Both the position numbers and the translations under genes were made by a program. The notes below the pieces were generated by a model. That model saw only the letters and a list, made by a program, of their open reading frames with translations, was not told the DNA's origin and searched no databases. A stretch of DNA of 64,000 nt, taken from positions 1 to 64,000 of the forward strand of contig JAKOXK010000079.1 in the NCBI GenBank assembly GCA_029781035.1, given 5' to 3'. Shown one piece after another: positions 1-64,000 of the stretch (positions within the stretch are counted from its first letter, which is position 1; every line of letters begins with the position of its first letter). This DNA is from Armatimonadota bacterium. GTDB taxonomy: Bacteria > Armatimonadota > Fimbriimonadia > Fimbriimonadales > Fimbriimonadaceae.

Positions 1-103
1 CGCGCACAGCGCCAGTCCGCTCAAGAATGCGGTCGGCCAAGGTGCTCTTGCCGTGATCAATGTGCGCGATGATGCAGAAATTGCGGATGTGCGACTGATC
101 CAT
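1..103 (-). CDS. lepA: Elongation factor 4 (LepA), N-terminal fragment
   Basis: Only the first 34 codons lie in the window; the gene runs off the left edge. The start (ATG at 103-101) reads [18 protein letters not shown] and continues [15 protein letters not shown]. This is the G1/P-loop (AHIDHGKST) of a translational GTPase with the N-terminus typical of LepA/EF4, which back-translocates stalled ribosomes. LepA is preferred over EF-G or TypA because of the short [25 protein letters not shown] opening. Upstream, 104-188 holds a possible -10 (TAGAAT on the minus strand, 167-172). Confidence 0.9.
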
Positions 104-188
104 GGTCGATCTTCGACGTACGATGCTCGACGGCCATGTTCTAGGCAATCGGAGATCGGCAGGCGGATTCTACCGGGCTCGGCTCATG

Positions 189-235
189 GTGACCGGGCGC
201 ATCCGTCGCGTGAAGCCACGGATGCGCCCGGTCAC
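189..235 (-). terminator. Strong hairpin downstream of rplY
   Basis: An 18-bp perfect inverted repeat (189-206 with 218-235, 11-nt loop) starts 10 nt past the rplY stop. It is GC-rich, but no T-run follows on the minus strand, so it is either a non-canonical intrinsic terminator or an mRNA 3'-end stabiliser between rplY and lepA. Confidence 0.65.
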
Positions 236-245
236 TATGAGCCCT

Positions 246-875
246 TTATTCCTCGGTGGGTGCTTCGGTCTCGACAACCTCTGCCTCTTCCACGGTCTCT
301 TCCAGGCCCTCGTCAGCGTGGGCCCGCATCGTGTGGCACGAAACAACGGTCGCGTCGGCAGAGGTCAAGCACTCTACACCGTGGGGAAGCTGGATGCTGC
401 CGACGAGGATCTTGTCGTCGTCGTTCAGGCCGGACGCATCGATCTCAATCGACTCGGGGATGAGGGACAATCTACCTTTGACCTCGATCGAGTCCGTGTA
501 CTGGGCGATCGTCGACCGGCCCTTGACAACGCCGACGGGGTCACCGTGCACAATGATCGGGACGCTGACCTTGACCGTGTCCGTCTCCTTGACGCGTTGC
601 AGGACGGCATGTATGATCTTCCGGTCGATGGCCGTCTTCTGAACTTCCTTGACGATGACCTCGAACGCCTTGCCCTCGCCGTCTAGTTTGGCCATGAACT
701 TGGCCAAACCCTCATTGTGCTTCATGACTTCTTCGAAGACTCTGGAGTCAGTCTGGGCCAGGATGGTCTCCTCACCGGTCGAGACGACTGCAACGGGCAA
801 GACACCCCGCTTTCGAAGTTGGTGAGGTTTGCTGCCGAGCCCTATCTCTCGTGGTTTCAGTTCCAGTTTTTCCAT
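246..875 (-). CDS. rplY: 50S ribosomal protein L25 (CTC/TL5 long form)
   Basis: 209 aa. The N-terminal domain (about residues 1-95) is the L25 5S-rRNA-binding fold, with RKRGVLPVAVVS resembling the RxxGxIPAVvyG motif of the family. The C-terminal beta domain (about 96-190) matches the long CTC/TL5 form, with LPESIEIDASGLNDDDKI and VGSIQLPHGVECLTSADATV as hallmarks. It ends in an acidic Glu/Thr-rich tail (about 190-209), also common in the long form. It binds 5S rRNA at the central protuberance of the large subunit. A strong hairpin follows the stop. AAGGA about 10 nt before the ATG is a reasonable ribosome binding site. Confidence 0.93.
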   Translation of the reverse strand: MEKLELKPREIGLGSKPHQLRKRGVLPVAVVSTGEETILAQTDSRVFEEVMKHNEGLAKFMAKLDGEGKAFEVIVKEVQKTAIDRKIIHAVLQRVKETDTVKVSVPIIVHGDPVGVVKGRSTIAQYTDSIEVKGRLSLIPESIEIDASGLNDDDKILVGSIQLPHGVECLTSADATVVSCHTMRAHADEGLEETVEEAEVVETEAPTEE

Positions 876-980
876 CAGAGTTCATCCTTGTCGCCAGGAC
901 TCCAGGTCTCCCTTGGGCCAAGCCGACGGGCCCCGCGACTTCGCTGGGATGAGTCTACCCTGGTGGGCCCGTGGGCTCGG

Positions 981-2153
981 TTAGGCGAGCTCGACGGTCT
1001 CTTTGATCTTGATGTTGAAGTTGCGCCTCTGGAGTTCGCGGATGAAAGCCTTGCCTGTCATCGCGTTCTCATACCGGACGCAACCTTTCGGCACCCGACC
1101 GTTCACGACCTCTTGTGCGATGATCGACATGCTGAAACCGGTGAGGCGTTCCATGGACGTGAACCCTGTCACCGGGCACTGCTGGTCGAAGATGTCGATC
1201 TGAATGCGCGTCTTCTTCCCGTCACGGACGCCCCAACCGAGGCCTCGGACGGCGCACTGGTCCAAATCGTCGAACTTGGCCAACTCGGGCCCGAAAACGG
1301 CGTTGAAGACTGACTTCGGCACGACGGACTTTTCGCCCACGCGGACTTCATTCTCATTCCAAAAGCCAAAGTCCTTGAAGATCTTCATCAGGTGGGCGTG
1401 TCCCGGCCACCGGATCGTCTTGTACTCGTAGTTCTTGATCTTGCCCTGGAAGGTGTACGGGGCTGTACTCGTGCCTCCGCTCGTGACGAACGCTTCCATC
1501 GTACCAAGCTGGTCGATCTCGAGTGACTCCACCTCGGTAAGCGTGGGGACTTTCACAATGTGGCCGTCTCTCAATGCCACGGCTTCGAAGTCGTACTCCG
1601 TCACGAGCCCTTCACAGTTGAACGTCAGCTTGTAGTTGAACGGAGGCTTCGGGTTCTGCGGCAACACCCCGCAATAGAGCTTGACCGTGTCGCAGGAATC
1701 CAGCGATTCGAAAATGTAGCAGCCGAGGTTGTTGACAAGCCCTGGAGCCAGACCAGTGTCGGGAACGATCGAGATGTCTGCGGCGACAGCCCGGTCATTC
1801 ATGTCCAAGGTCTGCATCGTGATGTCGGTGTTGCCCCCCAGATCGACCATGTCGGTCATGGTCTCGATGGCCACGCTGGCGATCCTCGGATGCATCCAAT
1901 ACGGAACACAGGAAAGGACGATGTCCACCTGGTTCAGGAAGGATCCGAGTGCCTTGGGATCGAGCGCGTTGACCTCTACCGGTTCGCAGATCAGGTCGCC
2001 AATGAGGCCGTTGATCCGGTCGGCGCTCTTCTGAGCCTGCTTGATGTCCACATCACCGACGTAGATGCGGTCAGGGTTGGCGAATTGAGCCAGGTCGTAG
2101 GCCGCAGCGGTGCCCTGCATGCCTGAGCCAAGAATTCCGAACGAGTTCTGCAT
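981..2153 (-). CDS. Saccharopine dehydrogenase family oxidoreductase
   Basis: 390 aa. It begins with a Rossmann fold (FGILGSGMQGTAAAYDL, residues 5-21; GxGxxG), followed by an acidic strand end (VGDVD). The middle segment (VDLGGNTDI and VVPDTGLAPGLVNNLG, about 115-160) is characteristic of the saccharopine dehydrogenase / carboxynorspermidine dehydrogenase superfamily, as is the long C-terminal domain. It probably catalyses an NAD(P)-linked reductive condensation or its reverse in amino-acid or polyamine metabolism; the substrate cannot be told from sequence. It stands alone, with a possible -10 (TACAAT on the minus strand, 2267-2272) and a leader of about 115 nt. LysDH-type L-lysine dehydrogenase is an alternative. 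Confidence 0.85.
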   Translation of the reverse strand: MQNSFGILGSGMQGTAAAYDLAQFANPDRIYVGDVDIKQAQKSADRINGLIGDLICEPVEVNALDPKALGSFLNQVDIVLSCVPYWMHPRIASVAIETMTDMVDLGGNTDITMQTLDMNDRAVAADISIVPDTGLAPGLVNNLGCYIFESLDSCDTVKLYCGVLPQNPKPPFNYKLTFNCEGLVTEYDFEAVALRDGHIVKVPTLTEVESLEIDQLGTMEAFVTSGGTSTAPYTFQGKIKNYEYKTIRWPGHAHLMKIFKDFGFWNENEVRVGEKSVVPKSVFNAVFGPELAKFDDLDQCAVRGLGWGVRDGKKTRIQIDIFDQQCPVTGFTSMERLTGFSMSIIAQEVVNGRVPKGCVRYENAMTGKAFIRELQRRNFNIKIKETVELA

Positions 2154-2444
2154 GATGACGCCTTTGTCCTTCAGTTCTGGCCCCCTCCCCCATTGGCAAT
2201 GACGCCGATTCCCCGTCCGCCGAACCCGGAAGACTGCCGAGACTGGGAGCCTGCGGAACTGGCCTCATTGTACTTATCGGTCGCCTCCAGGCCTGGGCTT
2301 AGCGACAAAGCAGGAAGTCCTTGACCGCTATCGCGCCCACGGTTCGGGGGGGGCGGTACTTGGGTTTGAAAGCAGTCTGAGAGCCCGCATCGACCATTCG
2401 CGGGAAGACCGCTTTCGTCACAGATCCCAGGGCTTCATGCTGGG
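2154..2444. other. Intergenic spacer without a supported gene
   Basis: This 291-bp stretch separates two minus-strand genes. A minus-strand frame stays open through most of it and ends in a Gly/Ser/Gln-rich stretch (...GIGVIANGGGGQN, stop near 2175), but it has no ATG or GTG start and no ribosome binding site. A run of 8 G lies near 2346-2353. The part nearest 2153 is probably the promoter and leader of the saccharopine-dehydrogenase-like gene. Confidence 0.5.
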
Positions 2445-3614
2445 TCAGCCGTGAGTCTTTTGAACTGCCACTTCGATCGCCTTTTCCAGGTATCGGTCGT
2501 TTCCTTGAGAGTCGAACTCTGGTGAAACCTGAACGTCCGCTTGGACAGGATTCTTTTCCAGGCGGACGCCGTCCACTTTGAGATCGACCATTGGGATTTC
2601 GATGTAGGCCCAGGTGCCAATTGCGCTCGGAGACGTGCCGAGGACGTCTCCGGCTGTGTGGTTCCCAACTAGGATCGCCCTCTTCGACTTCTTCATGATG
2701 TAGCTGAAGACCTCCTTCGCACTTCGCGAACCTTCATTGATGATCACGACCAAGGGCCGCCCGTAGCCGAACAACTGATTCCAAGCACCTCCGCGTCCAG
2801 CCGTCCATTGTAGGTTCACCTCCGGCCGGAAGAAGGGGTCACCGTAGCCGTCAGGTTGTCCGCCGAACCCGTCTCGGATGTCCAAGATGAAGGCGTCAGT
2901 GTCCTTGGCCTTGCTATAGACATAGTCCTCAAGCAACTGGCGAAACTTGATGTTCGCCATCGTCCAGAGGTGCATATAACCGATCTTCTTGCCGTCGCGT
3001 TCAATGATCCGCTCGCTCTTTCGGCTCGCGTCCAGGAACATGTCTTGCCCAGGCGTTTCCGAGACGGTGACCAGCGCTCGCTTCTCCTGTACGGACCCGT
3101 CGGGCCCCACGGTACGGTAGTCCAAGGTTACGGATTTGCCGACATTGGGCCGCAGCGAAGCGACGGGCGTGAACGGGTGACCGTCTACTTTGGTCACGAC
3201 GGCACCTTTGCGGATTCCCGCTGCCTCGGCCGACCCGCCATTCAAGACCATCTGGACGGTGTAGCCGTCCCTAGTCTTTTTGAACCAAGCCCCGATGTTC
3301 GGCATTGGCGCAGCCTTGTCTCCCTTTTGAAACCCGTCGAAGAGATAGTAGCCTTGGTCGTCCTGGGTCAGAAAGTCGAAGTGGCTGTCCCCGAATTTCG
3401 CGATCATCGCATCGACGACGTCGTTGAACTCGGAGACGCTCTTGCAGGCCTTCGCTCCAGGCTCAGCATCGCTGAGCAGCCGGTTCATCCGATCGCCGTC
3501 GCTGCTTTGAGCCCAGTAGAGCGTCCGGATTCGCCGGGAAACAGCAGACCAAGCTTGGTCCGCGTCGAATGCGGGCTGTGTCTGCTGAAACGCCAACATC
3601 AAGAGAGGGACCAT
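2445..3614 (-). CDS. S41 family (C-terminal processing / tricorn-type) peptidase, secreted
   Basis: About 389 aa from the chosen ATG at 3614. That start gives MVPLLMLAFQQTQPAFDAD, a short hydrophobic signal-like N-terminus; an in-frame ATG at 3722 would add 36 unconserved residues. A PDZ-like segment is visible (VQMVLNGGSAEAAGIRKGAVVTKVDG; quoted in parts: GGSAEAAGIRKG). The protease core has ILDIRDGFGGQPDG and then the catalytic-serine region INEGSRSAKEVFSYIMKK, with GNHTAGDVLG after it. S41 enzymes use a Ser/Lys dyad and cut exposed C-termini in the envelope. It is divergent from rplA, with both promoters in 3615-3775. Confidence 0.85.
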   Translation of the reverse strand: MVPLLMLAFQQTQPAFDADQAWSAVSRRIRTLYWAQSSDGDRMNRLLSDAEPGAKACKSVSEFNDVVDAMIAKFGDSHFDFLTQDDQGYYLFDGFQKGDKAAPMPNIGAWFKKTRDGYTVQMVLNGGSAEAAGIRKGAVVTKVDGHPFTPVASLRPNVGKSVTLDYRTVGPDGSVQEKRALVTVSETPGQDMFLDASRKSERIIERDGKKIGYMHLWTMANIKFRQLLEDYVYSKAKDTDAFILDIRDGFGGQPDGYGDPFFRPEVNLQWTAGRGGAWNQLFGYGRPLVVIINEGSRSAKEVFSYIMKKSKRAILVGNHTAGDVLGTSPSAIGTWAYIEIPMVDLKVDGVRLEKNPVQADVQVSPEFDSQGNDRYLEKAIEVAVQKTHG

Positions 3615-3716
3615 CGGTGCGATTATTGCGGGAATGGACTCCGAAGTTCCGGGATTTTGCGGGGCGTGCGGGACAGTCCGGCCCACTGAGCGCCCTGACG
3701 GGCCGGCTGGCTGCGG

Positions 3717-3775
3717 TATCATTTCGAACCTGTGGGAGGCCTAGCGCGGCCAAATGGACCACAGGGTGAACCCTC
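3717..3775 (+). promoter_or_regulatory. rplA promoter and structured leader with an L1-binding-like fold
   Basis: A -10-like hexamer (TATCAT, 3717-3722) places the transcript start at about 3729. There a perfect 7-bp stem begins: CCTGTGG (3729-3735) with CCACAGG (3759-3765). It encloses an inner GGCC/GGCC hairpin (3738-3741 with 3748-3751) and an asymmetric internal loop (GA against AAATGGA). GTGGGAGGC followed by an A-rich opposite strand and ACCAC-like closure resembles the L1 site on the 23S L1 stalk. A second hairpin (AGGG, TGAA, CCCT; 3763-3774) overlaps the outer stem and abuts the ATG, so the two folds exclude each other. This suggests L1 feedback on its own translation. Confidence 0.6.
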
Positions 3776-4498
3776 ATGCGCCAACAAAAGAAGAAACAGA
3801 AGCACAGCGCCCGCTACAACCTAGCTGCCAAGACCATCTCGAAAGAGAAGCTCCACGAGCCGACCGAAGCCATTTCCCTCGTCAAGCAGATGGCGAGCGC
3901 GAGGTTCCCCGAGGGAGTCGACCTGAGCATACGGCTCGGCGTCGATCCCCGAAAAGGCGACCAGAACGTCCGCGGCATTACCAACCTCCCGCATGGCACC
4001 GGCAAGAACAAGACAGTCGCAGTCTTGGCCAAGGGAGACCTCGCCAAGGAAGCTGAAGCTGCGGGGGCCGACGTTGTCGGTGACGAGGAACTGATCGCGA
4101 AGATCCAGGGTGGCTGGAAGGAGTTCGACGTCATCCTGGCCACCAACGAGATGGCACCTCAAATCGGCAAGATCGGCAAGATCCTGGGAACCCGAACGCC
4201 GAACAAGAAGAACGGCACGGTCACCGACGCGGTCACACAAGCCGTCAGAGAGATCAAGGGTGCCACGCGCGTCGAATACAGGGTCGACAAAGCCGGCATC
4301 GTCCATATGCCGATCGGCAAGGTCAACTTCTCTGAGGACCAACTACTGGAGAATTTCAAGGCTGCGGTCGACGCAATCGTCCGCGCCAAGCCGGCTTCGT
4401 CAAAAGGACGCTATCTGGTCTCGATGACGGTGAGCTCGACCATGGGCCCGGGGGTCAAGCTCGACCCGACCACGGCCAGCAAGTACAGCGGCCACTAG
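3776..4498 (+). CDS. rplA: 50S ribosomal protein L1
   Basis: 240 aa, close to the usual 230. The sequence is L1 throughout: KTISKEKLHEPTEAISLVKQ, the VDLSIRLGVDPRKGDQNVRG segment, LPHGTGKNKTVAVLAKGD, and the C-terminal signature region (VEYRVDKAGIVHMPIGK; FSEDQLLENFKAAVDAI). It binds 23S rRNA at the L1 stalk and helps release E-site tRNA. In most bacteria it follows rplK (L11); here it is alone between an S41 peptidase and a lipoprotein gene. The ATG at 3776 starts right after the leader hairpins and has only a weak Shine-Dalgarno (AGGGTG, 3763-3768). Confidence 0.97.
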   Translation: MRQQKKKQKHSARYNLAAKTISKEKLHEPTEAISLVKQMASARFPEGVDLSIRLGVDPRKGDQNVRGITNLPHGTGKNKTVAVLAKGDLAKEAEAAGADVVGDEELIAKIQGGWKEFDVILATNEMAPQIGKIGKILGTRTPNKKNGTVTDAVTQAVREIKGATRVEYRVDKAGIVHMPIGKVNFSEDQLLENFKAAVDAIVRAKPASSKGRYLVSMTVSSTMGPGVKLDPTTASKYSGH

Positions 4499-4505
4499 GG
4501 TCGTC

Positions 4506-4539
4506 GGCGCGCGGCACCGTTTCAGCGTTGCCGCGCGCC
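4506..4539 (+). terminator. Hairpin between convergent rplA and DUF4349 gene
   Basis: An 11-bp perfect inverted repeat (ggcgcgcggca 4506-4516 with tgccgcgcgcc 4529-4539; 12-nt loop) follows the rplA stop by 7 nt. Only a weak T-containing tail follows (tcattctgt). It lies between convergent genes and could end transcription from both sides. Confidence 0.7.
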
Positions 4540-4550
4540 TCATTCTGTGA

Positions 4551-5456
4551 CTACAGAGTTGGCTTGCTCTTGCGACCGCCCGAGCGCTTGGCTGCCCACC
4601 ATATGACCCCAGCCATCGGGCCCCAGATGGGTGTCAACACGAGCGTGAAGATCGCAGTCGTCCCTAGCCCCTGACTGAGCGAAGAGAGGGTAGACGTCCC
4701 TTGGTTCCATGCCTCTTTCGCCCACCCTTTGTCCTCCGTTCTTGCGGCGCCCGGCGCTTCTCCTTGCAGGGTCAGCTCGATCGTTGACAAGGCAGCCAAG
4801 TCGGCCAGTTGTGACCTCTGGGCTGTCATGCTCTCAATGTCTTCCCGCAACTTCATCAGTCGGGTCTGAAGGTCCAGCGACTCGGCCGATTGGCTCGACC
4901 GACGCAACATGTTCTGGAACGACGCCTCTTGGGCCAACATGGTCTTGAGCCGGGCATCGTAGTCGATGATCTGTGCCGTCACGTCTTCGCCGCTGATGCT
5001 CTTCGAGAGTCTGGTGCCCATGACTTCTAACTTGTCCATCGTCAAGTCAAACCTCTCGACAGGGACACGGAGAGTCATCGATACTGACGGTTGGGGCCCT
5101 GTGAGGTCGCCTGAACTGCTCTTGGCGACATACCCTCCGACCGAAGCCACATACCGTTGAACCTCGGCCTCGGATTTCTCAGCGTCGGACACGCGCACCG
5201 CCAGGGAGCCGTTCCGCACGATGGCACGCTTCGTGATCGCTGCAGGCTTGAGGCTCGGTTGCTGGTCGGCCGCAGGGGCTGAGGTGTCCTTGGATGCAGC
5301 GGTGGTAGTGGCGTCCATTTGGCTCCCACTGCTACATCCCGATAAGGAGAGTGCCCCGACCACAGTAAGGACTGTCAGGGCGCATCGGAAACGGTTGACA
5401 GGGCCTCGGGCATGTCGGTCGAAACCAGGTTCCTTCTTGACCTTTGTTGGGGGCAT
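4551..5456 (-). CDS. DUF4349 domain-containing lipoprotein
   Basis: 301 aa. A hydrophobic segment ends in a lipobox (GALSLSGC, Cys about residue 41), so this is a predicted lipoprotein. The extracytoplasmic part has the DUF4349 pattern: ITKRAIVRNGSLAVRVSDAEKSEAEV, quoted in parts as RNGSLAVRVSDAEK, then YVASVGGYVAKSS, SMTLRVPVERFDLTMDKL, the GEDVTAQIIDYDARLKTM block and a predicted coiled coil (about 185-225). A C-terminal membrane helix (about 265-290) ends in a basic tail (KRSGGRKSKPTL). Function is unknown; the family is usually envelope-associated. It is last in a minus-strand run and 62 bp after the YcxB-like gene. Confidence 0.85.
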   Translation of the reverse strand: MPPTKVKKEPGFDRHARGPVNRFRCALTVLTVVGALSLSGCSSGSQMDATTTAASKDTSAPAADQQPSLKPAAITKRAIVRNGSLAVRVSDAEKSEAEVQRYVASVGGYVAKSSSGDLTGPQPSVSMTLRVPVERFDLTMDKLEVMGTRLSKSISGEDVTAQIIDYDARLKTMLAQEASFQNMLRRSSQSAESLDLQTRLMKLREDIESMTAQRSQLADLAALSTIELTLQGEAPGAARTEDKGWAKEAWNQGTSTLSSLSQGLGTTAIFTLVLTPIWGPMAGVIWWAAKRSGGRKSKPTL

Positions 5457-5518
5457 AAACGCACCTCATCGGCTGCAACAGCGCCGCTCGATTAGCCGTT
5501 CCCAATCTCTTGGCCCAC

Positions 5519-6073
5519 CTATCCTCTTGAGAGTGAGCCTGAACTACCCGACTTGGCCAATTGAGCAGTCAAGCACCAACGGGAGGCTTCCTCGAAGTCG
5601 CCAACTGTCTTAAACGCCTCGCGGGGTATCCACAGGATCCTTGCAGAGTCGACCATGGCAGTGATGCCGTCCAGGTCTGGCGCGAGTTTGTGCACCAGTC
5701 GGTATGGAACGTACGCATACATGCCGGCGTCACTCTCCCAGCGCAGCCCCGATGGTGTGAACTGGCACCGGCAAAGGGCCGCTTCGGGTGTCGCCCTCAG
5801 TCGGGCAAGAGACTTGCGCGCCAAGCGATAGGCCGAAATGCCAAAGGTGAGTGCAAAATACACGGGCCCACCGACGAACATTACGGCAGCAAAGTTTGGG
5901 AGTTGTTCCCTGTCGATGGATCCTTGAAACGTCAGTCCGACCCCAACAAAAAGGAGCGAGACGAAGAACCAGACCAAGGCGTACGCCAAGAGCGTCGTCG
6001 TCCAGATGTGTCCCCTGGTTCCCGGACTATCCAGGTTGAAGGTCGTTGTCTCGACGACGGGTACCTGTGTCAT
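5519..6073 (-). CDS. YcxB-like membrane protein
   Basis: 184 aa. Two predicted membrane helices (about residues 27-48 and 65-85, AVMFVGGPVYFALTFGISAY) precede a cytosolic domain. That domain has the YcxB-like layout: FTPSGLRWESDAGMYAYVPY, LVHKLAPDLDGITAMVDS, and ILWIPREAFKTVGDFEEASR, where an IPxxAF motif is followed by an acidic helix. The role of the family is unknown. It sits 15 bp downstream of the nitrilase-family gene, so it is probably co-transcribed. Confidence 0.6.
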   Translation of the reverse strand: MTQVPVVETTTFNLDSPGTRGHIWTTTLLAYALVWFFVSLLFVGVGLTFQGSIDREQLPNFAAVMFVGGPVYFALTFGISAYRLARKSLARLRATPEAALCRCQFTPSGLRWESDAGMYAYVPYRLVHKLAPDLDGITAMVDSARILWIPREAFKTVGDFEEASRWCLTAQLAKSGSSGSLSRG

Positions 6074-6088
6074 ACGCTTCGACGTTCC

Positions 6089-6952
6089 TCAACCCGCCGA
6101 AGCGGTCAGTTCCTTGATCGTCTCCCACGCGGAGCGCAGATCGTCGACGAGGGGAGTCCGCGAGCGGGCAATCTCGACCTGGCTGAAGTCGATTTCGGCC
6201 AAAACCATCGACTCATCACCGATGGGACACTGAACCATTTGGTGGCCAAAGGGATCGTACACCATTGAACCGCCGCTGAACCCTTTCCCGCCTTCAAAAC
6301 CGACCAGCATCGCGACGGCCGCATACATGCCGTGCTCTTCACTGATGCACCGGAGCATTCGCTCGTACCGGAGCAAGTTATTCGGCTTGTCCTCACCAAA
6401 ACCGCGGGCCGGCGAGGCGGAGGGCACGAGCAAGATCTCTGCACCTCGGACGGCGCAGAGAGTCGCCAATATCGAGTGCCATACGTCTTCGCAGATGAGG
6501 ATCGCCATCCGACCGAACCGGGAGTCGAAAACGCCGAGCCGGCTGCCCCGAGAATGAAACCGCTCCTCATCGAAGACCCCGTAGGTCGGCAGGAAGAACT
6601 TCCGGTAAACGTGGACGAGCCGGCCCGGGCGGCCACCACCGGGAATCTCAATGTAGGCTGCGCTGTTGAAGGGTTGTCCACCATGCTTCTCGTAGAACCC
6701 AACGGCGATGTCCACCGGAGAGTCAAGGTGGCTCAACCTCATGGTCAGCTCCTCAGTCAAGTCATCGGCTGAGAGTGAGTGCTCACTCGCACCGCCTTCA
6801 AGGAAATATCCGGTGACCGCACTCTCGGGGAAGAGGCACATGTCAGCCCCACTTCCAGCGGCTTGAGTCGTCAGCTCGGCAATTCGATCGAGGTTCGCCG
6901 GTACCTTTCCCTTTTGCGGCACAAACTGGATCGAAGCGAGCGTGAACGGCAT
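6089..6952 (-). CDS. Carbon-nitrogen hydrolase (nitrilase superfamily)
   Basis: 287 aa. The Glu-Lys-Cys triad is readable: E43 in CLFPESAVTGYF, K118 in VYRKFFLPTYGVFDEERF, and C154 in ILICEDVWHS. The family hydrolyses or condenses non-peptide C-N bonds (amides, ureas, NAD synthetase glutaminase). The YRKFFLPTYGVFDE segment and overall length resemble the amidase domain associated with glutamine-dependent NAD synthetases, but no synthetase domain is present, so the substrate is open. It follows the helicase gene by 13 bp. Confidence 0.88.
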   Translation of the reverse strand: MPFTLASIQFVPQKGKVPANLDRIAELTTQAAGSGADMCLFPESAVTGYFLEGGASEHSLSADDLTEELTMRLSHLDSPVDIAVGFYEKHGGQPFNSAAYIEIPGGGRPGRLVHVYRKFFLPTYGVFDEERFHSRGSRLGVFDSRFGRMAILICEDVWHSILATLCAVRGAEILLVPSASPARGFGEDKPNNLLRYERMLRCISEEHGMYAAVAMLVGFEGGKGFSGGSMVYDPFGHQMVQCPIGDESMVLAEIDFSQVEIARSRTPLVDDLRSAWETIKELTASAG

Positions 6953-6965
6953 AGCGGGAGTCTAC

Positions 6966-9251
6966 CTATGGCGGGTCAGCCGACCTTCTGACGAACAAAC
7001 CGGGCAGCGGGTTGTTGGGCAGGCCAGCGTGCTTGGCGACGACACCAGCGAGCGTGTCGGCTCCTCCGTTCTCGTCCACGACCAGGCACAAGCGTCTTTT
7101 GGCACGCGTCATGCCGACGTACAGGACTCGCAGCCTTTCGTCGCGTTCGCGCTTGACTTGCGACTCCGCCAGCCACCTGTAGAAGGCTGAAGTCGGCCGA
7201 CGAAGACCGGAGGCGACAAGCCCTTTGGCTGGTTCGGACGCCACGCTGGGCGCATTGGGAGTGAGCCGCTTGTGCATTTCCGGCAGGACGACGACGTCGA
7301 ACTCGAGGCCCTTTGCTTTGTGGATGGTGGTCAACGTTACAGCATCGGCCCGCTCGTCCAAGACCGGAGCTTCGCCCTCGCGATGTCGGATGAACTGAAT
7401 CGCGCGCAATCGGTGCGCGAACTCCCTCGCGTCCATCTCAGGCTGGACAGCCGCCATGGCCAAGAGCTTCCTCACGTTGGCGATCGTCTGCCTGGCGTTC
7501 GGGATCCGGGCCGTCTCTTCAAGATAGGGCGTCTCGCGGAGCAGGAAGGCTAGGGTTTCCCAGGCTGGGATCCTATCGGCCCGCTCTCTGCCCCGGTCAA
7601 ACCACGAGAGGAACCTGTCGATGGCCTCCCTGTCCTCCGGACCTAACGGGCCTGGAGCCGACAGGGAGGACAAGACCGGTCTGTGGGCGGCATGCCACAC
7701 AAGTCCGTCTGCTGAAAGGCCGACGAACGGGCTCCTGAGCAGGGCAAGCAGGCTGAAGTCCTCGGTGGGGTCACTCAGGGCATCGAGCGCGTTGGCGAGG
7801 TCTCGGACTTCAAGCCTTGTGTAGAACTTCTCAGAGGCGCCGATCGTGCGGGCCGGGACTCCCAGCTCTGTGAGGAGCCCGCACAGGGTGTTAGCCGACT
7901 CGTTCTTCTGAGTCAAGACGGCCACATCCCGTTCAGCGACCCCTTCTTTGACCATATGGTGAATCAGCCGGGCGGTTTCGCGGGAATCCATCGCAGTCAT
8001 GGGCCAGAGTTCGACCCCGTCGCACCGCTGGGCCCCGTTCTCAAGCTGTGAGCCGGCAGCCCGCATCGGCGTGTGATCCTGGCCCCACTCGGTTCCGAAG
8101 ACAGCGTCCACAAAGTTGAGGATTCCTGGTTCGGAACGGTGATTGACGGTGAGTGGGAAAGTCTCCGTCTCGCCGCACCGGTCGATGAAGAGTCCGCGGT
8201 CAGCATGACGAAAACCATAGATCGATTGCTGCGGGTCGCCCACCATCATCTCGCCAGGAGCGGTCAAGCTGTTGATGATCCGGTACTGGAGCGGATTAAG
8301 GTCTTGAGCTTCGTCAACGAGGACAGCGCGACACTGTCGCTGGATCCGGCTTCGTGCCTCTTCCGACGTCTCGATCAGCCGCACCGCCTTGGACTCGAGA
8401 AGGGCGAAGTCGAACTTCTGAAGGCGCTCCATTTGAGCTTCGACGTCGTCCCATGCTTCGAGGGCGAGCCATAGAAGGCCGGTCGTGTCCTTGGCTGCAT
8501 CCAAGTCGGACTCGTTCGTCTGGCCCTTGAGCCAACCTGGAGATCGGATCCCCAAATCCTTCAACCTTAAGGTGAAGTCGGATCCGTTTGCGCAACCTTT
8601 GAGGCGGCCCTCCGCGTCTTCCGGAAACCAGGAAACGAGTGCAGACATCCAGTGGGCCAAAGTTGCTTCAGGGCTCTCATACGCTTTCCGAAGGAAGCTC
8701 TGCGGGACTCCTGACGAGCGAAGTTTCTCCAGCAGGTTCTCCACCAAGTACCGGACTTCGCTGTGGGCGGTCGTGTTGGCTTGGTAATGGGATCGCCCCG
8801 CAAGCCGGCGGACGAACTCCGCGGCCCATGGGCTCTCTTCTGAATTGGTGTGTAGAGCCCGCTGGACGGCCCTGTCGAGGATCGTCCGGGCTTCGGCACC
8901 CCCGAGCACTTCAAACGTCGGATCCACGAGGGCCTCCACGGCATTCTCCCGGAGGATCCTTTCGCAGAAGCTGTGGATGGTCTGGATCGGCCCGGTCTCC
9001 GCCATTTGTGCTTCTTCTAGCCGGTCGGCATCTCGGAGCCGCGCCACGATTCGTGCCTTCATCTCAGCTGCTGCCTTTCGGGTGAAAGTCACAGTCACGA
9101 TGGACTCGGGCGAAAGGCCCATCTCGACGACGTTTCGAACGTAGCGCTCCACCAAAACGCTCGTCTTGCCCGAACCTGCTCCCGCGCGCACGCTGAACCG
9201 CGGCGCAGATGCGCCTATGACTGCATTCTGCTCCTTGGTTGGCGACTTCAT
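6966..9251 (-). CDS. UvrD/AddA-family superfamily 1 helicase, no nuclease domain
   Basis: About 761 aa from the ATG at 9251, which overlaps the upstream stop by 4 bp (ATGA). All SF1A helicase motifs are visible: Walker A in RAGAGSGKTSVL (about 22-33), motif Ia VTVTFTRKAAAEMKARI, Walker B VLVDEAQDLNPLQ, motif III GDPQQSIYGFRHAD, motif IV VNHRSEPGI, motif V TTIHKAKGLEFDVVVLP and motif VI LRVLYVGMTRAKRRL. The sequence stops about 45 residues after motif VI. AddA and RecB proteins usually carry a C-terminal PD-(D/E)XK nuclease of a few hundred residues, absent here. Pairing with the AddB-like gene suggests a role in double-strand break repair. Confidence 0.85.
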   Translation of the reverse strand: MKSPTKEQNAVIGASAPRFSVRAGAGSGKTSVLVERYVRNVVEMGLSPESIVTVTFTRKAAAEMKARIVARLRDADRLEEAQMAETGPIQTIHSFCERILRENAVEALVDPTFEVLGGAEARTILDRAVQRALHTNSEESPWAAEFVRRLAGRSHYQANTTAHSEVRYLVENLLEKLRSSGVPQSFLRKAYESPEATLAHWMSALVSWFPEDAEGRLKGCANGSDFTLRLKDLGIRSPGWLKGQTNESDLDAAKDTTGLLWLALEAWDDVEAQMERLQKFDFALLESKAVRLIETSEEARSRIQRQCRAVLVDEAQDLNPLQYRIINSLTAPGEMMVGDPQQSIYGFRHADRGLFIDRCGETETFPLTVNHRSEPGILNFVDAVFGTEWGQDHTPMRAAGSQLENGAQRCDGVELWPMTAMDSRETARLIHHMVKEGVAERDVAVLTQKNESANTLCGLLTELGVPARTIGASEKFYTRLEVRDLANALDALSDPTEDFSLLALLRSPFVGLSADGLVWHAAHRPVLSSLSAPGPLGPEDREAIDRFLSWFDRGRERADRIPAWETLAFLLRETPYLEETARIPNARQTIANVRKLLAMAAVQPEMDAREFAHRLRAIQFIRHREGEAPVLDERADAVTLTTIHKAKGLEFDVVVLPEMHKRLTPNAPSVASEPAKGLVASGLRRPTSAFYRWLAESQVKRERDERLRVLYVGMTRAKRRLCLVVDENGGADTLAGVVAKHAGLPNNPLPGLFVRRSADPP

Positions 9252-12124
9252 GTCTCGTCCTCTCCAAACGGGGATTCGACGTCGCCGTGTTCGGCCGAGC
9301 GGCGGCACAGCTCGCCATACCAGCACGTACTGCAATGCTCTCCCGGCTTTGGACTAGCATCAGCCTTCTCCAAAAGGTTGACGGCGGTCTTCAACCTCTC
9401 TCGGACACACCGGAAGGCTCGGGTGGGGCTCACACCGATTCCGCGGACGCTCAAGTTGCGCCCCTGATCACTACGAAGTCGTCCGCGATCTTCCGAAAGC
9501 ACGAGCAGGGTGCGGCTGCCCGTCGTCGAATCGACTTCGAGTGCCATCGCCGCGCTGTTACGGTTGAACTGGGCCATCAGGTAAAGCCCATACTTGAAGG
9601 ACTCTCTGTCAGCGAACACTTGAGTCTCGACGTCGGTCGTCTTCGGTGCCGAGTTCTGGTAGAGCTGGATCACGCTCACCCCGTTCACGGTCGTGAGGCC
9701 TGCCAGTTCATCAACCAAGTGGATGGTCTTGCCTTCGATCTTGGGGTTGTTGCGGAGCCCATGTGAGTCGAGGCCGACGTTTGAGAAAGAAGAGCCATCG
9801 TCTCGGGGCCACACGGTCCTTGAGTGGAACTCTCGCTCGACCCACTCGTCGATCCAGCGACGGCCCGTTGTCTCAAGAAGGGACGCTTCCCACCGCTCGA
9901 TCCGCTGAGCCGTGCGAGCGAGCAGCCGATCAAGCTCATCGAGAAGTGCCTTTCGCGCCGATTGGGGATCCTTAGCGACCGAAAGTCCCGCTAGTCTGGG
10001 GAGGTCTAAGAGGATCCAAGGGCCGATCTGGCTCGATGGTGACGAGACCCTCAACCGATAACGGTATGCAGCTTGAAACGGACAGTTCAAGGCAAGGCCC
10101 AGTTCGCCCGGCTTCACTCCGGCTTCCCAATTGGGCCGGAGAACAGCCTTGTTCTCGATGAGTGTTACGGCCGAGGGCCCAGCGTAGCGGCGCGGGCCCT
10201 CAAGCGCGTCCCTGAAGCGCCTGTCGGCCTCGAACGACCACGCGTTCCCCAGCGGCACCCACTGCTGCCTGGGGTAGACGCTCTTCGTGACGGTTCCAGC
10301 CGCCCGCTCGATCTCAGTCAGATAGAAGGCAGGAACGTTGTCGCGATCGTCGTCGGTCAAGGGATAGCTCAAAATGAGCGACTTTGTTGGAGCCGCAGAG
10401 AGACGGATGAACTGGTCCCGCTCCGTCCTCGACTCGTCTCGCGAGTCCGGGACTCGCACGCCTAGTGCGTTCGTTAGCTCGTTCCGAGCTTCATCGTCCA
10501 ACAAGGGGTCTTCACGACGACGCTTCGGCATCGACCCCTCAAGCATTCCGAGGACGAACAGATTGTCGAGTTCCGGCAAACAGGTCGGGTCGCTGCCAAA
10601 GAAAACGCCCCCGGAAGGAGTCTCGACTGTCACGGTTTCGTCCTTCCAGATCCTTTCAACCAACGCCACGAATCCCGACAGGGAAAGCTCCCTCAACCCA
10701 GCCTGGTCATAGACGAAGGCATAGTCGGCGATCGAACGCTGCATCACGGTTTGTGCGCGCATGTCTCGAGACCGGATCTGAGGGTTCGACGCCGCGGCTT
10801 CATCCGCAATGGCGGTCTCACCGACGAGCTGTCGGAAGCGCTCGAGCCACGTTGACAGGGTCGCGGTTCCCTCACTGTGAGACTGTCGCCACTCCAGAAA
10901 GCGGCCGAGCCACGCGGCATCAATCGCGGAATCCTTGAGCCAACCTTGAAAAGCCGACCAAGCGTTGTCGTGCTCAGAGGTCAGCTCAGAAACGGCCTCC
11001 CAGAGTAGTCCCTGGGCCTCGATCGATGTCTGGCAGTAGCTGGTCTTCGCCAGCCGTGCCATTTCTCGGAGGTCGCCTGAAGCCGCCGCCCTCAGGGCTT
11101 GCAGCACAACGGTCGCCAGGCCGCAGGAGAGGAGGGGAGCGCTCTTGACCGCCTGCAGGGTGACGCCAAACCGCTCGGCCGTGGCGGTCAGGAGAGGCCC
11201 GTAGACGCTGGCTTCGCGGGCGAAAATGCCGATCCGGTGGTGTGGAGTTCCTTCGTCCAGGAGCTTCCCGCACCCTCTTAGTGCCCATTCGCACTCCGCG
11301 AGGACATCGCTGGCTTCAACGATCTCTACCGAAGGTGTCGTGGCGGCCACCCGGTCCGTGAAGAGCACTTCGTACCAGCCCTCCTCACCGACGACAGTCC
11401 GTTTCTTTGATCCCAGTCGGGCGATCGAACGCTGCGCCGGCAAAAAGACATCGGGCCTTCCTGGGAGCAGTTCGATGACGTAGTCGACTTCGACCCCTTG
11501 GCGGCAAAGCCAAAGGAGCCAGGCGTCGTAGAGTGGCCGCTCGTCTGGGCCTGCGATTACCACGACATGGTTAAGAGGGCCGACGGAATCGAGAACCGAG
11601 TCGAGACAGGACTTGACCCTGTCGGTCACGTACTCCCGATGGGCTACGTCCATCGAATCCTTGACGAGATCGGACAGCTCGGCGAGCGTCTCCAACTTAT
11701 CGGCCAAGCTGCCATTAAGACGGGACGCCCCCAACCGGAGGTCGGGCCCATCGATCCCCAGATGACGCAGTTCCTCAAGGCGCTGACTCGCCAGTCGGGC
11801 CGTGCCGGTCATTTGGAGGGAACGGACGAGGTTCGACTCGCCTGAAAGCGATTCACAGGCGAGGATCGTCATCGCATCGCGTTGCCCGCGCGTCACAAGT
11901 CGCTCGACGGTTCCTCCCTGCATACGCACGACACGCCCCACCAAGTCGCCGAACGGGACAAGCTCGATGGATTCCGGATCCTCTACAGCCAGGGCTGCTA
12001 CCCGCAGCCTGGCGTCATCGTACGCCGTGACCACCGTCCCGTCACGGGCACAATGGTCCAAACCCGAGGTGAGGCCCGCTCCGCCGGGTGCCACCACGAC
12101 TACTCGGGGGCGAGCTTCTGCCAT
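9248..12124 (-). CDS. AddB-like protein with Fe-S cysteines and a degenerate nuclease
   Basis: 958 aa from the ATG at 12124. The N-terminal part is a diverged helicase-like region without a clear P-loop (VVVVAPGGAGLTSG). A mid segment (DNLFVLGMLEGSMPKRRREDPLL) is the AddB/RexB hallmark. The C-terminal region has the AddB Fe-S arrangement: one Cys at about 681 (ALNCPFQAAYRYRL) and three near the end (HCSTCWYGELC, about 932-941). Where PD-(D/E)XK nucleases have GRIDRVD and IDYKTG, this protein reads GKTIHLVDEL (about 798-807) and VIQLYQNS (about 818-825). The catalytic Asp and Lys therefore appear replaced. The gene is first in the operon. Confidence 0.72.
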   Translation of the reverse strand: MAEARPRVVVVAPGGAGLTSGLDHCARDGTVVTAYDDARLRVAALAVEDPESIELVPFGDLVGRVVRMQGGTVERLVTRGQRDAMTILACESLSGESNLVRSLQMTGTARLASQRLEELRHLGIDGPDLRLGASRLNGSLADKLETLAELSDLVKDSMDVAHREYVTDRVKSCLDSVLDSVGPLNHVVVIAGPDERPLYDAWLLWLCRQGVEVDYVIELLPGRPDVFLPAQRSIARLGSKKRTVVGEEGWYEVLFTDRVAATTPSVEIVEASDVLAECEWALRGCGKLLDEGTPHHRIGIFAREASVYGPLLTATAERFGVTLQAVKSAPLLSCGLATVVLQALRAAASGDLREMARLAKTSYCQTSIEAQGLLWEAVSELTSEHDNAWSAFQGWLKDSAIDAAWLGRFLEWRQSHSEGTATLSTWLERFRQLVGETAIADEAAASNPQIRSRDMRAQTVMQRSIADYAFVYDQAGLRELSLSGFVALVERIWKDETVTVETPSGGVFFGSDPTCLPELDNLFVLGMLEGSMPKRRREDPLLDDEARNELTNALGVRVPDSRDESRTERDQFIRLSAAPTKSLILSYPLTDDDRDNVPAFYLTEIERAAGTVTKSVYPRQQWVPLGNAWSFEADRRFRDALEGPRRYAGPSAVTLIENKAVLRPNWEAGVKPGELGLALNCPFQAAYRYRLRVSSPSSQIGPWILLDLPRLAGLSVAKDPQSARKALLDELDRLLARTAQRIERWEASLLETTGRRWIDEWVEREFHSRTVWPRDDGSSFSNVGLDSHGLRNNPKIEGKTIHLVDELAGLTTVNGVSVIQLYQNSAPKTTDVETQVFADRESFKYGLYLMAQFNRNSAAMALEVDSTTGSRTLLVLSEDRGRLRSDQGRNLSVRGIGVSPTRAFRCVRERLKTAVNLLEKADASPKPGEHCSTCWYGELCRRSAEHGDVESPFGEDET

Positions 12125-12139
12125 AGTCGAGATGTTACT

Positions 12140-12736
12140 ATGCCGGGACCAGACAAGCCCTTGTGGACAGTATCGCGGCAAGTGGTCGGAAACCTGCTGC
12201 CATTGTTGGTCAGCGCACCCTTCCTGGTCGTCGCCTTGAGGGAGTATCCATCCAAGGGATTGGCCTCACCCGTACTGGGCTGTCTTGTCCTTTTTCCGAT
12301 CGTGGCGTGGATCGCCACGAACTTCCTGGGTCTAAGCGCCAATCTGGGGCTCAAGAAGGAGATGGGGCGACGCCTGCATATCGAGAGACCGTTCAGCACG
12401 GAGGAAAAGCACTTTGTCGGGTTCGCCCGACCGGGTTACCAGGGCCTCCTCGATCCTCATGAAGACGTTGGGTTCCTGGTCGTCCACGACGACCGGCTTG
12501 AGTTCTTTGGCAGCAAGGTACGAGTGAACCTGCAAAAGTCCGACGTCAAGAGGGTCGTGTTCCGGCCCAATCCCCATGCTTGGGTGGGTCTCGGAAGATG
12601 GGTCTCAGTCGAGGGCGAGTCTGACGGCAAACACGTCCGGCTCATGGTCGAACCCAGGGAACGAGCGACCTTGTTGGGCAACCGTTCGCTGGGTTCGCTC
12701 CTTCGGAAGAGGCTCGACAAGTGGTCGAAAAGCTAG
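12140..12736 (+). CDS. Hypothetical membrane protein
   Basis: 198 aa from the ATG at 12140 (MPGPDKPLWTVSRQVVGNLL). Two closely spaced hydrophobic helices (about 18-36 and 43-65) are followed by a soluble domain rich in beta-type segments (VGFLVVHDDRLEFFGSKVRV, VKRVVFRPNPHAWVGLGRWV). No family was recognised; the soluble part resembles membrane-anchored PH-like domains only in general layout. It is divergent from the AddB-like gene with 15 bp between starts, so the true start or the promoters must overlap coding DNA. Its stop shares CTAG with the convergent methyltransferase stop. Confidence 0.6.
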   Translation: MPGPDKPLWTVSRQVVGNLLPLLVSAPFLVVALREYPSKGLASPVLGCLVLFPIVAWIATNFLGLSANLGLKKEMGRRLHIERPFSTEEKHFVGFARPGYQGLLDPHEDVGFLVVHDDRLEFFGSKVRVNLQKSDVKRVVFRPNPHAWVGLGRWVSVEGESDGKHVRLMVEPRERATLLGNRSLGSLLRKRLDKWSKS

Positions 12737-13578
12737 CCCAACTTCGTTCCATGGCAGAAGCCGCGGCATTGTGAGAGCTCGGACGGCTGACCTGTGAGCT
12801 TCCAGACTTCGACGTCCGGGAAGCCTGCGGCCATGGTCATCAGTCCCAGACAGCCGAGTGTCGGCGCCCACCAGTTCGTGTTGTTCTGGCCGTACTCGTT
12901 GTTCGGATAAAACTCCATGACCGCCTGCCCACCGGGGTAGCCGTGGCCGAGCCCGCCCTGGTAAGGGCTGAAGTCGTCCAGGATCGCTGATTCGATAAAG
13001 ATGTCACCATCGCAGACTGTGGACAGCATGTCAAGAGCCAGCAACGGGTAGCGCAAGTGATAGAGGGTCCCGAAGAAGAAGACCACGTCGAACCGTCCGA
13101 GCACGTCCGCCGTTGCCTGGTAGACCGACATCTCGATGCGCTTGCAGACTTCTGGGCTGTAACCCAAAGCTTCCCGGCACAGGTCGAAAGTCGCCCAAGC
13201 TTTGCGGTCCGTGTCGCCAAGAGAACCAAGGTAGTCACTGAAATCGTCGATCGCGACGACCTCCGAAGCCCCTCGATTGAGCGCCTCAAACGTCCAGTAT
13301 CCGTCCCAAGCCCCGACGTCCAAAACCCGCTTACCGGTCAAGTCTTCTGGAATCCGGTATGCGTCGGCTGCCAGCGGGGCCCATCCAGGTGTGACGACAC
13401 CCCCTGGTAGTTCGATCCGGTGATACCAAAACGGGAACGAACGGACTTCGGCCTCAAGATCGAGCGTCTTCACACCGGGATTCTCGGCAGTTCCTGGTGG
13501 CTCCTCAGGGCTGTCCTGAACGAATCCCTCGAAGCGGGCCTCAGGTTCCGAGCTACAAAACTTCGCAGACGTTGCCAA
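12733..13578 (-). CDS. SAM-dependent methyltransferase, CmoB/DUF1698-like
   Basis: Up to 281 aa. Motif I is KRVLDVGAWDGYWTFEALNRG, followed by VVAIDD and a FDVVFFFGTLYHLRYPL block typical of DUF1698/CmoB-like enzymes. The N-terminal FPFWYHRIELPGGVVTPGW matches the FxFWxHxIxLPxGvxTpG motif of that family. Residues 1-35 look unconserved; a GTG at 13473 would start at MKTLDLEAEVRSF and leave about 120 bp for divergent promoters, which is attractive because the listed ATG is only 14 bp from the next gene's start. Being next to OGT-like and flagellin genes, it could methylate a glycan rather than a tRNA; this is inference. Confidence 0.75.
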   Translation of the reverse strand: MATSAKFCSSEPEARFEGFVQDSPEEPPGTAENPGVKTLDLEAEVRSFPFWYHRIELPGGVVTPGWAPLAADAYRIPEDLTGKRVLDVGAWDGYWTFEALNRGASEVVAIDDFSDYLGSLGDTDRKAWATFDLCREALGYSPEVCKRIEMSVYQATADVLGRFDVVFFFGTLYHLRYPLLALDMLSTVCDGDIFIESAILDDFSPYQGGLGHGYPGGQAVMEFYPNNEYGQNNTNWWAPTLGCLGLMTMAAGFPDVEVWKLTGQPSELSQCRGFCHGTKLG

Positions 13579-13592
13579 GAATCACACATGGC

Positions 13593-15344
13593 ATGGCCGT
13601 TGCACAGTCGTCACATCCGCACCCCGCCCTGCAACGGGCCATCCAAGCCCATGTTCAAGGGCAGGCTGAGCGCGCTGAGGAACTCTACAGGCAAGTCCTG
13701 CGTGAGACGCCCGATCCCCAAGCTGCCCAGTTTCTCGGTGTGCTGCTCTTCCAAGCGGACCGCCGCAGTGAAGGGCTTGAGTGGATGGAAAGAGCCACGA
13801 AGTTGGCTCCTGCTGACGGCGAGGCTTGGAGCAACCTAGGGAACGCACTCCGCGTCGTCGGACGCCACGAAGAAGCGATCACCTGCCTCGTCAGTGCGAC
13901 CACCCTGCGCCCGGATCTGGCGGCGGCCCACTGTAACCTGAGTGCCTGCTATCGCCGGGCGGGCACATTGAGCCGATCCATCTCAGAGGCGAAGGAAGCT
14001 CTGCGCATTGAACCGAACATGGCCCAGGCCCTCTGCAATTTGGGACTGGCCCTCCTTGAGCGAGGCGATGCACTTGAAGCCGTCAAGACCCTGGGCCGGG
14101 CCATTCAGATTGCGCCTCAGTTCTCGGACGCGATTCAGAGCTACCTCTTCGCGTTGCACTACAGCGACAAGCATGACGCAAGGACGATCGCGCAAGAAGC
14201 GGCTCGCTTGGGAGCTCGTTTTGGCTCGGTCCCGGTACGTCGGACCAATCCCAAGCCGCGCTCGGTGGGTTTCCTGTCCGGGGACTTTCGCAAGCATCCG
14301 GTTGCGACCTTTCTCGAGCCGTTGTTGCGGCACCGGGACCGGGCACGATACCGGTTCGTAGCGCTTTCGAACGCTGAGCAAACGGACTCAGTCACGGATC
14401 GGCTTCGGGGCCTCTTCGACGAGTGGATCGACGTCTTTGGAGTGAGCGCGGACAAAGTCGCAGAACGAAGTCGGCAGGCTGAGCTAGACATTGTCGTTGA
14501 TCTTTCGGGTCACACCGCAGGCAACCGTGCCGATGCCTTGGCGAAGGGACTCGCACCCGTTCAGGTGTCGTGGCTTGGTTACTCCGGAACCTCCGGACTT
14601 CCCGCTTTGCAGGCGTTGATCGCGGATCCCATCGTGGTCACAGATGCCGAGGACTGTGCGTACTCGGAGCGGCTCGCCCTGCTACCTGGAAGCGTCTTTT
14701 GCTGGGACATCGCGGACCTGCCGGCAGGATCGGCGTCGCCGCCTTGTGCCAGCTCTGGCTGTGTCACGTTCGGGTCGTTCAACAACCTGTCCAAGTTGAG
14801 CCCCAAGACAGTCGTCCTATGGACAGAGGTCTTGGGGCGGGTTCCCGGCTCCAGGCTTTTGTTGAAGTCGACCCACCTCGCAGAGCCAGAGATAGCTGCG
14901 CACGTGCGGAGTCGCTTCGTCGAGGCGGGACTCGATCAGGATCGCCTTGAGACGGTCGGCTGGCTTCCTGGAGACGGACACCAGGGCGCCTACGACCGCA
15001 TCGACGTCGCGTTGGATCCAACGCCTTATACGGGAGCCACTACGACTTGTGAGGCTCTGGCGATGGGGGTGCCCGTCGTCACGCTCCGAGGAGACCGATA
15101 TGCGGGCCGTATGTCGGCGAGCATCCTGACGGCCGTCGGGAGGGCTGAGTGGATTGCCGACACCGAGAGCCGCTATGTCGAACTGGCGGTTGAGCTGTCG
15201 ACTGACCCCATTGCGCTGGGGGCTCTCCGACAATCGCTACGCCTTGAAATGAAACGGTCGATCCTTTGTGACGGGCCAAAGTTCGCCCGCGATTTTGAGG
15301 ACGCGCTGGAAAGAGCCTGGAGTATTGCCGGGGAATCCCAATAA
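13593..15344 (+). CDS. TPR / SPINDLY O-GlcNAc transferase-like glycosyltransferase (copy 1)
   Basis: 583 aa from the ATG at 13593. The N-terminal 200 residues hold about five TPR units (for example GEAWSNLGNALRVVGRHEEA). The C-terminal half is the GT41 catalytic region: SVGFLSGDFRKHPVATFLEP, LDIVVDLSGHTAGNRADALA, VQVSWLGYSGTSGLPALQAL, VTFGSFNNLSKLSPKTVVLW with the nucleotide-binding Lys, and IDVALDPTPYTGATTTCEAL followed by GVPVVTLRGDRYAGRMSAS. Family members transfer GlcNAc or fucose from a nucleotide sugar to Ser/Thr of cytoplasmic proteins. First of three tandem paralogues; 22 bp precede the next. Confidence 0.9.
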   Translation: MAVAQSSHPHPALQRAIQAHVQGQAERAEELYRQVLRETPDPQAAQFLGVLLFQADRRSEGLEWMERATKLAPADGEAWSNLGNALRVVGRHEEAITCLVSATTLRPDLAAAHCNLSACYRRAGTLSRSISEAKEALRIEPNMAQALCNLGLALLERGDALEAVKTLGRAIQIAPQFSDAIQSYLFALHYSDKHDARTIAQEAARLGARFGSVPVRRTNPKPRSVGFLSGDFRKHPVATFLEPLLRHRDRARYRFVALSNAEQTDSVTDRLRGLFDEWIDVFGVSADKVAERSRQAELDIVVDLSGHTAGNRADALAKGLAPVQVSWLGYSGTSGLPALQALIADPIVVTDAEDCAYSERLALLPGSVFCWDIADLPAGSASPPCASSGCVTFGSFNNLSKLSPKTVVLWTEVLGRVPGSRLLLKSTHLAEPEIAAHVRSRFVEAGLDQDRLETVGWLPGDGHQGAYDRIDVALDPTPYTGATTTCEALAMGVPVVTLRGDRYAGRMSASILTAVGRAEWIADTESRYVELAVELSTDPIALGALRQSLRLEMKRSILCDGPKFARDFEDALERAWSIAGESQ

Positions 15345-15366
15345 TTCTACGAGGAATCCGAACGAC

Positions 15367-17472
15367 ATGAGCAGAATGCTGAAGCAAGCCTACGGAAACG
15401 CCGCGCGTTTCTCGAACGGGCCAGGTCCGGACCTGACCGCACTCCTGAACCAGGGGCTGGAACTCCACCGACGCGGACAACTGGGCGAAGCCGCCACCGT
15501 GTACGGTAAGGTCCTGGAACAGGATCCCGACCACTTTGACGCCCTTCACTTGCTCGGTGTCGCGGCTCACCAATCGGGCAACCACATTGAAGCCCTTCAA
15601 CTCCTGGACAGGGCTCTCCAGATCCGTAGTGACCTTCCCGAGATCTATTCGAACCGTAGTTCAGCCTTGATGTCGCTCGGCCGGTTCGACGAGGCTTATG
15701 ATTCCTGCCAGAAAGCCATTGAGGTTGATCCGTCCTATGGCGACGGTTGGTTCAACGCCGGCAACGCACTCTCCAAACTCGGGAGACGGGCGGAAGCGAT
15801 CCGGCACTTTCAACGAGCGGTTCAGACCCGGCCGAATCTCGTGGCTGCTTGGAGCAATCTGGCGGGAGAACTGCTCGACGACGGTCGGTACCAGGAAGCG
15901 AAGACCGCCCTCAAACATGCATTGAAGCTCGATCCCAACCACGTTCGAGCCCACCTCAACATGGGGGTCGTCCACATGGAGACGGGAAACACCGCAGAGG
16001 CCGAACGCGAGTTCGCCAAATCGATTGAGTTGGAACCTCAGTACACGAGGGCCAGACTCAACATGGCTAACTTGGCCTTCCAGGCGGGAAGGGTGACCGA
16101 GTGTCTTCAACAGCTTTCTGCAGTGCTAGAGGTGGAGCCTTGCTCGGCTGAAGTCGCCAACGCGTTGGCTAATTGCCACAAGGTGATGGGTCAGCCGGTA
16201 GACGCGTGTGAAATGTACAGGCAGGCCACCCAAGCCGATCGCAGTTCGTGGGGCTATCACAGCAACCTGCTTCTTGCTATGCTCGGCGAACCCAGAACGA
16301 CGGCTCAGGACAGTCTGAACGAGGCACTTCGCTATGCAGCACGGCACGCTCCCCCTTGTCACGGGCCGAAAAAGCGGACTGGCCCCCTCAAGCGGATTGG
16401 TTTCGTCTCACCTGACTTCCGTATCCACCCAGTGGGCTTTTTCCTGGAGCCTTTACTTCGGAATCTCTCTGGAGTCGAAGTCGTGCTCTATGCCAACCAA
16501 AATCAACACGACCGTCAGACGGCTGTCCTGGCGAGCCTTGCTTCTGGGATGAGGACGGTCAAGGCACTGTCCACTGATCAAGTGTGCGAGGCGGTCCGTG
16601 AAGACGAGATCGACGTCCTCGTTGACTTGGCGGGACACACGGCCGATTCACGGCTCGACGTCTTTGCCAAACGGGCGGCGGCGGTCCAAGTCACTTGGCT
16701 CGGATACTCGTCAACAACGGGCCTCAGCCAGTTCGACGCCCTGATCGGCGATCCGATTGTGACGCCGCCAACCGACGATCCGTTCTATAGCGAGCCGGTC
16801 TTCCGGTTGCCCCACAGCTTTGTCCCGATGTTCACGGTTGCCGATGCTCCAGACACGTCGCCACCGCCCAGTGCTCAGTCCGGGTACACGACTTTCGGCA
16901 GTTTTAATGCCACATCGAAGATCCATGACGGGGTCATCGAAGTTTGGAGTCGGATCCTCCATGAGGTTCCCGGCTCACGACTCGTGATCAAAAACCTCGC
17001 CATGGTCGATCCTATGGTGCGCGAACGGTTCGCGCAGGCTTTTCTGGCCCGAGGAATCGAATCCAGTCGTCTGACCTTCTCGAGCCAAACGTCGCGAGAC
17101 CAGCACTTCGCCGACTTCTCAAGCATCGACGTGGCCCTCGACACATTCCCTTACTCGGGCGCGACGACAACCTTGGACAACCTCTGGATGGGAGTCCCCG
17201 TGGTCACGCTGAGGGGCGACCACTACGCGGGCCGCATGTCGGCCAGCCTCGTGACTAACGCGGGATTCGGCGACCTCGTCGCCGAAACGCCGGATCTCTA
17301 CGTGCAGAATGCAGTCAGCCTGGCGAATGACGGCGCAAGGCTTGAAGCGATAAGGCGCAGTCTGAGGAACGACATTGCACTGTCACCTCTCGGGCTCACC
17401 AGTGATTTCGCGAACGCCTTCCTCAGCATCTTGTCCCGGATATGGGAGGAATCGGAATCGTCGGCAGCTTGA
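15367..17472 (+). CDS. TPR / SPINDLY O-GlcNAc transferase-like glycosyltransferase (copy 2)
   Basis: 701 aa from the ATG at 15367, the longest of the three. About eight or nine TPR units fill residues 18-310 (DGWFNAGNALSKLGRRAEAI, AAWSNLAGELLDDGRYQEA and similar). The catalytic part has RIGFVSPDFRIHPVGFFLEP, IDVLVDLAGHTADSRLDVFA, VQVTWLGYSSTTGLSQFDAL, TTFGSFNATSKIHDGVIEVW (UDP-site Lys kept) and IDVALDTFPYSGATTTLDNL. The longer TPR superhelix implies a different or larger protein partner from copy 1. Its end overlaps copy 3 by 31 bp, or by 4 bp if copy 3 uses a TTG start. Confidence 0.9.
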   Translation: MSRMLKQAYGNAARFSNGPGPDLTALLNQGLELHRRGQLGEAATVYGKVLEQDPDHFDALHLLGVAAHQSGNHIEALQLLDRALQIRSDLPEIYSNRSSALMSLGRFDEAYDSCQKAIEVDPSYGDGWFNAGNALSKLGRRAEAIRHFQRAVQTRPNLVAAWSNLAGELLDDGRYQEAKTALKHALKLDPNHVRAHLNMGVVHMETGNTAEAEREFAKSIELEPQYTRARLNMANLAFQAGRVTECLQQLSAVLEVEPCSAEVANALANCHKVMGQPVDACEMYRQATQADRSSWGYHSNLLLAMLGEPRTTAQDSLNEALRYAARHAPPCHGPKKRTGPLKRIGFVSPDFRIHPVGFFLEPLLRNLSGVEVVLYANQNQHDRQTAVLASLASGMRTVKALSTDQVCEAVREDEIDVLVDLAGHTADSRLDVFAKRAAAVQVTWLGYSSTTGLSQFDALIGDPIVTPPTDDPFYSEPVFRLPHSFVPMFTVADAPDTSPPPSAQSGYTTFGSFNATSKIHDGVIEVWSRILHEVPGSRLVIKNLAMVDPMVRERFAQAFLARGIESSRLTFSSQTSRDQHFADFSSIDVALDTFPYSGATTTLDNLWMGVPVVTLRGDHYAGRMSASLVTNAGFGDLVAETPDLYVQNAVSLANDGARLEAIRRSLRNDIALSPLGLTSDFANAFLSILSRIWEESESSAA

Positions 17473-19298
17473 CGCCATCGAGTCGCGACGCCGATCGTTT
17501 TTCTGAAGGTCTGCACTGTTATCGGTCGGGTCAGCATGACCGTGCGATAAGACTTCTGAGCGATCTGCTGGCCACGGATCCTCGGCAAGTCGAGGCCCGG
17601 CATGTGCTGGGGCTCTCGCTGAGGGCGGTGGGCCGGTCGACTGAATCGGTCATCCAGCTTCGTGTCGTCGTCGGAACCCAGCCAAAGAACGCTGAAGCCT
17701 GGTCGAATCTGGGCGTCGCCCTTCGGGAGGCTGGTGATCCGGTCGGTGCCCGCGAAGCGCTCGAACTGTCGGCTGTCCTTGGACGTTCCGATTCTCAGAC
17801 GTGGATCAACTTGGGAAACGTCGAGTCGGACCTTGGCCGGTTCGAAGAGGCTTCCGCGGCCTTTGGGAAGGCTCTGGAACTGGATCCGGACCGAGCTGAA
17901 GCGCACTGCGGACGGGGACGGGCACTTCTCGAACTGGGACGGGTGGGTGAAGCCAAACAAGCTCTGGCTTCTTCCATCGCGTTTGACCCTGGATCCGCCG
18001 AAGCCCACAACTGTATGGCCTTTGCCCTGGCATCGTCTGGAAACGTTGAAGGATGCCTTGGATCACTTGCTGAAGCCAGGCGGCTCAGCCCACTGAATGA
18101 CTCGCTGTCCAGCAACGTGCTTCTCCGCTCTTTGGCCAGTGACCGCCACACAGCCGAGGATCATGCCAACTTGGCCAGAAACTGGAGCGCGACGCATCGA
18201 TTTCAAGAGACCGCCAGAAGCCTGCGGTCGGGATCCAGCCTGAAGAGGATCGGATTCGTCTCTGGTGACTTGAGGAGCCATCCGGTTGGCCGAATCGTGG
18301 CCCCAGTCATTGAGCGACTGGCCAATGAAGTCGAGGTCTTCTGCTACTCAAGTAGTCCGATCGAGGACGATGTGACCGACCGTATCAGGAGGCGCTCCGG
18401 CGGATTCCGGAACGTGTACCGCGTGCCGACTGCGGAGGTGATTGACGCTGTCGAGAACGACGAGATCGATGTCCTTGTGGACCTTTCGGGACATACCCGG
18501 TACAACCGGCTCGACGTGTTCTCGTCTGGGACATCCGCCCTGCAGGTGTCTTGGCTTGGCTTTCCCGGCACGACGGGGCTCTCCCAAATGGACGCCCTTC
18601 TTGCGGACGACGTGCTGGTACCCGAGTCCCACAATCCGAATTACAGCGAGCGTGTCGTGCGGCTGCCAGGAACGTTCTTGTGCGTAGAGCGAGCGCAGCA
18701 GATCACGGTGGAGCCAGCCACTGAAGCCAGCGCTCGACCTGTGTTCGGTGTCCTCAACAACCCAGCCAAGTTCTCCGATTCCTGCTATCAGCTGTGGTCT
18801 ACGGTTATGCGCCACATGCCCGACGCCGAGCTGATAGTCCACTTCTTCAACGTTGAAGACCGCTTGGTTCAGCATGAGGTGAGGCGACGGTTCGAGTCGT
18901 ATGGTGTGAGCTCCGACCGTCTGAGATTCCCTCACGGTCGGAGTCGGACAGCGAGGGCTCGCGTCATGTCGCACGTCGATGTGGCGCTCGACACTTTTCC
19001 CTACACGGGGGCGACGACGACGCTCGACTGCCTGTTCTCAGGTGTGCCCGTCGTCACCCTGGCTGGTGACCGTTACTCATCACGAATGTCGGCAAGCCTC
19101 CTGACTGCGGTTGGCCTCGACAGCTGGGTCTGTGAGTCTGACGTGCAGTACATCGCCCGCGCCATGGAACTCGCTCAGGATCGGCTGAGCCTGCGAGAGG
19201 GCCGGAGCCAGTTGGCCGAGAGGGCGCTGAATTCGAGCCTGACCGATGTGGCGGGCTTTTCAAAGGGCCTTGTGGCCACGTTGCGGACTCTGCTCTAG
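17442..19298 (+). CDS. TPR / SPINDLY O-GlcNAc transferase-like glycosyltransferase (copy 3)
   Basis: 618 aa from the ATG at 17442. A TTG at 17469 would overlap the previous stop by 4 bp (TTGA), an arrangement also used at 25017-25020, and would remove nine residues. About six TPRs (residues 18-215) precede the GT41 region: RIGFVSGDLRSHPVGRIVAP, IDVLVDLSGHTRYNRLDVFS, LQVSWLGFPGTTGLSQMDAL, VFGVLNNPAKFSDSCYQLWS and VDVALDTFPYTGATTTLDCL. The FGSFN segment is changed to FGVLN but the Lys is kept, so activity is plausible with altered specificity. It ends 67 bp before the convergent flagellin stop. Confidence 0.88.
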   Translation: MGGIGIVGSLTPSSRDADRFSEGLHCYRSGQHDRAIRLLSDLLATDPRQVEARHVLGLSLRAVGRSTESVIQLRVVVGTQPKNAEAWSNLGVALREAGDPVGAREALELSAVLGRSDSQTWINLGNVESDLGRFEEASAAFGKALELDPDRAEAHCGRGRALLELGRVGEAKQALASSIAFDPGSAEAHNCMAFALASSGNVEGCLGSLAEARRLSPLNDSLSSNVLLRSLASDRHTAEDHANLARNWSATHRFQETARSLRSGSSLKRIGFVSGDLRSHPVGRIVAPVIERLANEVEVFCYSSSPIEDDVTDRIRRRSGGFRNVYRVPTAEVIDAVENDEIDVLVDLSGHTRYNRLDVFSSGTSALQVSWLGFPGTTGLSQMDALLADDVLVPESHNPNYSERVVRLPGTFLCVERAQQITVEPATEASARPVFGVLNNPAKFSDSCYQLWSTVMRHMPDAELIVHFFNVEDRLVQHEVRRRFESYGVSSDRLRFPHGRSRTARARVMSHVDVALDTFPYTGATTTLDCLFSGVPVVTLAGDRYSSRMSASLLTAVGLDSWVCESDVQYIARAMELAQDRLSLREGRSQLAERALNSSLTDVAGFSKGLVATLRTLL

Positions 19299-19309
19299 AA
19301 CAACGACCA

Positions 19310-19335
19310 GGGCCCCGGGCCTAAGCCCGGAGCCC
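19310..19335 (+). terminator. Terminator after the glycosyltransferase cluster
   Basis: An 11-bp stem with one mismatch (19310-19320 with 19325-19335) closes on a CTAA tetraloop and is followed on the plus strand by TTTCCTT. It ends the OGT-like operon 11 bp after the last stop and may also limit read-through from flagellin. Confidence 0.75.
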
Positions 19336-19364
19336 TTTCCTTGGGTCTGTCGTTACGAACCGCT

Positions 19365-20783
19365 TTAGCCGAGCAGCTTCAACACGGCTTGAGGCGCCGA
19401 GTTCGCCTGAGCGAGCATGGCGAGGCCGGACTGCTGCAGGATCTGTAGCTTGGTGTAGTTCGTCATTTCAGCGGCGACGTCAACGTCCTGGATCTGCGAC
19501 TGGGTCGCGGACAGGTTGTCCTTCGCCACGCTGAGGGCCCGCATGTTGGACTCGATCGTGTTCGTCATGAACGAACCGATGTTGCCCCGGGCGGTGGAGA
19601 CGGTGCTGATCGCCGAGTCGATGGCGGCCAGTGCCGACGTCATGTCCGAGCCGGTGATGTCCACGTTCGAACCGGTCAGACTCAGCGAGTTGGTGCCGTA
19701 GTTCGCCAAGTTCAGATTGGCGGTGTTGCCGGCATTGGCGCCGATTTGGAACTGGCTGTCGCCAGCGATGACCTGGACGGCGCCGGTGATTGTCGTGGCG
19801 GCTCCGCCAGCGGCAGTCAGGTTGATGGAGTTGCCATCAGAGTCCTTCAGGGTCAGGCCCTTGCCGCTCGTGAAGTGCGCCGTGGAGACAGTCGTGCCCG
19901 ATCCATCCTTGTAGGTCACGTCAGCTTGCGCGTCGGTGCCTGCACCGGTGGACGTGGTGTTGGCGGCAAGAAGGATGCCGCCGCTGCCTTCAGTCAAGGT
20001 GATCTTCTGGTCACTGCCGTAGCCACTCGTGGACAGGTCGACGTGATGGGTCGTGCTGTTCAAGGTCGCGGTGACTCCCGTGCTGCCGGAAGCGCCGTTG
20101 ATCTGGTCAATGACTTGCTGAGCCGTGGCGCCCGCGGCGACCGAGAACGAGTAGCCGTTGATCGAGAACGTACCGGCCGAAGCGACAGCGACCGTTCCTG
20201 CCGTGTACGACACGGTGCCGCTGACGGACGCCCGAGCGGCGGCCTGCGTCACGCTGATGTCAAGGCTGCCGTCGGTGGTCATCTGTGCTCCACCAAGAGT
20301 GCCGCTGACATAGGCGCTTTGCACCATGGTCGAGTCGGCGACGCTACCGTGGGTTCCAGCGCTGCCGTCGAGCAACTTGCGGCTGCCGAACGAAGTCGTG
20401 CTGGCGATACGGTCGATCGACGCCAAGATGTTGTTGAGTTGGTTCTGGTTGGCCTGCTTCTGCGTCGCGTCCAAAGAGCTGCTGCCGTTGGCGACCGCCA
20501 ATGATCTGGCGTTCTGGAGCAAGCTGCTGATTTCGCCCAAGGCTCCGTCAGCGGTCTTGCCGAAGTTGACAGCGTCCTGGTTGTTGCGCAGGGCGGCGTC
20601 GATACCACCGATCTGAGTCTGATAGCCCGTGACAGCGATCAACCCAGCAGGGTCATCGGCACCAGAGTTGATGCGCAGACCGGTCGAGAGCCGGGTCATC
20701 GACTGCGTCAGCGAGTCGCCCGTCATGCTCAAACTGCGATAGGCCGTCATTGCGGCGATGTTGGTGTTGATTCGAAACGACAT
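19365..20783 (-). CDS. Flagellin
   Basis: 472 aa. The N-terminal D0/D1 region (about 1-145) is clear: FRINTNIAAMTAYRSLSMTG, RLSTGLRINSGADDPAGLIA, NQDAVNFGKTADGALGEIS and LLQNARSLAVAN. The C-terminal D1/D0 region (about 385-472) has ARGNIGSFMTNTIESNMRAL, QSQIQDVDVAAEMTNYTKLQ and QQSGLAMLAQANSAPQAVLK. Between them lies a variable surface domain very rich in Ser, Thr, Gly and Ala, with few charges, a good substrate for O-glycosylation. A strong Shine-Dalgarno (GGAGGAAG) sits about 5 nt before the ATG, as expected for an abundant protein. No other flagellar gene lies in the window. A sigma-28 or sigma-54 promoter was not recognised. Confidence 0.95.
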   Translation of the reverse strand: MSFRINTNIAAMTAYRSLSMTGDSLTQSMTRLSTGLRINSGADDPAGLIAVTGYQTQIGGIDAALRNNQDAVNFGKTADGALGEISSLLQNARSLAVANGSSSLDATQKQANQNQLNNILASIDRIASTTSFGSRKLLDGSAGTHGSVADSTMVQSAYVSGTLGGAQMTTDGSLDISVTQAAARASVSGTVSYTAGTVAVASAGTFSINGYSFSVAAGATAQQVIDQINGASGSTGVTATLNSTTHHVDLSTSGYGSDQKITLTEGSGGILLAANTTSTGAGTDAQADVTYKDGSGTTVSTAHFTSGKGLTLKDSDGNSINLTAAGGAATTITGAVQVIAGDSQFQIGANAGNTANLNLANYGTNSLSLTGSNVDITGSDMTSALAAIDSAISTVSTARGNIGSFMTNTIESNMRALSVAKDNLSATQSQIQDVDVAAEMTNYTKLQILQQSGLAMLAQANSAPQAVLKLLG

Positions 20784-21005
20784 CTCTTCCTCCGTGAAGT
20801 TCTGTTCTGCTGCGGCAGGGCATTGTCATCCTGACGCCCGTCCGTTGGGTGAACTTCCGTAGCGCGGAGGATTGCGGGCCAGTAGTTCTGCGAGGCTTGC
20901 CAATACTCCGGCAGGATTGCCGTCAGCAGGTTTGCCAGCCAGAAAACCTACTGGCAAGAAGATTTGCGGGGATGTTTTGAACCTAAACCGGTGTACATTG
21001 CTCTG

Positions 21006-21419
21006 ATGACCCTGAGCGAGTGGTCGGCCCGGACGAAACGGGCCTTGTTCGATGATCTGTACAACGGCCGGGAGCCTTCCATCGGTGCGTTCGACTCCCA
21101 TCTGCTCCAAGAGGCGAAGATCAAGGGACTGCCTCAAATGGGTGCAACTGAGTTTGGGCCCGAGTCGGCTCGGTTCGAGTTTGTGTACGCTGGCGGCACC
21201 GGGACGGTCGTCGTTTCGGTTCACGTCGATGCTCCTGAGCGGATCGTGTTCATGCCCGTTCCGGACTGGGTCGTTGAGACCGTGTGGCAAGGTGAGGTCA
21301 GTGGGTCGTGTCATTTCGAGGCCGAAGCCGCTCAGTTGGTTCAGAGATTTCAAAGACTCCTTGAGCCAGAAGTCAACCGGGCCCAGTTTCAGCCGAGACA
21401 GGCGACGGGACGGGTCTGA
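21006..21419 (+). CDS. Hypothetical protein
   Basis: 137 aa from the ATG at 21006 (MTLSEWSARTKRALFDDLYN). An alpha/beta domain is suggested: a basic N-terminal helix, RFEFVYAGGTGTVVVSVHVD and ERIVFMPVPDWVVETVWQGE as strands, then a C-terminal helix (HFEAEAAQLVQRFQRLLEPE). No signal peptide or membrane segment is seen and no family was recognised. It diverges from flagellin across 222 bp and precedes the asparaginase-family gene by 53 bp. Confidence 0.65.
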   Translation: MTLSEWSARTKRALFDDLYNGREPSIGAFDSHLLQEAKIKGLPQMGATEFGPESARFEFVYAGGTGTVVVSVHVDAPERIVFMPVPDWVVETVWQGEVSGSCHFEAEAAQLVQRFQRLLEPEVNRAQFQPRQATGRV

Positions 21420-21425
21420 TGTTCA

Positions 21426-21445
21426 CTAGGGTCCCTTGACCCTAG
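21426..21445. repeat. Perfect 8-bp inverted repeat between two plus-strand genes
   Basis: CTAGGGTC (21426-21433) and GACCCTAG (21438-21445) are separated by CCTT. No T-run follows. It could be a weak terminator, an operator, or a leader hairpin before the hydrolase gene 27 bp downstream. Confidence 0.45.
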
Positions 21446-21472
21446 GGGGCCCTCCCTGCCACGCTAGCGAGC

Positions 21473-22345
21473 ATGCCCACATTACTTGCGACTTGGAACG
21501 AGCCTGGCCAAGTCGTGATGGACGCCGCGGTTCCTTTGATCAGGAAGGGCCTACCCATGGTCGACTGTATCGAAGCCGGGCTCACCGCAGCAGAAGACGA
21601 CCCCAACCTGATCGCGATCGGTCGCGGATCTCTGCCAAACGCGGATGGTGAACTGGAACTGGACGCCAGCATCATGGACGGCAGCGACCTGAGTGCGGGA
21701 GCCGTCTGTGCGCTCCGAGGCATCCTGCCGGCCATCAAGGTCGCGCGATGGGTCAAGGAAAGGACCCCGCACGTCATGCTGGCTGGCGATCAAGCCCGAA
21801 GGTTTGCGATCGAGCAGGGTCTGAAACCGCAGAACCTAATGACAGGTGAGGCCGTCCGCCGATACGACGAGTGGAAAGACAGCCCGGAGATTCAGGAACG
21901 TTATGTCCACAGCGTCCGCGATACCGTGACTATGATTGGGCTCGAGGGAAGTGGTCACTTCACAGCTGCAAGTTCGACCAGCGGTTGGTCGTTCAAGCTT
22001 CCAGGTCGGGTCGGCGACTCCCCCATCATTGGCGCAGGGATCTATGCGGACGATGAGGCCGGAGCGGCTGGTGCGACCGGACTGGGCGAGGAACTCTGGA
22101 AGGCGTGCGCCTCCTTCAGGACCGTTCAGAACATGAAGCTCGGCATGTCGGCACAGGATGCCTGCGAGGAGACCATCCGACACATGCTCCGAAGGCAGCC
22201 TCACAGCATTGAAAACACTTGCGTTGTCCTTGCGCTCGATAGAAATGGGAACCACGGGGCTGCCGTGACCCACGGGTTGTTCCACCTCTGGGTGCACAAG
22301 GACGGCGTGACGACCGTAGAAGAACATGCCACCCTGCAACCGTAA
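21473..22345 (+). CDS. Aspartylglucosaminidase / isoaspartyl peptidase-type Ntn hydrolase
   Basis: 290 aa. It has the asparaginase-2 (Ntn) pattern: LDASIMDGSDLSAGAVCALR, the self-cleavage site before Thr151 (HSVRD / TVTMIGLEGSGHFTAA), then GWSFKLPGRVGDSPIIGAG and YADDEAGAAGATGLGEEL. After autocleavage Thr151 becomes the nucleophile. The GW-x-FK-x-PGRVGDSPIIGAG-x-Y block is typical of the glycosylasparaginase branch, which hydrolyses GlcNAc-Asn. No signal peptide is evident, so it may act on imported glycopeptides or on isoaspartyl peptides. selB follows after 6 bp. Confidence 0.88.
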   Translation: MPTLLATWNEPGQVVMDAAVPLIRKGLPMVDCIEAGLTAAEDDPNLIAIGRGSLPNADGELELDASIMDGSDLSAGAVCALRGILPAIKVARWVKERTPHVMLAGDQARRFAIEQGLKPQNLMTGEAVRRYDEWKDSPEIQERYVHSVRDTVTMIGLEGSGHFTAASSTSGWSFKLPGRVGDSPIIGAGIYADDEAGAAGATGLGEELWKACASFRTVQNMKLGMSAQDACEETIRHMLRRQPHSIENTCVVLALDRNGNHGAAVTHGLFHLWVHKDGVTTVEEHATLQP

Positions 22346-22351
22346 GAACCC

Positions 22352-24199
22352 ATGGCCAAGCTCATTGGCACCGCCGGACATGTCGATCACGGCAAGACGA
22401 GCCTGATTCGAGCCCTGACAGGTATCGACGCAGACCGGTTGCCCGAAGAGAAAGCCAGAGGGCTCACCATCGACCTCGGGTTTGCCCACCTTGAGTTGCC
22501 TGGCGTTGGGCAAGCGTCGATCGTGGATGTGCCGGGTCATGAGCGCTTCGTGACCAACATGCTGGTCGGGGCCCTCGGCATCGACGTTGCGCTGTTGTGC
22601 ATCGCCGCCGACGAATCGGTCATGCCCCAGACCCGAGAGCACTTTCAGATCCTGTGCCTGCTTCCCGTCCAGAAACTCGTCGTGGCCCTCACCAAGGCGG
22701 ACCTGGTCGACGCCGAAACACTGGAACTGGCTTCTCTCGAAGTGAACGAGTTGCTGGCACCGACCCGGTTTGCAGCGTCGCCAATCATTCCCGTTTCCAG
22801 CGTAACGGGTGCCGGTCTCGAGGAACTTACGAACGCTCTCGCCACCGCCCTCAGAGAGCCGGACGTTGTGGCCGACGAAGCCTGGTACTTGCCGATCGAC
22901 CGGTCGTTTTCCGTAAAAGGCCATGGTGCCGTCGTGACGGGGACACTGATGCGCGGGGTCGTGCACGAGGGCAGTGCGGCCGTCGTTGAGCCAGGTGGCC
23001 ACGCGGTCAAGATTCGACAGATTCAGGGCCACTCGGCACAGCACCAAACGCGGGAACGCGGACAGAGGACCGCTCTCAACTTGAGCGGCCTCCGGCTTGA
23101 ATCACTGCATCGCGGGCAGGTCGTCGGCACGCCGGGCACCGTCTTCGAGACGACCAACCTGGAAGCGTCTCTCGAATGGGTAGATAGGCCGAAACACGGC
23201 GCGCGTGTCCGCGTCTCGATCGGCGCTGACGAAGTTATTGGTAGAGCGTTCCTCGACGCGAACGAGGAGACTTATGTGCGGATCAAGTTGGAGAGACCTA
23301 CTGCCGCGGTCCGCGGTCAACCGATCGTCCTTCGGCGCTATAGTCCGCCGTCAGTTCTGGGTGGTGGCAAGGTCACCGTGCCGGTTGCGGTGGCCAAGCG
23401 CCGCCGTGACCAGGCAAGCAGGGTCGAGGGGCTCTCTCTGGACGACGCCGTGAGGGATCGTGTTGAGCGGTCCAACCATGGTATTGCGACGGAGGAGGTC
23501 TGCCGGTTACTGGGACGGTCTCCCCAAGCGCTGGGCGACGTCTTTGAGCGATCAGTCGATTCAGGCGCACTGCTTGGCTTTGCGGGCCTCTGGTTCACTC
23601 CCTCAACGTTCTCGGCGGCCACAGTCGCGTTGAAACAGGCATTGGTCAGCCTTCACGATGCCAGCCCGGAGAAGCTCCTGTTCCCTCGTGAGAGCGTCGT
23701 GCGCGCGGCCGGATTCAAGTGGACGGGCAAGCCCCTCGATCGGATTGTCGCCCGGCTCGTCGAGCAAGGGATCTTGCGGTCGAACGGTCCTCAGATCGGT
23801 CTCGCTGAAAGGGCGGCTCAACTCAAACCCGCGCAACGTCAACTGCTGGATCGCCTGGAGGCCTGTCTCGAGGGCGCTGGCGTCGCGGTTCCGAGCCCTG
23901 GGGAAGCAGCGCTGAGTTTGGGTGTGCCCGTCCAAGCAGTCGAAGCCATGTTGCGGTTTGGTCACGAGGCCGGAGAACTTGTGCGGCTCACAGACTCCAT
24001 CTGGTACACGAGGAACCAAGTGGGGGCTATCGTCCAGCGGGCGCGACAAAAGTTTGGGTCAGAGCCCTTCTCTGCAGGTGAGTTTCGCGACTTTCTGGGA
24101 ACGACCCGCAAGTACGCCATACCAATGCTCGAGCACCTGGATGCAGTCCGATCGACGCACCGACAGGGCGATCTTCGCGTCTTTGTTCACACGAGCTGA
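22352..24199 (+). CDS. selB: Selenocysteine-specific elongation factor SelB
   Basis: 615 aa. GTPase motifs: [19 protein letters not shown] (G1), GLTIDLGF (G2), [14 protein letters not shown] (G3), TKADLVD (G4). The [20 protein letters not shown] signature is the SelB form. Two beta-barrel domains follow ([28 protein letters not shown]), then a C-terminal half of winged-helix repeats (about 370-615) that bind the SECIS hairpin. It delivers Sec-tRNA to the ribosome at UGA, so the genome should encode selenoproteins. selA, selC and selD are not in the window. The 3' end overlaps the convergent ABC-like gene by 13 bp. Confidence 0.95.
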
Positions 24200-25020
24200 C
24201 GAAGGGCTTCTGCCAGTGTCGGCTCTTTGACGATGACGGCCCCGACGGATCCGTACCCCATCGTCAGAAGCCGCGCCGCCAATTCCTGCCCTTTGTCCGC
24301 TTCAATGTTCAGGACATTCCCCTCTTGCCGGATCGACAAAGCGAAAGGCTCAACCATGGACCGGGTCGTCGTCGGGTCGTCAGTTTGGACTACCAGTTCC
24401 GTCGCGACCGTTGCCCGAAGCAGTTGGGATACGGGGCCAGCGTAGACCGGGGACATCCCGGAGTAGACGACGATGCCTCCCAGCCGTTGGGCGACCGCAG
24501 GAAGGTTGGTGGCGACAACGTAAGCCGCGCCGTTTTTGCGACCGTCGTCGATGAGTTCGAGCAAGGATTCGCGTGCCCATGGGTCGAGGAAGTCGACCTG
24601 TCCGTCGATGAGGGCCACGGCCGGTTCGGTGAGGAATACGGACAGTAAGTCACATGCAGCCTGCTGGGACTCCTCCAGCGACGTGACAGGCGTTTGACGC
24701 ACATCCCAAAGGCCAAGAGCACTCAAGACTTCCGTCAGCCTGGCGCCGGAAGACCGCTTGGCCAAGGACTTGGCCAGGCCCTGCGGCGTGTGCCTTCTCG
24801 CATACTCTCGCTCTCGAGGCTGGCATATCCGACTGTCACACCGGACCTTTCCTCGATGGGCTTTGTCACGGCCAAGCAAGACGTCCATGAGCACAGCCTT
24901 GCCCGACCGCGCGGGACCCATGACAGCATATCCGTCACCTGGGAACAGGTCAAGAGACAGCGATCGGGCGTCGGCAGCCAGTGCCAGATCGTCCAGCGCC
25001 AGCACCGGCGAGGGTTTCAA
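24187..25020 (-). CDS. Degenerate ABC-transporter-like ATPase domain protein
   Basis: 277 aa from a TTG start (25020) that overlaps the upstream stop by 4 bp (TTGA). The fold of an ABC ATPase is recognisable but the catalytic motifs are broken. Walker A is GPARSGKAVL (35-44; Ala42 where Ser/Thr binds Mg). The signature position reads TSLEESQQ (about 113-120) instead of LSGGQ. Walker B is VALIDGQVDFLD (about 135-146), with Gly in place of the catalytic Glu. The C-terminal 70 residues resemble the small domain found after ABC ATPases ([27 protein letters not shown]). No permease gene adjoins. It may be a regulatory or structural relic, last in the aroQ operon. Confidence 0.7.
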   Translation of the reverse strand: MKPSPVLALDDLALAADARSLSLDLFPGDGYAVMGPARSGKAVLMDVLLGRDKAHRGKVRCDSRICQPREREYARRHTPQGLAKSLAKRSSGARLTEVLSALGLWDVRQTPVTSLEESQQAACDLLSVFLTEPAVALIDGQVDFLDPWARESLLELIDDGRKNGAAYVVATNLPAVAQRLGGIVVYSGMSPVYAGPVSQLLRATVATELVVQTDDPTTTRSMVEPFALSIRQEGNVLNIEADKGQELAARLLTMGYGSVGAVIVKEPTLAEALRQLV

Positions 25021-26084
25021 GTGATCTCCGTCAACTCCTTCGGGAAGTGAGTTAGGATCTCGGGGCCGTTGGCGGTGACATGGACATCGTCTTCGATCCG
25101 GACTCCACCAAAGCCCTCGATGTAGACGCCGGGTTCGATCGTCCAGACCTGACCAGGCGCGATGATGTCTTCGGACCGGGTGCTCAGTCCCCCCAAGTCG
25201 TGCACGGCCTTTCCAAGACCATGTCCGAGTCCGTGACCGAAGTACTTGGCCAGATCCTTTTCGTCGAGGATCTGTCGGGCTAACCCGTCCACGTCGACTC
25301 CCTTGGCTCCAGGCACGAGGGCGTCGATACAGGCTTTCTCGGCCCTCAGCACGAGGTCGTAGACCTCGCGTTGGCGTTCGGAAGCGCGGCCCACGACGAA
25401 CGTCCGGGTGATGTCGCTGTTGTATCCGTCCAACTTGCCTCCTAGATCGAGCGTAACGAAATCCCCCGACTCGATCTGCCTTTCAGAGGGGTGGGCATGG
25501 GGTCGGGCCGAATTCGGGCCGCTTGCCACGATCGGCGCGAAGCCCACCTCGGCTCCGTTCCGTCTAAAAAAGAACTCGATTTCGAGCCCGATCTCGTACT
25601 CGGAGACGCCGGGCCGCAGAAGGCGGACGACGTGCTCGAGGCAAGCATCGGCCAATCGGCACGCAGCTTGGATCTTGGCGACCTCTTGTGCGGTCTTGAC
25701 CATTCTCAGGGGCTTGATGACGTCAGGCGCCGGAAACCAGTCGATCCCGCCGACTTGGTTCTTCCAGTCGTCCCAAGTCCCGTAGGTGATGCTCCGTTCG
25801 AATCCAAGGCGCTTCACACCCATTTCGCTCACGTTCTGTGAGAGGAAGTCGGTGAACTTCGTGGGGCTGCCAAACGACCGAACGTCGAGCCCTTCGACTT
25901 CCTCCGCCGCTTGAATCGTGTACCGGGAGTCGGTGATGAACCTGCCCGAAGTCGGTGTCAGAACGACGTAGCCAGAGGAGCCCGTAAACCCGGAGAGCCA
26001 CTGGACGTTTGTGATGTCGCTGATGAGCAGGGCGGGAACACCTGACTCGGAAAGGGATGACTGCAGTCTGGAGATGTTTGTCAT
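25017..26084 (-). CDS. Xaa-Pro aminopeptidase (M24 family)
   Basis: 355 aa. Residues 1-125 form the creatinase-type N-terminal domain. The pita-bread catalytic domain carries the five metal ligands: D213 (TLDLGGKLDG), D224 (NSDITRTF), H288 (GHGLGHGLGKAVHD), E317 (TIEPGVYIEG) and E331 (VRIEDDVHVT). It removes N-terminal residues preceding proline, in the cytoplasm, using two metal ions. It overlaps aroQ upstream (ATGA) and the ABC-like gene downstream (TTGA); an aroQ-pepP pair is common in many phyla. Confidence 0.93.
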   Translation of the reverse strand: MTNISRLQSSLSESGVPALLISDITNVQWLSGFTGSSGYVVLTPTSGRFITDSRYTIQAAEEVEGLDVRSFGSPTKFTDFLSQNVSEMGVKRLGFERSITYGTWDDWKNQVGGIDWFPAPDVIKPLRMVKTAQEVAKIQAACRLADACLEHVVRLLRPGVSEYEIGLEIEFFFRRNGAEVGFAPIVASGPNSARPHAHPSERQIESGDFVTLDLGGKLDGYNSDITRTFVVGRASERQREVYDLVLRAEKACIDALVPGAKGVDVDGLARQILDEKDLAKYFGHGLGHGLGKAVHDLGGLSTRSEDIIAPGQVWTIEPGVYIEGFGGVRIEDDVHVTANGPEILTHFPKELTEIT

Positions 26085-26530
26085 ATGGCGCCGACCTCGG
26101 TCGTCTTGAGGGCCTGCAAGGCGAGGATGTAACTGTTGCTCCCAAAGCCGGCGATCGTGCCGACGCAGACTGGCGCGATCACGGAGTGCTGCCGGAACTC
26201 CTCCCGCCCTTGAATGTTGGTCAGGTGGACTTCAATGATCGGAAGCCTGACGCTGACAAGGGCGTCTCGAAGGGCATAGGAGTAGTGTGTCAGGGCTCCT
26301 GGATTCACGACGATCGCGTCAGCCCATGTCCGGTGCTCTTGCACTGTGTCGATCAGGACACCCTCATGGTTCGACTGCAGGATCCTGACGTCCATTCCGA
26401 GTTCATCCGCCATGCGATGGATCTCTTCGTCGATCTCGGCCAATGGCTTCTTTCCGTAGAGCTCGGGCTCTCGGAAGCCTGTCAGGTTCAGATTGGGGCC
26501 GTGTAGGATCAGGACCTTCTTTCGTTCCAT
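26081..26530 (-). CDS. aroQ: Type II 3-dehydroquinate dehydratase
   Basis: 149 aa, full length for the family. Motifs are GPNLNLTGFREPELYG (catalytic Tyr25; Arg19 in the flexible loop), LQSNHEGVLIDTVQE, VVNPGALTHYSYALRDAL and IEVHLTNIQGREEFRQHS (catalytic His). It dehydrates 3-dehydroquinate to 3-dehydroshikimate, the third step of the shikimate pathway, as a cytoplasmic dodecamer. Start codon ATG at 26530; the stop overlaps the peptidase start by 4 bp. Confidence 0.95.
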   Translation of the reverse strand: MERKKVLILHGPNLNLTGFREPELYGKKPLAEIDEEIHRMADELGMDVRILQSNHEGVLIDTVQEHRTWADAIVVNPGALTHYSYALRDALVSVRLPIIEVHLTNIQGREEFRQHSVIAPVCVGTIAGFGSNSYILALQALKTTEVGAI

Positions 26531-26537
26531 AGTGGGT

Positions 26538-26717
26538 TCAGCCTTCTATCTCCTCGGGAGGCTCCGCTTCTTCTGGCAGCAAGTGGGGGATGCCGTCCAC
26601 GATGCGGTACGACCAGCCACACCGCGTGCAAACGAGCCTGTCACCCTTGAGTTCGAGGGGTGGTCGATCGTCACAGCGTGGGCAAGCTAGGATCGCGAGA
26701 AGGTCGTCTGAGATCAC
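26538..26717 (-). CDS. Trm112/UPF0434 family zinc-ribbon protein
   Basis: A 59-aa gene starting at GTG 26717, whose start overlaps the glycosyltransferase stop by 4 bp (GTGA). It reads MISDDLLAILACPRCDDRPP, then LKGDRLVCTRCGWSYRIVDG and IPHLLPEEAEPPEE. Two CxxC pairs (CPRC, CTRC) form a zinc ribbon, and LL.iLaCP.C...L, C..C...Y.I.dGIP.LLpeEA is the UPF0434/YcaR pattern. The family resembles Trm112, a methyltransferase partner; its bacterial role is not settled. It lies 7 bp before aroQ in the same operon. Confidence 0.88.
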   Translation of the reverse strand: MISDDLLAILACPRCDDRPPLELKGDRLVCTRCGWSYRIVDGIPHLLPEEAEPPEEIEG

Positions 26718-27772
26718 TCTGCCGCCTCGCGGTAAGCCTGCAGCGTGAGCCGGGCAGTCGTCCTCCAGTCGAAATCCTTGACCCGAGCGTACCCGCGCCT
26801 CCGCATGGCCTCCAATTTACTCGAATCGCGGAGGAGTGCCTCTATCCGCGCGGCCCAATCGGCAGGATCGAACGAGCCGACGACCTCGGCCGCGCCGCCT
26901 GAAACTTCAGGAAGGGCACCTCCGGTTGAGCAAACGACCGGGCAACCACAAGCAAAAGCCTCCAAGAGGGGAATGCCGAAGCCTTCGTGGTAGGAAGGCG
27001 CGAGGTAGAGACTGGCACACTGATAGAGCGCGGTCAGTTGTCGGTCGTCCACGTAACCCGTGTATCGAGGCCCGATAGGATCGCCCCCCCAGCCCATCTT
27101 CCCAGTGACGACGAGCGGGCTTGAGGCCATATGAGCCGCACTGACGGCAAGGGCCAAATTCTTGCGGGGCCACCGGGTTCCCACGGTGAGGAGATAGGGG
27201 CGGTCGATGCCGAGGCTGTCCACTATGGCAGCCGCCTCAGCGGGCTCTATGGGCCGGATGTTGTCCCCGAGAGCGTTGGGAGTGACCCGGACCTTCCCGC
27301 CCGCACAGGGGACGTACTGCTCAATTTCCCTCTTGCTGGTCTCCGAAACCGCAAGCACCCGCGCTGCCCGTTTGATCGATGCCGGCACCTGCCATTGGAG
27401 CAGCCAGCGGTCTTTGGGCTTGAACCACTGAGGGCCGATGAAGAAGCTGATGTCGTGGACCGTGGTGACGCTGTTGCGCCCGGCCAAAGGAGACAGCGTG
27501 TACTGCGTGTGCAGAACCCGTGCCCCGGCCTTTCGCGCGGCCAGGGGAAACTGGACGAGGCTCCACCACCGTTCGTGGCTCGAAGGAAGGTGGAACCACG
27601 TGACGTTCCTTGTTTCGGGAATTCCTTCTGGTCGCGGTGTGTTGGAAAAGAGCAGGATTTGGACGTCGGTTGCGACCGCCGCCAACCCTGAGACAAGACC
27701 GCGCCAATAGCTCGAATCACCGGTCATGGCTCGATTGATGAGCCGGGCATCGAGGGCAATGGTCGGAGTCAT
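26714..27772 (-). CDS. Glycosyltransferase family 4 (GT-B)
   Basis: 352 aa from the ATG at 27772 (MTPTIALDARLINRAMTGDS). The GT-B N-domain has VTTVHDISFFIGPQWF and ARVLAVSETSKREIEQY. The C-domain starts at YLLTVGTRWPRKNLALAVSA and contains the EX7E motif in SYHEGFGIPLLEAFACGCPV, then STGGALPEVSGGAAEVV. It likely transfers a hexose from a nucleotide sugar in surface polysaccharide or lipid-glycan synthesis. It is first in a five-gene minus-strand operon (GT4, UPF0434, aroQ, pepP, ABC-like) and diverges from a small membrane-protein gene. Confidence 0.92.
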   Translation of the reverse strand: MTPTIALDARLINRAMTGDSSYWRGLVSGLAAVATDVQILLFSNTPRPEGIPETRNVTWFHLPSSHERWWSLVQFPLAARKAGARVLHTQYTLSPLAGRNSVTTVHDISFFIGPQWFKPKDRWLLQWQVPASIKRAARVLAVSETSKREIEQYVPCAGGKVRVTPNALGDNIRPIEPAEAAAIVDSLGIDRPYLLTVGTRWPRKNLALAVSAAHMASSPLVVTGKMGWGGDPIGPRYTGYVDDRQLTALYQCASLYLAPSYHEGFGIPLLEAFACGCPVVCSTGGALPEVSGGAAEVVGSFDPADWAARIEALLRDSSKLEAMRRRGYARVKDFDWRTTARLTLQAYREAAE

Positions 27773-27840
27773 ACGGGTCTGATTTGCTGCGGTCCGGTCA
27801 CCGGAGCCGTCGCAAGCGCCAGAATACAAGGTAACGCACC

Positions 27841-28263
27841 ATGCAGAAGAGACGCGTCCACGTGGGAATGATCGCTTTCGTCATTATCGCGATAGCGGGA
27901 ATGGTCGTCTACAACGCCCTTTACAAGCCGAATTCGACTGAAGAGCAGCAACAGAACGCCAACGAGTCGGTCTCTGTGCGCAAAGTCACCGAGCAGGACC
28001 GCGAGGCCGAAAAGCAGAAACTGCTGGATGTCTTGAAGAAGGACAGTTCGAGTACCTCTCCTGGCAGTCCTCACAAGCCTGGCTTGGCCAAGGCGAGCGA
28101 CATGGGTGAACCCGAGCAGATGGCCAAGGAGCCCACAATCCTCATGGCAAAATGGCAGGCCTACCACCCGACTCCGAGTGACGCCAGTACAGCGACCCAC
28201 TGGTACGACGAAGCGAGCCGCTCGGCTAAAGTCGCGGAAGAAAACGCCCACAGTCGAGACTGA
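27841..28263 (+). CDS. Hypothetical single-pass membrane protein
   Basis: 140 aa. A basic N-terminus (MQKRRVHVG) leads into one membrane helix (about 10-27, MIAFVIIAIAGMVVYNAL). The rest is a hydrophilic, probably extracytoplasmic tail rich in Glu, Gln, Lys and Ser, with a Ser/Pro linker (SSSTSPGSPHKPG) and a short helix near the end (THWYDEASRSAKVAEENA). No known domain was recognised. It is monocistronic, divergent from the GT4 operon and convergent with the DUF374 gene. Confidence 0.65.
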   Translation: MQKRRVHVGMIAFVIIAIAGMVVYNALYKPNSTEEQQQNANESVSVRKVTEQDREAEKQKLLDVLKKDSSSTSPGSPHKPGLAKASDMGEPEQMAKEPTILMAKWQAYHPTPSDASTATHWYDEASRSAKVAEENAHSRD

Positions 28264-28298
28264 CGCGCCGTCAGTTTCAGTGATGCAGGTCGAAGCCT

Positions 28299-28964
28299 TC
28301 ACGTCGCCGTATGGCCCGCCAGGGACTCAGCCTCGCACTCAAGGCGTTTCATTTCGTCCTCGAGCCAGAGCCTTTTCATTTCGATCTCCTCTTCGGAGGC
28401 CGTCCGAGGAATCCCGAGCGGTTCCCCGAAGACCATGACGCACCGTGCGAACGGCTTGGGGACCATGTAACGGTCCCACGTCTTGACGAGCCAGCGCCGG
28501 TCGGCTGAGACGCCGACGGGAACGATATAAGCGCCAGACTTTTTGGCCATGAGCATGATGCCGCCCTGTACGACGCCGCTCGGGCCGCGCGGCCCGTCAG
28601 GAGTGAACGCCATGACCGCCCCCTGCTGCAACACCTCGATCGACGCTATGGCTGCTTTGACCCCGCCCCGTCCCGTTGAGCCCCGTATTGTCTTGAACCC
28701 GAATCCCCGGAAGATGATGTCTTGCATGTCGCCGTCCTTGCTCTGGCTGATGATCGTCCAGACACCCTGTCCCTTGTAGTGGACGGCGGCGACGAAGGTC
28801 CTCCCGTGCCAACCGGAGAAGATCCTGCCGCCCGAGAGCGCATTGACCTTGTCTTCGCCGACCGTCCTGATTCTCCACGTTGATCCCAGCAATCTGGCTG
28901 TCACCAAAATCAGTGGGCCGAGTACGTACGGTCGGACGTTGCGCCACCGTTGCTTGAGGGTCAA
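28299..28964 (-). CDS. DUF374 lysophospholipid acyltransferase-like protein
   Basis: 221 aa. The DUF374 motifs are present: GGRIFSGWHGRTF (an FxxWHGr motif), TIISQSKDGDMQDIIFRGFG, TIRGSTGRGG and MAFTPDGPRGPSGVVQGGIM. This family is related to LpxL/PlsC-type acyltransferases and is often annotated near KDO/lipid A genes, suggesting acylation of a membrane lipid at the inner face of the cytoplasmic membrane. The last 30 residues are charged and helical. Its start overlaps the rhomboid stop by 4 bp. Confidence 0.88.
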   Translation of the reverse strand: MTLKQRWRNVRPYVLGPLILVTARLLGSTWRIRTVGEDKVNALSGGRIFSGWHGRTFVAAVHYKGQGVWTIISQSKDGDMQDIIFRGFGFKTIRGSTGRGGVKAAIASIEVLQQGAVMAFTPDGPRGPSGVVQGGIMLMAKKSGAYIVPVGVSADRRWLVKTWDRYMVPKPFARCVMVFGEPLGIPRTASEEEIEMKRLWLEDEMKRLECEAESLAGHTAT

Positions 28965-30067
28965 CGGATCAACCCCTTCTGTCGGGCGATCTGTGTCGCT
29001 GGGTGCAACTCGTAGGTGGACGTGAGTTCCTCGAGTATCGGGCCCCTGTTCTCGTCGTCCTCAACGATCGCCAAGGCGAGTAACGCGTCGGGGCGATAGG
29101 CCTCTGCACCCTCCTCACCCACCACGGACCGAATCAACTGACGGGAGACCTCGGCTGAACCCTCCCGGATCTGTTCCGCCAGCTTCAGCCTCACGAGCGG
29201 CTGTAACAGTCGAAGCCCTTCGCATTGGGACAGGGTCTGTAGGATTCCTGGTAGTTCTTCTGGCGTTGCGTCATCGACTAGCTGGACCAGTGTCTCCGCT
29301 TCTCGATGCTTGTCTCCCATCGTGTGAAGGGCATTGGCCAGTTCGCGGAGGGCTCTTCGGTCGCCTGGGTGTTCCTGAAGGTGGCGGGTCGCCGTCTCCA
29401 CCACTGCTGCGGGGCCGCGGGTACTCATCCGGTCGATCAGGTCGTGGCCGAACTGAAGGCTAGCCTGCCTGGGTGCCTGAAAGGCCAGGCCGATCACCAG
29501 GCCTCCGAGAAACCCCGCCAGGTGGGCCCAGAAGGCAACGCCGCCCCCACTCATTTGTCCGAAGCGGACAAAGGCTCCGGCCGCTTGGAGCCCGACCCAG
29601 ATCAGTGCCACCGCACCGACTGAAACGGTGGTTCCGGGTGCCAGCGGGACACGTTTCCCCAGAAACCGGATCGAGCAATAGCCGACGCAACCTGCGATGG
29701 CCCCGCTAGCTCCCAGCAGGTGGTTGGAGGAGCCGGTCGCTCTGGAGATCCACCAGTGGGAGACGACTCCCAACAGCCCGGCGGCCAAGTAGATGACGAT
29801 GTACTGGATTCGGCCAGCGACCGCTTCGACCCGCGGCCCCACTGCGGCGAGGAAGACCATGTTGCCGAGGAGGTGAAGCAGGTTGGCGTGCAGGAAGAGG
29901 CTGGCGAAAGCAGCCAAGAGCGTCGGGGATCCAGGATCAAAGGCCAGACGTTCTGTAGCGTCGGGAAACAGGGCCGAACCGAACGCCGCCAAGAGGTTCA
30001 GCGTCACGAAACCCAAAGTCACCCACGGCACTTGGAGGCGTTGCGGTGATGGGCTGCTTCGGGTCAT
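28961..30067 (-). CDS. Rhomboid family intramembrane serine protease with TPR-like tail
   Basis: 368 aa from the ATG at 30067. About six membrane helices lie within residues 13-200. The catalytic Ser121 is in LLGASGAIAGCVGY and the His182 in FWAHLAGFLGGLVIGL; HANLLHLLGNM (60-70) is the conserved His/Asn segment. Rhomboids cleave membrane proteins within or next to helices. The soluble C-terminus (about 205-368) looks helical and TPR-like (DRRALRELANALHTMGDKHR, EELPGILQTLSQCEGLRLLQ) and may present substrates or partners. It is 37 bp downstream of yebC. Confidence 0.92.
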   Translation of the reverse strand: MTRSSPSPQRLQVPWVTLGFVTLNLLAAFGSALFPDATERLAFDPGSPTLLAAFASLFLHANLLHLLGNMVFLAAVGPRVEAVAGRIQYIVIYLAAGLLGVVSHWWISRATGSSNHLLGASGAIAGCVGYCSIRFLGKRVPLAPGTTVSVGAVALIWVGLQAAGAFVRFGQMSGGGVAFWAHLAGFLGGLVIGLAFQAPRQASLQFGHDLIDRMSTRGPAAVVETATRHLQEHPGDRRALRELANALHTMGDKHREAETLVQLVDDATPEELPGILQTLSQCEGLRLLQPLVRLKLAEQIREGSAEVSRQLIRSVVGEEGAEAYRPDALLALAIVEDDENRGPILEELTSTYELHPATQIARQKGLIR

Positions 30068-30104
30068 GTCGTTCTGGCGCCGCCTACCAGCGGCTGGATC
30101 CGAC

Positions 30105-30848
30105 TCACGCTTCGGAGAAGACTTCTTCGGGGATCTCAACGTTGACGAACGTCTCGCGAACGTCGTCAAGGTCTTCGAGCGCCTCGATCAACCGAACGAC
30201 CTTCCTCAAGTCGTCGTCTTCGAGGTTGGCCATGTTCGTCGGGACGCGTGCGAGCCCCACTTCGTGAGTTGGGATCCCTGCAGCGTGCAACGCGTCGTTA
30301 CAGGCGTGGAGGTTGGCTATGGGCGTGTAGACCGTGAACGACTCTTCATCGGAGACCACATCGTCCGCGCCCGAGTCGATCGCGGCGAGCGTCAGAGTCT
30401 CTTCGTCTACGTCCGCACGATTGACGACGATCTGACCACAGTGCTTGAACTGCCAAGCTTGGCTTCCGTTCTCACCCAACGCTCCTCCGTGCTTCGTGAA
30501 AGCGTGCCGGAGTTCACCGACGGTCCGGTTGCGGTTGTCGCTGTAGACCTCGACCATGAAGGCGACACCACCCGGGCCAACTCCCTCGTAGAGGATCTCC
30601 TCGTAGTTGGTGCCCTCGCCTCCCCCGCTGCCCTTGGCCACCGCACGCTCGATATTGTCCTTGGGAACCGAGTTCTCTTTGGCCTTCTCGATCGCGAGAC
30701 GCAGCCGGGCGTTCGTGTCGGGATCACCCCCGCCCATCTTGGCGGCGACAATGATCTCGCGAGCCAGTTTGGTGAACAGCTTGCCCCTAATCGCGTCTTG
30801 CTTGCCTTTTCGAAGCCGTATGTTCTTCCACTTGGAATGGCCTGCCAT
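30105..30848 (-). CDS. YebC/PmpR family regulatory / translation protein
   Basis: 247 aa. It begins MAGHSKWKNIRLRKGKQDAI, the family signature, and continues with DPDTNARLRLAIEKAKENSV, PKDNIERAVAKGSGG and YEGVGPGGVAFMVEV. Members were described as DNA-binding regulators and more recently linked to translation of difficult sequences such as polyproline; which applies here is unknown. On the minus strand CACAAT lies 9 nt before the ATG, the same spacing seen at the uvrA halves, so a leaderless transcript is possible. Confidence 0.95.
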   Translation of the reverse strand: MAGHSKWKNIRLRKGKQDAIRGKLFTKLAREIIVAAKMGGGDPDTNARLRLAIEKAKENSVPKDNIERAVAKGSGGGEGTNYEEILYEGVGPGGVAFMVEVYSDNRNRTVGELRHAFTKHGGALGENGSQAWQFKHCGQIVVNRADVDEETLTLAAIDSGADDVVSDEESFTVYTPIANLHACNDALHAAGIPTHEVGLARVPTNMANLEDDDLRKVVRLIEALEDLDDVRETFVNVEIPEEVFSEA

Positions 30849-30897
30849 TGTGATGGTATTGTGGCACGTCTAGGTTCACCGAGGGCGGGAACCGAGG

Positions 30898-31728
30898 TCA
30901 CTCTCGCATTGTCTTGGGGCGGAAAAGCCAGGCCATTGTCAAACCGATTCCCACCAACAGAGCCAGTATGCAGATCCCAGATCCGGGCCAAGGAAGGTTG
31001 AGCCCGACCCAAGCTCCTGAGACCAACAAGGTGGTAGTCAGTGCGAACCCGACAGTCAAGCGCGCATAGATCCTCTGCTTGCCCCGGTTCTTCCTCGCCA
31101 GTTCGAGGAGGTACGGCCCGCCGCAACGGGAGCAAACAGCGAGCCCAGGCTCATTTTGGTTTCCGCACTTGGGGCAAGTGAGCGGTTCAAACGCACGGGG
31201 GTCGGTGACTTCCCGTCTCCACCGCTGGACTTCCCGGTCTTCAGTGAAGAACTTGTCCCTCAACGATTGCATCGACATGAGGTCTCTCTCCGTTGAAAGC
31301 CCACCGAGGGTGTTCTCGGCGAGAGCTATGGCGTGACCCTGTAGCCCGCGGTCCCAAAGGGCGCGGGCCAGTTCGAACCGTGCCGTGACATTGTCGGGTT
31401 GCCTGGCCAGGGCCTGGTGGGCCCGTTCGATCCGGTCAATGTCGATCGTGACCATATCGAACTTCTCCAACTGTGTTTCTGCGAACGGGAAGAATGCCAT
31501 CGCGGCAAGAGTGACCACCAGCACGGGGCCGGCCATCTGCTGGTGAGGGAAGAACAGGGCGACACCAACGAGCAGGATCATCACGAAGAACGTGACGATG
31601 CCGGGCAGCACTTCCAGATCCCCTTGAACCATGCGGGACATCAGCCATACTCCGGCAAACCCCATCACGGGCAACAAGGCGAATGTGACGAGGAGGTTGC
31701 CGACGCCCTGGACGAAGTTGTTGTCCAT
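30898..31728 (-). CDS. Hypothetical membrane protein with a zinc ribbon
   Basis: 276 aa. Two hydrophobic segments at the N-terminus (about 10-30 and 43-60, plus 65-80) precede a helical region (about 95-165; RIERAHQALARQPDNVTARF and ELARALWDRGLQGHAIALAE read like a TPR). A zinc ribbon follows, CPKCGNQNEPGLAVCSRCGG (about 185-204), and two C-terminal helices (about 222-268). Function is unknown. It is 49 bp upstream of yebC on the same strand. Confidence 0.65.
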   Translation of the reverse strand: MDNNFVQGVGNLLVTFALLPVMGFAGVWLMSRMVQGDLEVLPGIVTFFVMILLVGVALFFPHQQMAGPVLVVTLAAMAFFPFAETQLEKFDMVTIDIDRIERAHQALARQPDNVTARFELARALWDRGLQGHAIALAENTLGGLSTERDLMSMQSLRDKFFTEDREVQRWRREVTDPRAFEPLTCPKCGNQNEPGLAVCSRCGGPYLLELARKNRGKQRIYARLTVGFALTTTLLVSGAWVGLNLPWPGSGICILALLVGIGLTMAWLFRPKTMRE

Positions 31729-31792
31729 CAGGAATCACGACGCACGACGGCTGTGCTTGGGTTCAGAGCACCCCAAACCGTCGGTCGACGTG

Positions 31793-32125
31793 CTACTCCT
31801 TTTCCAGATCGTCCGTTCGCACAAGGAGCACGTAGTGAGGCACGAAATCGAGTTCCTCTTTCGATAGCTGCTTACGAGCTTCTTCGCCGACGTTTTCGAC
31901 AAAGCGCTCCCTCATCCGCTTGGTGGCTTCCTTGTGGACGTCGGCCGGGATCTTGGACAGGACGGCGAGGTCGATCTTGACCGCAACCTCGTCCTTCGAA
32001 TACACGTTCTCCACGGTCCCGGTCAGGCCCTGCATGTGGTCGAAGAACCCATAGACCTTTCGGTCTTGGTCTGTGAGTTCTCGCTTCACGATCCGGACTC
32101 GGTCGCCCTCTTTGACTCGGGACAT
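31793..32125 (-). CDS. Hypothetical KOW/SH3-like protein
   Basis: 110 aa from the ATG at 32125 (MSRVKEGDRVRIVKRELTDQ). The first 50 residues resemble a small beta-barrel of the KOW/SH3 type (EGDRVRIV; GLTGTVENVYSKDEVAVKID). The rest is helical and charged (DVHKEATKRMRERFVENVGE), ending in LDFVPHYVLLVRTDDLEKE. No enzyme motifs are seen. It lies 59 bp after the MBL-fold gene on the same strand. Confidence 0.6.
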   Translation of the reverse strand: MSRVKEGDRVRIVKRELTDQDRKVYGFFDHMQGLTGTVENVYSKDEVAVKIDLAVLSKIPADVHKEATKRMRERFVENVGEEARKQLSKEELDFVPHYVLLVRTDDLEKE

Positions 32126-32184
32126 GTCCCAAGGATACCCGTCGCCGTCTTGGCGGTCCGAACTTGTCAGACGAGAACCGGTGG

Positions 32185-33009
32185 TCACAATTCCGGAATC
32201 TCAGCCCGAGTCATAAGCCGGAATCGACCGCTCTCGTCTTGACCGACGTTTCCTCCGACGACAGAGGGATCGTGTTCGAAGACTACGGTCCACCGCTCTT
32301 CAACCGCTTTGGACAAGAAGGCTGCCTTCTCTGTGAGGATCTTCTCGGCACACATGTCGTAGCCCATGTGGTAGGCGAGCGGCAGATGGTGCGACAGGGG
32401 AATGAGGTCGGCTGGAAAAGCAAGCGTCTCTCCACCGTCCGAGACCTCTACCCAACAGAGCCCGCGAGTGTGCCCGTCCGATTGGTGGAGGGTGATCCCT
32501 GGGCAGAGGACCTCACCGTCCTCGATCAAGTTCAAGTCCGACTCTTGAAGCACCTGAACGTTCTCGGCCAAATAGCTGGCCCGCTCACGCGGATTCGGGT
32601 TCGACGCGTTGTCCAAATTGGCGCGGGACACATGGTGTCGCGCATCAGGATAGTTCAGGGCAAGTCCTCCGTCGGAAAGAAACCGCGAGACCCCTCCCGC
32701 ATGATCGAAGTGAAGGTGTGTGAGCACAACGTCTGTGACTCCAGGCACGGGGCGGTACGGTCCCTCCTCGAACTGGAAGATCGCGCGCGTCTTGCCGTTC
32801 CACTTGTCGCCGCACCCGACGTCCACGAGAAACCGCCGGTCTCCGTCGTCTATGACCAAGGACCGCGTCGCCATTAGGATCCGGTTTTCATCGTCAGGAA
32901 CACACATGCGGCTCCACAATGCCTTGGGCACGGAGCCGAACATCGCTCCGCCATCGAGCCGGAACATCCCGTGGTTGTGGATGCAGACATTGAACCTCCC
33001 AATTCTCAC
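32185..33009 (-). CDS. MBL-fold metallo-hydrolase
   Basis: 274 aa from a GTG at 33009. The metal-binding motif is VVLTHLHFDHAGGVSRFL (HxHxDH). Further ligands are likely the His in HQSDGHTRGLCWVEV and the Asp in TLAFPADLIPLSHHL, with the last His near VVFEHDPSVVGG. The layout resembles the quorum-quenching lactonase / MBL hydrolases that act on small substrates in the cytoplasm; the substrate is unknown. It diverges from the sialidase-like gene with 49 bp between starts. Confidence 0.9.
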   Translation of the reverse strand: MRIGRFNVCIHNHGMFRLDGGAMFGSVPKALWSRMCVPDDENRILMATRSLVIDDGDRRFLVDVGCGDKWNGKTRAIFQFEEGPYRPVPGVTDVVLTHLHFDHAGGVSRFLSDGGLALNYPDARHHVSRANLDNASNPNPRERASYLAENVQVLQESDLNLIEDGEVLCPGITLHQSDGHTRGLCWVEVSDGGETLAFPADLIPLSHHLPLAYHMGYDMCAEKILTEKAAFLSKAVEERWTVVFEHDPSVVGGNVGQDESGRFRLMTRAEIPEL

Positions 33010-33058
33010 AGAGTGAGTTTATCGAGAAACGCGATATGATGAGGGCCGAACGAGAGTC

Positions 33059-34063
33059 ATGTTTGCAGTTCAAAGCGCCGTGCTTCTCAAGGAGGACGTC
33101 TTTCGCGATCCCCCGTTCGCCTCGTGCCACGCGGCTACGATCGAGGAATCCCACGGATGTGTCGTCGCTGCATGGTTCGCTGGCAGCCGTGAGGGTGCTG
33201 ACGATGTCGGCATTTGGGTCGCACGGCGCGAGAAAGGAGCTTGGACTCGTCCCAAGGAGGTCGAAGTCGGGAAGGACAGGCAGGGCCGAGCGCAGCCCTG
33301 TTGGAACCCCGTGCTCTTCCAGCCGAGAAGGGGCCCGCTCCTCCTTTTCTTCAAAGTCGGCCCCGACCCTGTCCACTGGTGGGGCATGATGGCTTCCAGC
33401 CCAGACGGTGGCCTCCATTGGCTCCGGGCTGTCCGTCTACCGGAGGGATTCCTGGGGCCCATCAAGAACCGGCCCCTTGAAACGCCGGCAGGAACCATCC
33501 TGTGCCCAAGCAGCACGGAAGGCCACGGCTGGCAAGTTCACTTCGAGTTCACCGCCAACAACGGCGGCAGTTGGTCGAAGACTCCGTCAGTGAACGACGG
33601 GAAGTCGATCCGGGCGATTCAGCCGAGCTTGCTGGACCTGGGGAAGGGGCATCTCCGAGCCGTTGGGCGGACACAGGAGGACCGGGTGTTCCAAACGGAC
33701 TCAAGCGATTACGGGCGGACGTGGGGCCCGATGACCCTTGGTGATCTTCCTAACAACAACTCTGGGCTTGATGCGACGACGCTAAGCAACAAGACCTTCT
33801 TGATGGTCTGCAATAACGTGACGCGCACCCCCGGAGAGTGGTCTGGACGCCGTTCTCCTTTGAGCGTAAAGGTCTCGTCAGACGCGGTTCACTGGCACGA
33901 GGTGCTGACGCTCGAAGACGAACCAGGCGAGGAGTTTTCCTACCCGACCGTGATCCAGACCCGCGACGGGCTTGTGCATGTCGTTTACACATGGAAGCGC
34001 AAGACGATCAAGCACGTCGTGATCGATCCAGCCAAAATCCCTCAAGGCAGTCCCAAGGGTTGA
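33059..34063 (+). CDS. Sialidase-like (BNR-repeat) exo-glycosidase family protein
   Basis: 334 aa. A six-bladed propeller with Asp-box-like turns is suggested (SSPDGGLHWLRAV, TANNGGSWSKTP, DSSDYGRTWGPM, SSDAVHWHEVLT). FASCHAATIEESHGCVVAAW, FAGSREGADDVGIW and WNPVLFQPRRGPLLLFFKVG match the BNR_2/sialidase family found in planctomycetes, bacteroidetes and armatimonads. No signal peptide is evident, so it may be cytoplasmic. Substrate is unknown. A possible -10 (TATGAT, about 33034) lies 18-20 nt before the ATG. The end overlaps the convergent DUF4838 gene by 22 bp. Confidence 0.85.
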   Translation: MFAVQSAVLLKEDVFRDPPFASCHAATIEESHGCVVAAWFAGSREGADDVGIWVARREKGAWTRPKEVEVGKDRQGRAQPCWNPVLFQPRRGPLLLFFKVGPDPVHWWGMMASSPDGGLHWLRAVRLPEGFLGPIKNRPLETPAGTILCPSSTEGHGWQVHFEFTANNGGSWSKTPSVNDGKSIRAIQPSLLDLGKGHLRAVGRTQEDRVFQTDSSDYGRTWGPMTLGDLPNNNSGLDATTLSNKTFLMVCNNVTRTPGEWSGRRSPLSVKVSSDAVHWHEVLTLEDEPGEEFSYPTVIQTRDGLVHVVYTWKRKTIKHVVIDPAKIPQGSPKG

Positions 34064-35754
34064 GCCGCCTCAGCTCCGATCCGCTTCAAAAACTCCTCGG
34101 CGTCACCGCCTTCCGACGTTTGCGTGACACCGAACCGACGGATGCTCGTGGCCAGGGCCTTGACGTATGACGCGTGTCGGGGATCTTCCGAAGTCGTACG
34201 AGTCACTTGCAAGAATTCCAGGCCCATTCGTGCCTTCTGCACCATCCACAGCGCTGTCGGATCGTTTGCGACGGCCAGTTCGGCTCGATCGAACAGACTC
34301 GCCCCGGTGGTCAGTACATCGTTTGTGAAGTACGGTGCCGTCGGCGGGTCGTAGATCGTCGCGTGGACTCCAGATTCTCGAGCTGCGCGGTGAGTCAAAT
34401 TGATCCACTCCAGAATCTCGGGCGCGGCCTTTCCGTAGACGCCTTCAAGGAACTCATGGATGACAGGTCTCGCTGGCAAGTTCGGTGTCCACATGAGGCG
34501 GGCCATCAAATAGGACTTCAGTTCGGCCATGTCGCCGCCACCGCCTGGCGCGTAGTCCCCCTCTTCGAAGATACCGACGACACCGCTTTCGTGGAACAGT
34601 CGGATGTCCCCAACGATCTCGTCGATGCAGGGAAGTGGTTGAAGGTAGCTGGCGAAATCGGTGCAGTAGTGCCAGATGTAAAGTTGATTCGTGATTCGTG
34701 ACCAGTCTTTGAGGTTCGCCAAAGGAACCTTGTTCCTGTCACAGCCGTCCAGCGGGTGGGCAAAGCACGCACCGATGGGAGCGAGCCTCACACGGACATT
34801 CTTGTGCGGTTTCTCGTGGAGCGGTGGTTTCTCACTCCATTGGTAGGCGAGTGTGTCGATCAACACCTGGGGATGGTCTTTGCCGATCGCGTCGGCCACC
34901 TTGTTCACAAAGCGGAGCAACGGGCCGGATGGCGATCCCTCTTCGGTTTCGACCTTCCTGCAAGCATCACATTCGCAGTTCGAGTACGTGTCGTTTTGAG
35001 AGACTGAGAAGATCGTGGCCTTCGGATTCTCTTTGATCCACTGCTCGACCTTGTCGATGACTATACGCAGCACGTCGGGGTTGGTCAAGCAGAGTTGCGC
35101 GTACCCGCCTTGTCGCTGACCTTTGACAAGGGAGAAGTACTCAGGGTGGTCTTTGAAATACGTTTCGGGGGGAACCAGCTCTGAGAACGTATGGACGAAC
35201 TTGCCGTACGACACCTTGCCTCCGACGCTGTCGTCGAGGGGCATCGAGTTGCCGTTGACCCTGTTCCTCAGGCACCAGTCCCTGTCAGAAAAGGCCTCAG
35301 TGAAGAAGGGCTCCCGGTACTCAAAAGCCGGCCGCTGGCGAGTGTCGAGTTGCGGAACCGTCAGGGTGGGCTTCTTCGGAATGAACGAGCACTTGGCCGT
35401 GAACCACCGACAGCCAACTACGTCTTGCAGGAACCCGTAGCACCCGTACATCGCGCCTCGCTGTCCGCCGCCACGGATAACGATCCCATCCTTGTCGCTC
35501 CGGATGGTGTACTCCTCCTCGCGGAGGTTCGGTTCATTGGCGATGCGGATCGCTTGTCTGCCTCGGGGCAGTTTCGAGAGCACGGGGAGTTCGGCACCCG
35601 TGACTTGGCGGAGGAAACTCTGCAACTCCTCGGCGCCGTGTCGTAGTGCCGGCGGCCCTACGTTAGCAACGATGGCCCAACGGCTGTGGCCGTCGCGGAC
35701 GATGGTTTGGGTCGCGGGAGTGACGATACTCGCGAAGACGAGGCTGGCGAACAC
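34042..35754 (-). CDS. DUF4838 domain-containing secreted protein, putative glycoside hydrolase
   Basis: 570 aa. A signal-like N-terminus (MFASLVFASIVTPATQT) is followed by a glycosidase-type accessory domain (about 20-115; GAEELQSFLRQVTGAELPVL, GGGQRGAMYGCYGFLQDVVG) like that preceding alpha-glucuronidase and GH20-type barrels. The DUF4838 region covers about 170-430: IFSVSQNDTYSNCECDACRK, VLIDTLAYQWSEKPP, VRVRLAPIGACFAHPLDGCD and QLYIWHYCTDFASYLQPLP. It is probably a polysaccharide-degrading enzyme; catalytic residues were not assigned. It is the neighbour of a sialidase-like gene. Confidence 0.85.
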   Translation of the reverse strand: MFASLVFASIVTPATQTIVRDGHSRWAIVANVGPPALRHGAEELQSFLRQVTGAELPVLSKLPRGRQAIRIANEPNLREEEYTIRSDKDGIVIRGGGQRGAMYGCYGFLQDVVGCRWFTAKCSFIPKKPTLTVPQLDTRQRPAFEYREPFFTEAFSDRDWCLRNRVNGNSMPLDDSVGGKVSYGKFVHTFSELVPPETYFKDHPEYFSLVKGQRQGGYAQLCLTNPDVLRIVIDKVEQWIKENPKATIFSVSQNDTYSNCECDACRKVETEEGSPSGPLLRFVNKVADAIGKDHPQVLIDTLAYQWSEKPPLHEKPHKNVRVRLAPIGACFAHPLDGCDRNKVPLANLKDWSRITNQLYIWHYCTDFASYLQPLPCIDEIVGDIRLFHESGVVGIFEEGDYAPGGGGDMAELKSYLMARLMWTPNLPARPVIHEFLEGVYGKAAPEILEWINLTHRAARESGVHATIYDPPTAPYFTNDVLTTGASLFDRAELAVANDPTALWMVQKARMGLEFLQVTRTTSEDPRHASYVKALATSIRRFGVTQTSEGGDAEEFLKRIGAEAAQPLGLP

Positions 35755-35854
35755 AACCTAGTATGTCTCATGGCGCCCTGGCAATTCCTCCTGTGTTTTC
35801 CGGACGCGAGCGATCACTAGCCAGTTCTAATCACGCTTTTTTCGAGTGAGTTCG

Positions 35855-35860
35855 TATACT
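35855..35860 (+). promoter_or_regulatory. -10-like element upstream of the propeller protein gene
   Basis: TATACT at 35855-35860 lies 34 nt before the ATG at 35895. No convincing -35 was seen. TATACT or TATCAT hexamers without a -35 recur upstream of other genes here. Confidence 0.4.
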
Positions 35861-35894
35861 AGGCGGACTCCTGCCCTTCTGAGGGGTCGTTCTT

Positions 35895-37853
35895 ATGGTT
35901 TTGGCTCGTGTGACGGTCTGTGCAGCAGTCTTGTTCGGGTTTGGGTTTGGGCCACTCGGTGCCTGGGCGCAAATGGGCGTCCAGGGGTGGGAGAGCCATG
36001 CCGGTAATCCCCAGCACACCGCCAATTCGCCAGTGGCAGCCCAGCAGGCGCTTCGGATCCGCTGGTCAACACCGGTGGACTTGAACCCACAGTACAGCGG
36101 CAACGACCTCTTGATCCACTATGGGACTCCCTTGGTCACGAGGAACGCGACCGTCATCGTAACGGTCAAAACGGGGGCGACCGATGGATTCAAGGTCGAG
36201 GGCCGGCGTGTCTACGATGGCCAGCTGCTGTGGACACAGGCCACCGACTACTCCCTGCCCCCCTACGATTGGACACCACCGTGTGGTTGCACCCTCGTGA
36301 GTCGGACGAAACTGGCCGTCCCGGGTGCTGGCGGAACTGTCTACGTGCGGCGAGATGCCGACGATCCCAACTCGGTTGTCGACCAGTTCTGCTTTTACGG
36401 GCTCGCTGAATACGGAGCCCACAAGGCCACGTACGACGACAGGGTCAAGATCACCTCACCCTTGACCGCCGATGCACAAGGGAATGTTTACTTCACCTAC
36501 GAGGTATCGGGGCCAACGCCGGCGAACCTCGTGAGCGGCATCGCCAAGATCGGCCCGGACGGAACGGGAACTTGGGTGAGCGCGGCTCAAGCGGCCAACG
36601 ATTCAGGCATCAGCTATGCCCTCCTGAACTGCGCACCAGCGTTGAGCAACGACGGTTCAATCGTCTATGTCGGGGTCGGCGGCGACCGCTACTATCTCCT
36701 CGGCCTGTCAACGACCGATCTCAGCACCGTCTATAAGGTGCAGCCCCTTGATCCCCATACAGGGAACCCGGCTCTTGTCAGCAGCGACAGCACGGCCACA
36801 CCAATGGTGGGGCCAGATGGCGACGTTTACTTTGGGATGTTCGACAATCCGTTTGGCTACACCCACTTGCGCGGGTACATGCTTCACTTTGACCAGACCC
36901 TTCAGGCCAAAGGCTATCCCGGCGCATTTGGGTGGGACGACACGGCGTCGGTCGTGCCTGCCTCGTGCGTGCCTTCCTATCACGGCTCGTCGACCTATCT
37001 CATCCTCACGAAGTACAACAACTACTTGGAGGGTGGAGGAGACGGTTCGAACAAGGTCGCGGTGCTGGATCCGAACGACTTCCAAGTCGACCCGATCGAC
37101 GGTACTCCGACCATGAAGGAGGTCTTGACCGTCTTGGGACCGACGACCGATCAACGCGGTGGAGTGAAGGAATGGTGCATCAACTCGGCCGCGATCGACC
37201 CTGTCCGCAAGTGCGCCATCGTCAATTCAGAGGACGGAAGCTGCTACACCTGGGACTTCACAAGCAACGTCCTCCAAGACACACAGGTTTTGACATCTGG
37301 GATCGGTGAGGCGTACACGCCCACGATCATTTCGCCTGAAGGCACGGTGTTCGCGATCAACAACGCGAGCCTCTACGCACTTGGAGACAACACGTGCCTT
37401 CCCACGACAATGAGCATGGTTCGTGGCCGAGCGACTTCAGGATCCCTCTCCAGCGTCTATTACGACGATGCGGACCGGCTGGAACTGGCGCCCGGTCCGG
37501 TCATCACGTCGAACGACTCGCCGATCCAGCTCTACATGAGCGGGAACGGGTTTGCCGATGTCGGGCAGAACGGTTCGTTTTCCTGCCGCCTCAAGTCCCT
37601 TGCCAGTTCAGTGAATATCAGGCAGACCCTCCAACTGTGGGATTTCACGAATCTGAGCTGGGTGACGGTCGACCAGCGGACGATCAGCTCCAGCGAGTCC
37701 GATGTCCAAGTGCCCGTCTCAAACCCTGCGCGGTTCCTTTCGCCGATCACCCATGCCGTCTTGTCCCTCGTCAGTTACAAGCCCGTGGGGCCGGTGACAA
37801 TCCAGAATTGGCGCGTCAAAGTCAACGTTGCCTCCTGGACCTTGAACCCGTAA
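35895..37853 (+). CDS. Secreted PQQ-like beta-propeller protein
   Basis: 652 aa. Signal peptide at residues 1-25 (VCAAVLFGFGFGPLGAWAQ). Residues 30-500 look like a PQQ/quinoprotein-type propeller: WESHAGNPQHTANSPVAAQQ, YGTPLVTRNATVIVTVKTG, SPLTADAQGNVYFTYEVSG and ATPMVGPDGDVYFGMFD. The C-terminal 150 residues (from about 505; MVRGRATSGSLSSVYYDDAD onward) form a separate beta domain in the style of C-terminal modules on secreted armatimonad proteins, ending LSLVSYKPVGPVTIQNWRVK. No quinone-binding residues were identified. Role probably extracellular binding or display. Confidence 0.75.
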   Translation: MVLARVTVCAAVLFGFGFGPLGAWAQMGVQGWESHAGNPQHTANSPVAAQQALRIRWSTPVDLNPQYSGNDLLIHYGTPLVTRNATVIVTVKTGATDGFKVEGRRVYDGQLLWTQATDYSLPPYDWTPPCGCTLVSRTKLAVPGAGGTVYVRRDADDPNSVVDQFCFYGLAEYGAHKATYDDRVKITSPLTADAQGNVYFTYEVSGPTPANLVSGIAKIGPDGTGTWVSAAQAANDSGISYALLNCAPALSNDGSIVYVGVGGDRYYLLGLSTTDLSTVYKVQPLDPHTGNPALVSSDSTATPMVGPDGDVYFGMFDNPFGYTHLRGYMLHFDQTLQAKGYPGAFGWDDTASVVPASCVPSYHGSSTYLILTKYNNYLEGGGDGSNKVAVLDPNDFQVDPIDGTPTMKEVLTVLGPTTDQRGGVKEWCINSAAIDPVRKCAIVNSEDGSCYTWDFTSNVLQDTQVLTSGIGEAYTPTIISPEGTVFAINNASLYALGDNTCLPTTMSMVRGRATSGSLSSVYYDDADRLELAPGPVITSNDSPIQLYMSGNGFADVGQNGSFSCRLKSLASSVNIRQTLQLWDFTNLSWVTVDQRTISSSESDVQVPVSNPARFLSPITHAVLSLVSYKPVGPVTIQNWRVKVNVASWTLNP

Positions 37854-37996
37854 GCGCGGTTGGCGGTCAGCGGGTTCGTTAACAACCGGTTCGGACTGGG
37901 CGATGGGTCGCGGGAGCCAGCTTAACCGGAAGCAAACCACGGGGAAACCCTCGCTTAACGGTGCGCGTGGACCATTGCGGTGCCGAGGAGGCACAC

Positions 37997-38869
37997 ATGC
38001 GATATAAAGCGTTCACCCTTATTGAACTCCTTGTGGTCATTGCCATCATTGCGATTCTCGCAGCCATTCTCTTCCCCGTGTTCGCCCAGGCGAAAGCCGC
38101 CGCAAAGAAAACATCGGCCCTGAGCAACATGAAGCAGCTTGGTACTGCCGCGATGATGTACGCGACAGACAATGAAGACAGATTCCCGTCGGTATACGAC
38201 GGCGGAGACTCGACCAACCACGGCGGCGATCCGATCGCCACGATGTACCCGTACATCAAGAACCTCCAGATTTGGGTCGGCAAGTACCGGTCAAACGACG
38301 ATCAAGTCGGCCTCGACACCAACGGAAACGTGGTTTATGGCCGGAACGACGTCGGCTACAACTGGGGCTTTGAAATCCGGGCTGCAGAGGGCATGATCAA
38401 CGAAGAGCAGTGCACGGACGGAGGGGCTGTCCAGGGGTGTGGGGGCCGCGGGGGGCGGCGGTTCAACGCTGGAAAGTCAAACACCCAAATGGCCAGCCCC
38501 GCGCAGTTGTTCGCCTTTGGCAACACCTACGACACGCCACGGCAAACGATCGGCAGCATCGATTGGTTCTTCGACGACTATCCCGGCGGATCGCGAAACA
38601 ACGACATCTACTTCACAGGCAAGACGACAATGGTCTTTGCCGACGGTCATGCGGGCACGATCGCGTGGAAGGGGGGCTACATCTCGCAGTACGACATGCT
38701 GATCGGATCGCCCAAGAACTTCGGCCAGCGCGTCAACGGGTACTGCTCGGATCCGGACGGCACCGTGAATCCGTTCCCGCGAGACGGGTTCCCACTGGGA
38801 AAGGGCTGGAAGTGCAGTACCTTCCTAGCGTTCCCCGAAGCTTCTGGGGTGCAGTGGTGGACCGACTAG
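37997..38869 (+). CDS. Prepilin-type N-terminal cleavage/methylation domain protein (pseudopilin-like)
   Basis: 290 aa from the ATG at 37997, preceded by a good Shine-Dalgarno (GAGGAGG). MRYKA is followed by [20 protein letters not shown], a type IV prepilin leader with Ala rather than the usual Gly before the cleavage site. [20 protein letters not shown] then [20 protein letters not shown] is the armatimonad/planctomycete DUF1559-like style. The C-terminus keeps [19 protein letters not shown], typical of this group. It is probably exported by a type II or IV pilus-like system. It overlaps the next small gene by 13 bp. Confidence 0.9.
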
Positions 38870-39069
38870 CCTCAAGGTTTCTGCTACTTGTGGCAGCCGG
38901 GTCCATTGTCAGTGGCCTGGTATGGGGTTGCGCTTCTTCTGAGGCGTCGACACCAGAGCCACAGGCCTCACAGGACAACGCCAGCCAGGCGGCGTCCCAG
39001 TGGACCCAAGAGCAGAAAGACGCCTTTGCCCGTGCGCACAAGAGGGCGCGAAAAGGCGAGGACAAGTAG
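38857..39069 (+). CDS. Small lipoprotein downstream of the prepilin gene
   Basis: 70 aa from a GTG at 38857 (a second GTG is at 38854), overlapping the prepilin gene by 13 bp. A signal peptide ends in a lipobox (GLVWGC, Cys about residue 25). The mature part is short and polar ([20 protein letters not shown]) and ends in a basic helix ([19 protein letters not shown]). No family recognised. The coupling to a prepilin gene suggests a shared role at the envelope. Confidence 0.65.
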
Positions 39070-39072
39070 GCC

Positions 39073-41061
39073 TTAGTCTCGCCGCAAGAACTCGACGACC
39101 GTCTCGGCCTGACGCATCGTCAAGGTCGGGACGGCCGCGATCTGCTCGAGGGTTGCCCGCCTGATCGCTTCGATCGACCCGAACGTGCGGAGCAGGAGCC
39201 GACGCTTTTTCGGGCCGATTCCCGGCACTTCGTCCAGGACACTGCCCTGGATTCGCTTGTCTCGGACTTTCCGGTGATAGGTGATCGCGAATCGGTGCGC
39301 CTCATCTCGCAAGCGTCGAAGCATGACAAGTCCGGGCGAGTTGAGCGGGAGCACCACCTCGGTGAAGGTCGGGACACGGGACGTTGGGAGCTGAAGCCTG
39401 GGATCGGGCTCCCTACGATTGCCATCCTCTTGAGGATCATGGCAATCTGGCTTGTGGCTGGCGGTCCCCTGGGAGAAGGACTTGTTAGAAGGCTCGCCGA
39501 CTCGTTCACGTTTCCCGCTTCCAGGCATGTACAGGATCTCCTGTTTTTTGGCGAGTCCTACCATGGGCACCGAGAGTTCAAGGGCGTCACGGGCCTTGAG
39601 CGCGGCCGACAACTGTCCTTTCCCACCGTCGATCACGATCAGATCTGGAAGTCTCGAGAACTTCGGATCGCCTTCGAGGTAGGCGCGCAGGCGGCGTGTG
39701 ATGACCTCGTTCATCATCGCAAAATCGTCGGGTGTCTCCTGGTGCCACTTGATTCGAAACCTACGGTACTCGTTCTTGGCCGGCATGGCGTCCTCCGCGA
39801 CGACCATGGAGCCCACTGGCGCCGACCCCTGGATGTTTGAAATGTCGTAGCACTCGACGCGGGCTGGCAGGGCCGAGAGTTGGAGAGCTTCACCCAGTTC
39901 CTCCATCGCTGTCTGAGCCCACGCCTCTTGTTGCTCAACCTCCAGAGTCATGGACTTGAGCGCTTCTTCCGCGTTCGCAGCGGCAAGGTCGACAAGCCTG
40001 AGTCCCTCGCCCCCCTGGGGAACGTCGACCGTGACTGCCGAACCGCGCCGTTGCCTCAACCATCGCTCGACGATCTGACGCTCCAGGATCTCCACCGGAA
40101 GCAAGACCTCGCGCGGCACTTCGGGCACGTCGCTGTAGTACTGCTTGACGAACTCGCCGACCGCTTCGCTCGGGGATGATTCCTTGGCGCCGTCGAGCAC
40201 GAAGTACCGTTGTCCAATCAGGCGGCCTCCGCGGACGTACAGCATCTGTATCGCGGCGCCCCTGTCGTCCTTGACAACGGCGATGACGTCCTTGTCGATG
40301 TGGTCGTCACTCAGGACCTTCTGCTTTTCGAGGACGTTCTCGATCGCCTGGATACGGTCTCGGATCACAGCGGCGCGCTCGAACTCTAGCCCCTCGGACG
40401 CTTGCTCCATCTGGTGCCGCAAGTCGTCAACCACCTTTGTCTCTTTGCCGTCCAGGAACCGGCGCACTTGGTCGATCACTTGTGCGTACTCCTTGGCATC
40501 GGCCAGTCCGGCGCACGGCCCGAGACATTGCCCTAGGTGGTAGTAAAGGCAGGGCTTCTGCTCGGCCTTGCCGCTCCAACTCTTGCCACAGGGGATCAGC
40601 GGAAAGACCTTGTGCAGGAGCTGAAGCGTGTCACGGACGGAAAAGGCCGACGTGTAGGGGCCAAAAGCCTTCCCGACTCCGCGTTTCGGGTTTCTGGTGA
40701 AGAGGACACGGGGATAAAGCTCCTTGGTGATGACGATGTATGGGTAGCTCTTGTCGTCGCGCATGACCACGTTGTAAGGCGGTCGGTGCTCTTTGATGAG
40801 GTTGCACTCGAGGACAAGGGCCTCCAACTCGGAATCGACAACGATCCACTCGATGTCGCGGATCTTGCGGACAAGACGCTCGTTCTTCGCCCCGAGCTTC
40901 GCACTCGGCTGGAAGTAGCTCCGCACGCGGTTCTTGAGATTGACCGCTTTGCCGACGTAAAGCACATGCGCGGATTCGTCCCGATAGATGTAACAACCGG
41001 GTTTGGCTGGAACCGACTTCAGCTTGTCGGCAACGTTCTCGGGCAGGGGCGCACGGCGCAT
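39073..41061 (-). CDS. uvrC: Excinuclease ABC subunit C
   Basis: 662 aa from the ATG at 41061. GIY-YIG domain: KPGCYIYRDESAHVLYVGKA, NLKNRVRSYF. The UVR motif region is DLRHQMEQASEGLEFERAAV. The RNase H-like endonuclease domain has VECYDISNIQGSAPVGSMVV and LPDLIVIDGGKGQLSAALKA; tandem HhH motifs end the protein (LDEVPGIGPKKRRLLLRTFG, IAAVPTLTMRQAETVVEFL). It makes both incisions in nucleotide-excision repair. Between GLAKKQEILYMPG and LPLNSPG there are about 50 extra, low-complexity residues compared with E. coli UvrC. It faces the lipoprotein gene with 3 bp between stops. Confidence 0.95.
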   Translation of the reverse strand: MRRAPLPENVADKLKSVPAKPGCYIYRDESAHVLYVGKAVNLKNRVRSYFQPSAKLGAKNERLVRKIRDIEWIVVDSELEALVLECNLIKEHRPPYNVVMRDDKSYPYIVITKELYPRVLFTRNPKRGVGKAFGPYTSAFSVRDTLQLLHKVFPLIPCGKSWSGKAEQKPCLYYHLGQCLGPCAGLADAKEYAQVIDQVRRFLDGKETKVVDDLRHQMEQASEGLEFERAAVIRDRIQAIENVLEKQKVLSDDHIDKDVIAVVKDDRGAAIQMLYVRGGRLIGQRYFVLDGAKESSPSEAVGEFVKQYYSDVPEVPREVLLPVEILERQIVERWLRQRRGSAVTVDVPQGGEGLRLVDLAAANAEEALKSMTLEVEQQEAWAQTAMEELGEALQLSALPARVECYDISNIQGSAPVGSMVVAEDAMPAKNEYRRFRIKWHQETPDDFAMMNEVITRRLRAYLEGDPKFSRLPDLIVIDGGKGQLSAALKARDALELSVPMVGLAKKQEILYMPGSGKRERVGEPSNKSFSQGTASHKPDCHDPQEDGNRREPDPRLQLPTSRVPTFTEVVLPLNSPGLVMLRRLRDEAHRFAITYHRKVRDKRIQGSVLDEVPGIGPKKRRLLLRTFGSIEAIRRATLEQIAAVPTLTMRQAETVVEFLRRD
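39417..39447. repeat. Palindromic element inside the uvrC insertion
   Basis: GATTGCCAT (39417-39425) pairs with ATGGCAATC (39439-39447); an inner CCTC/GAGG stem has a 2-nt loop and a 3-nt bulge. It lies within the DNA for the extra residues of UvrC (about 39380-39540). A palindromic, in-frame mini-element similar in concept to Rickettsia palindromic elements would explain both features. Confidence 0.45.
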
Positions 41062-41099
41062 GGGCCTGGAACCTGACTCTACACCGGAGGACAGGGTTC

Positions 41100-41105
41100 T
41101 ATACT
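41100..41105 (+). promoter_or_regulatory. -10-like element for the redoxin gene
   Basis: TATACT at 41100-41105, 18 nt before the ATG at 41124, in the 62-bp divergent spacer shared with uvrC. No clear -35. Confidence 0.4.
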
Positions 41106-41123
41106 CTAGACCTAACAAGAGCC

Positions 41124-41690
41124 ATGCTGGATTCCCTGACTTCGACCGTGATCCTTCTTGCTGGACTTGCCTGGGTTCCGCCCCATCGCCCACAAGACGG
41201 GCCATCTGATGACGTGGGGAAGGCGGCCCCGGCCTTCGTCGCCATGGCCAGTGACGGCAAGCAACGGACCCTCAAGGAACTGGCCGATGGAAACGTCCTG
41301 GTCTTGGCGTTCGTCAAGGACGGCTGCAAGTTGTCGCCAACAGCCATGGTCTACTTCAACCGCCTGGGGACTGCCTTCCAAGGAAGAAAGCACGTTCAGT
41401 TCTTCGGAGTGTTGGACGACGACCCATCCGGGTTTGGCCAGTGGGCGAAGCTGTTCCATCCGACGTTTGACTTCCTGTTGGATCCTGAACGCCAGATCGT
41501 CAAGGCGTATCACGTCGAACGTTCCTGTGAGGTCGTCGTCGTCGAGAGTGGCAAGGTCGCCAGGCATTTCAAGGGATTGAGTAGGGACGGCCTGACTCAA
41601 GTCGTCACGGTCATGTCCCAAGCGGTCGGAATCGCACCAGAGTCGGCGGTCGACATTGCCGACTCGCCCGAAGTCGAGCGGTTTGGGTGA
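41124..41690 (+). CDS. Thioredoxin-fold redoxin (AhpC/TSA-like), secreted or membrane-anchored
   Basis: 188 aa. A short hydrophobic N-terminus (residues 5-17) may be a signal sequence. The redoxin domain starts at VGKAAPAFVAMASDGKQRTL and has a single Cys at the active-site position (VLAFVKDGCKLSPTAMVYFN), so no CxxC. A second Cys lies in YHVERSCEVVVVESGKV. Single-Cys placement suggests a peroxiredoxin-like or degenerate redoxin rather than a disulfide oxidoreductase. Function is not certain. Confidence 0.75.
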   Translation: MLDSLTSTVILLAGLAWVPPHRPQDGPSDDVGKAAPAFVAMASDGKQRTLKELADGNVLVLAFVKDGCKLSPTAMVYFNRLGTAFQGRKHVQFFGVLDDDPSGFGQWAKLFHPTFDFLLDPERQIVKAYHVERSCEVVVVESGKVARHFKGLSRDGLTQVVTVMSQAVGIAPESAVDIADSPEVERFG

Positions 41691-41731
41691 GCGTTTCCAA
41701 ACGCCGCCAGTTCGGCGGCAAGAGTCGATGG

Positions 41732-42505
41732 CTAGCTTCCCGACTGGCCTTGTTGAAGCCTTTTCTCAAGAGCGTCCAGTTCGGCATCGACGCTCGTTTC
41801 GCCCTCGATCGATGTCGTAGTGGTGGTCACGGGTGCTGCTGTACCGAGTCCGAGCTTTTCCTCAAGCTTCTTGAGGTCTTCTTCGGCGGCCATGTCCATC
41901 GCCTGATCCTCCATGGCCATCATCTTGCCTTGGACGCTGCCAGAGAACATCTCTTGGCGGGCAGAGGCCTCGGCCTGCTTGTCGGCGATCTTCTCACGGG
42001 CAGCCGCAAACGAGCCTTCATACTCGTTTTCGAACGTGAGCCCCTCCAACGCCTTCGTTATGGAGGACTGGATCTGAGACTGCTTCCACTGTGCCTTGAG
42101 CGCCAACGCCTCCGCTGTTTTCTTGCGGACCTCTTCTTCCTGACGTTTAATAGCTACCTTGACGTTTTCGACCGTCTCCACGGCCGTGGCGAGTGTCGTC
42201 TTGAGCGTCTCGATGGTGGCGTCTGACGTCGCTTTCTCTCGCAGAAACTGTCGGGCGAGATCGCGGTTGCCTGCCTTGAGGGCCGCTGCCGCCTGGTTCT
42301 CCAATTGCGCCGACTTACGGGTCGCTTCGTCGAGCATCCCTTGAAGCTTGTTCTTCTGGGTGATGGCCTGCACAGCCTTCTCCCTGTTCTGGACCAGAGC
42401 CGTCTGCATGTCGCGACGTGCCTGATCCAGCATGATCTCGGGGTCCTCAAGTTTGTCCATACCCCGATTGAAGATGGCTCGGAGCCACGCAAAGAACCGC
42501 TTCAT
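41732..42505 (-). CDS. PspA/IM30 (Vipp1) family membrane-stress protein
   Basis: 257 aa. Almost entirely helical and coiled coil. Typical PspA opening: [40 protein letters not shown]. Further matches are [20 protein letters not shown] and [20 protein letters not shown]. PspA/IM30 proteins form ESCRT-III-like rods or rings on the inner membrane and protect it under stress. A predicted disordered linker with TTTTT (near 223-229) precedes the last helix. No phage-shock partner (pspB/C/F) is near. Confidence 0.92.
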
Positions 42506-42550
42506 GTCTACTCTCGCGCCCGTCCTGCAGTCCGAGCGACGCGGAAGTAT

Positions 42551-42592
42551 ACCGTCCGGGTCTACCTTGAGGTTGCAACCTTTGGGGACGGT
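42551..42592. promoter_or_regulatory. Nested palindrome between pspA and acnA
   Basis: A perfect 12-bp palindrome AGGTTGCAACCT (42570-42581) is flanked by a 7-bp inverted repeat ACCGTCC (42551-42557) and GGACGGT (42586-42592). It lies in the 210-bp divergent spacer, 46 bp from the pspA start. It could be an operator or a leader hairpin on either side. Confidence 0.4.
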
Positions 42593-42715
42593 GGGCCGTC
42601 GAGGTTCAAATCAACCTTGGTAACATTCGGGGCAGACCGCGCGTTCCCCACGCGAGGATCGGTCTTTGTTGCTCCGACTCTCTCGATGGCTGGCCGCAGG
42701 AACTGGCGCACGACC

Positions 42716-45397
42716 ATGAACAGCTTCGGTACCCTCACCACGACACAACTTGCCGGCAAACAACGGACATTTCACGATTTCCAAGCGTTCAAGGACGAGC
42801 GGCACCGGCGGCTTCCCTACTCGCTGCGCATCTTGCTCGAGAATCTCTTGCGGACTGAAGACGGGTTCAAAGTCACAAAGGCTGACATCGAAGCTCTTCT
42901 GGATTGGAACCCTAAGGCCGACCCTTCGCACGAGATCCAGTTCACACCTGCCCGCGTGCTGATGCAGGACTTCACCGGCGTGCCATGCGTCGTCGACCTG
43001 GCCAGCATGCGCGACGCGATGGCAGCGCTCGGAGGAGACCCCGCGCGAGTGAATCCCCTGCAGCCGGTCGAACTCGTGATCGACCATTCTGTCCAGGTGG
43101 ACGCCTACGGGTCGGAAGCCGCGCTCCAACTGAACCTGGATCTGGAGTTCGACCGGAACGCGGAGCGGTATGCGTTCCTCAAGTGGGGGCAGACCGCCTT
43201 CGACAACTTCAAGGTCGTTCCGCCGAACACAGGCATTTGCCACCAAGTGAACTTGGAATACCTGGGCCGCGTCACCTTTGACAACGCCGACGGCACGTGT
43301 TACCCGGACACCCTCGTGGGAACTGACAGCCACACGACCATGATCAATGGGTTGGGTGTTCTCGGATGGGGAGTCGGAGGCATCGAGGCAGAAGCCGCAA
43401 TGCTCGGCCAGCCGATCCCGATGCTGATCCCGCAGGTGGTCGGGTTCAAGCTCAGCGGAAGACTCCGCGAGGGTGCCACGGCGACCGACCTAGTCCTCAC
43501 CGTCACGGAGATGCTCCGGAAACATGGGGTTGTCGGCAAGTTCGTCGAATACTTCGGGCCAGGCATCGCCACTCTGCCCCTTGCTGACCGCGCAACGCTC
43601 GCCAACATGGCTCCCGAGTACGGTGCGACTTGCGGCATCTTTCCAGTCGACGACGAGACCTTGCGTTACCTGCGCGTCAGTGGCCGAAGCGAAGACCAGA
43701 TCGCTTTGGTCGAAGCCTACATGAAGCACCAGTGCTTGTTCCACACCGCAGACGCACCCGAAGCGGAGTACACAAGCGTCCTCACGCTCGACCTGGGCGA
43801 CGTCGAGCCCAGTGTCGCTGGGCCTAAGCGACCGCAGGACCGGTCGCCGTTGAGCAAAGCTCGCGACTCGTTCTATGCGGTATTCCCCACCGCGAAGCCA
43901 GGCACGGAGGGGTCGGGGTCGGTCAGCACGGCCGTGATGGAGCGGGCAGCGACGGACCGGCTGACCCACGCTTCTGTGGTCATTGCGGCGATCACGAGCT
44001 GCACTAACACGAGCAATCCCAGTGTGATGGTGGCGGCCGGTCTAGTGGCCAAGAAGGCGAACGCCCTCGGGCTCAAGCCCAAACCGTGGGTGAAGACGAG
44101 CCTGGCTCCAGGATCTCGCGTGGTCACGGAGTACCTGAAGAAGTCCGGTCTGCTGAACGACCTCGACGAGATCGGTTTCAACGTCGTGGGATATGGATGC
44201 ACGACATGCATCGGCAATTCGGGGCCGTTGCCAGAGGAAGTCGCGAAGAAGATCGAGGCCGACGACCTGACCGTCGTCAGCGTCCTAAGTGGAAACCGGA
44301 ACTTTGAGGGTCGCGTGCAGCAGGCTGTTAAGGCTAATTACTTGATGTCGCCGCCGTTAGTCGTGGCCTTCGCGTTGGCAGGGACGATCGACATTGACTT
44401 GGCAAATGACCCCATTGGGATCGACCGTGAGGGGAAGGCTGTCTATCTGCGGGATGTGTGGCCCTCGCAACAGGAGATCGCCGATGTAGTCGGGCAACAC
44501 ATCACGCGCGAGATGTTCTCGTCGTCCTATGCGGGCGTTTTCGATGGTGACTCCCAATGGCAGTCCATCCAAGTCGCCGGTGGCCAACGCTACAACTGGG
44601 ATCCGGAGAGCACTTATGTCCGCATGGCGCCCTATTTCGACGGAATGGCTGTTGAGCCTGCGGACGACGTCGAGGATCTGAACGGGCTCAAGGTGCTGGC
44701 GCTCCTCGGCGACAGTGTCACCACCGACCACATCTCTCCCGCGGGATCCATCAAAGCCAGTTCGCCCGCGGGCCAGTACCTGACGACAAAGGGCGTTCCG
44801 CAGAACCTGTTCAACAGCTACGGGAGCCGCCGTGGCAACCACGAAGTCATGATCCGAGGTACGTTTGCCAACGTTCGTTTACGGAACCAGTTGGCTCCTG
44901 GCACAGAAGGCGGGTTCACAACCTGCCCTCCGGGCGGTGAGGTCACGACCATTTTCGAAGCGAGTGAAGCCTACGCCGACAAAGGCGAGAAACTGATCGT
45001 TCTTGCCGGCAAGGAGTACGGCACCGGTTCGAGCCGCGATTGGGCTGCCAAGGGCACGATGCTCCTTGGCGTCAAGGCTGTCCTTGCCGAGAGCTTCGAG
45101 CGAATTCACCGGTCCAATCTGATTGGTATGGGCGTCCTGCCACTCCAGTACCAAAACGGCGCCAACGCCCAATCCTTGGGGCTTACCGGAACAGAAGAGT
45201 TTTCTATCGTGGGGCTCAGCGAGGCTTTTGCCGATAAGTTCAAGGACGGTAAGACACTGACAGTGCGGACGACCGACGACGGTGGCCACACCAAGGTGTT
45301 CTCTGCGACAGTCAGAATCGATACTCCGACTGAAGCTGAGTACTTTCGGCACGGCGGCGTGCTAAAGTACGTTCTTCGGCAACTTTTGAAAGCCTGA
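42716..45397 (+). CDS. acnA: Aconitate hydratase A
   Basis: 893 aa from the ATG at 42716, which gives the usual MNSFGTLTT start; an in-frame ATG at 42686 is possible. The 4Fe-4S ligands are C429 ([11 protein letters not shown]), C495 and C498 ([12 protein letters not shown]). Other family blocks are [33 protein letters not shown] and [16 protein letters not shown]. It interconverts citrate and isocitrate in the TCA cycle; the AcnA/IRP branch can also bind RNA when the cluster is lost. The gene is followed by a deacetylase after 18 bp. Confidence 0.97.
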
Positions 45398-45415
45398 TGC
45401 TGTTGGTTCTTTGAA

Positions 45416-46429
45416 ATGAAGCGATTCTCGGTGGCGGCGCTCGTGGCCGTGCTGGCACTTGGGTGTGGCCTGCCACAACCGGCTTCGTTTCCCATTGCCG
45501 GTCCGGCAGAGAGTCCCATCACGCTGAGTGCCGCAGCCAGCACGGGAAGAGGTCATGCGTCGCCGGAGAAAGCGCAGAAGCCTTTCCTGAACACCGTGAA
45601 GCTGGTTCGCGGTGACCCCCGCATTAGGAACATCGCCCTGACTTTCGACGACGGCCCTCACGCTGGTTTCACAGACGTGCTCGTCCGCATGTTGGCCCAG
45701 TTCAAGGTCAAGGCGACCTTCTTCATGATCGGAAGGAACGTCGACGAGAACCCAGACCTCGTCCGCGAAGCCCGGGCAGCCGGCATCCAACTGGCTCAAC
45801 ACACGTATTCGCACACCCGGCTCGCTATGGTGGACGATTACACGGTGCGGAGCGAGCTTCTCCTGGGTGCCGAAGCTGTCGAGCGGGCGACCGGAATCCG
45901 ACCCCGCTACTTCCGTCCACCAGGCGGCGAGTACGACGAACGCGTTACCCGGATCGCGCAGGAACTCGGGATGACGATGGTGCTGTGGACCGCCGACGCT
46001 GGGGACTTCACGACCTCGGCGGGTAACCCCTCGTCTGAGTCCATCTATCGACACGTCATGAAAACCGCGAGCCCAGGCGGCATCGTCATCATGCATGATC
46101 CGATGCCGAGCACCTTGGTCGCCTTACCGAGCATCATCATGGGTCTGCGTGCCAAGGGCTATCAGTTCGTCACCGTCGCTGAACTCGCGGCCGAGCAAGG
46201 CGCCATCCGAACGGGCGGTCCGAGGATCAAGCCATTGAGGAGCCTTGCGGTCCAGTCGCCAGCCGTCAAGCGGGGGTATTATCGCCGGAACTCACCAGAG
46301 GAGCACCATGAGGATTCGGAACAAAGAATTGCGAACGCGTCGCCGGCGAAAAGAGGAGCGAGTCAAGGAACTGGTCGCCCAGGCGAAAGCCGAATCGAAG
46401 GGCGGCAAGGGACGATCGGGCTCCAGTAA
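45416..46429 (+). CDS. Polysaccharide deacetylase (NodB homology) lipoprotein
   Basis: 337 aa. Lipoprotein signal with lipobox LALGC (Cys17). NodB domain (about 72-255): IALTFDDGPHAGFTDVLVRM (catalytic Asp-Asp), HTYSHTRLAMV (metal His), RYFRPPGGEYDERVTRIAQE, VLWTADAGDFTT and GGIVIMHDPM. It removes acetyl groups from peptidoglycan or another amino-polysaccharide in the envelope. The last 40 or so residues (after RSLAVQSPAVKRGYYRR) are low-complexity and overlap a second gene in another frame, so the natural end may once have been earlier. Confidence 0.9.
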   Translation: MKRFSVAALVAVLALGCGLPQPASFPIAGPAESPITLSAAASTGRGHASPEKAQKPFLNTVKLVRGDPRIRNIALTFDDGPHAGFTDVLVRMLAQFKVKATFFMIGRNVDENPDLVREARAAGIQLAQHTYSHTRLAMVDDYTVRSELLLGAEAVERATGIRPRYFRPPGGEYDERVTRIAQELGMTMVLWTADAGDFTTSAGNPSSESIYRHVMKTASPGGIVIMHDPMPSTLVALPSIIMGLRAKGYQFVTVAELAAEQGAIRTGGPRIKPLRSLAVQSPAVKRGYYRRNSPEEHHEDSEQRIANASPAKRGASQGTGRPGESRIEGRQGTIGLQ

Positions 46430-46541
46430 GGCGACCAAGGCGCCGGACTCCAAAGCCCCCAAGAAGGCTTCGGCGAAGGAAACGGCTCCCAAGGCGAAGA
46501 AGCCGTCCAAGCCCAAGGCAGAGGAAGAGGGCGCCGAGTAA
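46308..46541 (+). CDS. Small basic Lys/Ala-rich protein
   Basis: 77 aa from the ATG at 46308, with GAGGAG 5-10 nt upstream. N-terminal MRIRNKELRTRRRRKEERVK is highly basic; the C-terminal half is a Lys/Ala/Pro-rich tail (SSKATKAPDSKAPKKASAKE) ending in an acidic EEEGAE. The composition is like histone-H1-type or ribosome-associated tails, so nucleic-acid binding is plausible. It overlaps the deacetylase gene by 122 bp in a different frame. lipB follows after 36 bp. Confidence 0.6.
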   Translation: MRIRNKELRTRRRRKEERVKELVAQAKAESKGGKGRSGSSKATKAPDSKAPKKASAKETAPKAKKPSKPKAEEEGAE

Positions 46542-46577
46542 CCGGTTGGAGGGCACGCGCCCCTCCGTCACGAGTCT

Positions 46578-47228
46578 TTGAGGATCCTCGACCTCGGAAA
46601 GACTGACTATGGTCCAGCATGGGACATTCAGAAGGATGTCGCAGAGGAAGTCGTGGGCGGTGGTGAGGACACACTGATCCTTGTCGAACACGCGCCCGTC
46701 CTCACCTTGGGCGCCAGCTTCCACGAAGAGAACCTCCTGATGACTCCAGAGGAGTACCGTCGGCGCGGGATTGAAGTGGTTCGAACTGACCGTGGTGGCG
46801 ATGTGACCTATCATGGCCCCGGTCAACTGGTCATCTACCCAGTGTTCAATCTGAAGCGCCACGGCCAAGACCTTCACAAGTGGATGCGTGACTTGGAAGA
46901 AGCCGTCATAGTTCTACTCGACCAGGTCGGATTGTCTGGGCTTCGGTTCGCGCCCCACACGGGAGTTTGGCTACGCCCGCAGTCAGACAGTGGTCAAGCG
47001 CCATTGCGCAAAGTCGCAGCGATCGGCGTCAAGGTTCGCAAGTGGGTCAGCATCCATGGTGTCGCGATCAACTGCAACAACGATCTCAGCCCGTTCGGGC
47101 TCATTGTTCCGTGTGGGATCATTGGATATGGGGTCACGAGCCTGTCGGAATCCTTGGGGAGATCCTTCTCCGTCCAGGACGCGAAGGCTCCAGCTGTCGC
47201 TTCCTTTGAAAAGGTGTTTGGTGCCTAG
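46578..47228 (+). CDS. lipB: Octanoyltransferase LipB
   Basis: 216 aa from a TTG at 46578 (MRILDLGKTDYGPAWDIQKD). Signature blocks: LILVEHAPVLTLGASFHEEN, VRTDRGGDVTYHGPGQLVIY, then GVKVRKWVSIHGVAINCNND with the catalytic Lys and LIVPCGIIGYGVTSL with the acyl-thioester Cys. It moves octanoate from octanoyl-ACP to lipoyl domains, the first step of lipoate assembly. The stop shares CTAG (47225-47228) with the convergent prmC stop. Confidence 0.95.
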   Translation: MRILDLGKTDYGPAWDIQKDVAEEVVGGGEDTLILVEHAPVLTLGASFHEENLLMTPEEYRRRGIEVVRTDRGGDVTYHGPGQLVIYPVFNLKRHGQDLHKWMRDLEEAVIVLLDQVGLSGLRFAPHTGVWLRPQSDSGQAPLRKVAAIGVKVRKWVSIHGVAINCNNDLSPFGLIVPCGIIGYGVTSLSESLGRSFSVQDAKAPAVASFEKVFGA

Positions 47229-48082
47229 TCAGCGCTGAAGACAAGGGCGCGCTCTCGACCACTCAAGTCGGTCGCAGTGGCGTGACAGCACCAGGAGCTA
47301 AAAACCCGTTTCACTGCTACGCCCATACCGTCGCCGATTTCAAGAACAACGAACCCTCGAGGCTCCAGGTGCTCTCTCGCAGTGTCAGCGATCTTCCGGT
47401 AGATATCGAGCCCGTCCTTTCCGGCAAAAAGCGCCTGAGCGGGCTCGAAATACCGCACTTCCGGCGGGAGTTCGTCTGAGTCTCCGACGTAAGGTGGGTT
47501 CGAGAGGAGGACGTCGAATTTCATCCCTGCATAGGCGGCGAAGAGGTCCGAGTGTGTAAAGGACACATTGGCACCAAGGCGTTCAGCGTTCACCCGAGCC
47601 ATGTCAAGGGCGACAATGCTGAGGTCACATGCCGATACGTCGCATTCCGGCGACTCGAGCTTCAGAGTGACGGCGAGACAGCCTGAACCGGTACCAACGT
47701 CGAGCAAGCGGGCGCCTTTCGACAGTAGCCCGAGGGTCAGATCGATCAGCACCTCAGACTCTTGCCTCGGGACAAGCACCCCTGGCCCGACGGCGAACGA
47801 TCGGCCATAAAACTCCCGCGACTGAACGATATAGGCGAGTGGTTCGCGGCGCTCTCGCCGGAGCAAGAGACCCTCGACTGAAGCCGGTACCGGCATTTCT
47901 GGGTGAGCCAGGAGCCAACTCCGGTCTCGACCCATAGCGTGGGCCAAGAGGACCTGCGAGTCGAGACGTGGCTCAGGGACTCCGACGTCACTCAGTCGAC
48001 GTGTCGCTTGGTCGAGCCAATCGCGCGTCAGCACGCCGAGGACTGCCTGAAAGGGATATCGGCCATCATTCCACGACCGCAT
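47225..48082 (-). CDS. prmC: Peptide chain release factor N5-glutamine methyltransferase
   Basis: 285 aa from the ATG at 48082. N-terminal helical domain (DWLDQATRRLSDVGVPEPRL, DSQVLLAHAMGRDRSWLLAH) and ILPRxET-like block GVLVPRQESEVLIDLTLGLL. The SAM site is ARLLDVGTGSGCLAVTLKLE and the substrate motif FDVLLSNPPYVGDSDELPPE (NPPY). It methylates the GGQ glutamine of RF1/RF2. The start overlaps the hflX end by 17 bp, so the two are translationally linked. The C-terminus ends in SGRERALVFSAD. Confidence 0.93.
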   Translation of the reverse strand: MRSWNDGRYPFQAVLGVLTRDWLDQATRRLSDVGVPEPRLDSQVLLAHAMGRDRSWLLAHPEMPVPASVEGLLLRRERREPLAYIVQSREFYGRSFAVGPGVLVPRQESEVLIDLTLGLLSKGARLLDVGTGSGCLAVTLKLESPECDVSACDLSIVALDMARVNAERLGANVSFTHSDLFAAYAGMKFDVLLSNPPYVGDSDELPPEVRYFEPAQALFAGKDGLDIYRKIADTAREHLEPRGFVVLEIGDGMGVAVKRVFSSWCCHATATDLSGRERALVFSAD

Positions 48083-49334
48083 ACGGCTCGAGCTTGCTCC
48101 GCCACTCTGGCACGACTTCGGCCACAACAAGGATGCCGTCGTCGCGGTACTCCTCCCGAAGGACTCGTCCGAACTTGTGGCAGGACTCAACGAGAGCGCT
48201 CTTTTCGTAAGGGATCAAGGCCTCAATGTGGCCAAACCGGTTTCTGAGGTGGCGATGAACCACCGCGGTCAAGTCGTCCAACCCGCTGCCCGTAAGGGCC
48301 GAAACGGCAACGGAGTCTGGCCACTCGGCCACAAGGCGACGTGCCAAGGACGGATCCGAAAGTGCGTCGACTTTGTTGAAGACAGTCACCATCGGCACTC
48401 CGCTTGCATCAATAGTCTCGATCGTTTCCAGCACAGCGTCTCGCTGTCCTTCCCAGTCTTCATGGCTCACGTCGATCACGTGAAGCAAGAGGTCCGCTTG
48501 GGCGACTTCCTCCAGAGTCGCGCGGAAGGCGGCGACGAGTTGGGTGGGCAAGTGACGGATGAAACCCACGGTATCGGTGAGGAAGAAGGTGAAACCATCT
48601 GTCGTCTGCACCCGCCGCGTGGTTGGATCGAGGGTCGCAAACGGCATGGCGTCCGCGAGAAGGTCTGTCCCCGTCAGACTGTTCATGAGTGTACTCTTGC
48701 CGGCACTTGTGTATCCGACAAGGGACACGGTCGGCACCGGGTTGTTGCTTCTCGACTCGCGCTGCAAGTGGCGGTGCCGTTTGACTTCTTCGATCTCCTC
48801 TCGCAGCTTCGCGATTCGAGCATTCACCATGCGGCGGTCGCTTTCGAGCTTCGTCTCGCCTGGGCCCCTCATTCCGATTCCGCCCCGCTGCCGTTCGAAC
48901 TTCGTGTAGACGCTCATGAGGCGGGGGAGCCGATAGGTGTATTGGGCCAACTCGACCTGAAGACGCCCCTCCCGGGTCTTGGCACGCCCGGCAAAGATGT
49001 CGAGGATTAAGGACGTCCGGTCAACGACTCGGCGCCCGAGAGCCTCCTCAAGGTTTCTAATCTGAATGCCGGTCAGTTCGGCGTCGACGACGACCGTGTC
49101 TGAGGCAGTTTCCGAAGCGTAAACCTTGAGCTCCTCGACCTTGCCGGAGCCGATGTAGGTCGCCTTTGTCGGCTTCGACAGACGTTGCCGAGTCGAACCG
49201 GCGACCTCTCCACCGGCAGCTTCTACCAGCCCTTCCAACTCGTCCTCCAAGCTTTTGTCGTCTGCCTCGTCAGTGTTCACGAAGACGAGGAACAGTCGCT
49301 CTTGAGGGGGTTGGGTCGGCTGGGCTTCCGGCAT
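48066..49334 (-). CDS. hflX: Ribosome-associated GTPase HflX
   Basis: 422 aa. N-terminal HflX domain (VVVDAELTGIQIRNLEEALG, RVVDRTSLILDIFAGRAKTR, EGRLQVELAQYTYRLPRL) followed by RQRGGIGMRGPGETKLESDR. The G domain has SLVGYTSAGKSTLMNSLTG (G1), DTVGFIRHLP (G3) and NKVDALSD (G4). HflX splits or rescues ribosomes, for example under heat stress. It is 9 bp downstream of an outer-membrane barrel gene and overlaps prmC. Confidence 0.95.
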   Translation of the reverse strand: MPEAQPTQPPQERLFLVFVNTDEADDKSLEDELEGLVEAAGGEVAGSTRQRLSKPTKATYIGSGKVEELKVYASETASDTVVVDAELTGIQIRNLEEALGRRVVDRTSLILDIFAGRAKTREGRLQVELAQYTYRLPRLMSVYTKFERQRGGIGMRGPGETKLESDRRMVNARIAKLREEIEEVKRHRHLQRESRSNNPVPTVSLVGYTSAGKSTLMNSLTGTDLLADAMPFATLDPTTRRVQTTDGFTFFLTDTVGFIRHLPTQLVAAFRATLEEVAQADLLLHVIDVSHEDWEGQRDAVLETIETIDASGVPMVTVFNKVDALSDPSLARRLVAEWPDSVAVSALTGSGLDDLTAVVHRHLRNRFGHIEALIPYEKSALVESCHKFGRVLREEYRDDGILVVAEVVPEWRSKLEPYAVVE

Positions 49335-49343
49335 GGACCTCCG

Positions 49344-49943
49344 TCAGAAGCGGGCGATACCGTACTTCAGGGCCAGGCTGAGACCACTGAAGCTGAGGCC
49401 GTCGTACGTGGGCATTAGGTCGTACCGGACGGCAAGGTTCAAGCGTTCGCCTACGTTGACACCCACCTCGACGTTTGCGTTGAATCCGATCCTCTTGCCG
49501 GAGACGCGGTCCGCCAAGGCGGCAGGCACGCCTTCTCCACCTCCGCCACCACCAGAGGGCGTACCCACGGCGTAATCGATGTAGGAGAGGCCGCCGCGGA
49601 TAGCCACGTAGGGCCGAGAAGCGTCTCCGGGCCGTCCGAAGGGCCGTGTGATGCCGATCGTGCCCGCGACCATGAAGACCTTGTTCCCCGATTTGGACTG
49701 GCTGAAAGCGTTCCAGTCATAGCCGATGTTCTGCTCTTGGTACTTGTCGATCCGCACGCGGCTTGCGCCGAACGAAAACCAGGAGTTGCCCATCTCGTCA
49801 CGTAAGTCGCTGTCGTTCGGGAAGAACACTCCCACGAACGGCCCAAGGTAAGGATCCGCTTGGGCTTTCGCAAAAGTCGGTATGGCGACCGCGGCCAAGG
49901 CGACGATGGGCACAAGAAAGCGTCCGTGCAACATGGCGGGCAT
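49344..49943 (-). CDS. Predicted outer-membrane beta-barrel protein
   Basis: 199 aa (a second ATG at 49934 is possible). Signal peptide at about 1-28 (LHGRFLVPIVALAAVAIPTF). The mature part alternates amphipathic strands and polar loops (YLGPFVGVFFPNDSDLRDEM, ASRPYVAIRGGLSYIDYAVG, GFNANVEVGVNVGERLNLAV) and ends with an aromatic C-terminus (ALKYGIARF), as outer-membrane barrels do. A Gly-rich loop (GGGGGGEGV) lies near residue 130. It supports a diderm envelope. It follows dnaA by 58 bp. Confidence 0.7.
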   Translation of the reverse strand: MPAMLHGRFLVPIVALAAVAIPTFAKAQADPYLGPFVGVFFPNDSDLRDEMGNSWFSFGASRVRIDKYQEQNIGYDWNAFSQSKSGNKVFMVAGTIGITRPFGRPGDASRPYVAIRGGLSYIDYAVGTPSGGGGGGEGVPAALADRVSGKRIGFNANVEVGVNVGERLNLAVRYDLMPTYDGLSFSGLSLALKYGIARF

Positions 49944-50001
49944 AGTACCTGCATCTGCTGGCGTCAGCCAGACTGTCCGGCTCTCTGACGACTGCTTTTC
50001 G

Positions 50002-51384
50002 TCAGACCTCCGGGTAGAGGTCTCGCATCAAGAGCCGAACGGAAGCATTCAGTTCCTTGTCTCGGTTCATCAGTTCCCTGATCTTCTTGTAGCCGTGCAT
50101 CATCGATGTGTGGTCTCGGTTCCCAAACAGTGCACCGATGTGCTTCCACGAGTCGCCCGTTATTTCCCTTGTGATGAAGACGGCAACGTGGCGTGCGTGG
50201 GCGATCGGTGCCTTGCGCGAAAGCCCTCGAATGTCAGGGACAGGAATCTGGTAGTGGCGTGAGACGGATTCGAGGATCTGGTCAAAGCTCGGCTTGGCAA
50301 CGCCGACACTCTGGTAGTACTTCTCCACGATGGCTTCAGCCAGTTCCGGAGTGATGGGAGTCCCCTCCAGGCTGGCTTGGACGGCGAGCTTCGTGAGCGC
50401 ACCTTCCAGAATCCGCACGTTGCTGGGGATCGCCTCGGCCAGATACATCGCCACATCGTGTTCCAGTTCGACGCCCTCCTGCTGAGCTTTGCTCAAGAGG
50501 ATCGCGCACCGCGTCTCGGTGTCGGGCATCAGAACATCAGCGACCAGTCCGGACTCAAAACGGGAGCGAAGTCGCTCGTCCATCAACAGTAAGTCACGGG
50601 GTGGGCGATCTGAGCACAGCACGATCTGTTTTCCCAGAGCGTGGAGGTAGTTGAAGGTGTGGAACAGCTCTTCTTGAGTCCTCTCCTTGCCGGCGATGAA
50701 CTGAACGTCGTCGAGGAGCCACACCTGGACTCCCCGCTGGTTCTTCCTGAACTGGTCGATCCTGTTGTTCTGGAGGGCGCTGACGAACTCCTCGGCGAAC
50801 TGCTGGGCCGTCACGTACATGACGGGGCAACGGTTGTCCCGCCTTTGGATTTCGTGCGCGATTGCTTGCAGCAAGTGCGTCTTGCCCAGGCCGCTCGCTC
50901 CGTAGATGAACAGGGGGTTGTACTTTGAGCCCGGCTGGGCTGCGACGGCCTTGGCACCAGCGAACGCAAGCCGGTTGCTTTGGCCGACCACAAAGTTGTC
51001 GAACCGATAGCGCCCGCTCGAACGGAAGACTGGGGTCGGGTCAACGCTGACCGGCTGTCGTGCCACGACGCCTACGTCGACTGAGGCGGCCGTCCGTTCC
51101 CGGGGTTGGATCCTGAGCTCGATCTTGATCGGTCGCCCGATCTCGAGCCCGAGCCGCGTCTGCAATAGGTCGAGGTACTTCTCGCGGACCCACTCCTGGA
51201 TGAACTGCCCCGGCGCATCGATTACGGCCGTCGATCCCTCGACCGCAACCGGCACAAGCGGTTTGAGGAACTTCCTCATCACGGTCTCTGGGAGTTCAAC
51301 CTCCAACCGACGCAACACCTGTTCCCAGGCTGAACGGAGGAGGACTTGGTCTTCTCCGTCTTCGAATGTGTATTGATCCGACAT
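50002..51384 (-). CDS. dnaA: Chromosomal replication initiator DnaA
   Basis: 460 aa from the ATG at 51384. Domain I covers about 1-85; domain III has the AAA+ core with NPLFIYGASGLGKTHLLQAI (Walker A), VWLLDDVQFIAGKERTQEEL (Walker B), then LCSDRPPRDLLLMDERLRSR. Domain IV carries the DnaA signature GDSWKHIGALFGNRDHTSMM before HGYKKI. It binds DnaA boxes and opens the origin. The gene stands with hflX and prmC downstream rather than with dnaN. The promoter overlaps a DnaA box. Confidence 0.97.
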   Translation of the reverse strand: MSDQYTFEDGEDQVLLRSAWEQVLRRLEVELPETVMRKFLKPLVPVAVEGSTAVIDAPGQFIQEWVREKYLDLLQTRLGLEIGRPIKIELRIQPRERTAASVDVGVVARQPVSVDPTPVFRSSGRYRFDNFVVGQSNRLAFAGAKAVAAQPGSKYNPLFIYGASGLGKTHLLQAIAHEIQRRDNRCPVMYVTAQQFAEEFVSALQNNRIDQFRKNQRGVQVWLLDDVQFIAGKERTQEELFHTFNYLHALGKQIVLCSDRPPRDLLLMDERLRSRFESGLVADVLMPDTETRCAILLSKAQQEGVELEHDVAMYLAEAIPSNVRILEGALTKLAVQASLEGTPITPELAEAIVEKYYQSVGVAKPSFDQILESVSRHYQIPVPDIRGLSRKAPIAHARHVAVFITREITGDSWKHIGALFGNRDHTSMMHGYKKIRELMNRDKELNASVRLLMRDLYPEV

Positions 51385-51424
51385 GGCCCAAAAATTGACC
51401 CTCGCGGGCCCAAGGAAGAAGGGG

Positions 51425-51434
51425 ATTATACACA
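51425..51434 (-). promoter_or_regulatory. dnaA promoter -10 overlapping a DnaA box
   Basis: On the plus strand TTATACACA (51426-51434) fits the DnaA-box consensus TTATNCACA. On the minus strand the same bases give TGTGTATAAT, with TATAAT at 51430-51425, 40 nt before the dnaA start. DnaA binding would cover the -10, a direct negative feedback. No -35 match was seen. Confidence 0.65.
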
Positions 51435-51508
51435 TGGATCAGGGCCGAACCCCGTAATGTCTGCAGGCACTTTTTGCTGAATTTTCCTGGCGAGGCTAAG
51501 AAGCCCCC

Positions 51509-51534
51509 GGACCTGGGTTTTCCGCCCCGGGTCC
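51509..51534 (+). promoter_or_regulatory. Hairpin in the leader of the thiamine pyrophosphokinase gene
   Basis: A 9-bp stem (51509-51517 with 51526-51534, one G-T pair) closes on TTTTCCGC and is followed by TTGCTTT. It lies between the divergent dnaA and tpk starts, so a terminator is not needed there; attenuation of tpk or a structure near the origin are possible. It does not look like a TPP riboswitch. Confidence 0.4.
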
Positions 51535-51557
51535 TTGCTTTCTGCCACACTCCGCCT

Positions 51558-52193
51558 GTGGCCGGACGAGTGCTCGGTGTCCTCGGTGGGTTGGACATGC
51601 CGGACGGGCAGTTGCGTGCCTGGGCGGAGTCGGCAGACGCGCTTTACGCTGCGGATTCGGCGGGGAGCCGCCTGATCCGGCTCGGCTTCAAGCCGGTCGT
51701 CGTCGGCGATTTGGACTCTTTCGACTTCTCGCTTGAGAGCGGGGCTGAGAGGATTGTCCGCGACTCAGACCCCAACCGGACGGACTGCTCCAAGATCTTG
51801 TCCTTGGTCGAGCAAGAGGGCCACAAGAGCATGACCCTTGCTGGACTCGAGGGTGACCTGCTGGACCATGTGCTGTCGAGCCTCTCCGTCGTCGCCCGGT
51901 CGCGTCTTGCGGTCAGGCTCGTACTCCGGTCTGGTCTCGCTTGGGTGTTGCGTTCAGGGGACTCGGTCACCGTGAGGAAGGGGTTTGGCCGCCGAGTCTC
52001 GCTGTTGCCACTCGAGCGGTCGACGGGCGTTAACCTGTCCGGTGTCCTTTGGGAAGTGACGGAATCGGTGATGGAGCCAGCCGGCTTCCACAGCGTGTCG
52101 AACGAAGGCACGGGAGATGTTCACGCTTCGGTTTCCTCTGGAGCAGTCCTGCTGTTTGTCTCCCGGGCCGTGTCCGAAGGGCCCGAATGGTGA
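51558..52193 (+). CDS. Thiamine pyrophosphokinase
   Basis: 211 aa from the GTG at 51558 (VAGRVLGVLGGLDMPDGQLR); an ATG at 51474 would add an unconserved stretch containing the hairpin. Family motifs: ALYAADSAGSRLIRLGFKPV, VVGDLDSFD, SDPNRTDCSKILSLVEQ and LAGLEGDLLDHVLSSLSVV. It transfers pyrophosphate from ATP to thiamine, making TPP. The C-terminal domain is a diverged beta-sandwich (TGVNLSGVLWEVTESVMEPA). It is 75 bp before the FHA gene. Confidence 0.88.
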   Translation: MAGRVLGVLGGLDMPDGQLRAWAESADALYAADSAGSRLIRLGFKPVVVGDLDSFDFSLESGAERIVRDSDPNRTDCSKILSLVEQEGHKSMTLAGLEGDLLDHVLSSLSVVARSRLAVRLVLRSGLAWVLRSGDSVTVRKGFGRRVSLLPLERSTGVNLSGVLWEVTESVMEPAGFHSVSNEGTGDVHASVSSGAVLLFVSRAVSEGPEW

Positions 52194-52267
52194 ACTAATC
52201 GACACCTTGCGACCGACAATGTTTCTAGCCCTCGGCGTGGTACGCTTTTAGGGGAAAAGGATCAGCC

Positions 52268-52699
52268 ATGAGCCAGTTGCCGCAAGACGAACTGCAGACA
52301 CCCGAGCCGATGTTAGAGGAGACGTCGACGGTTGAAGACCAAGCAGCGGTCGAGACCGTGGACGAGGCACCAGCCGCGCATACGAGACTCATCGTCAAGC
52401 GGGCAGGCGTCGAGACTGAGGAGGTGTTCGAGTTCGAGCCTCCTGCCACGATCGGCCGGTTCGACCCAAGCGTCGGGCCCATCGACATAGATCTGGGTGG
52501 CCTTCCTGAAGGCGCCTACGTTTCCAGGAAACACGCCAAGATTTCATGCGAGGACGGTGTTTGGAAAATCACCGATTTGGGCTCGAGCAATGGCACTTAT
52601 GTCCTTCGAGATGATTTCGAGAAAGTCGAAGAGGCAGAGATCACTGACGGCACCGAAATCGCCTTGGGTAACGCCCGGTTTGTGCTTCGTTTGACATAA
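52268..52699 (+). CDS. FHA domain-containing protein
   Basis: 143 aa. An acidic N-terminus (about 1-40; EEtSTVEDQAAVETVDEAPA) is followed by one FHA domain: EFEPPATIGRFDPSVGPIDI, GAYVSRKHAKISCEDGVWKI (the SxxH phosphothreonine-binding core), TDLGSSNGTYVLRDD and ALGNARFVLRL. FHA domains bind phosphothreonine, pointing to Ser/Thr kinase signalling, though no kinase is in the window. Shine-Dalgarno AAGGA is 6-9 nt before the ATG. The GGDEF gene follows after 40 bp. Confidence 0.93.
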   Translation: MSQLPQDELQTPEPMLEETSTVEDQAAVETVDEAPAAHTRLIVKRAGVETEEVFEFEPPATIGRFDPSVGPIDIDLGGLPEGAYVSRKHAKISCEDGVWKITDLGSSNGTYVLRDDFEKVEEAEITDGTEIALGNARFVLRLT

Positions 52700-52739
52700 T
52701 CTGTGGGACAAAGTCCCGTCGGAATGTAAACGTTAGGCG

Positions 52740-53663
52740 ATGAGTCGCGTCGATATGTCGGGGAGAGTCTCGGATCTTGTTATGATTGGGTTGCCTGTCA
52801 CTGAAGCTTGGGGAAGTCTCTTGAAGCACATTCGAGAGGGTGTCTGGGTTCTGGATGCCGATGGACACGTCTTGAGTTCGAACACGATCGTCGAACGCTG
52901 GCTCGAACAGCCCCGCCTGAGGGGAACTTCCTGTTCCGAATGGATTGTCGAGCCATCGAATTGGGCCGAGGAGGGCGAGGCTAGTGTCGAGATTCGGTCA
53001 GCTTCGGGGATCGTCCGAAAAGTGGACATGGTGACCGAGGCGCTCAAGGACGACAAGGGCCAAATCCTTGGCTTCCTCCAAGTCTTCACCGACCATTCGA
53101 CCGGTCGCGCCTTCGACGCGGTTTTGGTCGAGGAGGTCCAGCGCATGGCAAGGCTCGCCGGAGAAGATCCGTTGACAGGGCTGGCGAACCGGAGAGCCTT
53201 CGATGAAGCCCTCAACCATGTCCGGACTGACCAGAGCCGTCGGTTTGGGGTGATCGTCATCGACTTAGACGGGTTCAAATCCATCAACGATTCTTACGGC
53301 CACCGCGTTGGTGACCGGGTCTTGATCGCCTTTGGCGAGCGCATCAAGGGCCTCGTGCGGGAGGACGATCTTGTTGCCCGAATCGGGGGAGACGAGTTCG
53401 CCGTCCTGCTTCCTCACGTGACGATGGTCGGCCTTACTGAAGCTGCTGAGCGTCTCCGAGACGGCTTGGTCGTCGAACTCGACGTCAACGGGTCACCCCT
53501 TCGGGTCAGGGGTTCTGTCGGCTACGCCCATAGCGGCCCTGATCCGGCTACCGTCGTCGAGCGAGCGGACAAATGGATGTATCAGCACAAGGCCACGCGC
53601 GAGTCGGGTGGCATCTCGGCCCTCGCTGAAGAAGAAGAGCGGATCAACCGCAGGGTCGGCTAA
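52740..53663 (+). CDS. Diguanylate cyclase with N-terminal PAS domain
   Basis: 307 aa. PAS-like domain at about 15-130 (REGVWVLDADGHVLSSNTIV). The GGDEF domain (about 140-300) has DPLTGLANRRAFDEALNHV, FGVIVIDLDGFKSINDSYGH and the active GGDEF in VARIGGDEFAVLLP. The inhibitory I-site RxxD is intact, five residues before it (REDDLVARIGGDEF), so product inhibition is expected. It makes cyclic-di-GMP, which commonly represses flagellar motility, relevant beside the flagellin locus elsewhere in the window. It shares TAA/TAG bases with the convergent yraN stop. Confidence 0.95.
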   Translation: MSRVDMSGRVSDLVMIGLPVTEAWGSLLKHIREGVWVLDADGHVLSSNTIVERWLEQPRLRGTSCSEWIVEPSNWAEEGEASVEIRSASGIVRKVDMVTEALKDDKGQILGFLQVFTDHSTGRAFDAVLVEEVQRMARLAGEDPLTGLANRRAFDEALNHVRTDQSRRFGVIVIDLDGFKSINDSYGHRVGDRVLIAFGERIKGLVREDDLVARIGGDEFAVLLPHVTMVGLTEAAERLRDGLVVELDVNGSPLRVRGSVGYAHSGPDPATVVERADKWMYQHKATRESGGISALAEEEERINRRVG

Positions 53664-54046
53664 GGGCTCATGCCCCCAACATGGTGCCTGATCTCGGTAG
53701 GCGTGACCGCGACCAGGTCGTACCGACACTTGGCTTGGTTGGATCCCGTCTTCTGAAGATAGGCGCTGACGGCGGAGTCGAAGCGGGCTTGTTTCGTGGT
53801 GTCGACAGCGTCTTCTGGTGCGCTCCGCGAACGGAACTTCACTTCCACGAAGACCAGCGTGTCTCCATCCATGGCGACGATGTCGATCTCTCCGCCTGCG
53901 ACTTTGAACCGCCGGGTCACGATCGTATACCCGGCTGAGAGAAGATAGTCGGCCACGCGGTCTTCGTGTTCAGTTCCCACGGTGCGCCTGTCCGGCATGC
54001 CGCGAGTATGGCAGGAGCCGATCGGCGCAACCGCTCCTGTTGTCAT
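53660..54046 (-). CDS. YraN/UPF0102 family nuclease-like protein
   Basis: 128 aa from the ATG at 54046, whose A is the last base of the rnhB stop (TGATG); an ATG at 53998 would give 112 aa. Family motifs: GTEHEDRVADYLLSAGYTIV, KVAGGEIDIVAMDGDTLVFV and EVKFRSRSAPEDAV, the EVK part of a restriction-endonuclease-like fold (GGEIDIV...FVEVK). The role is unclear although it often follows rnhB, as it does here. Confidence 0.9.
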   Translation of the reverse strand: MTTGAVAPIGSCHTRGMPDRRTVGTEHEDRVADYLLSAGYTIVTRRFKVAGGEIDIVAMDGDTLVFVEVKFRSRSAPEDAVDTTKQARFDSAVSAYLQKTGSNQAKCRYDLVAVTPTEIRHHVGGMSP

Positions 54047-54648
54047 CACCAATCGGCGAGCGAGGGCTGTGCCAGACACTCCTGTACAGGGCCGAAGCTC
54101 CGTCGATGGATCGGACAAGGCCCAAGCTTCTTCAGCGCGGTCAGATGGTCCGCCGTCGGATAGCCAAAGTGTTCGGCGAAGCCGTACCCCGGATAGAGCC
54201 AGTCCATTTCAATCATGATTCGGTCTCTCGCCGTCTTGGCGAGGACGCTGGCCGCGGCAATGCAAGCGAAAGTGGCGTCTCCCTTTATAACCGCCTCGCA
54301 AGGACAGGGAGCCGCCTCAGGAAGCCGATTGCCGTCGATCAAGGCTCTCGGCGGGATGGACCTCAAGGATCCCAGAGCTCGCGCCATACCCACGAGTGAA
54401 GCTTGGAGGACGTTGAGTTGATCGACCTCGTCCGGCCCGACCAAGACGACAGACCAGTCGGAATGAGACTTGACAGCCTGTTCCCAGTGCTCCCGCGCAT
54501 GGCGGCTCATCTTCTTGGAGTCGTTGAGACCGTGTGAATCGAATCCTTCTGGCAAAACGACAGCGGCACAGACGACCGGGCCCGCCAAGGGGCCGCGACC
54601 GGCTTCGTCGCAGCCGGCTACGCCGAAAAGATGGATCAGCGGAGCCAT
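54046..54648 (-). CDS. rnhB: Ribonuclease HII
   Basis: 200 aa. Catalytic residues are visible in VAGCDEAGRGPLAGPVVCAA (Asp-Glu), in the ALIDGNRLP block (Asp) and in KGDATFACIAAASVLAKTAR with RDRIMIEMD. The C-terminal YPTADHLTALKKLGPCPIHR and RSFGPVQECL match. It cleaves RNA in RNA-DNA hybrids and starts ribonucleotide excision repair. Coupled to yraN by a shared TGATG. Confidence 0.95.
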   Translation of the reverse strand: MAPLIHLFGVAGCDEAGRGPLAGPVVCAAVVLPEGFDSHGLNDSKKMSRHAREHWEQAVKSHSDWSVVLVGPDEVDQLNVLQASLVGMARALGSLRSIPPRALIDGNRLPEAAPCPCEAVIKGDATFACIAAASVLAKTARDRIMIEMDWLYPGYGFAEHFGYPTADHLTALKKLGPCPIHRRSFGPVQECLAQPSLADW

Positions 54649-54680
54649 GACGGTAGTTTGGCGTCATTATGGAACCGAGG

Positions 54681-54736
54681 GGCCCAATGGTGCCCTATCG
54701 GATCCAATAGAGCCAATTGGGCCATCCTGATATACT
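54681..54736 (+). promoter_or_regulatory. Inverted repeat and extended -10 promoter before the acetyltransferase
   Basis: GGCCCAAT (54681-54688) and ATTGGGCC (54716-54723) form an 8-bp inverted repeat around a near-palindrome CTATCGGATCCAATAG. An extended -10, TGATATACT (hexamer TATACT at 54731-54736), follows immediately, 35 nt before the ATG. Position suggests an operator. Confidence 0.5.
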
Positions 54737-54771
54737 AGGAGCTCAATTGAGGCGCACAACTCCAGCCAATC

Positions 54772-55368
54772 ATGGAACCCGTCAACGTCCGGACTGAGAT
54801 AGATCCCTTCAAGAGACCTGTGTTCTCTGTGGGAGCTCGCTTGCGAAGACTCACTTGGAGGATCTTCTACTACCTGGTGTTTCGCCCGTCGCCAACGCCA
54901 CTCCACGCATGGAGATCTGTTGTTCTACGCGCATTTGGAGCGAAAATCGGCAGGGCCAACCACATTTATCCTGGTGCTAAGATATGGGCCCCCTGGCTTT
55001 TAGTAACGGAAGACGTCGTCACCATTGCGAGCGGGGCAGAGGTGTACAATCCAGGTGGAGTTTATTTGGCACATCACGCCATTGTGTCCCAAGATGCATA
55101 TATCTGTGGCGCTTCTCATAACTACAATGAGTTTGAGTTTGCTTTCTTCTCAAGAGAGATTCGAATGGAACCCTATTCCTGGGTTTGTGCTCGCGCGATC
55201 GTATTGCCTGGTGTTGTGTTGGCCGAAGGAAGTGTCCTCGGTGCGGGGTCAGTGGCAACGAGGACGTTGGATGCCTGGGGCGTCTATGCCGGCAATCCTG
55301 CGCGACTCGTGAAGTGGCGCAATAGATTCGACACGACTGCCACGCTAATTGATGGCAAAGGTACCTAA
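54772..55368 (+). CDS. WcaF-like hexapeptide-repeat acetyltransferase
   Basis: 198 aa. A membrane-proximal N-terminal helix (RRLTWRIFYYLVFRPSPTPL, HAWRSVVLRAFGAKIG) is followed by a left-handed beta-helix: ANHIYPGAKIWAPWLLVTED, VVTIASGAEVYNPGGVYLAH, VLAEGSVLGAGSVATRTL and AWGVYAGNPARLVKWR. YICGASHNYNEFEFAFFSRE carries the His typical of such acetyltransferases. It probably acetylates a polysaccharide precursor (WcaF-type). Its GC content is visibly lower than neighbours (about 40% across 55081-55140) and codons are AT-richer, a sign of transfer. No other polysaccharide gene adjoins. Confidence 0.85.
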   Translation: MEPVNVRTEIDPFKRPVFSVGARLRRLTWRIFYYLVFRPSPTPLHAWRSVVLRAFGAKIGRANHIYPGAKIWAPWLLVTEDVVTIASGAEVYNPGGVYLAHHAIVSQDAYICGASHNYNEFEFAFFSREIRMEPYSWVCARAIVLPGVVLAEGSVLGAGSVATRTLDAWGVYAGNPARLVKWRNRFDTTATLIDGKGT

Positions 55369-55388
55369 GGCGTTCGCAACTCAGGGGT

Positions 55389-55742
55389 TCAGTCTCCCTG
55401 ATCATTCTGATCGTCGGCAGAGTCTGGGTTGCTTCCCGTAACCCTCGTGGTCGCACCACGGGCCGATGTCTTGGCAGACTGCTCGACGCCTCCGCCAGCG
55501 CCTTGCACGCTCTCACTGCCGGTAACCGGCGCAGCTCCGCCTGCGGCCGCACCACCCGGAACGACACTCACGCTGCTTCCAGGAGCTTGGCCAGAGCCGC
55601 CTCCGGCGCTACCCAGCTTGCCTGGCGAACGAGGAATCGGCGATCCGGATGGGGGCTGCGGAGTCTTTGAATTCGGCGCGTTTCCCTGCGAACCACATCC
55701 CGCGATCAGACACGCCGACAAACACCATACGAACAGCTTCAT
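55389..55742 (-). CDS. Hypothetical small lipoprotein, Gly/Pro/Ser-rich
   Basis: 117 aa from the ATG at 55742. A signal peptide ends in a lipobox (ACLIAGC, Cys about 16). The mature part is low complexity, rich in Gly, Ser, Pro and Ala (PQPPSGSPIPRSPGKLGSAG, GGAAAGGAAPVTGSESVQGA), with an acidic end (DSADDQNDQGD). It is probably disordered and surface- or periplasm-exposed. No family recognised. It diverges from uvrA with 101 bp between starts. Confidence 0.6.
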   Translation of the reverse strand: MKLFVWCLSACLIAGCGSQGNAPNSKTPQPPSGSPIPRSPGKLGSAGGGSGQAPGSSVSVVPGGAAAGGAAPVTGSESVQGAGGGVEQSAKTSARGATTRVTGSNPDSADDQNDQGD

Positions 55743-55828
55743 CCACTCACATGATATCCGAGGGTTGCCCACCCCACAACAGGCTCTGCCAAGAACGTCT
55801 CACACTGGCCAACCGGCACCTTTTCATG

Positions 55829-55834
55829 TATACT
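55829..55834 (+). promoter_or_regulatory. Promoter -10 of the N-terminal uvrA ORF
   Basis: TATACT (55829-55834), directly preceded by TG, ends 9 nt before the ATG at 55844. Transcription starting 6-8 nt after the hexamer would put the start codon at or within 2-3 nt of the 5' end. No -35 match and no Shine-Dalgarno were seen. Confidence 0.5.
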
Positions 55835-55843
55835 GATGCCTAC

Positions 55844-57760
55844 ATGTCGAGCGGCAAGATCGTCGTTGTCGGGGCTCGTGAGAACAACCTGAAAAACATC
55901 ACCGTGGAGATACCACGTGACCAGTTAGTCGTGATCACAGGCATTTCAGGGTCAGGAAAATCCAGCCTGGCCTTCGACACGATCTATGCTGAAGGCCAGC
56001 GGAGGTACGTCGAGAGCCTCAGCGCCTATGCACGCCAGTTCCTGGGTCAGATGGACAAGCCGGACGTCGACCACGTCGACGGCCTTTCGCCCGCCATTTC
56101 CATTGACCAGAAGAGCGCGAGCAAGAACCCGCGGTCTACCGTGGGCACGGTGACTGAGATCTATGACTACCTCCGCATCCTGTTTGCCCGGATCGGCACC
56201 CCCTATTGCCCCAACGGCCACGGTCCAATCGAGCGGCAGTCTACAGACACGGTCGTCGACGAAGTCCTGACCTTGCCCGAGGGAACCCGCCTCCAGATAC
56301 TCGCTCCCGTCGTCCGCGGACGGAAAGGGGAGTACAAGAAGGAGATTCGCGAAATCCAACAAGCTGGATTTGTCCGCGTCCGCGTCGATGGCGAGATGTA
56401 CGAGGTTACGGACGATATCCCGATGGACCGGTACAAACAACACACGATCGAGGTCGTTGTCGACCGGATCGTGGTGAAGGAAGGGATCCAGCAACGCCTG
56501 TCCGATTCCGTTGAAACGGCTTTGAAGATGGGCAAGGGCCTGGTTACCGTGAGTTGGCAGTGTCCAGAAGGGCCTGATGGAGTTGAACGCACGTATTCCG
56601 AGCACTATGCGTGCACCGAGTGCGGCTTCAGTATGCCCGAGCTGGAGCCAAGGGTGTTTTCGTTCAACTCTCCCTACGGAGCATGCCAAGAGTGCACTGG
56701 CCTCGGCACCAAGACAGAATTCGACCTGGATCTTGTGGTGCCTGACCGAAGCAAGCCGCTACGCGAGGGGGCGATCGTTCCGTTCGTCTACAAATCCGGT
56801 GAGGTCAAGGAGTGGTGGCCCGAAGTTTTGGACGGCGTCGGCGAAGCCATTGGATTTGACGCAGGACGTGCTTTTGGAGAGCTGAATCCGGAGCAAATCG
56901 AAGCCCTGTGGATCGGGCTGCCCGAACCCGTGCGGGTCACAATGAACTACGGTCGTACGACCCGAACCTTCAACTACACGTGGGATGGGATTCTGAGCGT
57001 CTTGCGGAAGAAGTACGACCAGACGGAGAGCGAGTGGGTTAAGAACGACCTCGCCCAGTACATGAGGACACGGCCCTGCCCCGCCTGCCAAGGGGCTCGC
57101 CTCAAACCCGAGACTTTGAGCGTGCGGTTGCCGGACGAACCAGGCTTGGCTCGACCCGCAACGGACGATAGAGACATCACATACCCCGGTGTTTCAATCG
57201 CTGACGTGACAGCGTTGCCGGTCGACGAGGCACTTGGGTTCTTTCTGTCGCTCTCCAATCGGCTTACGGCCCGGCAACGGACGATTGGTGAAAGGGCCGT
57301 CAAAGAGATCGTCGAAAGGCTCCGATTCCTGTTCGATGTGGGCCTCGGGTACTTGACCCTTGACAGGAACACGAACACCCTCGCAGGCGGTGAGGCGCAG
57401 CGGATACGATTGGCGACCCAGATCGGAAGCGGGCTGATGGGATGCCTTTACGTTCTGGACGAGCCGAGCATCGGATTGCACCAGCGCGACAACCACAAGC
57501 TCATCGAGACGCTCAAGCGCTTGCGCGACCTTGGGAACACCGTGATCGTCGTCGAGCACGACGAGGACACCATGCGTGCTGCGGACTGGCTGATCGATCT
57601 CGGGCCAGGCGCCGGAGAACATGGGGGATTCGTCGTCAACCAGGGTCCTCTTGACGAGTTTCTATCAAAGCCGTCTCCGACAAGCGACTATCTGAACGGG
57701 TATGAGCGGATCGAAGTCCCGCAAGAGCGCCGTAGACCACGGGCGACCCTTCCCTTGTGA
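55844..57760 (+). CDS. uvrA: UvrA, N-terminal half (first ATPase domain) as a separate ORF
   Basis: 638 aa from the ATG at 55844. It covers the first half of UvrA: Walker [16 protein letters not shown] (32-46), the UvrB-binding and insertion regions, one zinc module with C257/C260 and C281/C284 (matching E. coli spacing), signature [20 protein letters not shown] (LAGGE in place of LSGGE) and Walker [17 protein letters not shown]. It ends [19 protein letters not shown], just past the linker where normal UvrA continues into its second ATPase. The second half is a distinct ORF at 60604-61626. Together they total 978 aa, about the length of intact UvrA (940 in E. coli). Confidence 0.93.
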
Positions 57761-57767
57761 CGGACTC

Positions 57768-58190
57768 ATGTCGATGCGCCCTTGCCCGTCCGCGCTCGCC
57801 ATGGCCCGGGTTCCGGCCAAGAAATGGAGGACGCGCGAGGATATCCTGGCTCGAGTCGAATCCGTCCGTCAGAGTATCGACAGAAGCCCGAGAAAGGCGA
57901 CACTCAGGGAGTTGGCGGGCGAGGCGGCGATGTCGCCTCATCACTTTCATCGCCTGTTTGTGAGCATCACAGGCTTGACGCCGAACGCCTACGTCCGGGA
58001 GAAGCGGCTTCAACTCGCCAAGGAACTCCTCGGCCAGGGGATTAGTTCGGTGTCTGAGGCATGCCTTGCCGTAGGCTTTGAGAGTGCCGCCACGTTCAGC
58101 ACGGCGTACAGTCGTCGTTTTGGAGAACGTCCCAGCCATACGCTTCACCGGGCCCGTTTTGCTGGTTTTCGCAAGATTCGAAAAGCGTGA
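57768..58190 (+). CDS. AraC-type helix-turn-helix regulator (HTH-only)
   Basis: 140 aa from the ATG at 57768, 7 nt after the uvrA first-half stop; ATGs at 57774 and 57801 are alternatives. It has two HTH motifs of the AraC DNA-binding domain: ATLRELAGEAAMSPHHFHRL and SSVSEACLAVGFESAATFSTAYSRR (read as EACLAVGFESAATFSTAYSR), ending in FGERPSHTLHRARF. It lacks the usual sensor domain, so it is either constitutive or controlled by level. Close spacing suggests co-transcription with uvrA and the downstream VOC gene. Confidence 0.88.
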   Translation: MSMRPCPSALAMARVPAKKWRTREDILARVESVRQSIDRSPRKATLRELAGEAAMSPHHFHRLFVSITGLTPNAYVREKRLQLAKELLGQGISSVSEACLAVGFESAATFSTAYSRRFGERPSHTLHRARFAGFRKIRKA

Positions 58191-58219
58191 ATGGCCGGCT
58201 CGTGCGACAATGTCTGGTC

Positions 58220-58582
58220 ATGCTCAACAGCGTCTGCCACATCGAATTCCAGGTCAATGACTTGGCTCGTGCGCGTTCGTTCTACGAGGGGCTGTTCGAC
58301 TGGCAGTTCTCGTCGTTCGTTTCAGGAATGCTGGTGTTTGGGCACGACGACCAGCACATTGGAGGCCTCGTCGAGTCTGACAGTGTCCAAGCCGGGGCAT
58401 CGCCTTCCGTGTGGTTTCGCGTCCAGGACATCGATGCCACGATGACAAAGGCTCGTGAATTCGGGGGCTCGATCGCATCAGAGAAGAGCGAAGTGCCCGG
58501 CGTTGGGTGGTCGGGCGTTGTCAAGGACATGGACGGAAACCACGTCGGGCTCGTCATGTACAGAGAGGATGCCGAGAAGTAG
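58220..58582 (+). CDS. VOC (glyoxalase/dioxygenase) family protein
   Basis: 120 aa from the ATG at 58220; a GTG at 58187 that overlaps the AraC stop (GTGA) would add 11 unconserved residues. Two beta-alpha-beta-beta-beta units are visible: CHIEFQVNDLARARSFYEGL, FDWQF, MLVFGHDDQHIGGLVES, and then SPSVWFRVQDIDATMTKARE, VVKDMDGNHVGLVMY. This is the VOC fold used by glyoxalases, dioxygenases and resistance proteins. An AraC regulator next to a VOC gene is common. Ligand unknown. Confidence 0.9.
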   Translation: MLNSVCHIEFQVNDLARARSFYEGLFDWQFSSFVSGMLVFGHDDQHIGGLVESDSVQAGASPSVWFRVQDIDATMTKAREFGGSIASEKSEVPGVGWSGVVKDMDGNHVGLVMYREDAEK

Positions 58583-58663
58583 GCCACGGATTTTGGCCTG
58601 GGGGTCAACCAAAAGCTGACCTGAAGGCTCTAAGTCGGGTGGACACAGCTGGAGCAGCCACCG

Positions 58664-59212
58664 ATGAACGATATGGATCTCGCCAAGACAGTAGCCGATG
58701 GCGACCGCGTCGCGATGGCAAGCCTTGTGGAGCAGCACTACGATCCCGTGTTTCGATTCCTGCGGAACTTGACCCGCAGTCAAGAAGACGCCGAGGATCT
58801 GACGCAGCAGGTCTTTGTGAAAGCGCAGACGCGCATCAAGAGTTATCGGGGCGGTTCATCGCTCCGGACTTGGCTCCACCAGATTGCCTTCCATGAGTTC
58901 ACTCGCTGGCGTCGACGGCGACGTCTGACCAGCTTGGTCGGAATCGAAAGGACGGGCCAAGAGCCGGGCTACTCACAGGTCGACGAAGCCGCATGGCTTC
59001 TGGATGCTCTTGACCGTCTCAACCCTGCCCTCAAGGAGGCGTTTCTCCTCCATGAAGTCCAGGAGCTCTCAGTGGAAGAGGTCGCAACGGTCACGGGTAG
59101 TCCGATCGGCACCGTGAAGTCCCGACTCCACCATGCACGGTCAATGCTCCAGAAGCTATGGGAGTCCACTCACAACGAGGAAAGTTATGAACGCACCGCA
59201 ACACAGAATTGA
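58664..59212 (+). CDS. ECF-type RNA polymerase sigma factor
   Basis: 182 aa. Sigma region 2: LVEQHYDPVFRFLRNLTRSQ, EDAEDLTQQVFVKAQTRIKS and FHEFTRWRRRRR. Region 4: LDRLNPALKEAFLLHEVQEL, SVEEVATVTGSPIGTVKSRL, HHARSMLQKLWE. It lacks regions 1 and 3, as ECF factors do. It overlaps the next gene by 26 bp; that membrane protein probably regulates it. Intergenic 58583-58663 has two inverted repeats (AGGCCA/TGGCCT; GGTCA/TGACC, 58603-58621), perhaps its own control site. Confidence 0.95.
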   Translation: MNDMDLAKTVADGDRVAMASLVEQHYDPVFRFLRNLTRSQEDAEDLTQQVFVKAQTRIKSYRGGSSLRTWLHQIAFHEFTRWRRRRRLTSLVGIERTGQEPGYSQVDEAAWLLDALDRLNPALKEAFLLHEVQELSVEEVATVTGSPIGTVKSRLHHARSMLQKLWESTHNEESYERTATQN

Positions 59213-60395
59213 CGAAGGTGTCCGTGCCCTCAAGGGTGAAGCGACACCGACCGCGGCCAAAAGGAGGTTGCTGGATCATCTCGCAGCGACCCGATCCCCA
59301 AGGACGCCGCTCCGCGTCGTGACGATGGCAGCTGCCTTCGCCGTGCTAGGCCTAGCTGTCCCACTCCTCTGGCCGAAACCGGCCCTGGCAGAGGAACTGT
59401 CGGCCATGCTCAATCAAGGAGAGACTTCGGCCAACCGGACGGAGTCGTTCTACCTGCCCGATTCCAACGGCAACCTTCGACTGTACATGACCAGGGCGGT
59501 CTTGGGCGACAAGTCCTGTTACCGCTTCTTTGGGCAGAAGGTCGCCATCCGGTACAGGTCGGGTGCCAGAGTCATTCAAGACTACGGCAATTACGCGACG
59601 ATTCAGGATGAGACTTCGGGCCAACTCGACAACTTCAACAACTTGGATAGACTCTTGTCTGCCCGCGACGACACGAAAACCAACGTTTCCAGGCAGAACC
59701 TGGGCCGCGGACTCGTGAAGTACACGATCAATTGGATCCAGAAGAGCGTGTCTGGCACCGTCGAGATCACGGGCGAGGCCGTATCGCGGAGGCCGCTAGA
59801 GGAACGGATCTTGAAGGGCCCGGGGGCTGGAGGCGTCTATGTTTGGGCTTATGGAAGTACGAGGCAGAAAGACGTAGATTACGTCGTCAAAGCTGGCAAG
59901 CCGCTGTACGACATCGATGCCCAGCGGTTCGAGTTCCTCAAGCTGGCCGACTCAACCTTGCAGTCAACCGTCGTCGAAAGCAGGAAGATCGGGCTGGTTC
60001 AGGTCTGGGCCGACGAAGACGGCAAGCTGCTTGTTGCCTTGGATGGTTCCGATGGGCTCCCTGAGAAAGAGAACGCCGTGGTGTCAGTCGATGGATCGGT
60101 GGGCAAGGCGGGAACAATGGCGGGGTCTCCCTGGGTCAACGGTGTCTGGGGCGTCGTCAAGCTCCGAGGCCGTAGCCTGATGTTCGTCGAGGCTCAAGTG
60201 GGCCCAGTTGGTGACCGAATCAAGAGCCTCTCAGTACCCGTCTGGTTTGGATCAGGCGCGTCGGAGGTCGCCGTGTTCCATGACATCGAAGTCCACAGGA
60301 CGGGAATCCTCGCGTTCCTCCTCGCTCCGATGAATCAGCCTTTCTGGCAGGAAGGAACTCAGAGCGAATCAGGTCCCACAAGTCCTTCCCGATAA
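59187..60395 (+). CDS. Probable anti-sigma-type membrane protein
   Basis: 402 aa from the ATG at 59187 with GAGGAAAG about 4-11 nt upstream. A cytoplasmic N-terminus of about 40 residues (HRIDEGVRALKGEATPTAAK) is followed by one membrane helix (about 45-63, MAAAFAVLGLAVPLL) and a long extracytoplasmic domain. That domain has predicted beta structure (RLYMTRAVLGDKSCYRFFGQ, KYTINWIQKSVSGTVEITGE) reminiscent of outer-membrane lipoprotein-carrier or RsmE/MucB-type sensor domains. No zinc-binding anti-sigma motif is present. The overlap with the sigma gene is the main reason for this assignment. Confidence 0.6.
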   Translation: MNAPQHRIDEGVRALKGEATPTAAKRRLLDHLAATRSPRTPLRVVTMAAAFAVLGLAVPLLWPKPALAEELSAMLNQGETSANRTESFYLPDSNGNLRLYMTRAVLGDKSCYRFFGQKVAIRYRSGARVIQDYGNYATIQDETSGQLDNFNNLDRLLSARDDTKTNVSRQNLGRGLVKYTINWIQKSVSGTVEITGEAVSRRPLEERILKGPGAGGVYVWAYGSTRQKDVDYVVKAGKPLYDIDAQRFEFLKLADSTLQSTVVESRKIGLVQVWADEDGKLLVALDGSDGLPEKENAVVSVDGSVGKAGTMAGSPWVNGVWGVVKLRGRSLMFVEAQVGPVGDRIKSLSVPVWFGSGASEVAVFHDIEVHRTGILAFLLAPMNQPFWQEGTQSESGPTSPSR

Positions 60396-60403
60396 CAAAT
60401 CGA

Positions 60404-60428
60404 CCAGGCGGCAGTTTCCGCCGCCTGG
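60404..60428 (+). terminator. Terminator after the sigma/anti-sigma pair
   Basis: A 9-bp perfect stem (CCAGGCGGC 60404-60412 with GCCGCCTGG 60420-60428, 7-nt loop) followed by a T-rich tail (CTTTTCCCTCTT). It stands 8 bp after the stop and separates the four inserted genes from the second uvrA ORF. Confidence 0.85.
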
Positions 60429-60585
60429 ATCTGACTTTTCCCTCTTGCCGCGAGATTTCCGGTCCAGACAAAGGGGCCAACCATAGCCCGGCTTGATCAG
60501 CAATCATGGCCGACTTCAAGGCTGCTCCGAGCGTCCAAACAGCCGCTTCGACACGTTGACTGTGTCGCCAGAATCCATGACATGG

Positions 60586-60594
60586 TGGTATCAT
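60586..60594 (+). promoter_or_regulatory. Promoter -10 of the C-terminal uvrA ORF
   Basis: Extended -10 TGGTATCAT (hexamer TATCAT at 60589-60594) ends exactly 9 nt before the ATG at 60604, the same spacing as at the N-terminal uvrA ORF. The 9-nt spacers both end in CTAC and the starts share CTACATGTC. No Shine-Dalgarno. Confidence 0.5.
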
Positions 60595-60603
60595 TCCGTC
60601 TAC

Positions 60604-61626
60604 ATGTCTGACGGATGGTTGATGTTGAGGAGGGCGACGGGGAACAACCTTCGCGGAATCGATGTCGGGATCCCGCTCGGACTCTTCACTTGCGTGACCG
60701 GTGTCAGCGGCAGCGGCAAGAGCACGCTGGTGCAGGACACACTTTTCCCCCGACTGATGTACGAAGTCTACGGGACGCGGGGAACATGGGCGCCACACGA
60801 CAACCTCGAGGGTGCGGATCAGCTCGACAAGGTCATCGACATCGACCAGTCGCCAATCGGCAGGACGCCGCGCTCGAATCCAGCGACCTATACTGGCACG
60901 TTCGATATGATTCGCGAGCTCTTCGCGAAGACGCCTGACGCGAAGATCAAGGGGTACAAGAACGGGCGGTTCAGCTTCAATGTCAAAGGGGGACGGTGCG
61001 AAGCCTGTAAGGGGGACGGCATCATCAAGATCGAGATGCACTTTTTGCCGGACGTCTACGTGCCGTGCGAAGTGTGCAAAGGCAAGCGCTACAACCGGGA
61101 GACTCTTGACGTCCGGTACAAGGGCAAGAACATCGCGGACGTTCTGCAGATGACGATCGAAGAGGCCGTCGAGTTCTTTCAGCCCATCCCCAAGATCCAC
61201 CGAAAGCTTGCGACCCTGATGGATGTCGGCCTGGGTTACATCCGAATGGGCCAGCCGGCAACGACGTTGTCAGGTGGCGAAGCACAGCGCGTCAAATTGG
61301 CGGAAGAGCTCTCGAAACGATCCACGGGACGGACGATCTACATCTTGGACGAGCCGACGACGGGACTGCACTTTGAGGACGTCCGCCGCCTGCTGACGGT
61401 TTTGCACCGCCTTGTTGACCAAGGTAACACGGTTCTCGTGATTGAGCACAATCTCGATGTGATCAAGACCGCGGACTGGGTCATCGATCTCGGCCCAGAA
61501 GGCGGAACTGGTGGAGGAAGCCTGGTAGCTATGGGGACGCCTGAAGAAGTGGCTGCGGTCGCCGATTCCCACACGGGCCAGTTCCTCCGGCACTTGTTGC
61601 CCACTCGACAGGCCGTCACGACGTAA
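60604..61626 (+). CDS. uvrA: UvrA, C-terminal half (second ATPase domain) as a separate ORF
   Basis: 340 aa from the ATG at 60604. It begins [20 protein letters not shown] and then Walker [21 protein letters not shown] (31-50), exactly where the second half of UvrA should start. It contains [20 protein letters not shown] with the second zinc module (C132/C135, C155/C158), the signature [20 protein letters not shown] (about 220-239) and Walker [21 protein letters not shown]. It ends after [14 protein letters not shown]-like sequence ([19 protein letters not shown]). Nothing is truncated relative to normal UvrA. It has its own promoter and an upstream terminator. Confidence 0.93.
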
Positions 61627-61695
61627 GGCCCAAGTCGAACGGTCGCGTAGGCTCGTTCGTGCCAGTTTCTGTCCGTATTGGCGCACAATGTTCCG

Positions 61696-62841
61696 GTGAG
61701 CGGGCTTTCGAACGAAGAGGTGTTGAGGTATAGCCGGCACCTCATCATGCCGGAAGTCGGGCTCGAGGGCCAACTCAAGCTGCGTAGCGCCAAGGTTCTT
61801 TTGATCGGTGCTGGAGGTTTGGGTTCACCGTCTGCGATGTACCTGGCCGCCGCTGGAGTCGGGGAGATCGGGATCGTGGACTTCGACCGTGTGGATGTCT
61901 CGAATCTCCAGCGCCAAGTGATCCATGGTACGAGTGATGTGGGAAGGAGCAAGCTCGACTCGGCAGAGGAGGCCCTTCGCGACATCAATCCTCATGTCGG
62001 AGTCGTCAAGCATGAAGTGCTGCTTTCGAGCGCAAACGCTCTCGAGATCGTGGCTGGATACGACGTTGTTGTCGACGGTACCGACAACTTCCCGACCCGT
62101 TATCTCGTCAACGATGCCTGCGTGATGCAGGGTAAGCCCAACGTGTACGGATCGATCTTCCGGTTTGACGGGCAGGCCACGGTTTTCGCGGTCTCCGGCG
62201 GCCCATGCTATCGCTGTCTGTACCCGGAGCCGCCGCCACCTGGAACCGTCCCAAGTTGTGCTGAAGGGGGCGTGTTGGGGATCCTTCCGGGCGTCGTCGG
62301 GCTCATTCAAGCGACCGAAGTGGTCAAGCTGGTCCTGGGAAAGGGCGAACCCCTCGTGGGGCGCCTGCTCCTCTACGATGCCCTCAACATGCGGTTCCGA
62401 GAGTTGAAGATCAAGCGCGACCCCGCGTGCCCCGTCTGCGGCGACGAGCCGACGATCCACCACCTGGTCGATTACTATAGCTTCTGCGGAGTTCCCGGCC
62501 ACGGAGTCAACCGTGTGCCGTTCGACGACGAGATCGCCCCCAAGGAACTCAAATCGAGGATGTCTGACTCTAATCCACCAGTCTTGATCGATGTGCGCGA
62601 ACCGCACGAATATGAGATCAACCGGATAGTTGGAGCCCGTCTCATCCCACTCCGCGACTTACCAGAGCGCATAGGAGAGCTGGACATGGAGGCTGACACG
62701 GTCGTGCATTGTCTCATGGGCAGTCGCAGCGCGGAAGCCTGCCTCATCTTGCGCGCCGCGGGTTTCCCGCGCGTCCACAACTTGAGGGGTGGCATCAGGG
62801 CCTGGATCGACGAGGTCGAACCCGATATGCCCAAGTACTGA
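61696..62841 (+). CDS. moeB: MoeB/ThiF-type sulfur-carrier adenylyltransferase with rhodanese domain
   Basis: 381 aa from the GTG at 61696 (MSGLSNEEVLRYSRHLIMPE when read from Met). The adenylation domain has VLLIGAGGLGSPSAMYLAAA, DFDRVDVSNLQRQVIHGTSD and VVDGTDNFPTRYLVNDACVM. Zinc ligands: CYRC and CPVC. The rhodanese domain (about 275-381) has PVLIDVREPHEYEINRIVGA and the active-site Cys in VVHCLMGSRSAEACL. It activates the C-terminal Gly-Gly of a MoaD/ThiS-type protein and can load sulfur. A MoaD/ThiS-like gene lies 740 bp downstream on the other strand. Confidence 0.93.
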   Translation: MSGLSNEEVLRYSRHLIMPEVGLEGQLKLRSAKVLLIGAGGLGSPSAMYLAAAGVGEIGIVDFDRVDVSNLQRQVIHGTSDVGRSKLDSAEEALRDINPHVGVVKHEVLLSSANALEIVAGYDVVVDGTDNFPTRYLVNDACVMQGKPNVYGSIFRFDGQATVFAVSGGPCYRCLYPEPPPPGTVPSCAEGGVLGILPGVVGLIQATEVVKLVLGKGEPLVGRLLLYDALNMRFRELKIKRDPACPVCGDEPTIHHLVDYYSFCGVPGHGVNRVPFDDEIAPKELKSRMSDSNPPVLIDVREPHEYEINRIVGARLIPLRDLPERIGELDMEADTVVHCLMGSRSAEACLILRAAGFPRVHNLRGGIRAWIDEVEPDMPKY

Positions 62842-62852
62842 GGTGCCGCCTG

Positions 62853-63590
62853 ATGAGAGTCGCCGTTCTGTACGACATTCCGGGCAACTGACCAGCCCTA
62901 GAAGCAGTCCTCGAGCAGGTCCAAACCTTCTACGTCGGCATTTCGTGGTCGGAGGCGACGTTCTCCCAGGGACAATGCCGAGCGAATGCCTGGATCGCCT
63001 CTCTATGCGGGAGGGCCCGAACTCCTGCATCGAAGGCAACGGAGGAAGAGCCGTTCTTGACCACTTGGCGGGTAACAGCATCGACCATCTTCCCAGGGCT
63101 GCCCGCAGGATCATCCAGTGGTGCGCCGACAAACTCAACGTGACCCAGCGATCTTTCATCGGAGCTTGGCCCGAAACACTGACTATGAGTGTCGCCGGCC
63201 TTGGCCGAGGGTGCCTTTGTCAGGCCACGACGAGGAGCACGCGGTCTTCACGAGTGCGACGCCTGAAAGTGCCCTTTGCTTTCGCTGGTGTTCCTGCCGA
63301 CATCGTGGAGTATGGCTACACGCACGTACAGTTTGACCGAATGGTGGGAGATCTCCGGATTGTGAACGCGGGAAGCGTAGGGGCACCGTTTGGGGCTCCG
63401 GGTGCGTACTGGCTTCTCCTCGATGGAGGAGTGAGGCTCCATAACCCCGTACGACACGAGAAGTGCTGCAGTGAGAGTCCGAGCCACAACACATTGAGCC
63501 GCGGACTCCTTCGCACAGGAACTCGACATGCCCAGGTCAGAGCAAAAGATGCTCGAAGTCTTGCGACAGGTTGAAATCGGGGCCCTAGCC
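62853..63590 (+). pseudogene. Decayed calcineurin-like metallophosphoesterase
   Basis: The ATG at 62853 reads MRVAVLYDIPGN, then an in-frame TGA, then PALEAVLEQVQ. The family has DIHGNLPALEAVL there, so a Leu codon became a stop and the metal-binding His became Pro. Downstream pieces of the same family lie in different frames: VGGDVLPGTMPSECLDRL, GAWPETLTMSVAGLGRG, YTHVQFDRMVGDLRIVNAGS (GHTH has become GYTH) and PGAYWLLLDGGVRL; the last piece (LDMPRSEQKMLEVLRQVE) is again in another frame, after another TGA. At least three disruptions plus lost active-site His residues indicate a dead gene. No intact gene is seen on the plus strand here. Confidence 0.9.
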
Positions 63591-63881
63591 TCCAGCGATC
63601 GCGCCGACCACCATGAACGGCTCTTCTCCTCGCGCGATAGAGTCGGGCAGGGCCGAGTCGGGTGAGTCGAGAGAAACGTCCTCGCCACACGCGAAGAACC
63701 TCAAGAACGCCCGCCTCTTGTGGCTCACATGGTCGCGAATTGTCCCTTTCAGCATTGGATAGCGCGCCTCAAGGGCATCCAAGATCGACGACACGCTCAC
63801 TGGAGCGGCCACATCGAGTTCCACCTCCGTCCCCACTTGGGCAAGTTGGCGAAGGTGGTGAGGAAGGGTGATTCGAACCAT
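63585..63881 (-). CDS. MoaD/ThiS-family ubiquitin-like sulfur-carrier protein
   Basis: 98 aa from the ATG at 63881 (MVRITLPHHLRQLAQVGTEV). It has the beta-grasp pattern: VELDVAAPVSVSSILDALEA, RYPMLKGTIRDHVSHKRRAF and FACGEDVSLDSPDSALPD. It ends ...FMVVGAIAGG, the diglycine C-terminus that is adenylated and thiocarboxylated by MoeB/ThiF enzymes. A matching enzyme is encoded at 61696-62841. It could serve molybdopterin, thiamine, cysteine or another pathway; sequence does not decide. It lies 19 bp after a BNR-type gene. Confidence 0.9.
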   Translation of the reverse strand: MVRITLPHHLRQLAQVGTEVELDVAAPVSVSSILDALEARYPMLKGTIRDHVSHKRRAFLRFFACGEDVSLDSPDSALPDSIARGEEPFMVVGAIAGG

Positions 63882-63900
63882 CAGGCCATCGTTCGCCGGG

Positions 63901-64000
63901 TCACTTGAAACTCTGCACCTCGACGCTGAGAACCGAAGGGAAGTGTTCGCCGATCGCGTTCCAGTGGTCGCCACCATCCGGTGAGCAATAGACCTGGCCG
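63901..64000 (-). CDS. BNR/sialidase-like propeller protein, C-terminal fragment
   Basis: Only the last 32 codons are in the window, to the stop at 63901-63903. The text [20 protein letters not shown] then [12 protein letters not shown] has an Asp-box turn (SPDGGDHW) and the typical closing strand of BNR/WD40-like propellers of the exo-alpha-sialidase annotation class. It is upstream of moaD by 19 bp in the same orientation, probably one transcript. Confidence 0.75.

Follow-up and report, generated by a model that had tools for sequence, protein, structure and literature searches.

The leader of rplA in the window (that is, the whole stretch of 64,000 nucleotides that was analysed) is very probably, as judged by sequence comparison, an autoregulatory operator for ribosomal protein L1 (uL1). 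Feedback of L1 on its own synthesis is a well-known kind of control, and blocking of the 30S site is the classical mechanism by which L1 exerts it. The genome belongs to the Armatimonadota (Fimbriimonadales), and the closest relatives of its rplA come from Fimbriimonadaceae and Armatimonadetes assemblies. The gene is present in a single copy, starts with an ATG at 3776 and encodes a full-length L1 protein in which the STMGPG motif is present; rplK is located apart from it, on a different contig (C64). The following features can be distinguished at the rplA locus:

3695-3722, forward strand: sigma-70-like promoter (CTGACG at 3695-3700, a 16-nt spacer and TATCAT at 3717-3722)
3729-3735, forward strand: 5' strand of the outer stem, CCTGTGG, with the core GUGG (3732-3735) as a putative mimic of H77
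3736-3737, forward strand: 5' side of the internal loop, GA, with the A invariant in the 28-sequence alignment
3738-3751, forward strand: inner stem, GGCC (3738-3741) with GGCC (3748-3751), closed by the loop UAGCGC; its pairs covary in relatives
3752-3758, forward strand: 3' side of the internal loop, AAAUGGA, 7 nt and A-rich, with the last A invariant
3759-3765, forward strand: 3' strand of the outer stem, CCACAGG, with the core CCAC (3759-3762)
3763-3774, forward strand: weak alternative hairpin AGGG-UGAA-CCCU (AGGG at 3763-3766, CCCT at 3771-3774)
3765-3769, forward strand: GGUGA, the likely Shine-Dalgarno sequence, which overlaps the final pair of the outer stem in its extended form
3776-4498, forward strand: rplA, ribosomal protein L1, 240 aa (TIGR01169, 280 bits, cut-off 216)

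Since the -10-like TATCAT lies at 3717-3722, the transcript should start near 3729, in agreement with the start predicted by the initial annotation, and the leader then comprises 47 nt (3729-3775). The fold which that annotation had drawn, CCTGTGG paired with CCACAGG around an inner GGCC hairpin with an asymmetric A-rich loop, is borne out in all its elements at the positions listed. The result is an irregular stem with an asymmetric 2/7-nt internal loop (GUGGGAG..CCAC), alike to both the E. coli operator and the organism's own 23S rRNA. The site adjoins the translation start of rplA, the position proper to uL1 operators: the end of the core CCAC is 13 nt from the AUG in the window and 9-16 nt in nearly all relatives, which carry AGGUGA or AGGAGG in place of the window's GGUGA. 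Where rplA stands apart from rplK, most loci have a -10-like box (TATNNT-like) 7-16 nt 5' of GUGG and, in consequence, the operator probably opens the message there. No terminator-like site (transcription attenuator) was found on the same strand of the leader. Two neighbours on the reverse strand can be mentioned: (i) a divergent S41-like peptidase ORF (2445-3722), whose longest start, at 3722, overlaps the rplA -10 box and whose true start is probably further inside; and (ii) a ribosomal protein L25/Ctc gene (246-875), about 3 kb from rplA.

The alternative hairpin next to the AUG had been proposed as one half of a two-state switch, in which AGGG-UGAA-CCCU hides the Shine-Dalgarno sequence, or else the outer stem forms, and L1 chooses between them. 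Both folds do overlap at AGG (3763-3765), and a GGG-N4/5-CCC arrangement is also seen before the start codon of the nearest relatives (L002, L006, L011 and L014). But the AGGG hairpin with a 4-bp outer stem reaches -15.0 kcal/mol, against -18.0/-19.1 kcal/mol for the full stem, a gap of 3-4 kcal/mol; an outer stem of 5 bp is compatible with a GGG/CCC hairpin (-14.9 kcal/mol), so that exclusivity is not forced; and more distant relatives lack the hairpin, having simply AGGAGG or AGGUGA, and keep the operator. Conserved in the closest relatives only, such a switch is improbable, and the AGGG-hairpin fold could perhaps exist, on paper, as a minor state.

The operator itself is best followed through its conservation. 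The leaders compared came both from 30 relatives and from 80 loci in public genomes. The motif precedes rplA in 19 of 19 genomes of the window's family (those with an rplA locus) and in 7 of 11 other members of Fimbriimonadales. It is absent at four of the 30 rplA loci of the order (L003, L013, L020 and L024), which may reflect several separate losses; hence, control at the rplA leader is not indispensable.

Covariation was assessed in a 28-sequence MAFFT alignment, not fitted to the structure, against 500 shuffles. Cells paired in the named structure amounted to 85.3% (74.4% when shuffled), cells with double changes to 35 (16.6 when shuffled) and the covariation score to 0.319 (0.134 when shuffled), and in none of these three measures did any of the 500 shuffles reach as high. 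When the partner was slid by 1-3 columns, pairing fell to 34-49%. RNAalifold, unprompted, returned the same eight core pairs. Both the inner and the outer stem show compensatory changes, and covariation is kept when the window's genus and its look-alikes are removed from the alignment. Within the 28 sequences, UGG/CCA of the outer stem is invariant, and the first core pair is compensated in three more distant leaders (AUGG/CCAU in L058, CUGG/CCAG in L049 and L052); at the outer end, the three pairs between columns 5-7 and 41-43 form in just 43-75% of the sequences. Finally, a held-out covariance model (R2), whose training set excluded the window's genus and look-alikes, was run on the 3.4-Mb genome: the rplA leader was the sole strong hit (36.6 bits, E 3e-7), followed by a second-best hit of 15.9 bits (E 0.65). 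The leader fold is well above chance, and it is conservation, covariation and the held-out model search that exclude chance, not folding energy. The latter does not stand out (z about -1.0 to -1.4), and folding z-scores were discarded as evidence because they are uninformative for a hairpin so short and GC-rich. A search of the leader against Rfam, in gathering and E-value modes, gave no match; sites of this sort are thus missed by routine annotation.

In the phylum, 50 of 151 Armatimonadota genomes have a hit under strict filters. The locus context was inspected for 29 of the best hits (L152-L180) and, in 28 of them, the site lies just 5' of rplA, so that the position regarded as unusual in the initial annotation is the usual one in these Armatimonadota hits. 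The gene rplK is immediately upstream in 19 of these 28 loci, and the nine without it all belong to the window's family. On this basis, the simplest reading is that the phylum ancestrally had the site as an intergenic operator between rplK and rplA, and that it stayed with rplA when both genes were separated in the window's family; once the classical pair is broken up, the operator would go with rplA. Ten rplK loci were searched for an L1 site 5' of rplK, and none was found: the two hits there are rplA leaders. One hit (L175, 29.7 bits, in genome G093 of family f8) lies in a 3-kb locus where no rplA or rplK was found.

These contexts bear on a second explanation, namely, that a hairpin at the 5' end does no more than stabilise the message, or arises as a by-product of the promoter sequence. 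The hairpin does begin at the predicted transcript start. Nevertheless, the element is also kept between rplK and rplA, with no adjoining promoter, and conservation extends beyond pairing to the loop letters that match the rRNA site, which makes this explanation very unlikely.

Reading the leader as an L1 operator invites comparison with known ones. The rplK leader of E. coli is the established L1 operator, reportedly described by Thomas and Nomura in 1987 (cited in PMC10931766). In our own reading of the pairing, its sequence (NC_000913) is GGG-GA-GCCUC-UCA-GAGGC-GUUAUUA-CCC. Both operators consist of an outer stem, GA, an inner stem and a 7-nt 3' loop ending in A (GUUAUUA in E. coli), and both are located shortly upstream of the start codon; that of E. 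coli precedes rplK-rplA, whereas that of the window precedes rplA alone. The proposal of an L1 feedback site at the 5' end of an rplA separated from rplK is supported by the fold and by the location of rplK, but its description as reduced does not hold: the E. coli operator has about the same size and geometry, and the size of the leader operator is ordinary.

The view that classical sites precede the rplK-rplA operon is likewise incomplete, as L1 sites are found (i) before rplK in Proteobacteria; (ii) before rplA in Actinobacteria and Cyanobacteria; and (iii) before both genes in Firmicutes, T. thermophilus and T. maritima (PMC10931766, section 3.1). Since sites before rplA have already been described, the window's operator would belong to a known kind: it shares with them its position and an irregular stem with an internal bulge (PMC10931766). 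It differs from them in that the window's family has a separate rplA, whose message probably begins with the operator. Armatimonadota are not named among the phyla with L1 sites in that section, and the present case would extend L1 feedback control, with covariation evidence, to this poorly studied phylum.

The second term of comparison is the L1 stalk (H76-H78) of 23S rRNA, for which the feature is:

About 2180 of the organism's own 23S gene (L111), reverse strand: shortened 23S L1 stalk, with counterparts in relatives (L122-L141)

The leader stretch GUGGGAGGC had been likened to the 23S stalk target. This is right for E. coli 23S rRNA, which has GGUGGGAGGC, but not for the organism's own 23S rRNA, which reads GUGGGAGC. 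The stalk and the mRNA site share a GGUGG-GA...CCACC core (in E. coli 23S rRNA, GGUGG-GA-GGC...GCC-GACCUUGAAAUA-CCACC); the 3' loop has 12 nt in the rRNA stalk and 7 nt in the mRNA operator. Stalks of relatives were found by pattern search, and all 21 members of the order with a readable 23S gene have GGUGGGAGCUUCGGC[A/G]NCAAUGGAACACCACC or a close variant (GCCGCAAGGC in G019). From GGUGG to CCACC inclusive, the stalk spans 32-34 nt in Fimbriimonadales compared with 59 in E. coli; beyond the core, the arm corresponding to helix 78 (helix names follow E. coli, in our reading) is cut to a UUCG-capped stub of few pairs. The same short stalk occurs in three further Armatimonadota families (f8, f12 and f37). 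H78 is likewise missing from eukaryotic stalks; in bacteria, the stalk head and bridge B9 are made up of H77 and H78 (PMC5309774). The AAUGGA that the organism's 23S rRNA shares with the mRNA loop in the window was considered as a sign of co-evolution and rejected, as the mRNA loops of relatives differ and the 23S sequence is fixed.

That the leader is a site for some other ribosomal protein is barely credible, as it matches the known E. coli L1 operator and the H77/H78 base of 23S rRNA in both geometry and letters, and the element is nearly always before rplA.

Under control by L1, protein in excess of free 23S rRNA would bind the module formed by GUGG-GA and the 7-nt loop with CCAC, a copy of the H77/H78 base of the stalk. 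Bound L1 would cover the leader up to some 14 nt from the AUG and hold the outer stem, with which the GGUGA Shine-Dalgarno sequence overlaps, in such a way that 30S subunits could not start; new 23S rRNA would then draw L1 off and rplA translation would resume. We infer L1 binding, the steric block of 30S subunits, release by rRNA and the exact transcript start. The short 23S stalk offers a natural test of the contacts that let rRNA outcompete mRNA for L1.

The solitary rplK of Fimbriimonadaceae, which also has its own promoter-like box, has a conserved leader hairpin with the loop YGCUUCCCNC:

Within about 75 nt before rplK (1477-1902) in L115: rplK leader hairpin, with counterparts in relatives (L116-L121 and L181-L209)

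Its stem covaries (26 double-change cells against 12.2, with 0 of 500 shuffles as high), and Rfam gave no match for this hairpin. Feedback by L11 through it is a guess. As findings, both this hairpin and the short H78 stalk look newer than the rplA operator. One possible history, to which we give slightly less than an even chance, is that in Fimbriimonadaceae (i) the ancestral rplK-rplA control unit was split; (ii) rplA kept the L1 operator as its 5' end; (iii) the solitary rplK gained a different and unreported hairpin, comprising a bulged U, GA, the loop YGCUUCCCNC and UC, which provides feedback of its own; and (iv) the 23S stalk lost most of H78, leaving the rRNA and mRNA sites for L1 of nearly the same size. 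The strongest hits of the rplK-hairpin model lie before rplK in members of the window's family; the remaining ones that were inspected, including weak R3 hits outside rplK, look like chance.
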